Assembly (NCBI GenBank): GCA_947170225.1
Contig: CAMVSQ010000007.1
Location: forward strand, 1-49,292
Length of the DNA stretch: 49,292 nt
Direction of reading: 5' to 3'
Source of the DNA: an uncultured bacterium
Lineage (GTDB): Bacteria > Patescibacteriota > Gracilibacteria > Absconditabacterales > Absconditicoccaceae
Of the stretch, positions 1 to 49,292 are shown piece by piece; the stretch's first letter is position 1; the number at the start of each line of letters is the position of its first letter. The position numbers and the translations under genes were made by a program. The notes under the pieces are model-generated. The model saw nothing but the letters and a program-made list of their open reading frames with translations, made no database searches and was not told the origin of the DNA.

Positions 1-951
1 ACTATCTCCTACTGTTGTGATATTACTCGTGTCAAATGATCTTTCTGGTAAACTTTCTAGCGCTCAATTACAGTTGAAAGAATTGAAGAAATAATTTCCT
101 ACTGTCGTGATATTACTCGTGTCAAATGATCTTTCTGGTAAACTTGTTAATTTTCAATTATAGTTGAAATAATAGAAGAAATAATCTCCTACTGTTGTGA
201 TATTACTCGTGTCAAATGATCTTTCTGGTAAACTTGTTAATTTTCAATTATAGTTGAAAGAATTGAAGAAATAATTTCCTACTGTCGTGATATTGCTTGT
301 GTCAAATGATCACTCTGGTAAACTTGTTAGTGCTCAATTATTGTTGAAAGAATTGAAGAAATAATTTCCTACTGTCGTGATATTGCTTGTGTCAAATGAT
401 CACTCTGGTAAACTTGTTAATCCTCACATAAAGTTGAAACCAGCGAAGAAATCATCTCCCACTGTTGTGATATTACTTGTATCAAATGATCAGGCTGGTA
501 AACTTGTTAATTTTCATCCATAGTTGAAATATTTGAAGAAATAATCTCACGGATTTGTCGCACTTTCTCCAAATCAATCTGCCAAACTTGGCATTGATAC
601 TATCTTTACTCCTGTTACCGTTGTTGTTCATCCTGATATCAATGGTCGTGTCGCATCGTAAAATGTCCATCTATCTGCTCATCATGTCAGTGATAGAGTA
701 ATCGTATAACCACTAGCTGTGCTATATGTATGCGTTTTATACGCTGAAACAGTCTCTACTGGACTACCATCTCATCGATCCACCATATAGTCATTGGCAA
801 AATATTTAGTGACCGTTAGAGTTTGATTTGCCTCTGTGGCTGTCGCCTCTATTACGATGTCCGTGTCTGCTGCTCTCACTACTCATGATGATAATGCTCC
901 CATTATTCACACAAATAGCAAAACTGCATAAAGTTGTAATTTTTTTTTCAT
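1..951 (-). CDS. BspA-like repeat surface protein (partial, C-terminus off window)
   Basis: The frame is open from the ATG at 951 to the window edge when UGA is read as Gly. The N-terminus is a signal peptide (MKKKLQLYAVLLFVG then small residues). A PKD-like stretch at about residues 40-85 (YMVDRGDGSPVET, then HTYSTASGYTITL) comes next. From about residue 135, 30-residue repeats carry the core SLPERSFDTSNITTVGD, close to the BspA/DUF285 surface repeats of oral bacteria and mycoplasmas. Such proteins are usually cell-surface adhesins. The repeat is 30 residues rather than the more common 22-26. The start is chosen from the signal peptide and poly-Lys opening. The function as an adhesin is inferred from the family; the signal peptide and repeats are seen directly. 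Confidence 0.85.
7..546 (-). repeat. Six 90-bp tandem repeats inside the BspA-like gene
   Basis: Units begin at 7, 97, 187, 277, 367 and 457, each exactly 90 bp (30 codons), and the array continues beyond the left edge. Units 97 and 187 are nearly identical at the DNA level, so recent duplication and copy-number change by recombination are likely. Confidence 0.93.
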
Positions 952-989
952 CTTCTTTTTTTATAAACTAAAAAGTATAGTGCATTTGC

Positions 990-1019
990 ATTATACATAT
1001 CCCCCCCCCCCCATTGCAA
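990..1019 (-). promoter_or_regulatory. Putative promoter with 12-base poly-G spacer
   Basis: On the minus strand a TATAAT box (995-990) lies 18 bp from TTGCAA (1019-1014). The spacer contains twelve consecutive G (C at 1001-1012 on the plus strand). The box sits about 38 bases before the ATG at 951. Promoter boxes are predicted from consensus only; the tract is seen directly. Confidence 0.55.
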
Positions 1020-1063
1020 GGGATTTTTTATTTTTTAGTTGACATTTTACTGCACATTTCAGC

Positions 1064-1126
1064 TGTCATTCTGAGCGATAGCGAAGAATCTTTATATCAT
1101 CTACAAATAACTTGTTCAGGATGACA
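1064..1126. repeat. Dispersed palindromic repeat (TGTCATTCTGAG family)
   Basis: Starts with TGTCATTCTGAG, contains GAAGAATCTT, and ends with an imperfect inverted copy (CAGGATGACA). Related copies lie at 6534, 8314, 29581 and 29724. Confidence 0.7.
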
Positions 1127-1190
1127 ATCTATTGACTTTCTTTGTCCATTGAATAAATAAAATTTTGTTTATCATATAATCATATCCACT

Positions 1191-1676
1191 ATGCCAAAAA
1201 GACAGAACTACATCTCCCGAGACGAATATTTTATGTGAATTGCTATGCTTTCCGCCCAAAGAAGCAAAGATCCAAATACTCAAGTATGAGCATGTATTGT
1301 AAACCCAGACAATCATATTGTTTGAATTTGATACAATTGATTTCCGTGTGGCTGTAGCGATGAAGAATTGCCACGAGATAGGCAATGAGATTTTTTGGAC
1401 ACAAAATATCCATTTGTAGTCCATGCAGAGCTAAATGCTGTAATAAATAGTGGTTGAAGAAATTTAAAAAACTGCAAAATCTATGTGGCACTATTTCCAT
1501 GCAATGAATGTGCAAAAGTGATAATACAATCTGGTATCAAAGAGGTTATTTATTTATCAGACAAATACGACTGAACTCCAGCAAACATCGCCGCAAAAAA
1601 GATGTTTACACAGTCTGGCGTAAAATTGACAAAATTAGACATCACAAAATATGAAATAGTTTTGAAATTTAAATAG
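1191..1676 (+). CDS. dCMP deaminase / ComEB-like zinc deaminase
   Basis: 161-aa protein of the cytidine/deoxycytidylate deaminase family, which converts dCMP to dUMP for thymidylate synthesis. The zinc site is visible: HAELNAV (His ligand and catalytic Glu, about residue 84) and PCNECAK (two Cys ligands, about residue 112). Eight of twelve glycines are encoded by UGA, so standard-code translation shows only fragments. Length is normal for the family. Its stop overlaps the end of the convergent methylthiotransferase by 8 bp. It could also be a related nucleotide deaminase, but the motif spacing and the IGYNGFP stretch fit dCMP deaminase best. Confidence 0.9.
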
Positions 1677-2919
1677 TATAATCTACAATTTCCCCTCTCT
1701 TATAGTTTCAGTTCAATTCCACTTGGATATAGTTGCCTGTCCATCCTCTCCATTTTCCATTTTTCTTTTCTTCTACCAAAACTTTTTGTGGTAATCACTT
1801 ATTTTCTACTATAAATTTTTCTCTAATTTCATTTCATACTGAAATTAATTCTCTTTCTCTCTGCTTTTTGATATGAAATGGTACTTGATTTTTGAATAAA
1901 TGTGCAGGAATCGATTCTCATTTATCGTGCGATGAAAATGGAAATGCATGTAATTTTGTAATTTTATATTTTTTCACTCATTCTACTGTTTGCTGGAAAT
2001 CTTCATCGGTTTCTCATGCAAATCATACGATAATATCTGCTCAAATCGAAATTTGCTCCTTATCTGGTCTATCTAAATTTCTAATTTCGGTCAAAATATA
2101 GTCCAGTCTAGCTGAATCATAGTTTCTATTCATAGCTTTAAGCATATTATCCGAAAAACTTTGAATTGAAAAATGAAAATGTGGCAAAAATCTAGGATTT
2201 TGCACCACTTCAAAAAACTTTTCATCCAAAAATTCTGGTCATAAACTAGAAATCCTAATCCTTTCAATCTCTGTCTCATCCAAAATATATTGCAAAAGAT
2301 CTGAAAATTGACTTTCTTGTGGTTTTTTTGTATTTGAACATCCCCAAGCAGCTAAATTTACACCAGTAATCACAATCTCTTTGCCTCCCACAGCCACAAA
2401 ATCATCTATTTGCTCTACGATTTCATCTGCATGTATGGATTGAGACGGTCATCTTTTGCTCACCGTCAGACAAAATGAGCAATGACTATCACAACCATTT
2501 TGGATTACGATAAAATTTTTGGTATAAATATTTGCATTTTCTTTTATTTTGTGTGTTTTGACTTTGCGAGTATCATCTCTATCTGGCTCTTCAGACAGCA
2601 ATGTAATTTGGTCACGATACTCAGCCAATTGTGGATAAATAGAATAAAATTTCTCTTCGTCCATTTTTTTTCATTTATCAAATACTGCACATCAAGTGAG
2701 ATAAACATGCTTTCACTGTGCCAAATGTATCAATGTTTCTTTGACAAATTTATCTTTTGCTCTATCGGTCACCACACATGTAGCAATAATGCAACTATTT
2801 GGAATAGTGTCATGATCAGAAAAATAATTCAGCCACTTATTGAGATAATATTTGTTTACCTTGCATCCAAAAACTTTATAATCCAAAACAAAAAAAACAA
2901 AAAAATAAAAAAAAATCAC
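1669..2919 (-). CDS. MtaB-type tRNA methylthiotransferase (radical SAM)
   Basis: 416-aa protein of the MiaB/RimO/MtaB family, which adds a methylthio group using two Fe-S clusters. The N-terminal domain has the three auxiliary-cluster cysteines (VFGCKVN, IATCVVT, TGCAV). The radical SAM motif is GCDSHCSFC (C-x3-C-x2-C), followed by KEIVITGVNLAAWG. A short TRAM-like C-terminus closes it. FGCKVN and the TGVNL stretch resemble MtaB, which modifies N6-threonylcarbamoyl-A37 in tRNAs reading ANN codons; MiaB or RimO is less likely. The start is uncertain: GTG at 2919 gives a Phe-rich leader made by a poly-A tract, and an in-frame TTG at 2886 would give the more usual short N-terminus. Confidence 0.85.
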
Positions 2920-3037
2920 TCCAATATATAAAGATTACAATAAAAAATTCAAATCATAATTTTCAATTGACATTCTCTGTTTTTTTATTATTATAAGTGT
3001 AAAAATAAAATGTCAAACAAATAAAAATCAAAAAAAG

Positions 3038-3949
3038 ATGTGTGAAATTGAACAATTAAAACAAAAACTTCTCTTCAATTACGAAGAGTTAAATGTTTAT
3101 GCCGGCATTACAAAAAAGGAATTTCCTAAACTCTATGAAAAAATCAAGGAGATTAGCCAAAATGGATTCAATGTAGCAGACACCTATGATAAATTTGATG
3201 AAAAATACAAATATCTCGTCTGCATCGCAGAATACGAAAAACCAAACGAAATTCCGTTTGAAAAAGATTGGGAAATTGTCTCTTTTTACAGGTATGCTCT
3301 GTGCAAAGACACATTTGCAAACGATGAATTTGAATTGTCCACCAATAGTTTTTACAACTATTCTTTGCGATTCAAAACACTGTTGCCTTTCACTTTGGAA
3401 CTTGGCAGATCAGTAGTAAACAAATCATCCAAAATGGCTGACAATGGGCTAAAAGCTGTTTGGGGTGGCTTGGGTGCTATGCTAGATTATTATTCCAAAC
3501 ATGGACGGATTGAATGGTTTTGGGGCGAGGTATCTTTGCAAAAAGATATTTATGCTGTAGATGATTTATGGGGAAATGATTCCCTTTTGTCTATCATGTC
3601 CACATTTATCCTAAATTTTGGAAAAAATGATCTTTTGAGTCCAAGAACACTCACATTTTCGCAAAACGATCTGGAAAAGTTTGCCAAAGAAAAAGGATTT
3701 ATTGGTGATTACCAAAAAGATTCCACAAAGTTAAGAAAACTTTTGAAAGACAGACACACGCCCATTCCTCATCTGTTCTTCCATTATGCAAATTTGGTAG
3801 ACCAAGGTGGATTGTTTATGTACTTACCCGTCAGCAATCCTATTTTGAATTGCTGGGAGATGGGACTTTTGCTCCATACCCCGCACATCAAAAAAAATTA
3901 CCTACAAAGGTTTACTCCAATCAATTACAACCCAAAAGCTTTTGAATAA
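3038..3949 (+). CDS. GNAT-fold acyltransferase-like protein (COG3176/OlsB-like), UGA-free
   Basis: 303-aa protein. The central stretch ELGRSVVNKSSK, then about 25 residues later HGRIEWFWGEVSLQ, matches the pattern of OlsB/'putative hemolysin' acyltransferases (ELGRS...LxGxVS), and the end (HTPHIKKNYLQRF) fits the same family. OlsB enzymes N-acylate ornithine for amino lipids; the Bacteroidetes forms of the family are of this length. All 16 glycines are GGN and none is UGA, unlike neighbouring genes. Upstream is TTGACA (2967) and TATAAG (2992) with a 19-bp gap and an A-rich leader without a Shine-Dalgarno. It stands alone between leftward genes and ends at its own terminator, as an inserted single-gene cassette would. 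The exact substrate is unknown. Confidence 0.6.
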   Translation: MCEIEQLKQKLLFNYEELNVYAGITKKEFPKLYEKIKEISQNGFNVADTYDKFDEKYKYLVCIAEYEKPNEIPFEKDWEIVSFYRYALCKDTFANDEFELSTNSFYNYSLRFKTLLPFTLELGRSVVNKSSKMADNGLKAVWGGLGAMLDYYSKHGRIEWFWGEVSLQKDIYAVDDLWGNDSLLSIMSTFILNFGKNDLLSPRTLTFSQNDLEKFAKEKGFIGDYQKDSTKLRKLLKDRHTPIPHLFFHYANLVDQGGLFMYLPVSNPILNCWEMGLLLHTPHIKKNYLQRFTPINYNPKAFE

Positions 3950-3961
3950 GCACTATTTATC

Positions 3962-3993
3962 AAGCCGAACGGTCTCTCGTTTCGGCTTTTTTT
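3962..3993 (+). terminator. Rho-independent terminator
   Basis: AAGCCGAA pairs with TTCGGCTT around a 11-base loop, followed by a T run; directly after the stop at 3949. Confidence 0.85.
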
Positions 3994-4041
3994 ATTTAAA
4001 ATAATAAACATGTCCATCAAAATTTTCACTTTTCAAATAAT

Positions 4042-4155
4042 TCGGCTCAGCTTCAAATTTCACTAATACTGAACGAAGTGAAGTATTTTTTGAAATTGTG
4101 AAGTGAGCCGAGAGGCATTTTTGCCCACTTTTGTTGCTGGCAGACAAAAGTGGGT
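4042..4155. repeat. Pair of long inverted repeats in intergenic space
   Basis: Arms 4042-4062 and 4091-4111 (TCGGCTCA... / ...TGAGCCGA) form an imperfect hairpin, and GCCCACTTTTGT (4123) pairs with ACAAAAGTGGGT (4144). Together they fill the gap between a terminator and the RluA stop. It resembles a small non-autonomous palindromic element; no coding frame was seen. Confidence 0.6.
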
Positions 4156-4177
4156 CGCCGAAGGCAAAAAATTTAAA

Positions 4178-5086
4178 CTAAATAGTCAAACAAATATTTT
4201 CACCATCCATATCCACAAATTCTAATTTATATGCTGTCAATTGCATTGGTACATCACTTTCATTTCAGTACAAATAATCTCAAACAATCGGTAATCCGTG
4301 ATTTGACAAATGATAACGGATCTGATGAGTACGACCCGTCAAAATTTCTAAATTTAAATCTACAAATTCTCAATCTATTTCAAAATCAAGTATTTTTGTC
4401 ACTCACATTTTCACAATATAATTTGGCACTTTTGGCACTACATTTTCTTTGATATAATATGGCAAATTATTTTTTATCTTTTCCAAAAAAGCATCTCCAA
4501 ATGCTGTAATTTCACTTTTTGCTCTATAAAATTTTTTGAATTTTATCTCCTTTTCCACATCTTCAATATTTTCACACTCAGATACTAATCCACTTTTTTG
4601 CTGAAATAAATTTTTGAAATAAGCTAATCACTTTTCAGTTTTTGCAATAATCATAAGTCAGTCGGTATCTTTATCCAATCTATGGACAAGTCACGCTCTG
4701 ATAAAATTTCAAACAGTTGGTAAATCTCTGTACTTATGATACAAAAATCCCACCACCGATGGCTGACTAACATCTCGCACACTATTTGGATGAGATAATA
4801 CTCATTTTGGCTTATTTATCACAAGATAATCTTCCTTTTCCAACACAACTGGGATATCAATATCTGGCGTTTCATCCAAAATAATTGGAGATAAGTATCT
4901 AGAAAGATCATCGATTTCCACAATATCATTATTTTTTAGTCTATAAGATTTTTTGATTTTTTTCTCATTTACCAAAATCCCACCTCTAGTCAATATATGC
5001 TGAAAAAAATTTCTAGAATAAGGAAACTGCGAAACCAACCGCGAATCAATCCTATCTCAATTTCATAAATATTGTACTTTTTCCAT
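4178..5086 (-). CDS. RluA-family 23S/tRNA pseudouridine synthase
   Basis: 302-aa RNA pseudouridine synthase. An S4-like RNA-binding domain occupies about residues 13-60 (RNFFQHILTRGGILVNEKKI). The catalytic motif HRLDKDTDGL, with the nucleophilic Asp, is at about residue 135, and the family motif GRTHQIRYHLS is near the end, followed by IVGDYLYG. Most glycines are UGA. About 35 residues with no family counterpart (QQKSGLVSECENIEDVEKE) lie between the catalytic motif and the next core strand. RluA/RluC/RluD subfamily and target base cannot be settled from sequence alone. It ends in the palindromic repeat region and has no obvious operon partner. Confidence 0.9.
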
Positions 5087-5228
5087 AAAAAACTTATCTA
5101 ATTAAAATGACACCATTATATAAATAAAAAGAAAAAAATATATATTATTTTTTACAAAAACACTTGACATTTTGCATAAAAAATATAAAATCTTATATGG
5201 AAAACAAATAAACACAAAATACAAAAAA

Positions 5229-5723
5229 ATGGAAAAACAAGAATTAAAAAAGATTTGCGATGAAATCTTAAACATCATCGATCAAACCAACAATTCCAAT
5301 GTGTATGAGACCATCATCTCCTTCTTCACTCTCACAAGCCAGCTTCACGACCGACTGGATGAAATCCAAAACATCCCTGTAAAACAAACCAGTCCAACAT
5401 TTTGGATACGAGTATTCCACAAAAAGAAAGCTGAAGAGATAGATAACATCATACGGGAACAAGAGCGACAAAAACGCGGTCTCTGCCAATCCATTCTCCG
5501 AGCTGGTCGTCAAGAGTTTGGCTACAACCGGACAAAAGAAGGTGAGATTATCACCAAAGACAAGGTTTTCTTTGGTGGTATATGCGGTTTGAATACTCTG
5601 CCAGTCACCAAATGGGAAGAATGCAAAAAAACTGATCCCACGGTGTACAACACAATTGCAAGCCAGATGACTCGCTTTGTGAAAAGCTACGAACTAGCTT
5701 TCAAGCTTGTCTACTGGTTTTAG
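5229..5723 (+). CDS. Unknown 164-aa protein, UGA-free
   Basis: I do not recognise a family. The N-terminal half is predicted helical (MEKQELKKICDEILNII, later VFHKKKAEEIDNIIREQERQ) and the C-terminal half contains a Gly-rich FFGGICGLNTLP stretch. All 7 glycines are GGN; no UGA is used. I chose ATG 5229 over the in-frame ATG at 5172, because the latter lies inside the likely promoter (TTGACA at 5164, TATAAA at 5184). The A-rich leader is like those of genes 3038 and 15423, which also lack UGA. It stands alone with its own terminator, suggesting a transferred single-gene unit. The protein is probably cytoplasmic, since no signal peptide or membrane segment is visible. Confidence 0.75.
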   Translation: MEKQELKKICDEILNIIDQTNNSNVYETIISFFTLTSQLHDRLDEIQNIPVKQTSPTFWIRVFHKKKAEEIDNIIREQERQKRGLCQSILRAGRQEFGYNRTKEGEIITKDKVFFGGICGLNTLPVTKWEECKKTDPTVYNTIASQMTRFVKSYELAFKLVYWF

Positions 5724-5738
5724 ATTTTAAAGCCAACA

Positions 5739-5768
5739 AAATGCGAATAGAAATTCTATCCGCATTTT
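5739..5768 (+). terminator. Rho-independent terminator
   Basis: AAATGCGAATAG pairs with CTATCCGCATTT around AAATT, then T residues; 15 bp after the stop at 5723. Confidence 0.8.
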
Positions 5769-5860
5769 TAATATACCAAAAAAGTACCAAAAAATTTGCA
5801 TTTTCAAAAATTTTGAATAAAATATAGATATATCAATTTATTTATTACACAAAAACAAAA

Positions 5861-6466
5861 ATGCCCGAAGAAAACAGAGAAAATCTAAACCAAATTCCAG
5901 CTGGAAATCCTTTTGATTTGGTAGACAAAAAATCACCTGAAACAACTAGTCAAAATCAAACAGATGAACTTCCATGAAAATTTTTCAAAAATTTGATCAA
6001 AAAAATTGCAAAAGTTTCTGGCTTACCAGATCCCGAAACTGGAAAATTTGACCAAGATACACAAAAAAATCAAAATAATTCCAATACAAATCCTATAAAT
6101 AATACAGACAATACACAAAATCCAGTAAATACACAAAGTAGTTTGGAACAAGATATTGTAGCACAAGAAGAACAAAAAAAACAAGAAGAAGAAAAGAAAA
6201 AATTTAATTTCGAAAATGTTATGTCTGGCGTAAGTGGTGTTTTGGACAAAATTGAAAAAAAAGTCTGAGAAAAAACAGGAATTGACTTTGATGCTCCTTT
6301 GAAAAAAAGAGAACAAAAATTAAATAATGAAAACGCTAATACTTGACAAATCAATACACAAACTATACAAAGTACACAGCCCACAGACACACAAACAACA
6401 AATCCAGAAATTGACAAAGATCCAGTAGAAAAAAACAACGAAGATTATCTATCCCAAAATCACTAA
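5861..6466 (+). CDS. Unknown Gln/Asn/Thr-rich low-complexity protein
   Basis: 201 aa, with UGA = Gly at several sites (for example DELPGKFFKN and EKKVGEKTG). The chain is dominated by N, Q, T, E and K: a Pro/Asn opening, an amphipathic segment FFKNLIKKIAKVSGLPDP at about residues 46-63, an Asn/Gln/Thr linker, an acidic-basic EEQKKQEEEKKK run at about residue 110, and a second NQT-rich tail. No signal peptide or membrane segment is seen. It is probably intrinsically disordered with two short helices. A terminator follows. No family recognised; function unknown. Confidence 0.8.
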
Positions 6467-6485
6467 AAAATTTAATAAATAACAA

Positions 6486-6522
6486 AAATTAGTAGGCAAA
6501 ACTTTCACCTACTAATTTTTTT
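6486..6522 (+). terminator. Rho-independent terminator
   Basis: AAATTAGTAGG pairs with CCTACTAATTT, followed by T8; 20 bp after the stop at 6466. Confidence 0.85.
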
Positions 6523-6533
6523 TACAATACTTA

Positions 6534-6629
6534 TGTCATTCTGAGTTTATGCAGCTACGCTGTACAAAGCGAAGAATCTTTTTTATGTTTATAGATTCTT
6601 CGTTTCACTTCGTTACACTCAGAATGACA
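6534..6629. repeat. Dispersed palindromic repeat (TGTCATTCTGAG family)
   Basis: TGTCATTCTGAG at the left pairs with CTCAGAATGACA at the right; internal GAAGAATCTT and its inverse AGATTCTTC. The left half (GTTTATGCAGCTACGCTGTA) is shared with copies at 29724 and 49218. Confidence 0.88.
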
Positions 6630-6643
6630 ATTTTTAATTATTT

Positions 6644-8284
6644 TTAATACATTCCCATTCATCACATATCTCCAGCTCATGCTCCATGATGACAGTGACA
6701 TTCTTGTTTTGGATTGTCTACTATTACAGCATCTGTAGTAAGGAACATTGCCGCTGTACTTACAGCATTTTCCAAAGCAACTCTGATAACTTTGGCAGGA
6801 TCGATGATTCCAGCTTTTACTAGGTCTTTGAAATCTCATGTACTTGCATCAAATCATATATTCAAATCTTTGTCTGATTTTACTTGTTCTACCACTCGAT
6901 CTCATTTGTACCCAGCATTGTTTGATATTTGGATTACAGGATACTGGATAGCATCTCTAACTATATCTACAGCAATATTTTCATCTTCATCCTCAAGTTC
7001 AAAATTTTCCAATCATTTTGAAATTTTCAAAAGTGCTGTACCTCCTCAAGCAACTATTCATTCTTCGATTGCGGCTCTAGTAGCATTCAATGCATCTTCT
7101 ATCTTGTATTTCTTGTTTTTCATCTCCATTTCTGTAGCTGCTCAAACTTTGATTACAGCAACTCATCCAACTAATTTGGCCAATCTTTCTGATAATTTTT
7201 CTCTATCATAATCAGATTTTGTCGTTTCAATCTGTGATCTAATCAAATCTGCTCTATCATTGATCACATCTGGATTTCATTTTCCATCAACTATGATTGT
7301 ATTATCTTTTGAGCAAATCACTTTTTCAGCTTTTCATAGCAATTCTATACTAGCATCTTCCAATTTATATCCCAATTCTGGAGTAATCAAAGTAGCTCAA
7401 GTCACCGCTGAAATATCCAAAAGCATTTCTTTTTTTCTATCTCCAAATCATGGAGCTTTAATAGCAATAACATTCAAAACTCATCTCATTTTGTTTAAAA
7501 CTAATGAAGCCAAAGCCTCTCACTCTACATCATCTGCTATAATTACTATATCTTTTTTTCCTGTTGCAGCTATCGACTCCAAAACATTCATGATATCTTT
7601 CATAGAATTGATTTTTTGATCCGTCAACAAAATATATGGTTTATCGGCTACAGCTTCCATTCTTTGTGTATCTGTCACAAAATATGGAGAAGTATATCAT
7701 TGATCAAATTGCATTCAAGTTTTGACTTCTTTTGTCAATCAGATAGAATTTCATTCTTCTACTGTGATTGTTCCATCATTTCCAATTTCTTCCATCACAT
7801 CAGCAATCAATGCTCAAACTTCTTCATCTTGAGCAGAAATTGTAGCTACTTGTTTAATTTCTTCTTTGTTTTTGATTGGTTTTGCTTGTGCCTGTAAATC
7901 TGCTACAACTTTGTCCACAGTTTTGTGCAAACCTCTACCCAATGCAAAAGGATTTACTCCAGATCTGATAAATCTAAGTCATTCTTTTGACATTGCATGA
8001 GCCAAAACTACTGTAGTAGTTGTACCATCCCCAGCTTCTTTGTTTGTTTTTTCTGCAGCTTCTTTGATCATACTAGCTCAAACATTGTTCATCTTGTCTT
8101 CAAGTTCAATTTCTTTTGCTACTGTCACTCCATCATTTGTCACCGTAGGAGCTCAATATGATTTTTCTAAAACAACATTTCTACCCTTTGGTCACATAGT
8201 CACTTTGACAGCATCTGCAACCATTTCCATCCCTTGAAACATCAATTTACGTGCATCATCACTATAATGTATTGTCTTTGACAT
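6644..8284 (-). CDS. groEL: Chaperonin GroEL
   Basis: 546-aa Cpn60. The N-terminus [20 protein letters not shown] is followed by the conserved [21 protein letters not shown] and the ATP-site motif [16 protein letters not shown] at about residue 83. The protein ends in a Gly/Met-rich tail, here preceded by an unusual His/Cys cluster ([12 protein letters not shown]). Many glycines are UGA. It forms 14-mers that fold proteins in the cytoplasm with GroES, encoded directly upstream (112 bp gap holding a palindromic repeat). The CHCHH stretch near the C-terminus is atypical for GroEL and could bind metal; that is inference. Confidence 0.98.
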
Positions 8285-8313
8285 GTTTAAAAATTTTATA
8301 AAATAAAATTTAT

Positions 8314-8386
8314 CGTCATTCTGAATGTAGCAAAGCGAAATGAAGAATCTAAATTTAAGATTCTTCGGCTACGCCTCAGAATGACA
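8314..8386. repeat. Palindromic repeat between groES and groEL
   Basis: CGTCATTCTGA ... AAGAATCTAAATTTAAGATTCTTC ... CTCAGAATGACA forms a nearly perfect long hairpin inside the operon. As RNA it could alter the ratio of the two transcripts. Confidence 0.85.
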
Positions 8387-8396
8387 TAATGGTATG

Positions 8397-8675
8397 TTAC
8401 TCTTTCGCTAAAATAGAATTATGCTTGATAATCAAATACTTTTTTCATTCAAATTCTACTTCATCTGGAGAATATGTGGAAAAATAAACAATATCACCTT
8501 CTGCTACATCCATAGATGACCTTTGTCCATTTTCCAAAATTTGTCACTGTCAGACAGCGATTACTTTACCTTTATTTGGTTTTTCTTTTGAATCTGGAAG
8601 GATAATCCCAGATTTGGTAGTGCTTTCTTGTTCGATTGGTTCTACCAATACATGATCTTCAATAGGTTTCAACAT
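8397..8675 (-). CDS. groES: Co-chaperonin GroES
   Basis: 92-aa Cpn10. It opens [18 protein letters not shown]; the mobile loop is [15 protein letters not shown] at about residues 19-33; VIAVGQGQILENG and [18 protein letters not shown] complete the fold. Three glycines are UGA. It caps GroEL and is the first gene of the groES-groEL operon. A promoter at 8850-8823 and a 19-bp palindrome at 8784-8802 lie upstream. Length is normal. Confidence 0.97.
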
Positions 8676-8705
8676 GATTATAAAATCTTATGAAATAAAA
8701 TTTTT

Positions 8706-8782
8706 AGTTGCTAGTCAATTGTCTCTAGCCGTTAGATCTTTACTGGCTATCTAGCGACTAGTGACTAATGTCTAGCGACTAA
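8706..8782. repeat. CTAGCGACTA repeat cluster
   Basis: Several copies of GTCTCTAG / CTAGCGACTA / GTGACTAATG in direct and inverted order. A shorter version lies at 14171-14206. Confidence 0.65.
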
Positions 8783-8783
8783 T

Positions 8784-8802
8784 TTGGTGATTATATCACC
8801 AA
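8784..8802. promoter_or_regulatory. Perfect palindrome in groES leader (possible operator)
   Basis: TTGGTGA-TTATA-TCACCAA is a 7+5+7 inverted repeat about 110 bases before groES. It is not the CIRCE element. It could be a heat-shock repressor site or a short RNA hairpin. Confidence 0.45.
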
Positions 8803-8822
8803 AACCACTTACGTGCTATTTT

Positions 8823-8850
8823 GTTATAATAATAAATTATATAAATTCAA
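8823..8850 (-). promoter_or_regulatory. Putative groESL promoter
   Basis: TTGAAT (8850-8845), 16-bp spacer, TATAAC (8828-8823) on the minus strand. The same 16-bp spacing occurs before EF-Tu and at 16517 and 29317. Confidence 0.55.
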
Positions 8851-8967
8851 GAGCAAAATAATAAAAACTTAAATTAGCCATTAAACAACAAATTCTCTTG
8901 CTTTTTTTTTGTAAAAATATAAACATTTCTCTGTACATTTTTTATTTTTTTTATTTACTATTAAAAA

Positions 8968-11181
8968 ATGGAAAAAAAGTGGAATAAAAAGCTGACTTAC
9001 GTGATTATGATCATAGTTTGTCTAATTTTGATTTTCTTTATGTGACGATCTTTCAACAAAAAAAAAGGAAAAAGCACACCAATCTTGACTACAAACTGAT
9101 TACAACATTTCAAAAAATGATTGGATGTGAGTGGATGAACAAAATTAGTTTACAAAATTTCGTATGACAAATATGAAGAAGTATACGAATGAACAGAATT
9201 GGAATCAATAAAAAAAACTATAGAAACTATAGTATTAAAAAATATTGATAATAGGATTTCTAGTCTATGAGTTAGTGACTACAATTCCTACACAGAAATT
9301 ATGGACGGAAAACACTATATAGTAGTGGAAATAGGATGAATTTCAGACCTAGATCAAGCAAAAGAAATCATCTGAAAAACTGTAGAATTAGAATTTAGAT
9401 TACCAAATACTGTAGAACCATCAGCTGAAACTGTAGCAGAAAGATCAAATTTGGCTATAGCACTGAGAGATGAAATATTGCTATCTAGCGAAAATCTGGA
9501 AAAATTGGCTTCCAATAGATGAAGTGAATGAATCATTTATGAACATTTGACATGAGTTTCTGCATGAGATATGCCAAATATTATCCAAGATCATCCAGAA
9601 TTGTTGCAAACTCCAGTGTGAGAAATTTCACCTATCATACCATGATTATTTTACAGTGTATCGTACCAAGATTTAAGCTGACTAGTTCAACAGCAAGACT
9701 ATTCAGGGTTTACATTTATCCGTATCAACGATAAACAGGAAATTTCTATCCAAAATGCTACAGCAAACGATATAATAAATGTTATCACATCCATGTGAAA
9801 TGAATACAAAAGTAATATCGTAAAACAATCAAGCCAAAAACCTTGAGAGTACGGATTTGAAAATTGAAATTTGATTTATAATCTATGAGAAGCTGTAGAA
9901 TCTGATAGCGAACTTTCAAATGTAAAAATAGTACAAGTAGAAACACAAGCTATCACTTTGGGAGCAGATGAAGAAACCACAGCTAAAATAAATGCTGAAA
10001 ATGAATCAAGAATACAAACTGTACAAGAAAATATAATCAATTCAGATGAATTTGATAGTTCATATGCTACACTGATAGGAGACAACTGGGCAAACAATAG
10101 CGACATAATCACTACTATACCAGACTTTGACTCTACAAAAGTATGACAAATACAGACAGTTTCTCAATTGTGATCTACATATGTAATATACATCAAAGAA
10201 TCAAAAGCAAAATGAGAAAGTTTATACAACGAAGTGACCGTTTACAATATAAATGAAAACGAATTTTCACAAGCTTTGAAATCTAAAGTAGTTTACGATA
10301 TCGAATTTGTATTTGTACAAGACAAAATTGAACGAGTCACAGCAAAAAGTAGCAAATGAGATATACTAAATGGAGCATTTTTCAAATTTGCTACTGTGGG
10401 TCAATGACAAATGTGAGAACCCGTAGTTAATATCAATTTTGATGACAAAGGTAAAGAAGTTTTCTGTGATATTACAGCAGAAAATATCTGAACTCAAATG
10501 GCTATATTTGTATGATGAGAAATGTTGACTAGTCCAGTAATTCAGAGCAAAATTTGTGGATGACAAGCCCAAATTGACTGACAATTTACAAACGAATCTG
10601 CTAAACAATTGGTAGACAATCTAAACAATGGAGCTATGCCTGCTGCATTAGTACTTATGCAAGAAGACAAAGTAAGTCCAACTCTCGGTGACAAAGCATT
10701 GCAATGAGCTTTGGTTGCTGCTTTAATATGAACATTTGCAATATTTATATATGTATGGATACTATATGGAAGAAAGAAATGAATGATCACATTATTGGTA
10801 TTGTTATCTTTCATTGCAATATTAGCATGAATACTAAAATTGATAAATTATGCCCTTTCATTGTCAGGAATTGCAGCTGTAATACTATCTATATGAATGG
10901 CTGTGGATTCAAATATATTGATTTATGAAAGAATGAAAGAAGAAACCAAAAACGGAAGAAGTAATCAATCTGCTATCGATGTAGCTTGTGACAGAAGTCG
11001 ACCAGCAATCAGAGACTGAAACATTTCTACAATATTGATTGCAGTGTTATTGTGGTCATTGTGATCAAATATGTTTAAATGATTTGGATTTATGCTAGTG
11101 ATAACTACACTTATGACATTGCTGATAAATGTACCTATCACAAAAATATTATTGAAATGGTTTTACAAAAACGAAAAATAA
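8968..11181 (+). CDS. secD: Protein translocase subunit SecD (enlarged)
   Basis: 737-aa membrane protein that helps the Sec channel pull proteins across the membrane using the proton gradient. One N-terminal membrane helix (residues 9-26) is followed by the family opening GLDVSGGTKLVYKI. A large extracytoplasmic domain comes next, and five further helices follow near the C-terminus, with the SecD motif AGILKLINYALSLSGIAAVI, then SIGMAVDSNILIYERMKEE. SecD is usually 430-620 aa; the extra length is in the extracytoplasmic domain. Two segments there (about residues 185-250 and 330-400) weakly resemble parvulin-type folding enzymes (LASNRGS, TPVGEISPII). No secF follows. Nearly every conserved Gly is UGA. 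Confidence 0.95.
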
Positions 11182-11202
11182 TCTCACAAAATAACACAAA
11201 AA

Positions 11203-11228
11203 GCCTTGAATATATTTCAAGGTTTTTT
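11203..11228 (+). terminator. Rho-independent terminator of secD
   Basis: CCTTGAA pairs with TTCAAGG around TATAT, then T7; 21 bp after the secD stop. Confidence 0.85.
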
Positions 11229-11261
11229 TATAATCACAAATAATTTATATAAAATAAACAA

Positions 11262-11672
11262 ATGAAAAAAATTATAATAACCACTCTATCAACAATTTTA
11301 ATATTTACCATCAATTTCTGTTTTTCTTATGACAATGACAAACTAAATACTTTTTATCTTCATGATGAATACATATCAGATATAAATTTACCATGAATAA
11401 AAGAATACAATTATGGATGATGAAACCAATTATTTCTCATAGCCAAAGAAATCTTTTATAGAGCATTGGAATATCTGCCATTGCTAATACTAATCATGCT
11501 ACTTTTGGCATGTCTAAAAATCATATTTGATTGAGATGGCAAAGCTTGATTTAAGAGAATAAAATATATTTTGATATGAATCGCTCTCATGATACTGAGC
11601 ATTTACACAATGAATATAATATCTACAATATTTGTATGATACCCAATACTAAAACTCAATTTCCATCTATAA
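11262..11672 (+). CDS. Small membrane protein, T4SS-pilin-like
   Basis: 136 aa. Signal peptide (MKKIIITTLSTILIFTINFCF), a short acidic exposed segment, then two membrane helices (LPLLILIMLLLACLKIIF and YILIGIALMILSIYTMNII) separated by a charged turn DGDGKAGFKRIK. This signal-helix-KK/R turn-helix plan is that of the VirB2/TrbC-like 'T4SS pilin' proteins common in Patescibacteria, which may form surface filaments or DNA-transfer pores. Length fits. Assignment rests on architecture rather than on a conserved motif. It follows secD by 80 bp but is separated by a terminator. Confidence 0.55.
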
Positions 11673-11694
11673 TTACATACAAATATTTTTTATT

Positions 11695-11719
11695 TAAAAA
11701 AAATACCCATTAACGGTAT
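11695..11719 (-). terminator. Terminator after broken tRNA copy
   Basis: ATACC...GGTAT stem followed on the minus strand by a T run; a duplicated version of the terminator at 12042-12063 after the intact tRNA-Lys. Confidence 0.65.
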
Positions 11720-11730
11720 TTTCATAAATT

Positions 11731-11798
11731 TGGGCCAAGAGGGATTCGAACCCTCGACCACTCCCGCTTTAGCGGGGTTGCTCTAGCCAACTGAGCTA
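11731..11798 (-). pseudogene. Truncated tRNA-Lys-like copy (5' acceptor strand missing)
   Basis: From T8 (TAGCTCAGTTGG) to the discriminator base it is tRNA-like, and the T arm and 3' acceptor strand are identical to the intact tRNA-Lys at 12076. The 5' acceptor strand is replaced by the end of the GIY-YIG gene. The anticodon arm contains the palindrome CCCGCTAAAGCGGG, which cannot form a normal 7-base loop with U33. Confidence 0.8.
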
Positions 11799-12020
11799 TA
11801 TATATCTTTCGATATGTCATGATCTTTTTATTTCCCTTTCCAACGAAATTGCCTGTGTTTTACTTTCACATTCTATGAATTTTACCAACTCTCGTTCTCA
11901 TATTTCTCTTGTTGTTTTTGTTGTTCATTTCTTATGTTCTCTCAGTCTCTTTTCTAAGTCGCCTGTATATCAAACATAATACCTTTTTCATTTCAATATA
12001 TACACTCACCATTTTTCCAT
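11796..12020 (-). CDS. Small GIY-YIG nuclease (YhbQ/UPF0213-like)
   Basis: 74-aa single-domain GIY-YIG protein. The motif VYILKGKRYYVGYTGDLEKR is at residues 6-25, with the catalytic Tyr residues and Arg, followed by LREHKKG; the conserved Glu is in SLEREIKR at about residue 63. Five glycines are UGA. Enzymes of this fold cut DNA; many are homing or mobile-element nucleases. Its UAG stop is formed by bases T8-A9-G10 of a broken tRNA-Lys copy, and an intact tRNA-Lys with terminator lies 55 bp upstream in the same direction. The context suggests a mobile unit that targets tRNA-Lys. Activity is inferred. Confidence 0.85.
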
Positions 12021-12041
12021 TTCTATATTTTTATTTTAAAT

Positions 12042-12063
12042 AAAAATACCAATTAACTGGTAT
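12042..12063 (-). terminator. Terminator of tRNA-Lys
   Basis: ATACCAGTTAATTGGTAT hairpin then TTTTTA on the minus strand, 12 bp past the tRNA. Confidence 0.75.
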
Positions 12064-12075
12064 CTTTTATAAACT

Positions 12076-12148
12076 TGGGCCAAGAGGGATTCGAACCCTC
12101 GACCACTGCCTTAAAAGGGCATTGCTCTACCAACTGAGCTATTGGCCC
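12076..12148 (-). tRNA. tRNA-Lys (UUU)
   Basis: 73 nt. Acceptor GGGCCAA/TTGGCCC, D arm GCTCAGTTGGTAGAGC, anticodon loop CTTTTAA, T arm GAGGG-TTCGAAT-CCCTC, discriminator A, no encoded CCA. It is the only intact tRNA of the local triplication. Confidence 0.95.
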
Positions 12149-12178
12149 ATACATCCCAATATGGATTACTCACCTACT

Positions 12179-12234
12179 GAACCCTCGACCACTCCCGCTT
12201 TAGCGGGGTTGCCTACCAACTGAGCTATTGGCCC
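12179..12234 (-). pseudogene. Truncated tRNA-Lys-like copy (3' end missing)
   Basis: Begins with the intact 5' acceptor strand GGGCCAA and D arm, carries the same CCCGCTAAAGCGGG anticodon-arm replacement as the copy at 11731, and breaks off in the T loop (GAGGGTTC then unrelated sequence). The D arm has lost two bases (GTAGGC for GTAGAGC). Confidence 0.78.
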
Positions 12235-12241
12235 ATACATT

Positions 12242-12269
12242 CATCCTATCGTCTTTCAACGACAGGATG
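12242..12269. other. Hairpin between bL28 and the tRNA region
   Basis: CATCCTATCGTC pairs with GACAGGATG. It lies just after the bL28 stop but has no T run on that strand, so it may be an RNA-processing or weak termination structure. Confidence 0.4.
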
Positions 12270-12285
12270 TAGTATACATATTTTT

Positions 12286-12474
12286 TTAAATAAATCAACG
12301 CATTTTTTTATAAATTTTTGAATCTACTCTAACTCTAATTTTTCTACCATCTTCCATCATCACCCATTTATAAACCAAATTTGGTTTAAATGTCCTCCTA
12401 GTAGCTCTCATACTATGAGATCTATTATTTCCAGATCTTGTTCATTTACCTGTAAAATCACATATTCTTGGCAT
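12286..12474 (-). CDS. rpmB: Large ribosomal subunit protein bL28
   Basis: 62 aa. MPRICDFTGKGTRSGNNRSH is the standard bL28 opening, followed by SMRATRRTFKPNL. One Gly in KGTRSG and one near the end (KKMRGFI) are UGA; in standard code the gene would be cut. It sits last in a leftward cluster with bL25 and bL19. Confidence 0.95.
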
Positions 12475-12498
12475 TTTTAAACTATATTATTTATAAAA

Positions 12499-13134
12499 TT
12501 ATTCTGCTTTTTCTGCAGCTGGTTCAGCATCAGCTCAAGCTGTTCATGCTGGATTATCATTTCACTCATCTGCTACCTCTTCTTTAGCCTGCATTACAAT
12601 TACTATTGGTTGTTCTGCATCATCTTTTGCTACAACTCATGCTGGCAAAGTCAAATCTTTTACAAATATTACAGAATCAACATTGTCTATCATAGAGACA
12701 TCCACTGTAATTTCTTTTGGAAGATCTTTTGGCAAAGCTTCAATAGCCAAATAATCTTTTACCAAAGATATTGTTCATTCTCCCAATTTAACAACTGGAG
12801 CCAATTCCTCTCACTGCAACACAATACTAACTTCAGCAGAAACTTTTTCTCATTTTTTAATTCCCAAAAAGTCCACATGCAAAACAGTATCTGTCACAGG
12901 ATCCAATTGATAATCATGGATCAAAACCATTTCTTCTACTCCATCTCATTTCAATGTCACAGGAGTACTATGTCATGCTTCTTTAAACAATTTTACAAAT
13001 TCATTTCTAGCACAACAAATAGAGATAGGTTTTTCCAAATGTCTACCATAAATGGTAGCAGGGATATTTCCTTGTCTCCTAAGTTGATTAACTTTTTTTC
13101 ATGTTATATCACGCAATGATACCTTTAATTCCAT
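12499..13134 (-). CDS. rplY: Large ribosomal subunit protein bL25 (CTC family)
   Basis: 211 aa, the long general-stress (CTC) form with two domains. It opens with VSLRDITGKKVNQLRRQGNI, followed by PATIYGRHLEKPIS in the 5S rRNA-binding domain; HVDFLGIKKGEKV marks the second domain, and PKEITVDVSMIDN lies in the C-terminal beta domain. The tail is Ala/Glu/Asp-rich. It binds 5S rRNA in the large subunit. It lies 24 bp upstream of bL28 and 37 bp downstream of bL19, so a shared transcript is likely. Confidence 0.93.
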
Positions 13135-13171
13135 CTTTAAGTTTTCAAAAAACTAAAAATTATTCTTTAGA

Positions 13172-13684
13172 TTATTCAGCAGTAGTTTCAGTTGGAGCTG
13201 ATGTAGTTTCAGGAGCTGGAGTTTCAACTGTAGGCTCTGCTACTGGTTCAGCTTTTGGTTCTTCTTCCTTTTGTTCAACTACTGGTGCTTTTTCTTTTTT
13301 CACCAAAGTCAACAAATCTGTTCATCTTTTTTCACTCTCAATAATACTTTTGAATCTTGCATCTTTTCAAACTTTTTCTCTGATGTAGTATAATTTTGAT
13401 CTCCTAATTTTGTAATCATCCAAAAGTATAACTTTATCAAAATTTGGGAAAGACAATGGATATATTTTTTCTATTGTCATTCTCGCTACTTCACCTCTAA
13501 TCGTAAAAGTACCATCTGGTTGATTTGGATTTTTTACTTTTATTACCAATCATTTAAACTTCCAAATTCTCCTAGTGTCTCATTCTCAAACTATTTCATG
13601 TATCTCCAAAAACATACCAGGTTTTACAGGCAAGATAATATTTTGATTCTTGTCATAAATATTTTTCAATCTATTGTAATACAT
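13172..13684 (-). CDS. rplS: Large ribosomal subunit protein bL19 with acidic tail
   Basis: 170 aa. The core matches bL19: ILPVKPGMFLEIHEIV, then EGDTRRIWKFKGLVIKVK, FTIRGEVARMTIEKIYPL and RRSKLYYIREKVGKDAR. bL19 is normally about 115 aa; here a tail of about 45 residues rich in Glu, Pro, Ala and Thr follows (EEEPKAEPVAEPTVE). bL19 lies at the subunit interface. UGA encodes several core glycines. The tail may be a flexible extension on the ribosome surface. Confidence 0.93.
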
Positions 13685-13718
13685 CACAAATTTTATCAGT
13701 TAATAAAAACTTTTTATA

Positions 13719-13859
13719 CTATTTTTTGCTATTAACAACTTTTGCTTTCCATTTTTTTTGTTGTTCCAACATTTTTCTAGTATCCATCACAACAACTTTT
13801 TCTACCCTACAAAGAGCTTTATTTAATTTTTTCTTTGCCATAGTTCTCAATCTTGCCAT
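13719..13859 (-). CDS. Unknown 46-aa basic protein
   Basis: MARLRTMAKKKLNKALCRVE then VVVMDTRKMLEQQKKWKAK. Very rich in Lys and Arg; probably one long helix that binds RNA or the ribosome, but no family recognised. Its ATG directly abuts the UAA of the preceding gene (TAAATG), which implies translational coupling. It lies inside a ribosomal protein cluster. No glycine is present, so the code cannot be tested here; coupling and position are the support. Confidence 0.6.
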   Translation of the reverse strand: MARLRTMAKKKLNKALCRVEKVVVMDTRKMLEQQKKWKAKVVNSKK

Positions 13860-14129
13860 TTATGCTACTATTTTAGAAGATAAATCTTTCAAACCTTTTC
13901 TATCCAATGCCTCTTTTACTTGAGACATACTGATTCCATATTTTTTTAGTCTAGCCAAAGATTTTTGCTTTGCATCTTTTATCCAAGCGGTTTCTCCTTG
14001 TTTAGTTTCTTTTTTCAATATCAAAATATATCGCTCAATAGCTTTTTTATATTTTTTACCAGACTTATTCTTCTTCCAATTTAATCCGACCAAGAAGTGT
14101 TTTATTTTTCTTCCGTTCGTATCTCACAT
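13860..14129 (-). CDS. Unknown 89-aa protein in ribosomal cluster
   Basis: Start ATG-UGA (MGDTNGRKIKHFLVGLNWKK). The middle is basic and helical (KKYKKAIERYILILKKE); the C-terminal half ARLKKYGISMSQVKEALDRK resembles a short helix-turn-helix or RecX-like three-helix unit, but not closely enough for an assignment. It begins the pair with the 46-aa protein and sits between uS7 and bL19. It could be a lineage-specific ribosome-associated protein. Confidence 0.65.
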
Positions 14130-14170
14130 AATAATAAACAATTAACAATTAAAATTTAGTCTTCAAACTT

Positions 14171-14206
14171 GTCTCTAGTGACTAGCGACCAATGTCTAGC
14201 GACTAA
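14171..14206. repeat. CTAGCGAC repeat overlapping the uS7 stop
   Basis: GTCTCTAGTGACTAGCGAC and AATGTCTAGCGACTAA match the cluster at 8706-8782. The uS7 stop codon (14205-14203) lies inside it. Confidence 0.65.
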
Positions 14207-14670
14207 TTAACATATTTTGCCATATAAGCAAAAGCCTTGTTTGCTTCCGCCATCTTATGAGTTTCCTCTTTCTTTTTTACAGCAGCTCATTGATTTGAAT
14301 AAGCAGCCAAAATTTCCTCAGCCAATCTTTTGTACATTGGTTTTCATTTTTTTGATCTAGTAGCATCCAATATCCACTTCATAGAATAAAACAATCTTTT
14401 GTTTTGTTTCACTTCTACTGGTACTTGATATACAGATCCTCACAATCTTTTTGATTTGATCATGACTGTAGGAGAAGCATTGTCTATAGCTGTCTCTACT
14501 ACGATCTGCGGATTCATGTGACCATTTGCTTTAATTTCTTTTAGCATATCTGCATAAATCTTTTTTGCCACAGATTTTTTTCCACTCTTCATAAGATAGT
14601 TTACAATCTTATCTGTTTTTTCTGAAGACGAAGAGCTTGTTCATACTATTTTTTTTGATTTTATAGCCAT
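14203..14670 (-). CDS. rpsG: Small ribosomal subunit protein uS7
   Basis: 155 aa. DKIVNYLMKSGKKSVAKKI, then NPQIVVETAIDNASPTV, GGSVYQVPVEVKQNKR and a C-terminal KAFAYMAKYVN. uS7 nucleates assembly of the 30S head and contacts E-site tRNA. It follows uS12 by 47 bp as in str operons, but EF-G and EF-Tu are not downstream. The tufA position is instead before uS10 at 37033. Confidence 0.96.
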
Positions 14671-14717
14671 ATTTAACAAAAAATACTTAAATAAATTATT
14701 TTATAATCCAAATCATA

Positions 14718-15131
14718 TTATTTTGGTCTCTTTGCTCCATACAAAGATCTACCTTGTTTTCTTTCTGGTACTGGATTTGCATCATATTTTCATCTCACTA
14801 TGTGATATTTTACTCATGGCAAATCTTTTACCCTACCTCATCTCACAAGTACCACACTGTGCTCTTGGAGTGTATGAGACTGTCATGGTATATAAGCCAA
14901 AACTTCTGCCCCATTTGAAAGTCTAACTTTTGCAAATTTTCTTTGAGCTGAATTTGGTTTTTTTGGACCCATAACTCAAACTTTTAGACAAACTCATCTT
15001 TTAAATGGAGAAGGTATTTCTACTTTTTTATTGTTTTTCAATTTATTTACAGAAAATTGCAAAACTGGTGCTTTTGATTTTTTCTTTTTTGCATCCCTTC
15101 ATTTCTTAATTAATTGATTGATTGTAGGCAT
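14718..15131 (-). CDS. rpsL: Small ribosomal subunit protein uS12
   Basis: 137 aa. [54 protein letters not shown] and the decoding-centre loop [20 protein letters not shown] are all present. GPKKPNSA and RGGRVKDLPGVKYHIVRG carry the functional loops where streptomycin-resistance changes usually occur. Several of these glycines are UGA. It is first in the leftward ribosomal cluster, with a palindrome upstream. Confidence 0.97.
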
Positions 15132-15156
15132 AATCTATATTTTCAATATAAACTAA

Positions 15157-15175
15157 AATGACAATATTTGTCATT
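15157..15175. promoter_or_regulatory. Palindrome upstream of uS12 (possible operator)
   Basis: AATGACAA-TAT-TTGTCATT, an 8+3+8 inverted repeat 26 bp before the uS12 start. The remaining 200 bp up to the terminator at 15386 show no gene or clear structure. Confidence 0.4.
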
Positions 15176-15385
15176 GAGTAGACATAATATAAAAAAATAG
15201 ACACAAAAATCAAGACTTTTTTCAAAAAAGTTTTAGCAGACAAAAAGCAGTATTTTTTGTTTTTTGTACTACTTTTCATACATTACATACCAAAAGGTAG
15301 ATTTTTGCTACCATTTGCACAAAATTATAGCAATACAAAAATATATAAAAAATCTATTTTATGAATAAAAAACTTTACAACTTTC

Positions 15386-15416
15386 CGAAAAAAAGCTCTG
15401 CGAAATCGCAGAGCTA
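15386..15416 (-). terminator. Rho-independent terminator of the T9SS-tail gene
   Basis: Minus strand AGCTCTGCGA-TT-TCGCAGAGCT then T7; 7 bp past the stop. A strong GC-rich stem in AT-rich DNA. Confidence 0.92.
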
Positions 15417-15422
15417 AAACTT

Positions 15423-16472
15423 TTACTGTTTCACTACTTTTTGGACAAAAACATTTTCGCCATCAAATAGTCTCAATGAGAAGACACCACACGGAAGTTC
15501 TGAAATATCTACAGACTCCACCATGGCATCAATTTTTTTTACAAAACCGACAGCTGAAAACACTTCTACTGTACATGGCTTTGACAGATTTAGTATCCCA
15601 CTAGTTGGATTTGGATAGATTGCAAAGTCTGATTCTTCATCATTTTCTTCTACTCCAACCCCAGACAGTCGCACATAAATCTTGTTTTCCGCTACTTCTT
15701 GGCAGCCATACTGAGTAGTGTAAATATAGTAAATCGTATGCCATCCTACTCCAGCTACCGCCGGATCAAATGTGTTTCCATTTACTACTCCATCACCACG
15801 ATAATAGCCTCCAGATGGTCGCCCACCCGAAAGTACAAACGGAGATGAAATTTCGGACACTTCTTCAGGTATCCATAGCGAAACTTGTGGCACTTCATAC
15901 ACAGATATATTTCTGTGTGCAGAATAAGTCTGTCCATTGTAAAGCAAAAAAGCCTCCAACAAATGACTACCTGCTCCTGCCAAATGCGGATAAAACACAT
16001 TGTTTACCACACCAGCACCCTCAAACCACATTTGTCCACTTACATTTGCCAAAACGCAAGACTCCAAATTGACTGGATCCGCATTTTTACACACACTTGG
16101 TGGCGAAAAAGTCATTTGGACATGCTCCGGAGTTCCACCAGTATTTACCGTCACAGTGACAAAACGGTGATCGTCCAAAATGATACCATTTCCAAAACGA
16201 TTTTTTACCACACAAAGTTCATAAGTGGTGGTAAAAGACGGACTCACCGTAAAGTAGCACGGCGAATTAGCGATTCCATACTCATGATGATAATACATAC
16301 CATCAAAGTAAGAAAAATCCACTGGTCCTTCTCCATTAAATCTAAATTCAATGGTTGCAGAACCACCAGGATTGATAGTTTGATTACCGCCATAAAATCC
16401 AGCGGTAAGTTGGGCATGACTTGCTGTCATCGACATCCAGCCGACAATCAGCAAAAGAATCAATTTTTTCAT
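15423..16472 (-). CDS. Secreted protein with Bacteroidetes type IX C-terminal sorting domain, UGA-free
   Basis: 349 aa. Signal peptide (MKKLILLLIVGWMSMTASHA), then repeated beta-sandwich-like segments with Cys pairs and the SPSFTTTYELCV type of motif, and a C-terminal domain of about 70 residues starting IYPNPTSGILNLS and ending FSLRLFDGENVFVQKVVKQ. That is the Por-secretion tail (TIGR04183) recognised by the type IX secretion system found only in Bacteroidetes. All of about 36 glycines are GGN; UGA is absent, unlike all flanking genes. A monoderm CPR cell has no type IX system, so the tail probably does not work here. Horizontal transfer from a Bacteroidetes host or prey is the simplest reading. 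Promoter and terminator are its own. Confidence 0.88.
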   Translation of the reverse strand: MKKLILLLIVGWMSMTASHAQLTAGFYGGNQTINPGGSATIEFRFNGEGPVDFSYFDGMYYHHEYGIANSPCYFTVSPSFTTTYELCVVKNRFGNGIILDDHRFVTVTVNTGGTPEHVQMTFSPPSVCKNADPVNLESCVLANVSGQMWFEGAGVVNNVFYPHLAGAGSHLLEAFLLYNGQTYSAHRNISVYEVPQVSLWIPEEVSEISSPFVLSGGRPSGGYYRGDGVVNGNTFDPAVAGVGWHTIYYIYTTQYGCQEVAENKIYVRLSGVGVEENDEESDFAIYPNPTSGILNLSKPCTVEVFSAVGFVKKIDAMVESVDISELPCGVFSLRLFDGENVFVQKVVKQ

Positions 16473-16516
16473 TTTTTTTACTTTTTTGATTTTGTTATTT
16501 TTATTTTCTCTACATA

Positions 16517-16544
16517 ATTATACTTAAATTTTCAAATAAGTCAA
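16517..16544 (-). promoter_or_regulatory. Putative promoter of the T9SS-tail gene
   Basis: TTGACT (16544-16539), 16-bp spacer, TATAAT (16522-16517), then an A-rich leader of about 40 bases to the ATG. It fits the general sigma-70 type and not the Bacteroidetes TTTG/TAnnTTTG type. Confidence 0.7.
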
Positions 16545-16551
16545 TATCAAT

Positions 16552-16588
16552 TAAAAAAATCCCCAAAATTCATTTTGAGGATTTTTTA
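16552..16588 (-). terminator. Terminator of the giant surface-protein operon
   Basis: ATCCCCAAAAT pairs with ATTTTGAGGAT; T and A runs on both sides, so it may work in both directions. It lies 13 bp past the last gene of the operon. Confidence 0.8.
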
Positions 16589-16600
16589 TCAATTTCTAAC

Positions 16601-19600
16601 TTATCTCCTATATACCTCCAGACTCTCTGTAAAGATCTCTGCTCATGGAGGCAAAGTTTTCCACAAATCTGGGCTATACTCAATCAGTACTGCTGCTCAT
16701 TCTATTATTTTCTGTCTTCTTTGTCTCAAAACTGCTTGTGTTGAAGTATTTGTCACAGTAAACCGAGAATTTAGTTGAGATCTCCTAGAATTCATCACAT
16801 TTTCAATTCCATCTCAAATCAAAACTCATTTTACATGCAATCATCCCCATGCACATCGATATTCGTTTTCATCTGTATTTCTCAGTAATTCACCAGCGTT
16901 AAATCAACTCAAAGCTACATATATTCACTGTACCACTTGTCATCATTTTACACAGCGTTTTTTTGAATCTTCTCATGCATCTTTAAACGACATTTTCTTA
17001 TCTGTCACTACCATTGCATATTGCAAAACATTTCATTCAATTTCTACATCCATTCATTCCACTACGATAGTATACGCAGATGTGAAATTTTGGATATTTT
17101 CTTGTTTTAGTACCAGTGTTCCCTTTCACTTTATGAAATAAATTGATTGATTTGGTACTTTTTTTACTTGTGTTATATTGCTTCCAAAAATAGCTTTCAA
17201 AGTTTTTCCATTTATCTTGAAATCAGTTTTTAGTTCGACGGCCAATTTTTCATATTTGTTTTTAAATTCATCAAATTTTGATTTTACATCAGTCTCTACT
17301 GCATAGTCATTGTTGTCAATATTTATAGTACTAGACAGGTCAGTTTTGTCCAAAAGCTGTTTACCAGCCATATCCAAAAAGTCGTCCAAGAATTTTTTAT
17401 TGTTTGTAGCTATAGGATTGACTCCAAATGTACTAATTTGCATCATATAAGGTCTAGTGATAGCAAAATCTACTTCACACACCGCACCAAATCTCTCTCA
17501 CTTTTTCCAACTTCAGTCATTTGTGTCACAGTATTTGTATTCTACCTTTTCCAGTACCAATTTATATTCTCCATATTCTTGCATTCCATTTCCATCAGTC
17601 AGTGCATTTATTGAACTAATATTTGCACCATCAGATGTAGTACGATGACTATCTTTAAAATAATCATAAATTTTATAGTCATCAAAATTTGTATTAAAAC
17701 ACTCTTGTTTAAATGTTTGGATTGCTTGTTCTCATTGTGTGTGTGTTCCATTGTAAACTCCAAAATAACACATCATCTTGTCATCTTCATCATCCAGTAG
17801 CAGAGTTCTTCATTCATAACCTTTTCTACAAGCTCATTCATCCACTACTCTTTGTGTATCACTTATCCACAACCTTCGCCAAAATGGCATAATTTCATTA
17901 TTCATCACAGAAATAGGCGTATCTGTGTACAGACATTGTGCAGGTTCATAAACAAAATTTCCATTTTTGATTATTTTACAGTTTTTACATATATCTCATT
18001 TATATTTATCTGATGAAATTCTAGGAGCTACATCATTTAGCCAATTACCGATAGTATACGGTCTTCCTCGAGACAAAAAGCTAAAATCACATTCTTCTCC
18101 ATCTTCAATTATTCCATTTCCACATACTCCATAAAATCCATAACCTAAACCAATTTTTTTCTTACATGCAGGATTTGTAGTAGTCTCTCCATCAATATAA
18201 CAAGCTACAGTATAATTATTGCTCAATTGCTCATCATAAGTATAATTACATGTATAAGCAAAGCTAGAAGCGTTTTGAGTTTCACCTATCCTTCCATTTC
18301 CACAGTCAATTTTGATAGAATTTGCTACATATCCATTGGATGTTTTACATGTAAATCTCATTTTTCATTTATCATTTTCATCTAATTCCACTATAGATCA
18401 TGGAGATGATATAGATTCACATTTGTAATCTTGCTCTCCATAGTGAACCACTGCATCATCACATATTTTTCCACATCACGATTCAGAGCAATATTCTATA
18501 CATGCTGTATTTACTATAGTATCTGTCACGATACTCATACAATTATTTGCACAGTGCTGTCATGGCAATAATCATTCCGAACTTGCTGTATCACATACTT
18601 CATTTTGTGTAATCAAACCATCTCCACAACTCAAAGGCTCGTTGATAGTCACTGATGTAGAAATTGTTTGCGAATCTCCATACACAAATCTAATATTTGG
18701 CGATATTGTTTGGAAATTTTTTGGTCAAACAACTTTGGTAAATCTATATGTTGTAGGTCTTCATGGCACCAAAGAAACTTCTTGAAAATATCGATTTTCA
18801 TTTCCATGAGAAACCACTAAATTTCAGTTTTGTACTATATTTCCACTATTTATTAGTGTAATTTCTAATTTCACTTCATCACCTGAAACTGCTCTAATTT
18901 TTGTAGCAGAATCATTCATTTCTGGTCTAGTCAAATTTGTCACCACACTAGACATACTTCACGAAAAATATGAATTAATTTTTCCAGTCAATACGGCTAC
19001 ATCATCTGTAGTAGTCAGTTGCTCATCTACAGTAGATATAGTTGATTTAAAAGTAAATTCAGTACCAGCAGGACTATTTGTCGCCATATGTCATGTAATT
19101 ACAAGTGTTCAATTTGCTCATACATTTAATTTGTCCAAATTCCACTTATATGTATTGGCAGAAACTTGTGTAAATCATGTCAATGATGTAGTATCCATCA
19201 CCATAATATTTGGCAGATCTACTACCACAGAAGCATCATTTGCCACATCTTGTCCATTGTTTCCATAAGATATTTTGTAAATCATTGCATCTCCATTAAA
19301 ACTAGGATCTACTGACAATTTTTGTGCAGAAATATGTACATTTGGAAATCATAAAACCGTTCATGAAGCCAAAGAATTATCATTTCATGTAAAAAATTGG
19401 TTTCAATCCATCACTATAAACGCAGAATTTACAAATTCTGTCCCCACTGGAAATAAAGTGTCCATTGTACCAGATATTTTCAATACCATTTCTTGTCCTG
19501 GATTTATATTTCAAATAGCAAATTCATACTGATTTGAAATTCCATTGTAAATATATGGTATTACTTGCGTTCAGTTCAATATTCAGTAGTTTGAAAACGT

Positions 19601-20149
19601 CAAAACATTACTTGGCCACACATCTATCACTTTCACATTTTCAGCTCTAGCAGAACCCACATTTTTTACCAAAATTTCAAACAAAACAGTGTCTCATGTC
19701 ACTTTGGGACTAGGTCCAGACATAATTTTTTTTATCTCTACATCAGAAATTGGGTTTACTACTCATGTAGCTACTCCACTATCTCATTCAATCAGTTTAG
19801 CAATCACAGTCAATGGCAAAAATTCTTGAGCAACTTCTCTTGTGGTCACCACCGCTTGAAATGTTGTTCATGAATTTATCAACCAATATGGTTGCTCTCC
19901 ATTTTGTACTTGCAAAAGATTGCGTGGAGGTATCGTAGCAGACACAAATTTCAATTCTTCTGGCAATTCAAATTGAATTTTTGAATTTTGACTAACCGCT
20001 CCAGAAATAGATATACTAAATTCTACATCACTTCACGATATAGCATACTGTTCGCTCGGAGTCAAATTTATCAAAATCTCATCTGCGGTAGCAAAAGCAG
20101 TCCCAAATGCTGTAAACAAAATTCATAATATAGTAAATAATTTTTTCAT
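16601..20149 (-). CDS. Large secreted DUF11/Cys-rich protein
   Basis: 1182 aa, continuous only with UGA = Gly. Signal peptide MKKLFTILGILFTAFGTAFA; then DUF11-like beta domains typical of surface stalks (SGPSPKVTGDTVLFEILVKN, later ENVKVIDVWPSNV). From about residue 510, repeats of the form CGDGLITQNEVCD and CGNGIIEDGEECD (DUF4215-like, Cys-rich) with many further cysteines. The C-terminal 400 residues are mixed alpha/beta, rich in Lys, with no membrane anchor. It is the third gene of an operon (31-bp gap). A role as an exported adhesin or contact protein is inferred. Confidence 0.88.
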
Positions 20150-20180
20150 CTTTTCTTTATTTTAGAGCTAAATATTTTTT

Positions 20181-23100
20181 TTATCTTACAATTCATGTAG
20201 CCACAATTCTACCACTCTTTCATGGTAATAAAGGAGTACTAAAACGCCATTTGATTGTAGTTCCATTGGCAGTATTTGTTATATCACTGGCACTAGGATT
20301 TGCAGACACAAACTGTATCATTGCTGGCCAATAATCTACTATAGTATAATTTGTCAGCGGTACATTTCCATTGTTTGTATAAACTATAGTATATGTCACA
20401 GTTTCCCCATGAGACACATATTCTTTGTCCACAGTCTTTGTGATAGAAAGTTTCAACTCAGGACTAGCAATCACCTGAAATGGATAGTCGTCATACAATT
20501 CATGAGTAGATCCTCATTCTACATAGGTCAATTTTCCAGTATTTACATAAGGTCAAACACAAGCAGGATTGTTTGCCACATGAGCAAAAATTTTGAAACT
20601 AAATGATTGTCCAGCCGCCAAAACTCAATTATTGAGGTTTGGATCCACATTTATTCAAAAATTATTGTTATTTACATTTGTCTTTTCTCATTCTGAAGTT
20701 GATCATCTAGCATTTGTTCAGTTTGCAGAATTTCAAGCACTTCATACATAACGCCAACGAAGGTGTGAAACTTCTTGGACTGTAGTTCCTGTCCATCCAT
20801 CATAGATGATACAAGTCTCGTTATCTGGCCAAATATCATCTACATAAATATTTGAAATAGGATTTGGCCCACGATTTGTCACAGAAATAGTAAATTCCAA
20901 TCCAGTTTCTCATGGATACATAGTTGTTTTGTTTCCAGTTTTGTCAAAAACTACTGTAGATGCTGTTGATTGTGGTCTAATAGCCAAAACTTGACTAGAC
21001 AATGTATTTCATCATACAAACTTGAAATATCATGTATTTAGATACGATGTAGTATTACTACAATTTAATCAGACCACTCATCATGATTTTATTTCTGCCA
21101 CTACCAGCATATATCCACCTTGTCATGGATTTAATTTAAAATCTTTGTAAAGTACTCTATCCATTCATCACTGCTGCATTCATGTTATAGGTCAACTATA
21201 CGAAACTCCACTTGGCAAATGTATGCTCGATGATACATATTTGACACACGGTGGCAAAACATCTCGTACCTGTCATGTAGCAGCTACTGTACCAGAATTT
21301 CAGAAACTTACTTTGTAAGTTATCTGATTTCATGGCTGTACTGTGATTGTATTTGTAGTAAAACCTATATTTCCATATTTCTGCTCTTTCAAAATATATG
21401 GCACTGGATTTCCAGATATTATAGCACAATCATTTGCCCCAGATGTAAATGCACAGTTTGTCAATTCATTAAATGAAAATCCATCTCTCAATCTTCCTGT
21501 CAGATAGACAATGGCTGTCTGATTTGGATTTAGATTAAAATTGTAATATTTGAAATTATACTGTCCATGTGTATCTGTCCATCCAGTAAACAAATAGTTT
21601 GCCACTCACTGGATACTACTAGATACATATTGCAAAGCTCTTGGCATAGTATCCAAAATATAAGCATTAGTAGCTACTCCAGATCAAATATTTTTCAGAG
21701 TAATTTTGTAAGATACTAAATCTCATGCCACCAAATTTCCAGCGGACAAAAGCTCTTTTGTGATTGTCAATTTCGGATTTTGTGGTGCCTGAGGCCTTAC
21801 AGCCACAACCTGACTAGACAATGTATTTCATCATACAAATTTGAAATATCATGTATTTGTATATGAATATACATTTTGACAGCTAATCATTCAATTCATT
21901 CCTGTTCATCTAACTTGTGCTTGAACCAACATATATCCTCATTGTCCTGGATTTAGTCTGAAATTAGAGTATTTTACCATCGTCTGATTTCAAGCATTCA
22001 CTGGTCATACTGTAGGTCAGTTATATGATACACCATTTGGCAGATGTATACTTGATGAAATATAATTTACACATGGTGGCAATATATCCCAAACCTCTCA
22101 TGTTGCGGCCACAGTTCCTGAATTTCCAAAATTTACCTTATATGTTATCTGTTCTCATATTTGTACATTTATTTGGTTTGAAGTGAAGTTTGCCATACCT
22201 CATGTTTTTTGTTGTTTTAATAAGTATGGTACTGGAGATCAAGGCTTTGTAGTTATTACACTAGCTGTACAGTATGCAGTAGGTTTTGTTCAGTTTGTTT
22301 GCCCGTTGTAGTTATTTTGTACTGTCAATGTCAAATTAAATGCTCATACTGTAGTATATGTATGATTCAAAGTAAATACAGGATTACTTTGATTTTGTCC
22401 ATCCCCAAATGCTAAATTTGTATATTTAGCCCAATTTGGTTTTGTTCAATTTATTGTCGTATTTAGCGGAATTGTTCATTGGTTTGGATTTACTGTCAAT
22501 GTACAGCTTGGTGTCATAAGTTGACAGTTTGAATTACATCAATTTCCAAAATTTCCACTTCCTGGATCACATTGTTCATTACTTTGTAATATTCCATCTC
22601 AACAATAAGGTGTTGGAGGTGGTGTCGTTGTAATTACATTAATGCTACAATAAGCCACTGGTCTAATAGCTCATGTCCTTATTGGAGTAATGATATTTCT
22701 GACTGTTCATGTCAAATAAAATGTTCATACTGTACTATATGTATGATTTTGTGGAAATGATACTGGATCCCATCCATTTCATATATTTTGTCCATCTCCA
22801 AAATTTAAATTAGTAATTCTTGCCCACCATCAGTTGGTAGTTCAATTGATAGAAGTAGTCAATGGAATATTTCATTGATTTGGATTAGCTGTCAATGTAC
22901 AGTTTGGTGTCATCAATTTACAATTACTATTACATCCATTCCCAAAATTTCCACTTCCTGGATCACAGTCCTCACTTGCCAGATTTATTATTCAGTCTCC
23001 ACAGTAGGGTGCAGGAGTATTTGGTACTAACTGACATGAAGCATTACAAGTATATCCAGAAGGGATACTTGACGCCAAATTTGGATCACATTGCTCATAA

Positions 23101-23795
23101 GTTGTATTTAATATTCAATCTCAACATCGACGGATAACATTTTTCTGACACTCTACTATAGCTCTATTATTACTTGTCGTATTCAAATTATTATCACTGT
23201 CATATAATGTTATTGTTCTAAATTCAGCATCTCAATATCAATTTCATCAAATAGCTGTTGGTGTATTTGGATGTGTTCAGTTTGACCTATAATTAGGTAT
23301 AGTAAATGATGTATTATACGGAGCTCAACCATTTGCTATATATGGTGTATCAAAAAGCCAATTTTCCGCAAAAATTGCTCAATTAACCTCTTCTGCAGTT
23401 GTTATATGTCTAACTGTTTGTCATGTATTTACTTTCCAATTTATACTCTGCAAATAATCTCTATTAAAAATAACAAATCAATTTCCAGCAGTTCAACCAT
23501 TAGAATTATTATATAGCAAATAATTTCACCTTGTCAGTATTTTATAATTCCATATATACAATGGTCAAGGGTTAGAACTTGGATTTGTAAAATTATCTAA
23601 ATATATTCCATATTTTCAATTATACACCTCATTCCAAACAACCTCATCACAACTTTGTGAAAATCGATAAGAATCAGGTTTACTATTCCATTCTGATTGC
23701 GATATTCATATAACTTCAGCATTAGAAAATCATATCACCGATATTAAAGCCACGATGCATCAGAATAAATAAGAAATAATTTTTTTTATTTTCAT
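20181..23795 (-). CDS. Large secreted PKD/DUF11/Cys-rich protein
   Basis: 1204 aa. Signal peptide ([20 protein letters not shown]). Three Cys-rich units ([16 protein letters not shown] and relatives, each ending in GNGCNSNC) alternate with two PKD-like domains (LNFGDGQN, then NHTYSTVGTF). From about residue 570 there are at least four DUF11-like domains with the internal-repeat signature [20 protein letters not shown] and [20 protein letters not shown]. The last domain ends [20 protein letters not shown]. The design is a long extracellular stalk. Middle gene of the operon; gap to each neighbour is about 30 bp. No LPXTG or terminal helix is seen, so how it stays on the surface is unclear. Confidence 0.88.
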
Positions 23796-23825
23796 TGCCG
23801 TAAATATAAATTAAATAAATAATAT

Positions 23826-26800
23826 CTAAGGTCTTCAACCTCCTCAATTACCAGTATTGGATCAACCACTTCACGATCATCATCAGACACCTCATCACTG
23901 TCATGTATTTCATCAACCAGTTCATGTTCACTCTCAAGTAGTTCATTCTTGATTTGTTTGACCTCAGTATCATGAATCTTCAGAACCTTCTATTTTTCCA
24001 CCCAAAATATTTACCTTAGCACTTACATCATTTTGATTCAATGATTCTGTCTTTGTCAGAGTCTGTCCATCTACTCAAACTTCTAATACATTATCTTCTG
24101 GATTATCTGGATTATCTGGATTGTCGTTTCCTGGTTTATTAGCTATTGTAAGTTTTCACAATTGTACTCATACAGATTCATTAGCACATTCTCACAATAG
24201 ATAAAATACGTATCTCGTTTCTATTTTAACTTTTTTACCAAAAATGTCAATATTTTTTCATTGTAATAAATCATACAATTGTGCATCTGTTATCTCTACA
24301 TCTGTACCAATTTGTTCTTTAATTCTTTCTCATATTGATTTTTTCAAAATATTTCTATGAATTTCTGTTTTCTCTAAATTCTTTTTAAACCATTCTTTTG
24401 TGGTTTCTAAACGAGATTCTTCAATATCATAAAGAATACCAAGATAATCTGTTGCTCAAATTCTTGTCATAGAATATCAGTAAGCTTGATCTAATTGCTG
24501 TCTTACTAATATATTATCTGTAGAGCTGACATGTCCACGTTTATAAAAAGCTGTCATACCAACTAGATTTGCATCTGTAATTCTATCTACCTTACCATCT
24601 CAAATTTGATTTAATAGTTTTGCCCTATAAGATTCACCTTCTAATGGGAATTTGATAGATTTATCGTATCACATCAATGTCTCATAATTTGTTCATCTCT
24701 TTTTTGCTAGGTTTTCAAGTCATTTTTTAGAATCTGTTCAGTTTACCAAAGAGAATATCATCTTAAATCTATCTACTACGAAAACTTTTTCATTTATATC
24801 GCTGACACCATTTACATAATTTTTGATACTTTGTAATTTTTGGTCTGTTGATGCGTCCAACATTTTTTGTATTTTTTTGAATGCATCAATATAATCAGAT
24901 TCATTTACAATATCTTCATCAAGATCACAGGTAGCTTCCATAAATTCTACATATGATATCCATTTTCCATTATCAAGTTTTTCTAATGATTTCTCAAATT
25001 GCTTAAATGGATCTTCTGTTTGTCAGAACCAATTCTCTACGTTATATTCGTGAGTTTCTTGTGTGGTTTCTGTTGTTGTGCTAGGTACAAACTCAAATCA
25101 AGGTACATTTTCAAGATGTCATGCTGAATTATATTCTGAGATTGTTTCACCATTTATTTTATTATTTCCACATCCATCAATTCATTTTCATCAAATTCAT
25201 CAAATCATAAGATATACAGCAAAATCATCAAAATATCTTCTTGTAGCTACAGAGAAGTTTTCTAAATTATTTCATCCCATAGTAAGAGTTTTTCCATCTT
25301 CACTGATAGCGACATTATTTTTCTTATCAGGATTTACATAAATATTAAATAATTCATAAATATTCTTTTTACCATATTTTTGTAATACAGCATCTGTCAC
25401 AGATATTTCAATTTGATTTTTATTATTTGATTTTACTTCTATGTTTGGAATTGAATTTTCAGATAAAGATTGAGCAATAGCATTTTTCATATTTTCAATA
25501 TTATTTGTCTTGATTCATTCACCAATAGGTTTTATTGATTCTCAACTCTTTAATTGAGCATCCATATAATTGTATTTTTCTTTATCTGGTAAATAAATCA
25601 TATTCCATGCAGACAAAGTCGCTTCCAATCATACCGACCATCCAGCACCAAATGCTCATTTAAAATCTCATTGGAATAATTTTTTTGCATCAAAACCTAC
25701 TCAAGCTTGTCCAAATATTCATAATCTCGTTAATTTAGTTCTTCCATCCAATTCTCAGAGATTTTGATTTTTCACTTCTTCTACAATTCCTTTCATGATA
25801 GAGTCTAATAATATTTTTTTATGCTCAGGTTTTTTATCTGGACCAAAAGCTCACATCACATCCAATAAATTTGAAACATTCTCCACACAATTATCCATTT
25901 CTTGTTTGTTGTTTTTCATAAACTTTCTCAAGTTTTTATTTTCTTTATCTGTTCAATTTAAAATATCTTCTATTGATTTTTTTGCTTTTTCTTTGAAGTT
26001 TTCCTTAGTAGTAAAATCTGGATCTTTAAATATTCCATTTTGCAATACATTTCCAAAATTTCTTGCATTTAATTCTATTCATTTTTTGTAATCAGCTTTC
26101 CATCATAATGCTCATTCTATAGCTGCTGAAAAGTATGCTGAGAATTTTTCGTCAGTTTTTCATCCTACTACAATTCATCATCCCACATTTGCTCACAATC
26201 TAGTATAAAGCTGATGAACTGGATTTGCACCATGTATTACAGAATTTTCTACAGCTCTATGATTTAAATCAAAATTAGCTGTCAAATTTGCAATAGGTAT
26301 ATCCAAATGGAAACCTAAACCTCCTTGTAATGGACCAATCAAAGCAATTCTTGGTCAAATTCATGCATCATCTTTGAAAAAATTAAAATCAATATCTACC
26401 GCATCCAAATTATCTACAGTCACTCAAGTCTTGCTATTTATTCAAAATGTTTTTACAATTGTAGGCAAAATTCATCATTCATCCAACCATACTGCCATAT
26501 TTCAAACAAAATTCTTTTGTTCTTGTGCCGACAAAGCTTTAAACCATTTATCAAATTCTTCATTTTTTCATAATTGTGATTCAAATCGATTATTTACTTC
26601 ATCTCTATTTGTAATTAGTTCTTTTATTTCTTGGATTCCTCTGTCTACTATAGACTTTCTCCTGCTATCAGATACCAAATCCTGTATATCCATACTAGAA
26701 TTGTATGATAAACTATTTATTGTTTGCTGGTACAATACCAAAGTTTCTCTATGAGTTACAATGTATTCTCACAATTTATTCATAGTGTACTCTCAATTAA

Positions 26801-29267
26801 ACTCTCTTTCAATATCATTATAACGATCTTCTCATACAGTTTTCATCAATGAAACAAATCATTTTACCAAATCTGCAGTTTTTGGTCAATCAATAATTAC
26901 TTTATAAGATTGTACATTTTCTCTTTTTTCTGTCAAAACATCAGTATTTGCTAATGATACAAATACATCATACATGGCTTGTTCACTTGTCCTTCAATGA
27001 TGTTTTATTCATTTTTCTCATGTATCAACAGTTCAGTCTTTACCAAAATCTGACAAAATCAAAAATGGATTTTTTTTGATTTTTTCTTTATTCATTTCTA
27101 CAAACTTTTTTGTCTTTTGTAATTCTCTAATATCATTAAATACTTTCATTTCATTTATAAATTGTTGCAATTTACCTCTTTCTACATTATTTAATATTTT
27201 TACAAGATTATTTTTTTCATTTACAAATAATTTTTTATTTCTACCAAGCTGTTTCATAGCTTCATTTGAAATATGCTTTCTTTCAAATTTAGTGACTTCT
27301 GGGTTTTCGGACAAAACTTGTGCCAAAGTATTTGCAATACTATTTGGATTGATTTCCAATCTCTGAAATGCTTGTATTAAATTATTATTTTCTTTTCAGT
27401 CCATATAATCAATCAGTGCATCATAATTTGAATCTACAACTTCAGCTGGTACTTCTCAATATTTGTTGTTTTCTAAATTTTTGTATTCGTTTTTTGATTC
27501 TTTCTCTGTTTTTTTCTCTTGTTCTTCCTCTTCAGAAACTGAAGTTCAACTTGTCTCAGTAGAGTTTACTTGCAAACTAGGGTTATCTCCTAAGTTTGGA
27601 TAAATTTCAGGATCTCCTGTAAATTTACTTGATTCTGTATTTAAAGTCAAAAATCAATCTTTTTTTTCATGGTCTCACAGTATTAAATCGTTTGTTTTTT
27701 CATTTTTAATCAATCATATTTTTATATCTGCTGGCAATATAAAAATTTCTTCATTTTGGCTATCTACTTGAGTTTTTATATATTGTTTTAAACTAGGATC
27801 ATATAAAACATTCATAGATTCATTATTTCACAAAGATTTTGGGATATGTAAATAATATTTACCATCACCATTTGTTCTTACGAAGATCTCGCTATTTATA
27901 CCAAGTATTTTCAGTTCATCATTTAAAATTTGTTCAATTTTTTGATAATCTGAATAGTTTTCTTTTTTTTCATTAACAACAGTAATACTAGGTTCTGTTT
28001 CCTTTTTTCCAATCAATAAATTACAAATATTATCGGTTATATCTTTATACTCTTTCTCACCTATTTTTACATACCAATTTCCATCTTCCTTTACCAATTT
28101 TCCTCATGAAAAACTTACATATTTACACTCACCATCTTTAAATGCGGTCAAACTTGCTACATCAAGCCCTGTTAATCAGTTTAAAAATATTCCATCTCCT
28201 CATCCAAATTTTGCCAACGCTGTAGCAACGTCGCTAGTCAAATTTTCCAATTTTGGCAAATTTATAGCTTTAGCTTTGGCTTTATTTTTTTGCTCAACAA
28301 GTTGTTGTGCTTCCTCTACCGTTAAATTTTCTTTTTGTTCAAGATTTTTATCATCTCAAGCCGATTCTATCCTTACAGTGGTTGGCTTGCTACCAGTTTT
28401 TTTTTCTATTTTTTCTCATTTCACTTGAGTGTCTGATCAGTTATTATTTCCTTGATTTGAAACTATTGTTGGATTTTGAGTTGTCTTTGAATTTTCTGTT
28501 ACATTTGTTTCATTTGTTTGTTCTGCTGGTGTTACTTGTTCTCATGCTTTTTTGTTGTTTGTAATATAATTATTTAATGCATTGAATGTTTCGCTTCCCA
28601 TTAGTCAATCTGTTCAAAAACCAGATAAGGCTCATTCTTTGTTTCATCACTTTCAGGGGATATAATTTTCCTTTTTTCAAATTAATAAATATTGTATTTT
28701 TCTAATATCTTCTTTTTTTCAGCTATTTAAACAGTCTACTATATAATCTCTTTCTGTAAAATTAGTCGTTCTAATTGTATTTAGTAAATTTTGTAGCTCC
28801 TCTTTTTTTACCTGACTTTTTATCAATCATTCAATTATAATGCTTTCATTTAAATTTTTTAAATTTGCTTGTTCCTCAATATAGTGTCCTTGTGATATTT
28901 CCTCTGTTGTAGCACTTCATTCTCTTTGTTCCTGAATTGTTTGCTGTAAGTTTCAAAGTTCAATTGTAAAGTTTAATGATTTTAATGCTTCTTCAATGTT
29001 ATTATTATTCGTTTTTATTTCTTTAATTTTTTCAGTATCTAAAATTCTTTTTACATCATTATCTAACCAATTATTAAAATCTATTTCCGTCTTTGATCAT
29101 TCACTATTTAGAAATTCTTGAAAAGATGATTCAACTTTATTGTTGATAGCAGTTTCTGTTTCTTCAGAAAGAATATATTCGTTTCACTCTTTTTTTTCAA
29201 AAACTCCTTTTTCTAGCATCTCTCCCTTTGTTAAATCTTTTACATAGTTTTTTCATTCTACAGCCAT
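23826..29267 (-). CDS. Giant 1813-aa protein of unknown function
   Basis: One continuous frame of 1814 codons with UGA = Gly. It opens without a signal peptide (MAVEGKNYVKDLTKGEMLEK), then a Glu/Asn-rich helical region. Residues ~180-235 resemble a peptidoglycan-binding fold (DIRKIQYLLIG, then FGTDGLMGSETFNALNNYI). A low-complexity T/N/Q/E linker, a helical central part, and about residues 950-1070 with alternating polar/non-polar strands (LGANVGGGIVVGG, FSAYFSAAIEGALG) follow; a similar strand block recurs at about 1175-1225 (GAGWSVGLEATLSAW). The last 60 residues are nearly all Gly, Ser and Thr, mostly encoded by UGA. First gene of the operon. Possibly a secreted effector or cell-envelope protein; the family is not recognised. 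Confidence 0.85.
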
Positions 29268-29316
29268 TTTTAAATAGTTTAGTGTTTAAAATTTCTAAAA
29301 TATTAGATACACTTCA

Positions 29317-29344
29317 ATTTTATCTAAAATTCTATATTTGACAA
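29317..29344 (-). promoter_or_regulatory. Putative promoter of the giant-protein operon
   Basis: TTGTCA (29344-29339), 16-bp spacer, TAAAAT (29322-29317), 50 bp before the ATG. The rest of 29268-29505 is AT-rich with further TATAAT-like boxes on the plus strand (29353, 29396) that may serve the tRNAs. Confidence 0.5.
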
Positions 29345-29505
29345 AAAAATGATATAATTTTAAAAATTTAATTAACCATTTTTTATTTTTTATGATATAA
29401 TATGTGTTTTAAAACAAAAATTTCACTTATCCTTGAAAAAAAAAATCATATTATTAGAATTCTTCAATGTTGCCATTTGTTGACTACAGACTGTCGACCG
29501 ATCGT

Positions 29506-29577
29506 GCCACAATAGTTTATTTGGTAAAACATTCCTCTCGTAAGGGAAAGAGACGAGTTCAAATCTCGTTCGTGGCT
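29506..29577 (+). tRNA. tRNA-Thr (CGU)
   Basis: Acceptor GCCACAA/TCGTGGC (one mismatch), anticodon stem TTCCT/GGGAA with loop CTCGTAA, T arm ACGAG-TTCAAAT-CTCGT. No encoded CCA. Confidence 0.85.
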
Positions 29578-29580
29578 AAT

Positions 29581-29636
29581 TTTGTCATTCTGTGTATCAG
29601 CATTGTCATTCTGAAGCATGGCCGAAAAATCTTTTT
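29581..29636. repeat. Fragment of dispersed palindromic repeat
   Basis: Two direct copies of GTCATTCTG (at 29584 and 29604) between the two Thr tRNAs; only one arm is present. Confidence 0.6.
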
Positions 29637-29639
29637 CAT

Positions 29640-29711
29640 GCCGCTATAGTTTAGGTGGTAAAACGCATCCATGGTAAGGATGAATCACGAGTTCAAATCT
29701 CGATGGCGGCT
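29640..29711 (+). tRNA. tRNA-Thr (GGU)
   Basis: Acceptor GCCGCTA/TGGCGGC, anticodon stem CATCC/GGATG with loop ATGGTAA, T arm CGAG-TTCAAAT-CTCG. No encoded CCA. Confidence 0.9.
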
Positions 29712-29723
29712 AATTCTTTAATA

Positions 29724-29820
29724 TGTCATTCTGAGTTTATGCAGCTACGCTGTACAAAACGAAGAATCTTAAATCATCGCAAATAAGATTCTTCAGTCGT
29801 TTCACTCCTTCAGAATGACA
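29724..29820. repeat. Dispersed palindromic repeat (TGTCATTCTGAG family)
   Basis: TGTCATTCTGAG left end, CAGAATGACA right end, internal GAAGAATCTT and AAGATTCTTC. The first 47 bases are almost identical to the copy at 6534. Confidence 0.88.
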
Positions 29821-29859
29821 CACTGCACATTTATTTTTCTTTTTAATTACTTCTTAATC

Positions 29860-31062
29860 ATGTACACTCCAAACGATGAAATCTTAAACAAATATGCTGA
29901 TGTGATGGTAAATTTCGCATTACGAAATGGGAAATGAATCAACAAATGAGATGTAGTTTTCGTACAAATCCCAGAATGTGCAAAACCTTTTTACATTCCA
30001 CTACAAACCGCAATACTCAAAGCGTGATGACACCCAATTTTTCAATATTTACCAGATTGAGTAAACAGAAATTTTTATGAACAAGCTTCTGATGAGCAAC
30101 TTAGCTTTTCTCCCATGAAATACCTAAAATGAAGAATTGATGAAATCACACACAATTTGTACGTGGTTGCAGAATCTGATTTGCACGAATTGGATTGAAT
30201 TGAACCATCCAAAATGATGAAAAGAGTAGAATCAAACAAAGCATATCGCGAAATGAGAAACAAAAAAGAAAGAGATTGAAAATTTTCGTGGACAATTTGT
30301 ATGTACTGAACTCCCGCTATGGCAAAAGAAGCGAATTTGAGCGAACAAGAGTATCGAGATCAGATAATTAAAGCTTGCTATTTGGATGAAGATGATCCAG
30401 TGAAAAAATGGAAAGAAATAAATGCAATGATTCAGAAAAAAAGAGATATTTTAAATGATATGAAAATCCAATATGTACATGTAGTATGACCAGACGAAAA
30501 TTTGAAACTAAAAATTTGAAGCGATAGATTATGGGCAGCTGGAGGTGGTTGCAATATCCCATCTTTTGAAATCTTTACTTCTCCAGACTATAGAGACATA
30601 AATTGATGGGTTAGATTTAACCAACCATTGTACAGATATGGAAATTTGATAGAATGAATCGAATTAGAATTCAAAGACTGACTCGTAGTCAAAGCAAGTG
30701 CCAAAAAAAATGATCATATTTTACAAGATATGCTCAAAATAGAATGAATGAAACAGGTGTGAGAATTCAGTTTGACAGATGCCAGGACTTCAAAAATTAC
30801 AAAATTTATGGCAGAAACATTGTTTGACGAAAATGTATGATGAAAATATGGAAATACACACATTGCTTTGTGAATGGCATTTGATGAATGCTATATTTGA
30901 GACAAAAACAAACTAGATGACCCAGAATTCAAAAAATCAATTTGACTCAATTCTAGTGCTGAACATGTAGATATTATTTCCACAGCAGATAGGACAGTCA
31001 CTGCCACTTTGCAAGATGGTAGCCAAAAAGTGATTTATAAAAACGGAATGTTTACCATCTAA
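29860..31062 (+). CDS. M29-family metalloaminopeptidase (AmpS/PepS-like)
   Basis: 400 aa. The M29 opening ILNKYADVMVNFALRNGKGI and GDVVFVQIPECAKPF are clear. Likely metal ligands in the C-terminal half: the Glu of EGIELEF, the Glu near GMKQVGEF, NTHIALGMAFDECY (His and Tyr) and SAEHVDIIS (His-x-Asp). The family removes N-terminal residues from peptides in the cytoplasm using two metal ions. Size is normal (about 400-410). UGA encodes many glycines. It follows a palindromic repeat and is 78 bp upstream of the next gene in the same direction. In a peptide-scavenging symbiont this enzyme would recycle imported peptides; that is inference. Confidence 0.9.
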
Positions 31063-31140
31063 CTCACTTTCTCTTGAAATTACACAACAATAATATATAA
31101 GTAGCGGACGATTATTCATTTTTAATTATTCATTATTACT

Positions 31141-31482
31141 ATGGCTTCAAGGACAAACAAGAGATGAATTGCTGCAAAAAAAGCCCAGCAACAAAAACAA
31201 GCTCAAAAATTCAAATGAGCAAGGAGATTTGAGTATCCAAAAAGAAAAATAGATTTGGAAGAAGCAAAAGAGCTTTGAGTAGTTTGAGTATACAAAAATC
31301 CTAGATGATCAGAATACAATCGATTTATCAAAGGTAGAAAAATATGCTGGGAAACCAGGCTTAGAGTAGATCCAGATGGATACAGATACATCAGGACTCC
31401 ATCAGGATGATCAGAAATGGTGCAAGTTCCTATTTCTGGTTGGCTTAGGACCAAAATTAGAAAAAGTTTACACACAAAATAA
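31141..31482 (+). CDS. Unknown 113-aa basic protein
   Basis: MASRTNKRGIAAKKAQQQKQ opening, then RRFEYPKRKIDLEEAKELG and a C-terminal half with aromatic and charged residues (ETRLRVDPDGYRYIRTPSGG) ending WLRTKIRKSLHTK. It is rich in Lys and Arg and looks like a small nucleic-acid or ribosome-associated protein. Seven or so glycines are UGA. No family recognised. It follows the aminopeptidase and ends at a terminator. Confidence 0.78.
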
Positions 31483-31509
31483 TTATTTGATTTTTCACGC
31501 AAAAATACT

Positions 31510-31544
31510 AAAATGTTTCCTGCAAAATGGAAACATTTTTATTT
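31510..31544 (+). terminator. Rho-independent terminator
   Basis: AAATGTTTCC pairs with GGAAACATTT around TGCAAAAT, then T residues. Confidence 0.85.
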
Positions 31545-31558
31545 ATTAAAAAAACATC

Positions 31559-32098
31559 ATGAATATCTACAAATTTAATGCAAAAAAAAGAGATTGAAGC
31601 TCCCTAGATTTCAGTGCACTACAAGGCAAAGTTTTGATCATAGTAAATACAGCTACAGGTTGCGGATTTACACCTCAATATGAATGACTTGAAACTTTAT
31701 ACAAAAAATATCATGATAAATGATTGGAAATTTTGGATTTTCCATGTAATCAATTTGGACACCAAGCTCCATGAGATGATAACGAAATTCACCAATTTTG
31801 TACAGCTAAATACAATACCACATTTGATCAGCTAGCCAAAATCGATGTAAATGGAGACTGTGAAGATCCAATTTTCACCTTTTTGAAATCACAGATACAG
31901 ACTGATGAAATAAATTGACTAAAAAACAAAGCAATGATGGCTGGTGTAAAACAAATCAGCTCCACTTGCAAAAAAGACTGAGACATCATTTGGAATTTCA
32001 CCAAATTTTTGGTAGACAAAAATTGAAATGTAATCAAAAGATATAGCCCAACATACGGTCCACTAGATATGGAAAAAGATATTTTGGAATTATTATAA
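31559..32098 (+). CDS. Glutathione peroxidase family (Cys-type thiol peroxidase)
   Basis: 179 aa. Peroxidatic Cys in VNTATGCGFTPQYEGLETLY at about residue 36, Gln in DFPCNQFGHQAPGDD at about residue 70, Trp in DIIWNFTKFLVDKNG at about residue 150. These are the GPx catalytic tetrad positions with Cys rather than selenocysteine. UGA here means Gly, so a Sec form could not be encoded. It removes peroxides, probably with thioredoxin as reductant as in other bacterial homologues. Single gene after a terminator; no partner in the immediate vicinity. Confidence 0.93.
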
Positions 32099-32162
32099 TC
32101 TTTACTTTAAGATGAAAAAATATATTTATAATATGTTTTTATTTATTTTATAATTTATATTT

Positions 32163-33491
32163 ATGTCAGACAAAATTACAGTTACTTCGAGAAATTCTTA
32201 CTGATCTCGTGTAAAAAACAGTTTTTGAAAAATTTGATTGGGAATTTTTTTAGTTATCCTATCAATTATTTTCCTTTTTAAAAATGAACAAAGTTTTGTT
32301 GAAACAAAAGCCGCTTTAAATGAATGAGCAGAAATAGTACAAGAGACTATTTCCACCGAAATTAACCCACAATTGGACAATGCGGAAGTACATTTATATG
32401 GAGAAACAAGCTCTCCTGCAGAAAGTTTACAAGATTCTACATTTGGAATCATTACAAATGATCTCAAACTAAATAGAAATGTATCTATGTACCAATGGAC
32501 AGAAGAAGAATCAGAAAAATGCACAGATAATATTTGATGAAGTGAAACTTGTGAAACTACATATTCATACACAAAAATATGGGCTGATTATCCTATACAT
32601 TCAGATGATTTTTACCAAACACAATGACACGAAAATCCTACAAATTGGAAATATGAATCCCAAGAACGAGAAAAATCTCCAATTTTGGTTTGAGTTTATA
32701 CTTTATCAAGTACATTTACAAACAAACTACAAAATTATAAAACATTGGATCTTTCAACTCAAAACATTATAGTGCCAGAAGAATATAAAACAAGCGACAA
32801 TTCAAGCAATTCTGCACAAGAAAACACAATTGAAGACAACAATAATAGCTATTTATATGGAGATGATACACAGGCACAAGAAAATACACAAAAAAACGAA
32901 ACTAATTACCAAAAATTTCATATTTACAACGATCATATATACATTGGAAGAAATGAATCAGAACCCGAATTATGAGATTTAAAAATCACATTCTCTAGTG
33001 TAAAAACAGGTACAGTTAGCATTATTTGACAACAAGTTTGAGACACACTTACAAGTTATGCAACATCAAATTGAAAATCCATAGCACTACTACAAGAATG
33101 ACAAGTTTCTGCTGAAAGTATGTTTGCATCAGCTCAAAGTGCAAACAAATTCAAAACAAAACTTTTCAGGATTCTATTATTAGTTTTGATGTTTATTTGA
33201 TTCTCAATGATATTTGAATTTATCACAACTCTAGCAAAAGTTTTGCCATTTCTATCAAGAATTGTATGAGCATGAACTGGTATTGTTGCATTTTCTCTCA
33301 CATTAATTTTTGGTTTCTTGACTATATGAATATCTCGATTGGCAGTTAGACCTATTGTATGAGTTAGCTGTCTAGCTATTGTAGTTGTATGAATAATATT
33401 GCTCATAAAAACAAAGAAAAATAAAAAAGCAAAAAGTTGAAATGATTCAAATCCAAAAAATGATAAAGATTTAGAAATAATTGAAGCATAA
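32163..33491 (+). CDS. TMEM43-family membrane protein
   Basis: 442 aa. N-terminal helix (IGLGIFLVILSIIFLF, about residues 24-40), a large exported domain that starts with ETKAALNEGAEIVQET, as in TMEM43/DUF1625, then three C-terminal helices (LFRILLLVLMFIGFSMIF, GIVAFSLTLIFGFLTIGI, PIVGVSCLAIVVVGIILLI) and a Lys/Asn/Asp-rich tail. Role in bacteria is unknown; the human homologue sits in the nuclear envelope. An Asn/Gln/Glu-rich insert of about 50 residues (about 190-240) is not part of the family core. A terminator follows. Confidence 0.8.
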
Positions 33492-33495
33492 ATAA

Positions 33496-33524
33496 AAATC
33501 CCGCAGAATTGCGGGTTTTTTTTA
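33496..33524 (+). terminator. Rho-independent terminator
   Basis: CCCGCA pairs with TGCGGG around GAAT, with flanking A and T runs. Confidence 0.88.
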
Positions 33525-33580
33525 ATTAAGAATAAGTAATGTGAATCGAAATTATCAATTATTCATCCTTTTTCATTATC

Positions 33581-34030
33581 CTAATTATCCATCTTCAAAA
33601 TCACTTCCCCCAATTTCACCTCATCCAAAACTTGTTCAATCAATGTCTGTATTTCATTGATTGCAAAATCATAAATATTGTTAAAATTATTATCACTGAG
33701 CAACAGCTCATTTAGTTTATCACTAGTTTCTTTCAGTCCAGAAACAACTGTCTGAAGATCTCCTGTATCTTCAATCAAATTTCAGTTAATTCATTTTTGT
33801 AAATCTGCCAAATGCTTTTTCATAGCAATAATATTTGAAACTACTCTATCAATAAATTCAGAATTTATATTCATCCTATCCACTATAGTCATATTATAAG
33901 AAGATACAGATTCAGTATTCATCTCCAATGCTGAAATCAAAGCATCGCAAGTAGAATTGATTTTGTCAATTAAAGCATTTACTGTATCCACAGATTTTGA
34001 TAAAGACATAGAATTCAAACCGTTGTTCAT
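33581..34030 (-). CDS. Unknown 149-aa coiled-coil protein
   Basis: Predicted all-helical: SVDTVNALIDKINSTCDALI, then SNIIAMKKHLADLQKGINGN, and KETSDKLNELLLSDNNFNNI. Heptad-like spacing suggests a coiled coil. Two UGA glycines in QKGINGN join what would otherwise be two fragments. No signal peptide or membrane helix. The intergenic 34031-34243 beyond it is A/T-rich without a gene. No family recognised. Confidence 0.75.
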
Positions 34031-34243
34031 TTGTTTTAGAAAAAAAATTTAAAATTAATTTAACAATATAATTATACCCCATAACAAAATTTTTCAAAAT
34101 TTTTTTTCATTTTGATCAAAATTTTTCTACCAAAATAAAAAAACAAACAAAAAAATTATTTACTTTTTTAAAAAAAATCAATAAATTGAAAACTTTTAGT
34201 TAGCAAATAACCCCAAATATACAAAATTTCCAAAAAATATTTT

Positions 34244-35299
34244 TTACCTTTCCACTTTCAATCCATCCAAAGCAAAATACAGCACCAAACTAGAAATTGA
34301 AATCAAAACCACCAACAAAATATTTGTAATTTCAGCAAAATTTACTCCCAAAAGCGATGGCAAAGCTCAAATCAGCAAAGCCATACACAAAAGTCCAAAA
34401 GCCAATCACCATCTTTGGGGCATTGCTTTGATCAGTGCAATCAAAGCAATTGGCATAGTAATATTAAACAAAAATATTCAAATCATTCAAAAAACAATCG
34501 ATTGCTCGCCAAAAAGTAAACATGGCAACGACAAAAGCAACGAAAATACTCCCACATTTTTTCGCCCAAATTTATCCGCCAAAACTCATCACAAAGCTTT
34601 TCAAAGTACTATAGAAATGGTAAATATAATCAGCAATGGTCAAACTTTCCAACTATAATTTACTATAAATCATACAAACGAACGGATCACGATGGAAAAT
34701 AGCAATAATAATACTATTAGTATCACCCATGTTTTTAAATTTATTTCTTCTTTTTCTGCAAATTGGTTTACTATACTATATGTATCATCTTTTTTTGTGC
34801 TAAACCAAATTCAAACAATAGATATAAACAACAATAACACTCCATATCGCCAAACAAAATTTCAAGATTTTCAGAGCAAAATTCCCATCAATAAACCAAA
34901 TGCTCATGGTGCCACAAAAATTCCAGATGGAGTCGCTTTTTGCGGATTTACTCAAATACAGACCACTCATCATCACACATGAAACAAAGCATTTCCAATT
35001 CAAACAAAAAATACAGCACACCACGGACAAAATCCTAGCAAAATAGCTCACAAAGCTACACAGACACATCCAAGTATTGCCACCAGCTTTGGACGACGAA
35101 ATCTATCCGTCAATGCTCCAAACGGTGTCTGCATTCCAAATGCCAATATATTGTATACAAGTATAGCAAAAAAAATTCATTGATCCGTAAGTAGTCATTT
35201 TGCATAAATTGTCATAACTGTAGCCGCACAAACAAAATCAACCACCATATGTGCAAATCAATACGAACCCAAAATTCAAACCTTTTGTAGTGTTTTCAT
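34244..35299 (-). CDS. Major facilitator superfamily transporter
   Basis: 351 aa with about eleven to twelve membrane helices. Motif A copies are visible in both halves: GALTDRFRRPKLVAILG after helix 2 and GGVLADKFGRKNVGVFS in the second half. GNALFHVGGGVVCIGV resembles the fosmidomycin-resistance (Fsr) branch, in which this stretch is GNAxFHxGG. Substrate unknown. Many UGA glycines; the frame seems broken in the standard code. It is divergent from the 35429 gene, and the 129 bp between them are AT-rich. Confidence 0.88.
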
Positions 35300-35428
35300 A
35301 TTTTGTAATATTATGTATAAATAATTACTATTTAAAAATATCTTAATAAAAAGCAATATCATTCTCAAATAGTTGAAAATCAACTTAAAATTTTTATTAT
35401 GATATAGATTTACTAAATAACATAACCA

Positions 35429-36358
35429 ATGAAAATTTTTAAAAAGCTTTTTATAATTTTAGTCTTATTCATTTGATTATTAAGCACCACAAATGCCGAT
35501 ATTATCCCAGAAAATAGCCACAGATACTCAAAATGTGTCAAAATAGAAAATCCAGATGCAATTTCTTGATACCAACTAGTAATACAGATAAATACAGTTG
35601 TTGGAGACGATGAAGTATATGTAGTCCAAAAAGACAGCTGTCTAAGACATCATTATCATTTTTGAACATCTACACCTTATCTAGTAAAACAAGAAATCGA
35701 TATACAAGCTATAAACAATACATTCAAAAACAGGCTATCCAGCGAATATGATTGGATAGACCTCACAGATCTCGAAAACAATTTTTGAGATGATTTTATC
35801 AAACTTGAGCCAATAAGTGTAAATTGATGATATATTTCAAACCGTTCAAAAAAAACATACGAAAATATCACATACAAATTGATACAAGAAAACAATGAAT
35901 ATAAATTGCTTATAGTCCAAAAAGAATCAGACGAAACATGAGTAGCAAAAATAGAATATTTTGAAGATGGTTTAGAGTCTTTGCCCACACAGACAGATGA
36001 CTTAAACATAGAAAAATCTTATTTTATCCAATTTTTGCAATCACGATTACTTACTATAATATTGGAAACTATAATTTTATTTTTCCTATGCAAATTATTT
36101 TTCAAAAAAGAAAATATAAAAAACAAAAAAATTATTTTGGCATGAATACTTGCTTCTACAATCACGCTTCCAATTTTACGATTCGTCTTGCCATATTTTT
36201 TCCAAAATTGGACAGCTTACACAATTTTTGGAGAAATATTTGTATCTATTTTAGAAATTATCATCATCAAATACCTATTAAATATAAAATGGACAAACGC
36301 AATAATTGCAAGTATTGTCTGCAATCTTTTCTCTGTAATAATTGGATTACTGCTGTAA
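35429..36358 (+). CDS. Unknown secreted/membrane protein with C-terminal helices
   Basis: 309 aa. Signal peptide MKIFKKLFIILVLFIGLLST, then an extracytoplasmic region of about 170 residues with several Cys (CVKIENPDAISGYQ, KDSCLRHHYHFG), then four membrane helices from about residue 205 (LLTIILETIILFFL, IILAGILASTITLPI, IFVSILEIIIIKYL, AIIASIVCNLFSVII). It is similar in plan to small bacterial membrane proteins of unknown role. No family recognised. It lies directly before a three-tRNA cluster. Confidence 0.75.
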
Positions 36359-36453
36359 AACAATTTTTTAATAATTTCTTCTTGAAATTGAATTTGATTT
36401 TATTATAAACTGATCCGTACAATATTTTTTACTGCAAAAAATGTTGGTTTGAT

Positions 36454-36528
36454 GCCGGGGTAGCTCAGCGGTAGAGCAGAGGCCTGAAAAGCCTTGTGTC
36501 GGTGGTTCAACTCTGCCTCCCGGCACCA
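36454..36528 (+). tRNA. tRNA-Phe (GAA)
   Basis: Acceptor GCCGGGG/TCCCGGC, anticodon stem GAGGC/GCCTT with loop CTGAAAA, encoded CCA. The T stem GGTGG/CTGCC has two G-T pairs. Confidence 0.92.
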
Positions 36529-36539
36529 CTATCTTGCAA

Positions 36540-36616
36540 GGGCATATAGCTCAGTTGGTTAGAGCGCATCTCTGATAAGGATGAGGTCGGTGGTTCGAGT
36601 CCACCTATGCCCACCA
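36540..36616 (+). tRNA. tRNA-Ile (GAU)
   Basis: Acceptor GGGCATA/TATGCCC, anticodon stem CATCT/GGATG with loop CTGATAA, encoded CCA. This gene pairs with tRNA-Phe and tRNA-Pro in one cluster. Confidence 0.94.
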
Positions 36617-36637
36617 ATCAAGACAACTAAGTAATTC

Positions 36638-36711
36638 CGGGGATTAGCTCAGATGGCTAGAGTGCTTGGTTTGGGACCAAGAGGTCGCGAGTTCGAGTCC
36701 CGCATCCCCGA
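36638..36711 (+). tRNA. tRNA-Pro (UGG)
   Basis: Acceptor CGGGGAT/ATCCCCG, anticodon stem CTTGG/CCAAG with loop TTTGGGA, discriminator A, no encoded CCA. Confidence 0.93.
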
Positions 36712-36918
36712 AAATGTAAAACAAAAAATGCAATGCTACTAGCTATTGACTATTAGCTACCAGCTAATCATCTGCAGGTACAATGATTTCGACCTGAAAT
36801 TAATTACTTGACAGAAAGTGTTTCTAACTTTAAGTGGATAGAGCACTCCTAGATTTATGATATTTGGAGTATGTAATCTATCTAGCAAAAAGAAACAAAA
36901 TTTTTTTTACATTTTCTC
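36712..36918 (+). other. tRNA-tuf intergenic region
   Basis: No coding gene was found. 36829-36880 carries a D-arm-like TAAGTGGATAGAGCACTCC and a CTCC/GGAG stem and may be a decayed tRNA. The bases 36731-36765 (CTATTGACTATTAGC) resemble the CTAGCGACTA repeats only weakly. Confidence 0.35.
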
Positions 36919-36946
36919 TTGAATTTTTGTGCGATTTTTGTATAAA
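36919..36946 (+). promoter_or_regulatory. Putative tuf/S10 promoter
   Basis: TTGAAT (36919-36924), 16-bp spacer, TATAAA (36941-36946), about 90 bp before tuf. The long leader (36947-37032) has no strong hairpin. Confidence 0.6.
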
Positions 36947-37032
36947 CAATTCAAATGTCTTCGTTAACACAAGCTCAAGCTGTGTTCAAAATACAATGAA
37001 GAAAACTATTTTACTTAATTATATTAAAAATT

Positions 37033-38208
37033 ATGGCTGAAAAAGTTCATGTAAATGTTGGTACTATTGGTCACGTTGATCATGGTAAGACAACTCTAAC
37101 AGCTGCTATCACAGCTGTATGTGCTTCAAAAGGATTGGCAAAAGTTCAAAATTATGCTGACATTGACAATGCTCCAGAAGAAAAAGCAAGATGAATAACA
37201 ATCAACACAAGACATGTTGAGTACGAAACTGAGACAAGACACTACGCTCACATCGATTGTCCAGGACATGCCGATTATGTAAAAAACATGATCGTTTGAG
37301 CTGCTCAAATGGATGGTGCTATTTTAGTTGTTGCTGGTACAGATGGACCAATGCCTCAAACTAGAGAACACATCTTGTTGGCACACCAAGTAAATGTTCC
37401 AAAAATCGTAGTATTCTTAAACAAATGTGACATGGTTGAAGATCCTGAAATGTTGGATTTGGTTGAAGAAGAAATTAGAGATTTGTTAAATCAAAACAGT
37501 TATGATGGAGACAATACTCCTATCATCAGATGATCTGCTCTAAAAGCTACAGAAGAGCCTACAAATCCAGAATATGCAAAACCAATCGAAGAATTGTTAA
37601 GTGCATTGGATACATATATCCCTGTTCCAGACAGACAAGTTGATAAACCTTTCTTGATGCCTGTAGAAGATGTATTTTCTATCAAAGGTAGAGGTACTGT
37701 TGCTACATGAAGAATTGAAAGATGAGTTATCAAAATGAATGATGAAGTTGAATTGTTGGGATTGGGAAAAGAACCAAGAACTACCGTAGTTACTTGAGTT
37801 GAGATGTTCCACAAATCTTTCGACAAAGCTGAAGCTTGAATGAATGTTTGATTATTGTTGAGATGATTGGACAAAGAAGAGGTTGAAAGATGACAGGTAT
37901 TGTGCCAAAAGGGTACAGTTACAGCTCACAATAAATTTGAAGCTGAGGTGTATGTGTTAAAAAAAGAAGAAGGATGAAGACATACTCCATTTATGTCTGG
38001 ATATAGACCACAATTCTTCCTTAGGACAACTGATGTTACATGATCTATCAACTTAAAGGCAGGTACAGAAATGATTATGCCTGGAGATAATGCAAAAATT
38101 GATGTTGAATTGATCTACCCTGTAGCAATGGAAGAAGGATTGAGATTTGCTATTAGAGAAGGAGGAAGGACAGTTTGAGCTGGAGTTGTTACAAAAATCA
38201 ACGCTTAG
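37033..38208 (+). CDS. tuf: Elongation factor Tu
   Basis: 391 aa. GTP-binding motifs: [10 protein letters not shown] (residues 18-27), [17 protein letters not shown] and SALKA. The N-terminus, switch I ([13 protein letters not shown]) and domain 2 ([18 protein letters not shown]) are typical. Thirteen UGA codons all fall on glycines conserved across EF-Tu (ARGIT, VGAAQ, TGRIERG, TGVEM and others), the clearest evidence for code 25 here. It carries aminoacyl-tRNA to the ribosome. It heads the ribosomal cluster, 29 bp before uS10. Confidence 0.99.
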
Positions 38209-38237
38209 TTTTATAAATTTAAATAAAGTTTGTTCTC

Positions 38238-38564
38238 ATGTCTACTATAAAAGAAGTTAAACCAAAATTAAGAATCAAGTTAAAAAGTTATGATGTAAAA
38301 ATGTTAGAATCTTCTGTTGGAAAGGTTGTTGGGCTTTTGTTAAAGTCTTGAGCTGAAATAAAATGACCAATTCCTCTACCAAAAAAAAGAAAATTGTACA
38401 CAGTTTTAAGGTCAAACTTTAAATTTAAAGATTCAAGAGAACAATTTGAAAGGATGACTTATTCTAGGATGGTTGATGTTACAGAGATGTGACCAAAAAC
38501 TATGGAAAGTCTCCAAAATCTATCTATTCCTGTGGGAGTTTTGGTAGATATAAAAGTATTCTAA
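38238..38564 (+). CDS. rpsJ: Small ribosomal subunit protein uS10
   Basis: 108 aa. [20 protein letters not shown], then [20 protein letters not shown] and [20 protein letters not shown]. uS10 binds 16S rRNA and is the first ribosomal gene in this cluster. Normal length. In E. coli, uL4 binds the leader before uS10; here a GC-rich hairpin instead follows uS10. Confidence 0.97.
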
Positions 38565-38583
38565 GTTTACTAAACCATAAACA

Positions 38584-38624
38584 CAGCGACAAAAGGGGGC
38601 GGGTTGCTCGCCTCCAAATTGCTG
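38584..38624 (+). other. GC-rich RNA hairpin between uS10 and uL3
   Basis: CAGC...GCTG encloses GGGGGCGGGTTGCTCGCCTCC, a very GC-rich stem in AT-rich DNA. It could be a regulatory RNA structure, an attenuator or a processing site. There is no T run after it, so it is unlikely to be a simple terminator. Confidence 0.6.
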
Positions 38625-38661
38625 TTGTACTACCTTTTAGTTAATGAATAAATATATAATT

Positions 38662-39264
38662 ATGAATAAAGCATGATTGATTGTTGCTAAAAAAGAGATG
38701 ACTAGGATATGGGACAATGGAAAAATGATTCCTGTAACTATAGTTAAAGTACTTCCACAAGAAGTTTTGAGATTTAAAACACAAGAAAAAGACTGATATT
38801 CTGCTGTTGTTATTTGAGTAAACAAAAAAGAGGTTGAAAAATCAAAATGACAAAAAGTGAAATACTCAATGACTACAGAATTTAAAAATATTGATGACTC
38901 TTTTTCTGATAGCTACAAAGCTTGAACAAATTTAGATATCAATTTATTGGAAGGTGTGGAAGAGGTAAACTTGGTTGGTACATCAAAAGGTAAAGGTTAT
39001 CAGTGAGTTATGAAAAGGTTTCATGCTTCATGATGACCAAAAACTCACGGTTCAAAGTTTCATAGACAAGTTTGATCTTTGTGAAACAGAAAACCAAGGA
39101 GAGTTCAAAAATGACATCCACATGCATGACAAATGTGATGAGATCAAATAACATTGAAAAATATCAAAATAATTGATAGAGTACAACAAGACAATGAACA
39201 GTTATTATTATTAAAATGATCAATACCTGGTTCTTACAATTCATTTATAAAAGTAATAGCTTAG
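38662..39264 (+). CDS. rplC: Large ribosomal subunit protein uL3
   Basis: 200 aa. MNKAGLIVAKKEMTRIWDNG, VGTSKGKGYQGVMKRFHASG, then GPKTHGSKFHRQVGSLGN, which is the conserved loop near the peptidyl-transferase centre. An in-frame ATG at 38644 would add six residues (MNKYII); I chose 38662 because it starts near the family's usual N-terminus. UGA encodes most loop glycines. Fewer than 100 bp from uS10. Confidence 0.96.
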
Positions 39265-39302
39265 TGCTTTACCCAAATTTATATGTGTAGATATAGCAAA
39301 AA

Positions 39303-39932
39303 ATGTGATATACTATTAATATATACGATAAAACATGAAAGGTTGTTTCAAAAATAGCTTTGGACGAAAATAAATTTTCTGATGAAAAAGTAAACAACAA
39401 CCTAATACATGAATATTATCTATTACAAGCTAGCAATGCTCGTAATCCTATAGCTCATACAAAAACTAGATGAGAAGTATCAGGTAGTGGAAAAAAAATA
39501 TACAGACAGAAAGGTACTGGTAATGCCAGAGCTGGAGAAAAAAGATCTCCAATTAGAGTTGGTTGAGGTGTGGCATTTTGACCAAGAAATGAGAGAAATT
39601 ATACAAAGAATATGAATAAAAAAGCTAGAAACCTAGCATTATGCTGATTGTTGACACTAAAAGCAAAAGATAATGAAATTTTGGGTCTAAAAGATTTTGA
39701 TCTAAAAGAGCCAAAAACAAAAGAAGCTGTTGAAATTTTGACAAATATTGGCATCAACAACGACAAGATATTGTTCGTTTTAAACGAAAAAAATATCAAT
39801 TTAATAAAGTCATTTAGAAACTTAAATAATGTAAAATATTTATTGGCAGATTACCTAAATCCAAAAGATTTATTGGAATACAACAAAGTGTTGTTTTTGG
39901 AATCTGCATTAAATAAAATCAATTCAAAATAA
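39303..39932 (+). CDS. rplD: Large ribosomal subunit protein uL4
   Basis: 209 aa. Starts ATG-UGA (MGYTINIYDKTGKVVSKIAL). The tunnel loop is RGEVSGSGKKIYRQKGTGNA then RAGEKRSPIRVGGGVAFGPR. In many bacteria uL4 also represses its own operon. The second codon being UGA hides the true start in standard-code gene calls. Confidence 0.96.
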
Positions 39933-39982
39933 AGTGAGATAACCAATCATTATTCACTTTTAATTATTAATTATTAATTATC

Positions 39983-40324
39983 ATGACTTATAGAGCAAAA
40001 TTGCAAAGAAGAGCAATAAAAAATACTGAAGTAAAGGCATTGAAAAAACTTACTCCTTACGATATCATTTTGTGATCTTATGTGACAGAAAAAACTTATA
40101 AAATCCAAGAAGATGCAAATAAGTACTCTTTCAAAGTTCACAAAGATGCAAACAAAAACGATGTAAAGGAGGCTATCAAATATATTTACAAAGTAACTCC
40201 TTTGAGTGTAAATATAGTAAATGTTGCTTTTAAATGAAGAAGTCAAAGAAAATTGGTGAGAAGATCTCACAAAAAGGCAATAATTACATTGGACAAAAAA
40301 GATAAAATAGAAATCTGATTATAA
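39983..40324 (+). CDS. rplW: Large ribosomal subunit protein uL23
   Basis: 113 aa. YDIILGSYVTEKTYKIQEDA then KYSFKVHKDANKNDVKEAIK and YKVTPLSVNIVNVAFKGR. uL23 sits at the exit tunnel and binds trigger factor and SRP. Normal length with a 20-residue basic N-terminal extension. Penultimate residues are Ile-Gly(UGA)-Leu. Confidence 0.95.
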
Positions 40325-40354
40325 AATATTTATTCTATGAATTTATAATATCAA

Positions 40355-41200
40355 ATGGCTGTAAAGACTTATAAACCATATACTCCTTCCAGAAGATTTA
40401 TGGTATGATACGACTTTAGTGACATCACTACAAAAAAACCTGAAAAATCTTTGACAAAATTTTTGGGTAAAACATGATGAAGAAATAATCAATGAAGGAT
40501 CACTTGTAGATTTAGATGAGGATGACACAAAAGATTGTATAGGATAGTAGATTTTAGAGGATATGACAAGGCAGATATTCCTGCAAAAGTTGCGTCTGTA
40601 GAATATGATCCATATAGAACTTGTAGGATAGCTCTACTAAATTATGCTGACTGAGAAAAAAGATATGTTTTGGCTTGGAAATGAATCACAGTTTGAGAAA
40701 CTGTAATGACATGACCAAAATGAGAAATCAAAGCATGAAATAGAAAACAACTAAAAGATATCCCAGAATGAGTAAATATATATAATTTGGAAATCACTCC
40801 AATGTCAAAATGAAAACTAATCAAGTCTGCTGGAGCTTATGCTACAATAGCTTGAAAAGATGAGTTACAATCATTGATATTTGTCAAATTACCATCTGGA
40901 GAGGTTAGAAAATTCAATGAAAATTGTTGGGCTACCATATGAGAAGTTTGAAATGAGCAACACAAAAATATTGTTATATGAAAAGCTGGAAGACAGAGAT
41001 GGAAATGAAGAAAACCAAGAGTACTTTGAATCAATATGAACCCTGTTGATCATCCACACGGAGGTTGAGAAGCTCATACAGATATTTGATCAAAGAAATG
41101 ACCAAAATCATTTAGTGGAAAGCTAGTGATGCCTGGTATCAAAACTAGAAAAAGCAAGAAATGGTCAAATAAATTCATTGCATCAAAAAGGACAAAATAA
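40355..41200 (+). CDS. rplB: Large ribosomal subunit protein uL2
   Basis: 281 aa. [11 protein letters not shown] opening, RNNQGRITCRFRGGGHKRLY at about residue 45, [11 protein letters not shown], and the catalytic-centre region [17 protein letters not shown] with the conserved His. uL2 supports the peptidyl-transferase centre and subunit joining. The GGG runs mix UGA and GGN codons. Confidence 0.98.
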
Positions 41201-41257
41201 TTAAAGTCATTTGAGACTTCATATGAAAAAACTTTAAACTTTAAACTAAATTAAGTA

Positions 41258-41515
41258 ATGGCTAGATCGCTAAAAAAATGATTCTATGTTAATGAAAAGC
41301 TTCTATTAAAATGCAAAAAAATGACAGAAAGCTGAGATAAAAAAGTTTTGAAAGTATGGGACAGAGCATGTTGCATAGTTCCTGATATGATAGGATTTAC
41401 ACTTGCTGTCCACAATGGAAAACAATTTGTCAGTGTTTATATCACAGAAGATATGCTATGACATAGATTGGGTGAATTTGTCCCAACAAGGACTTTTAGA
41501 TGACACCCATTCTAG
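41258..41515 (+). CDS. rpsS: Small ribosomal subunit protein uS19
   Basis: 85 aa. [20 protein letters not shown] opening, [20 protein letters not shown], and [17 protein letters not shown] at the end. Standard uS19 is about 90 aa. It binds 16S rRNA with uS13. Stop UAG. Confidence 0.96.
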
Positions 41516-41555
41516 TTTAAAAATCAATCAATTTTAATATCTTAATTTCTAGATC

Positions 41556-41897
41556 ATGAATAAGGAAAATATGACAGCAACATTAAAATATGCTCTTGTG
41601 TCAGACAAAAAAATGTTGTTGATATCAAAATTAGTAAAATGAAAAGGTGTACAAGAAGCATTGGATATTTTGGAATATATGCCAAAAAAAGCTGCAAAAT
41701 CTCTCGCAAAAGTTATCAAATCTGCAGCAGCAAATGCTGTGACAAATTGAAAAAAATCTTTGTGAGACCTATATATACAAACTATTGTTGTTTCAAAATG
41801 ACCAAAACTAAAGAGAATTAGATTTACATCTAGATCTAGGATAAGTCATTATGAAAAATATAGATGCTTTGTAAAAGTTGTTTTAAATACTAAGTAA
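41556..41897 (+). CDS. rplV: Large ribosomal subunit protein uL22
   Basis: 113 aa. VQEALDILEYMPKKAAKSLA, then KVIKSAAANAVTNGK, and the C-terminal tunnel loop KGPKLKRIRFTSRSRISHYE. A second in-frame ATG at 41571 is possible (MTATLKYALVSD). Normal length. Confidence 0.95.
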
Positions 41898-41905
41898 TTA
41901 AGTTA

Positions 41906-42571
41906 ATGTGACAAAAAGTAAATCCTGTATGAATGAGAGTTTGAACTATGAAATCTTGGCCATGCGAATGGTTTGCTAAGACAAAAATTCAGTGAGCTGA
42001 CTTTTTTGTTGAAGACATCAAAATTAGAGATTTTATAGAAAAAAAATATCCTCAAACTGGTATTGCAAAGATCATTATCAGAAAAACTCAAAAAGAATGT
42101 GAATTAATCATCTTCACAAGCAAAGTGTGAGTTTTGATGTGAAAACAATGAGCAAATATAAAGGATTTGGAAACTGAATTAGAGAGAAAGTTTCACAAAA
42201 AGTTTAAAGTAAATATCAAGGAAGTAAAAGTTCCTGAACTTTCTGCAAAAATAATGGCTGAATTTATCTCAAGCCAATTGGAAAATAGGATGCCTTACAG
42301 AAAAGTTGCAAAAAATGTATTACAAAAAGTGATGCAAAAATGAGCAAATGGAATCAAAATTTCTGTATGATGAAGATTAAATGGAGCAGAAATAGCAAGA
42401 GCTGAAAAATTTATAGATGGAAGAGTTTCATTGCAAACATTTAGATCAGATATTGATTATCACTATATGCAAGCAATGACAAAATATGGAGTTTTGTGAG
42501 TAAAGGTTTGGATCGAAAAATGAACATTGTACAACAAAAAAAGGGCTCCAAAAAAATCTATTAGCTTATAA
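41906..42571 (+). CDS. rpsC: Small ribosomal subunit protein uS3
   Basis: 221 aa. Starts ATG-UGA (MGQKVNPVGMRVGTMKSWPC). KH domain near [20 protein letters not shown] and [15 protein letters not shown]-terminal domain has [18 protein letters not shown]. It lies at the mRNA entrance and has helicase activity. It begins 8 bp after uL22. Confidence 0.97.
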
Positions 42572-42611
42572 TTAATACAAGTTCAAAGTATTTATCAGTT
42601 ATTTATGTAAA

Positions 42612-43031
42612 ATGTTATTAACACCAAAAAGACGAAAACATAGAAAACAAATCGTTCCTTCTCTAAAATGAAAGAGTGCAAGATGAAACACTGTATCTTT
42701 CGGAGATTTCTGACTAAAAGCTACTACTAGCTGATATATATCAAACAGACAAATAGAAGCAGCCAGAAAAGTAATCGTAAGACACACAAAAAAAGTTTGA
42801 AGATTATGGCTTAGAGTGTTCCCAGATGTTCCATTCACAAAAAAATGATTGGAAATGCCGATGGGTAAAGGAAAGTGAGATGTAGATATTTACAAAGCTC
42901 CAGTAAGAAAAGGAAAAATAATCCTTGAAGTGTGATGACTTGACAAAGAGCTTACAGAAAAGATTTTGACTAGTGCATCAAAAAAATTACCTATAAAAGC
43001 TAGAGTCGTTGCTAAATGAGAGCTAAACTAA
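42612..43031 (+). CDS. rplP: Large ribosomal subunit protein uL16
   Basis: 139 aa. MLLTPKRRKHRKQIVPSLKG, RQIEAARKVIVRHTKKVG, and MPMGKGKGDVDIYKAPVRKG. The loop near the A-site (MGKGKGDVD) is conserved and mixes GGT and UGA Gly codons. Normal length. Confidence 0.97.
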
Positions 43032-43060
43032 TTATGTTTATTTAATTTAAAAATATACAA

Positions 43061-43267
43061 ATGAAAGGTACTGGTACATACATGCAAAAAATCAATGAAA
43101 TGACAGTAAAAGAATTGGTAAGTGAAAGAGGAAAAATGAAAAAAGAATTATTTGAACTAAAAATGAAAAATGCTATTAGATGACTAAAAGAGACTCACAA
43201 AATATGAGATCTAAAAGTAAAAATAGCAAGAATAAATACTGTTTTAAAATCTAAATTAGCTAAATAA
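43061..43267 (+). CDS. rpmC: Large ribosomal subunit protein uL29
   Basis: 68 aa. MTVKELVSERGKMKKELFEL, then KMKNAIRGLKETHKIGDLKV, and KIARINTVLKSKLAK. A later ATG at 43081 would cut the leader MKGTGTY. Its stop overlaps the next start (TAATG), so uS17 is translationally coupled. Confidence 0.95.
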
Positions 43268-43521
43268 TGGCAATTATATGAAATAAAAGCATCAAAGAAC
43301 TTGTATGAGAAGTTGTTAGCGACAAAACAGATAAAACTCGCACAGTATTGGTAAAATCTGTAAAAATGCATCCTTTATACAAAAAAAGATTCGTTGTTTC
43401 AAAAAAATATTATATTCACGATGAAAAAAATGAATCAAAACTTTGAGATAAAGTAAAATTTAGAGAATGCAAACCTTTAAGCAAAAACAAGAGACGAAAT
43501 TTGATAGAAATTGTAAAATAA
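43267..43521 (+). CDS. rpsQ: Small ribosomal subunit protein uS17
   Basis: 84 aa. [40 protein letters not shown], and [20 protein letters not shown]. One-base overlap with uL29. Normal length. Confidence 0.96.
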
Positions 43522-43567
43522 TGGTCAAATTTTCCATTAAATTTTTATTGCATAATAGTTATTAAAA

Positions 43568-43948
43568 ATGTTAAAAGTTGAATCAGTTGTAGTTGTTGCA
43601 GATAATACTTGAGCAAAAAAAGCGAAAATAATCAGAATATTAAAATGATCTACTGGTAGCACAGCTACAGTATGAGACAGTGTTGTTGTCGCTATAAAAA
43701 CTGCTACACCAAATGGTAGTGTAAAAAAATGACAAGTGGTAAAAGCTCTTGTTGTTAGGACAAAAAAGGAAGTTTCAAGAAAAGATGGTACATATATTAG
43801 ATTTTGAGACAATGCAGTAATTCTTATGACAAAGAATGAAAAATGAGAACGAAATCCTATCTGAAAAAGAATATTCTGACCTGTTGCTAGAGAGTTGAGA
43901 GACTTGTGATACAAAAATGTGACAAATATGGCAGAAGAAGTATTGTAG
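43568..43948 (+). CDS. rplN: Large ribosomal subunit protein uL14
   Basis: 126 aa. MLKVESVVVVADNTGAKKAK, KKGQVVKALVVRTKKEVSRK, and FGDNAVILMTKNEKGERNPI then GKRIFGPVARELRD. Most conserved glycines are UGA. uL14 forms an inter-subunit bridge. Confidence 0.97.
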
Positions 43949-43974
43949 TTTTTTAATGTTTAAGACAATTTATT

Positions 43975-44265
43975 ATGAAAAAATTAAGAAAAGGAGATCC
44001 TATAATGGTTATCGCTGGAAAAAATAAATGAAAAATTTCCACAATTGAAAAAGTAGATGGAGATTTTGTAATAGTAAAAGATGTGAATGTGGCAAAAAAA
44101 GCTATGAAATGACAGTGATTTGTAAAAAAAACATTGCCAATCCATATATCAAATGTGATGTATTATGTAGAAAGCGAAAAAAAACCATCCAAAATCAAAA
44201 TAGAAATTACAAAAGATGGTAAAAAAATCAGAAAAACTAAAGTTGGAAACAAAGAAATAAAATAA
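43975..44265 (+). CDS. rplX: Large ribosomal subunit protein uL24
   Basis: 96 aa. KLRKGDPIMVIAGKNKGKIS is the KOW motif, with the Gly of KNKGK from UGA. HISNVMYYVESEKKPSKIKI and KDGKKIRKTKVGNKEIK complete it. uL24 starts 50S assembly. Normal length. Confidence 0.96.
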
Positions 44266-44307
44266 CATTTAGTGATACAAACTTTTAACTAAATAAATAT
44301 TGTATAA

Positions 44308-44829
44308 ATGGCTAAAGAGTACAAAAAAAGCTTACAAGAAAGATTAAACATAAAAAACATAAATGCCGTTCCTCATGTAGATTCTGTGATAGTTTCTATG
44401 GGAATTTGATCAATAGTCACAAGGAAATGACACAAAGATTTTGAAGAATTTGAAAGGAATTTAAACAAAATTACTGGTCAAAAACCTCGTTTGCTAAAGG
44501 CAAAAAAAGCTATATCAAACTTCAAATTGAGGGAATGAATGCCAGTAATGTTGCAATGTACTTTGAGATGAAATAGAGCAGAAGATTTTTTGGATAGACT
44601 ATGCAAATTGATATTGCCAAGGATCAGAGATTTTGAGTGAACAAACAAAAGAAGTTTCGACAATCAAGCAAACTTAAATATGTGAATCAAAAACTACAAC
44701 ATATTCCCAGAATTGTGAGTAGATGATGTGACTATCCCTATGTGAATTGGTATCACAGTAGTGACTACTACAAACAACAAACAAGAATCTCAAGCATTGT
44801 TGGAAGAAATATGATTTGTGTTTAAATAA
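44308..44829 (+). CDS. rplE: Large ribosomal subunit protein uL5
   Basis: 173 aa. INAVPHVDSVIVSMGIGSIV opening, TGQKPRLLKAKKAISNFKLR, EGMPVMLQCTLRGNRAEDFL and RSFDNQANLNMGIKN. It binds 5S rRNA. All family glycines seen are GGN or UGA mixed. Normal length. Confidence 0.97.
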
Positions 44830-44865
44830 GATTATTGATTTAATTTATATTTGTTTATTTATAAA

Positions 44866-45078
44866 ATGGCAAGAACAGCTCTAAAAGCAAAACAATGGAA
44901 AATGTATGAAGAAAAATTTATACAAAAAAAAGATGTTAAATGAGTAAAATACTACAATAGATGTAGATTATGTGGTAGATCAAAATGATTTTTTAGAGAA
45001 TTTGGTATTTGTAGAGTTTGTCTGAGAAAATATGCAAGAGAATGAAAAATCATGTGATTGAAAAAAGCTAGTTGGTAA
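44866..45078 (+). CDS. rpsN: Small ribosomal subunit protein uS14 (zinc-binding type)
   Basis: 70 aa, zinc form with CRLCGRSKGFFREFGICRVC (two Cys-x2-Cys pairs). LRKYAREGKIMGLKKASW closes it as usual. This short zinc form is the ancestral type. Three glycines are UGA. Confidence 0.97.
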
Positions 45079-45120
45079 ACCACATTACTAGAATTTTTAT
45101 TTTGTGAACACTATTAAATT

Positions 45121-45525
45121 ATGAGTTATGTAAATGCGCCAGTTCATGATCTACTAATTAGGATCAAAAATGCATACATGGCAAGAAAAACAAATTTAAG
45201 TTGAATAACTTACTCTAAATTTAAAACTAATGTTTTGGATTTGTTAAAGAGATATAATTTTATCAAGGATTTCGATATCGTTGACAAAAATGGAAAAAAA
45301 GAGATCAAAATTACTCTAAAAGCAGTAGAAAACCCTGTAAACGATATTCCTGAAATAAAATTCTTTTCAAAACCATCTAGGCCTCGATATGTCAGCTACA
45401 AAGATTTGCATGTAGTTGCTGGAGGAAAAGGTATTTGAATTATTTCTACAAATCAATGACTTATGGCTTCACACGAAGCAAAAGCAAAAAAACTTTGATG
45501 AGAATTAATTGCAGAAATATACTAA
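45121..45525 (+). CDS. rpsH: Small ribosomal subunit protein uS8
   Basis: 134 aa. PVHDLLIRIKNAYMARKTNL opening, SKPSRPRYVSYKDLHVVAGG, and GIISTNQGLMASHEAKAKKL at the end. It binds 16S rRNA helix 21. Normal length. Confidence 0.97.
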
Positions 45526-45553
45526 TAAATTTATAACTTATGATATTATCACA

Positions 45554-46096
45554 ATGTCAAAAATTTGAAAAAAACCAATTGCTATACCAGCTTGAGTTGA
45601 AGTATCTATAGATAACAACTTAATTAAGGTAAAATGACCAAAATGAGAATTATCTGAAAAAATTCTTGATTGTGTAAATGTAAAATTAGAAGATAATCAA
45701 ATAGTATTGTCTATATCTGATGATCAAAACAAACCATATCGAGGATTGTCCAGAAGTCTCATAAACAATATGGTAGAATGAGTTACCAAATGATATGAAA
45801 AAAAACTTATGATCATATGAGTATGATATGGAGCTCAAGTTCAATGAAAAAAGATCGTTTTGTCTTTGTGATTTTCTCACAAAATTGACTTTACTGTTCC
45901 ACAGTGAGTCGATGTGACTGCAGAGCAAGACGCAAAATGAAATACTATATTGACTTTGACTAGTATAGACAAACAACTACTATGAGAAGTGGCAGCAAAG
46001 ATCAAATCTTACAAAAAAACTGAACCGTACAAAGGAAAATGAATTAGATACATTGATGAATACATCAAATTAAAACCTGGAAAATCTGCTAAATAG
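45554..46096 (+). CDS. rplF: Large ribosomal subunit protein uL6
   Basis: 180 aa. MSKIGKKPIAIPAGVEVSID opening; LINNMVEGVTKGYEKKLMII and GVGYGAQVQGKKIVLSLGFS; C-terminal KGKGIRYIDEYIKLKPGKS. Normal length, two similar domains. UGA is frequent at glycines. Confidence 0.97.
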
Positions 46097-46123
46097 TAAT
46101 TTATAATTTTAAATAATAGAAAA

Positions 46124-46483
46124 ATGTCTCACTTAGGAAACAAATTAAAAGCAAAATTGGAAAAATATGCTATGAGAAAAAATAGAGTTAATAATAAAAT
46201 TAAATCTAGCAATCCAGAAAATAGAGTCGTAATCACAAGATCCAACCTATACATCAAAGCTGAAGTTGTAGATAAAAACTGAAATATTGTTGCTTGTATC
46301 AGTGATAAATGATTAAACTGAAAAACAAAAAGCGAAAGAGCTTTTGCTGCTGGAAAATCTTTGGCAAAAATCATTTTGGAAAAAAAACTAAACAAAGTTG
46401 TTTTTGATAGAAATGGATATTTGTATCACGGTAGAGTAAAAGCATTAGCTGAATGACTTAGAAAATGAGGAGTTAACCTATAA
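46124..46483 (+). CDS. rplR: Large ribosomal subunit protein uL18
   Basis: 119 aa. [40 protein letters not shown] and [20 protein letters not shown]. It binds 5S rRNA with uL5. C-terminus GLRKGGVNL is normal. Confidence 0.96.
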
Positions 46484-46516
46484 TAATACATATTTACTTA
46501 CATAATAATTTGTTTA

Positions 46517-47254
46517 ATGGTAGAAAAAGATAAGACAAAAAAGGAGTTTGATGAACTTCTTTTGGAAGTTAGAAAAGTAACTAGAGTGACTACTTGAGGA
46601 AGGAGAATGTCTTTTAGAGCAACTGTTTTGGTATGAAACAAAAAATGAAAAATCTGATTATGATTAGCAAAATGAGTTGATGTGACTTCTGCTGTAAAAA
46701 AAGCTACAAATGAAGCCTACAAAACTTTGTTTTTGGTGCCAATTACAAAAGACAAGACTGTTCCTTATTCAATCACAAATAAATATAAATCTTGTATTGT
46801 AAGGATTTTACCTGCTACACAAGGTACATGATTAAAAGCTGGATCTTCTGTTAGATCTGTGCTAGAATTAGCATGATACGAAAATGTATTATCAAAAATT
46901 ATTGGTTCAAACAATAAATTAAATAATGCTATCGCTAGTATCAAAGCTTTGAGCAAATATAAATATGCAGACCAATTTACAGATATAAAAGCTGAAAAAG
47001 TTGAAGCAGAAGAAGAAAAAACAGAAAAAGTTGAGAAAGTAGAAAAAAAATCAAAAAAGACAGAAAAAGTTGAAGAAGTAAAATCTGAAGCTAAAGCTGA
47101 AATAAAAGAAGAAAAAGTAGAAAAAAAAGCTGAAAAGAAGACAGCAAAAAAAACGACAACTAAAAAATCTGAAACTGAAAAAAAACCAGCTACAAAAAAG
47201 GCTACTGCAAAAAAAACTGTGACAAAAAAAACAGCAAAAAAAGAGGAAAAATAA
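46517..47254 (+). CDS. rpsE: Small ribosomal subunit protein uS5 with long Lys/Glu-rich tail
   Basis: 245 aa. The core matches uS5: KVTRVTTGGRRMSFRATVLV, GNKKGKIGLGLAKGVDVTSA and ILPATQGTGLKAGSSVRSVL then ELAGYENVLSKIIGSNN. uS5 is normally about 165 aa. From about residue 157 an 85-90-residue tail follows, rich in Lys, Glu, Ala and Thr (AEKVEAEEEKTEKVEKVEKK, later ATKKATAKKTVTKKTAKK). It resembles histone H1-like tails and contains no Gly. The tail looks disordered. uL30, which usually follows uS5, is absent. Confidence 0.95.
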
Positions 47255-47286
47255 ACTAAATTTTTATCTATAATTACTATTCAATA

Positions 47287-47739
47287 ATGAAATTATGTGA
47301 ATTAAAAAGAAGTGCTTGACTAAAAAGCAAGTCAAATAGAGTTGGAAGATGAAATTGAAGTAAATGAACATACTCTGGTAGATGACAAAAATGACAAAAA
47401 GCTAGATCATGACACTCTTCAAAACCATTTTTTGAATGAGGACAGACATCTATAGTCCAGAGAATGCCAAAAGCTAGATGATTCAAAAGACATTATAAAT
47501 TGGTAGACAACTACTCTATTGTCAATTTGAGTAATTTGCAAAAAGATGAAAGAATCACAAATGATATGGAAATTACAAAATTTAAACTAAAAGAACTTGG
47601 ATACATCAAAAAAGAATCAGATCTAGTAAAAGTATTGTGAAATTGAGATTTTTCAAAAAAACTGACATTCACATGATTGGAAAAATATTCAAAATCTGCA
47701 TTAAACAAAATAGAAAAATCTTGAGCAAAAATCAATTAA
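47287..47739 (+). CDS. rplO: Large ribosomal subunit protein uL15
   Basis: 150 aa. RVGRGNGSKGTYSGRGQKGQ then KARSGHSSKPFFEGGQTSIV and QRMPKARGFKRHYKLVDNY. uL15 directly follows uS5, so uL30 is absent, as known for CPR bacteria. The N-terminal Gly-rich loop uses UGA heavily and is unreadable in the standard code. Confidence 0.96.
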
Positions 47740-47765
47740 TCAATTTTACTTAAATTTTATTCGTG

Positions 47766-49121
47766 ATGAGTAAATTTAAAAAGAAGTTCAACAGTATTGT
47801 AAACAACAAATCTTTGATGAAAAAGATCTGGTTCACTTTATGAATACTTGCAATATATAGGTTACTAGTACATATTCCTGTACCTTTCGTTGACATAAAC
47901 AATCTAATGGGACAAATATGAACAGTAAGTACAAGTGGATTATGATATTTAGTAATGATGCTGTGATGATCATTAGAAAATTTTTCTATCATAGCTATAT
48001 GACTTTCTCCATACATCAATGCATCTATCATCATGCAATTACTATGAGCTGTGATACCTAGTCTGGAGCAACTTACAGAAGAATGAGAATCTGGACAACA
48101 AAAAATAAATCAATATACTAGATACTTATCTATACCTTTAGCATTTTTGCAGTGAATTGGTATGGTGTTCTTTATGAACTATATGCTAGGAGGAAATGTA
48201 ATAGATACTTCTGCTGGTACATTGATTCTAGCTGCTTTGGCTATGACAGTAGGTTCAGTATTGTTGATGTGGTTAGGTGAATTAATTACCGAAAAATGAA
48301 TAGCAAACGGTATATCAATACTTATCTTTTCATCAATTGTAGCTGGAATTACTCAAAGTGTATATGGTAGCTTTGCAGGTACTACAAGCATATGATGAAT
48401 GTTACTATTTATGTTGGTTATCGTATTGGTATTGATCGTACTATCCATATTTATACTAAAATCTACAAAAGAAATACCTATCATTTATGCTAGAAAAGGT
48501 AAAGTACAAGAAAGTTCTATCTTGCCTATCCCTATGAATCCAGTTTGAATGATACCTATCATCTTTTCTATGGCTTTTGTTTCATTTCCTTATTTGATAT
48601 CAAAAATCATAGTACAATTCCAACCAATGAATACAAAATTGGTATCCATCGCAGATCGAATTGAAGCAAACTTAAATATCTATTCCCAACAGCCTTGAAT
48701 ATTTGCTGTATTACTATACTTTGCTTTGATTGTACTATTTACATTCTTCTACACATTGATTGTATTTAGTCCAGAAAAAATGTCTGACAATATCCAAAAA
48801 AGATGATGATTTGTGCCTGGAATTAGACCTTGAAAAGAGACATCTTTGTACATCAACAGGATATTGATGCATTTATGTCTATGGTGATGAGTTTGATTAG
48901 CATTGATTGGTATATATAGTTATATACTAAATTACATACCATTTATACAAAATCTAGTAATTTCATTGTGATCATTGCCTGTTGTTGTCACATGATCTGG
49001 AGTAATTATCATCGTATGAGTTGTGCAAGAAATTATCAACAAAGTAGAAACAGATTTGATAATGCAAAGATATGAAAAGTACGATACAGAAGCTGTAAAC
49101 AAATCTCTCAGAGAACTATAA
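47766..49121 (+). CDS. secY: Preprotein translocase subunit SecY
   Basis: 451 aa with ten membrane helices. Start MSKFKKKFNSIVNNKSLMKK; IYRLLVHIPVPFVDINNLMG (helix 1/plug region), INASIIMQLLGAVIPSLEQL, GNVIDTSAG, and RGGFVPGIRPGKETSLYINR in the cytosolic loop that binds ribosomes and SecA. C-terminal helix ends LIMQRYEKYDTEAVNKSLRE. It is the protein-conducting channel with SecE/SecG. Operon with uL15 (26 bp gap). Terminator follows. Confidence 0.98.
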
Positions 49122-49138
49122 AAACATTAAAATACCAA

Positions 49139-49169
49139 AAAATCCGGTCTTCATTGATCGGATTTTTTA
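49139..49169 (+). terminator. Rho-independent terminator after secY
   Basis: AATCCGGTC pairs with GATCGGATT, then T5. It closes the S10-spc cluster after secY, so adk/infA/rpsM would lie elsewhere or in another transcript. Confidence 0.85.
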
Positions 49170-49201
49170 TTTTAAAGTCACCAGACGCTAAAGCGGGTTC
49201 A

Positions 49202-49250
49202 AAATGACAGAAACTGCGTCATTTCGAGTTTATGCAGCTATGCTGTATGA
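49202..49250. repeat. Partial dispersed palindromic repeat
   Basis: GTTTATGCAGCTATGCTGTA matches the inner part of the repeats at 6534 and 29724. ACGCTAAAGCGGGTTC just before it (49186) resembles the CGCTAAAGCGGG palindrome of the tRNA copies. Confidence 0.6.
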
Positions 49251-49292
49251 AACAAAAAATTCACTATATTTCATGCAATTTCACGGCAAGCT

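Follow-up and report, generated by a model that had tools for sequence, protein, structure and literature searches.

Roughly two thirds of the genomes sampled from the Patescibacteria-like phylum of this bacterium have matches to a family of small GIY-YIG nucleases, whose genes mostly lie beside a tRNA gene. The sequence comparisons reported here make it probable that these are free-standing, homing-type selfish genes that invade tRNA genes and, in a few cases, structured RNA genes of other kinds. Single-copy tRNA genes are expected to be among the worst landing places for a selfish gene. The arrangement suggests a widespread selfish gene that inhabits essential RNA genes yet does not destroy them. 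This would be a natural case of "break the gene, leave a working copy" and would explain many tRNA fragments in these genomes. It may also link mobile GC palindromes with small GIY-YIG enzymes whose role is unknown.

One such locus lies in the window, the whole 49,292-nt stretch of DNA that was analysed, which is contig C7 of a 0.95-Mb genome (G000) that reads TGA as glycine (translation table 25). Downstream of the bL28 gene, the minus strand carries a truncated tRNA-Lys copy (R1), the intact tRNA-Lys(UUU), a terminator, a 74-aa GIY-YIG gene, a second truncated copy (R2) and a second terminator (Table 1). The initial annotation had placed the unit at 11731-12234, had given this order of elements and had identified the nuclease stop codon, here the TAG at 11798-11796, with T8-A9-G10 of R2, all of which hold at this locus. 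R1 and R2 have a 34-nt exact repeat in common, and in both copies CCCCGCTAAAGCGGGA stands exactly where the anticodon stem-loop TGCCCTTTTAAGGCA would be. The window contains the palindrome core CCGCTNNAGCGG twice, whereas none of 100 shuffles contains it. R2 and its terminator repeat the 3' half of the intact tRNA (93%) and its terminator (83%), and R2 scores 28.6 bits, slightly under the Rfam cut-off. tRNA-Lys(UUU) is single-copy among the 39 tRNAs found in this genome. The exact 23-nt pattern of the palindromic tRNA copy gave no matches in the genome and viral collections.

Table 1. Features of the tRNA-Lys/GIY-YIG locus in the window. Positions are those of the forward strand.
Feature	Coordinates	Strand	Basis
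R1, 3'-truncated tRNA-Lys copy, tRNA positions 1 to ~57, palindrome in place of the anticodon arm	12179..12234	-	sequence, repeats
Palindrome CCCGCTAAAGCGGG within R1	12194..12207	.	
Intact tRNA-Lys(UUU), sole copy found in the genome	12076..12148	-	ARAGORN; Rfam 75.3 bits
Terminator-like hairpin and T run 3' of the intact tRNA, repeated 3' of R2	12030..12063	-	sequence read; direct repeat D4
GIY-YIG nuclease gene, 74 aa, table 25 (TGA=Gly)	11796..12020	-	PF01541; family conservation of active-site Y, YxG, R, H, E
R2, tRNA-Lys copy truncated at the 5' end (positions 8-73 kept), with palindrome; the nuclease stop codon is its T8-A9-G10	11731..11798	-	
Palindrome CCCGCTAAAGCGGG within R2	11763..11776	.	
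Terminator-like hairpin and T run 3' of R2	11695..11722	-	sequence read; direct repeat D4
Ribosomal protein bL28 gene, syntenic anchor for the empty-site search, outside the element	12286..12474	-	

Several familiar arrangements were considered for this locus and rejected. A group I intron in the tRNA was discarded because the Rfam scan of the window returned tRNAs only, with no group I intron match, and the tRNA is intact. A tRNA-integrating element with a tyrosine integrase was discarded because the GIY-YIG gene is the sole ORF between the tRNA copies and broken copies lie on both sides of the tRNA. Finally, the broken copies do not carry a suppressor or recoded anticodon, because the arm in question is a palindrome without an anticodon loop.

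The window ORF matches PF01541 (E=4.2e-12) and contains six in-frame TGA glycine codons. Residues Y7, Y15, G17, R25, H29 and E61 are invariant across 19 relatives, and the PF01541 domain with conserved Y, YxG, R and E places the protein in the GIY-YIG nuclease superfamily. Its AlphaFold model (pLDDT 83) has a GIY-YIG fold nearest to UvrC and UPF0213; Foldseek with this model gave a best TM of 0.70, to UvrC/UPF0213-like structures, and no match at E≤0.001. Sequence matches in the PDB include, distantly, the structure-specific nuclease SLX1. The dN/dS of the nuclease is 0.09-0.48, which reflects purifying selection. The invariant active-site residues and these ratios indicate that the protein is maintained as functional, and DNA cutting by it is predicted. 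Phage proteins searched with this protein gave no match at E≤1e-3, a pattern and tblastn search of viral contigs found no relative, and the PHROG search returned a single weak match, to a PHROG of unknown function.

Of the 380 genomes drawn from the phylum, 261 were matched by a profile of these proteins, and a single genome had as many as 14 matches. After the first protein search, 34 of 45 placed loci had a same-strand tRNA within 400 nt. The best 30 profile hits, five of which overlap that 45-locus sample, had one within 300 nt in 23 cases; two of the remaining seven adjoin a tRNA that the automated count missed because of the contig end, one is near a tmRNA and two lie inside RNase P RNA genes. 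For a further 40 hits, a same-strand tRNA or tmRNA was present within 300 nt at 30. The proximity to tRNAs expected from tRNA density is 1-2%. Host tRNAs cover nearly every isotype, and a few loci lie in or beside RNase P RNA or tmRNA genes. At L172 and L274 the GIY-YIG gene is ~100-150 nt downstream of the tmRNA gene, and at L172 it is followed by an apparent short fragment of the tmRNA 3' end.

GIY proteins of the first search that are not adjacent to an RNA gene fall almost entirely into a separate UPF0213-like clade, and the RNA-adjacency label changes twice on the GIY tree compared to 9.2 times in shuffles. Mapping tRNA isotype onto the tree required 16 changes (shuffled mean 21.6, minimum 19 of 300), and isotype-linked GIY clades are common to families with genetic codes 11 and 25. 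A tight-alignment search for related loci returned Peribacteria, Peregrinibacteria, Gracilibacteria and SR1 genomes; the window's own family includes an SR1 (Absconditabacteria) MAG (locus L230, a contig of G040). Partial copies of the same tRNA were found near approximately 30 of 34 GIY-adjacent tRNAs. Matches were found for 15 of 43 GIY-free tRNAs, but mostly to other intact tRNAs; once these were set aside by eye, true partial copies were present at approximately four, two of which are among the relic sites described below.

We compared the bL28/tRNA-Lys site in 30 relatives of the window's family whose loci were read, and tRNA-Lys(UUU) follows bL28 in all 30. Empty sites with one intact tRNA-Lys, which the initial annotation had proposed to look for, were found in 20 relatives, where the lone tRNA has no palindromic copy nearby. 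Seven relatives carry a GIY-YIG gene, and all seven have palindrome-bearing partial copies; the gene is after the intact tRNA in G000, G046, G040 and G045 and before it in G014, G047 and G033. Partial copies are present with no GIY-YIG gene at the site in the remaining three (G001, G031 and G007). GIY-YIG genes and partial copies co-occur at this site (Fisher p=6e-5), and this presence and absence at an orthologous site, with empty alleles, is as expected of a free-standing homing endonuclease gene. Neither empty sites lacking any tRNA nor a GIY-YIG family that is always fixed and without flanking tRNA copies, the two observations that the initial annotation had set against its own proposal, was encountered.

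The GIY-YIG proteins at the bL28/tRNA-Lys site do not form one clade (AU test p=0.006), and the G045 protein clusters with tRNA-His-associated proteins from other genera; therefore, the site has been invaded at least twice. More than one clade at a single site and the isotype-linked clades indicate repeated invasion or horizontal spread. Together with the empty sites, the single-copy tRNA and the wide recurrence of the arrangement, these results support the original proposal that a mobile unit sits at tRNA-Lys and spares one intact tRNA. The tRNA-Arg(UCG) gene marks a second orthologous site, where loci read by eye have the GIY-YIG gene in G043, G040 and G033 and apparently only a palindrome-bearing remnant in G000.

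The window's own genome has palindrome-bearing partial copies, with no GIY-YIG gene, near tRNA-Leu(CAA) (L234, contig C18) and tRNA-Arg(UCG) (L235, contig C3); these copies are probably relics. In G001, from the window's genus, locus L133 on contig C55 contains three identical 80-bp tandem broken tRNA-Lys copies with no nuclease gene, together with two 3' fragments that bear palindromes.

The initial annotation had also supposed that the element brings a foreign replacement tRNA with it, and this part was not supported. In every genome, broken copies match their own tRNA at 0.90-1.00, sharing lineage-specific sequence with the intact copy, and another genome's tRNA was never a better match, with ties in G045 and G047. 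In G045, the tRNA 3' half and ~75 nt of terminator form near-perfect direct repeats on either side of the nuclease gene, which differ mainly by a palindrome in the T-loop and look like local duplication. That the intact tRNA is of host type argues that it was restored by local duplication and not imported. Local duplication, or homogenisation after invasion, is a simpler reading than foreign import, and the intact and broken copies are too alike to reveal transfer of tRNA sequence. A duplicated part of the host gene flanks the ORF, as in fungal mORFs, and the foreign, diverged carried copy of those systems is absent.

Two layouts recur across loci. One consists of R1 (sometimes), the intact tRNA, the GIY-YIG gene and R2; the other of R1, the GIY-YIG gene, the intact tRNA and sometimes then R2. 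In both, the truncated end of the broken copy faces the nuclease gene. Insertion at the boundary of the acceptor and D arms, as first proposed, describes one of the two junctions but not the roughly half of loci at which the gene follows a 5'-half copy and precedes the intact tRNA. Many of the genes extend at their 3' end into a tRNA, either R2 or the intact one (L067, L021 and L014), and their stop codon is supplied by this tRNA sequence or by a palindrome loop (L225 and L226). The T8A9G10 stop, for which a search had been suggested at the outset, recurs in L021 and L067 but is not general; elsewhere the stop lies in the D-loop, in a palindrome or before the tRNA. Tandem units of tRNA and GIY-YIG gene are present at L229 and L232, and at L176 the tRNA is flanked by GIY genes on both sides. 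The T-loop, where R1 ends and which the motif preferred by the phage enzyme SegB resembles, was considered as a fixed site of cutting and rejected because R1 ends range from ~46 to 64.

We propose that the nuclease would break DNA in or near a tRNA gene, and that recombinational repair would then insert the nuclease gene and duplicate part of the tRNA locus. The expected outcome is one intact tRNA and truncated copies with their broken ends toward the nuclease gene. Because the host would keep a working single-copy tRNA, the insertion would be tolerated. The broken copies could then diverge freely, and their hairpin arms may come to be replaced by short palindromes that are scattered through these genomes; subsequent loss of the nuclease gene would leave the copies behind, as may have occurred in G001, G031 and G007. 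The empty, occupied and relic states, repeated invasion, isotype-linked clades, purifying selection and a host-type intact tRNA all favour homing. A classical homing gene interrupts its own target, but occupied loci retain an intact tRNA together with its native 3' flank, most clearly in G045, and the broken copies are altered. Moreover, because the gene follows the intact tRNA in one layout and precedes it in the other, one simple insertion event is insufficient for all loci. It also counts against homing that G001 has tandem copies with no GIY gene at the site, and that the model does not require palindromes.

The palindromes in both broken copies, like the other RNA-gene hosts, were overlooked in the initial annotation. 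Nearly all broken copies have a GC palindrome of 12-20 nt that replaces an arm or lies within one. In Lys, Gly and Glu copies, and in some of the Arg and Met copies, it takes the place of approximately positions 27-43, whereas it lies in the D-loop of Leu copies and in the anticodon loop of tRNA-Arg(UCG) copies; its position, coded by hand, depends on isotype (permutation p=1e-4). Palindromes of the same kinds are dispersed in the genomes, with 15 in G000 compared to one for the reversed-pattern control, and 118 compared to none in G001. The dispersed GC palindromes of these two genomes are of the CCCGCTTTAGCGGG and CCCGCAATACTGCGGG types, and several lie at the tips of REP-like GTCATTTCGA...GAGAAATC hairpins. 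Palindromes are more numerous in genomes with a GIY-YIG hit (median 14 compared to 2 in the family, and 25 compared to 4 elsewhere in the class; genus-stratified p=0.017).

These palindromes raise another possibility, that the GIY-YIG enzyme acts on hairpin or cruciform DNA and moves palindromes into the hairpin tips of RNA genes, by a logic like that of REP/RAYT. Short GC palindromes would be the non-autonomous form and palindrome stems with a GIY gene the autonomous one, with tRNA arms, RNase P loops and REP-like repeats as landing sites. At L183 (G185; 980-1880), the GIY gene lies in a hairpin loop of RNase P RNA, apparently P3, between perfect 20-bp inverted repeats, and arms matching at 95% enclose a short GIY-less insert in another helix of the same RNase P RNA gene. 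The GIY gene of L184 (1440-1800) lies in what is apparently the same loop, between 16-nt arms that are 94% complementary. The L183 arrangement makes this system a serious rival, and it could also account for palindromes that replace the anticodon, D or T arms in nearly all broken copies at isotype-dependent positions, for their dispersal, in several cases into REP-like hairpin tips, for their greater number in genomes with GIY-YIG genes and for the distant resemblance to SLX1. At tRNA loci, however, the gene lies beside palindrome-bearing copies and not in a palindrome loop, which is why we do not adopt this as the main reading, and palindromes are also present in genomes without a match to this GIY query (G003, G018 and G031). 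We know of no mechanism by which the palindromes would move. Overall, we regard such a system as unlikely to be the correct account of these sequences.

Much less likely still is that the main role of the nuclease is to amplify tRNA segments in tandem for the benefit of the cell, for example against tRNA-cutting defences or toxins, and not to spread itself. Such a dosage tool has a precedent in SegB (PMC13096335) and would be compatible with the tandem identical 80-bp copies in G001 and the further tandem copies at L009, L019, L225 and L229. The amplified copies, however, have no anticodon arm, are missing one strand of the acceptor stem and cannot be tRNAs, and exactly one intact tRNA is kept at most loci. 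tRNA pseudogenes and duplications are common, but ordinary duplication and decay near an unrelated GIY-YIG gene, or assembly error, is scarcely credible given that the locus surveys already contradict it: the association greatly exceeds background and is not shared by the sister GIY clade, the broken copies are young yet have palindromes at fixed positions, and many independent assemblies show the arrangement, with some of the loci on long contigs.

Homing into tRNA genes remains our preferred reading. A broader proposal, which we advance tentatively and consider unlikely, is that hairpin tips in structured RNA genes are the target of a mobile element of a new class in this phylum, with the GIY-YIG protein as its enzyme. 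Gene-carrying palindrome stems would be autonomous, solo 14-20 nt palindromes would be non-autonomous, and forced local duplication in tRNA genes would spare one functional tRNA.

Elsewhere in the window, a 349-aa ORF (15423-16472, minus strand) has no TGA codon, whereas neighbouring genes use TGA for glycine. Its C-terminus resembles a type IX secretion sorting domain, so the ORF may have been acquired recently from Bacteroidota. The interval 16601-29267 (minus strand) holds three very large ORFs side by side, of 1182, 1204 and 1813 aa, the first two with repeat-rich, surface-protein-like sequence.

The open-access literature searched contained no description that we could find of the triad of tRNA, GIY-YIG gene and broken copies, or of its scale in this phylum. 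The parts are of known kinds, namely GIY-YIG homing genes, mORFs with duplicated gene ends and REP-like palindromes, and their combination at tRNA genes is apparently undescribed. Phage SegB, also a GIY-YIG enzyme, cuts within tRNA genes and brings about the amplification of tRNA-segB units; the tandem repeats arise when the 5' end of the tRNA recombines with the 3' end of segB, and the reverse complement of its motif, RAWTSGAAC, fits the T-loop consensus (PMC13096335). SegB provides an experimental precedent for the proposed cutting and recombination at tRNA genes. Like SegB and related free-standing GIY-YIG nucleases of T-even phages, the genes described here lie next to tRNA genes. In contrast to SegB, the nuclease family described here is chromosomal, comprises proteins of 74-110 aa, has no phage relative found with this protein and no homology to phage SegB-type proteins at E≤1e-3, and is accompanied by truncated copies of the same tRNA with palindromes; there is one gene per tRNA locus, whereas SegB is one gene in a tRNA array.

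The dispersed short palindromes at hairpin tips resemble REP palindromes with RAYT and the mobile GC-rich hairpins of mitochondrial DNA. Unlike REP/RAYT, no Y1 transposase was identified at these loci, and the link between palindromes and GIY-YIG is correlative. Mitochondrial mORFs with duplicated C-termini are found in Allomyces atp6, Rhizopus atp9 and Glomus, and in these fungal cases the intact gene part and the displaced native fragment differ (PMC3630166). As with the mORFs, which include a GIY-YIG gene in Glomus atp9, a free-standing endonuclease gene lies beside an intact gene and a displaced native fragment (PMC3630166). Here, however, the target is a tRNA gene, the restored part is of host type and not a diverged import, palindromes are present, and the 5' side is also affected. 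In rRNA genes of CPR bacteria, GIY-YIG genes occur in non-intron insertions, mostly at the tops or bases of stem-loops, and are reported as sparse and outside a homing context (PMC11270868). The loci described here likewise combine CPR bacteria with GIY-YIG genes, but they lie at tRNA genes, are abundant and carry duplicated fragments of the genes they accompany.
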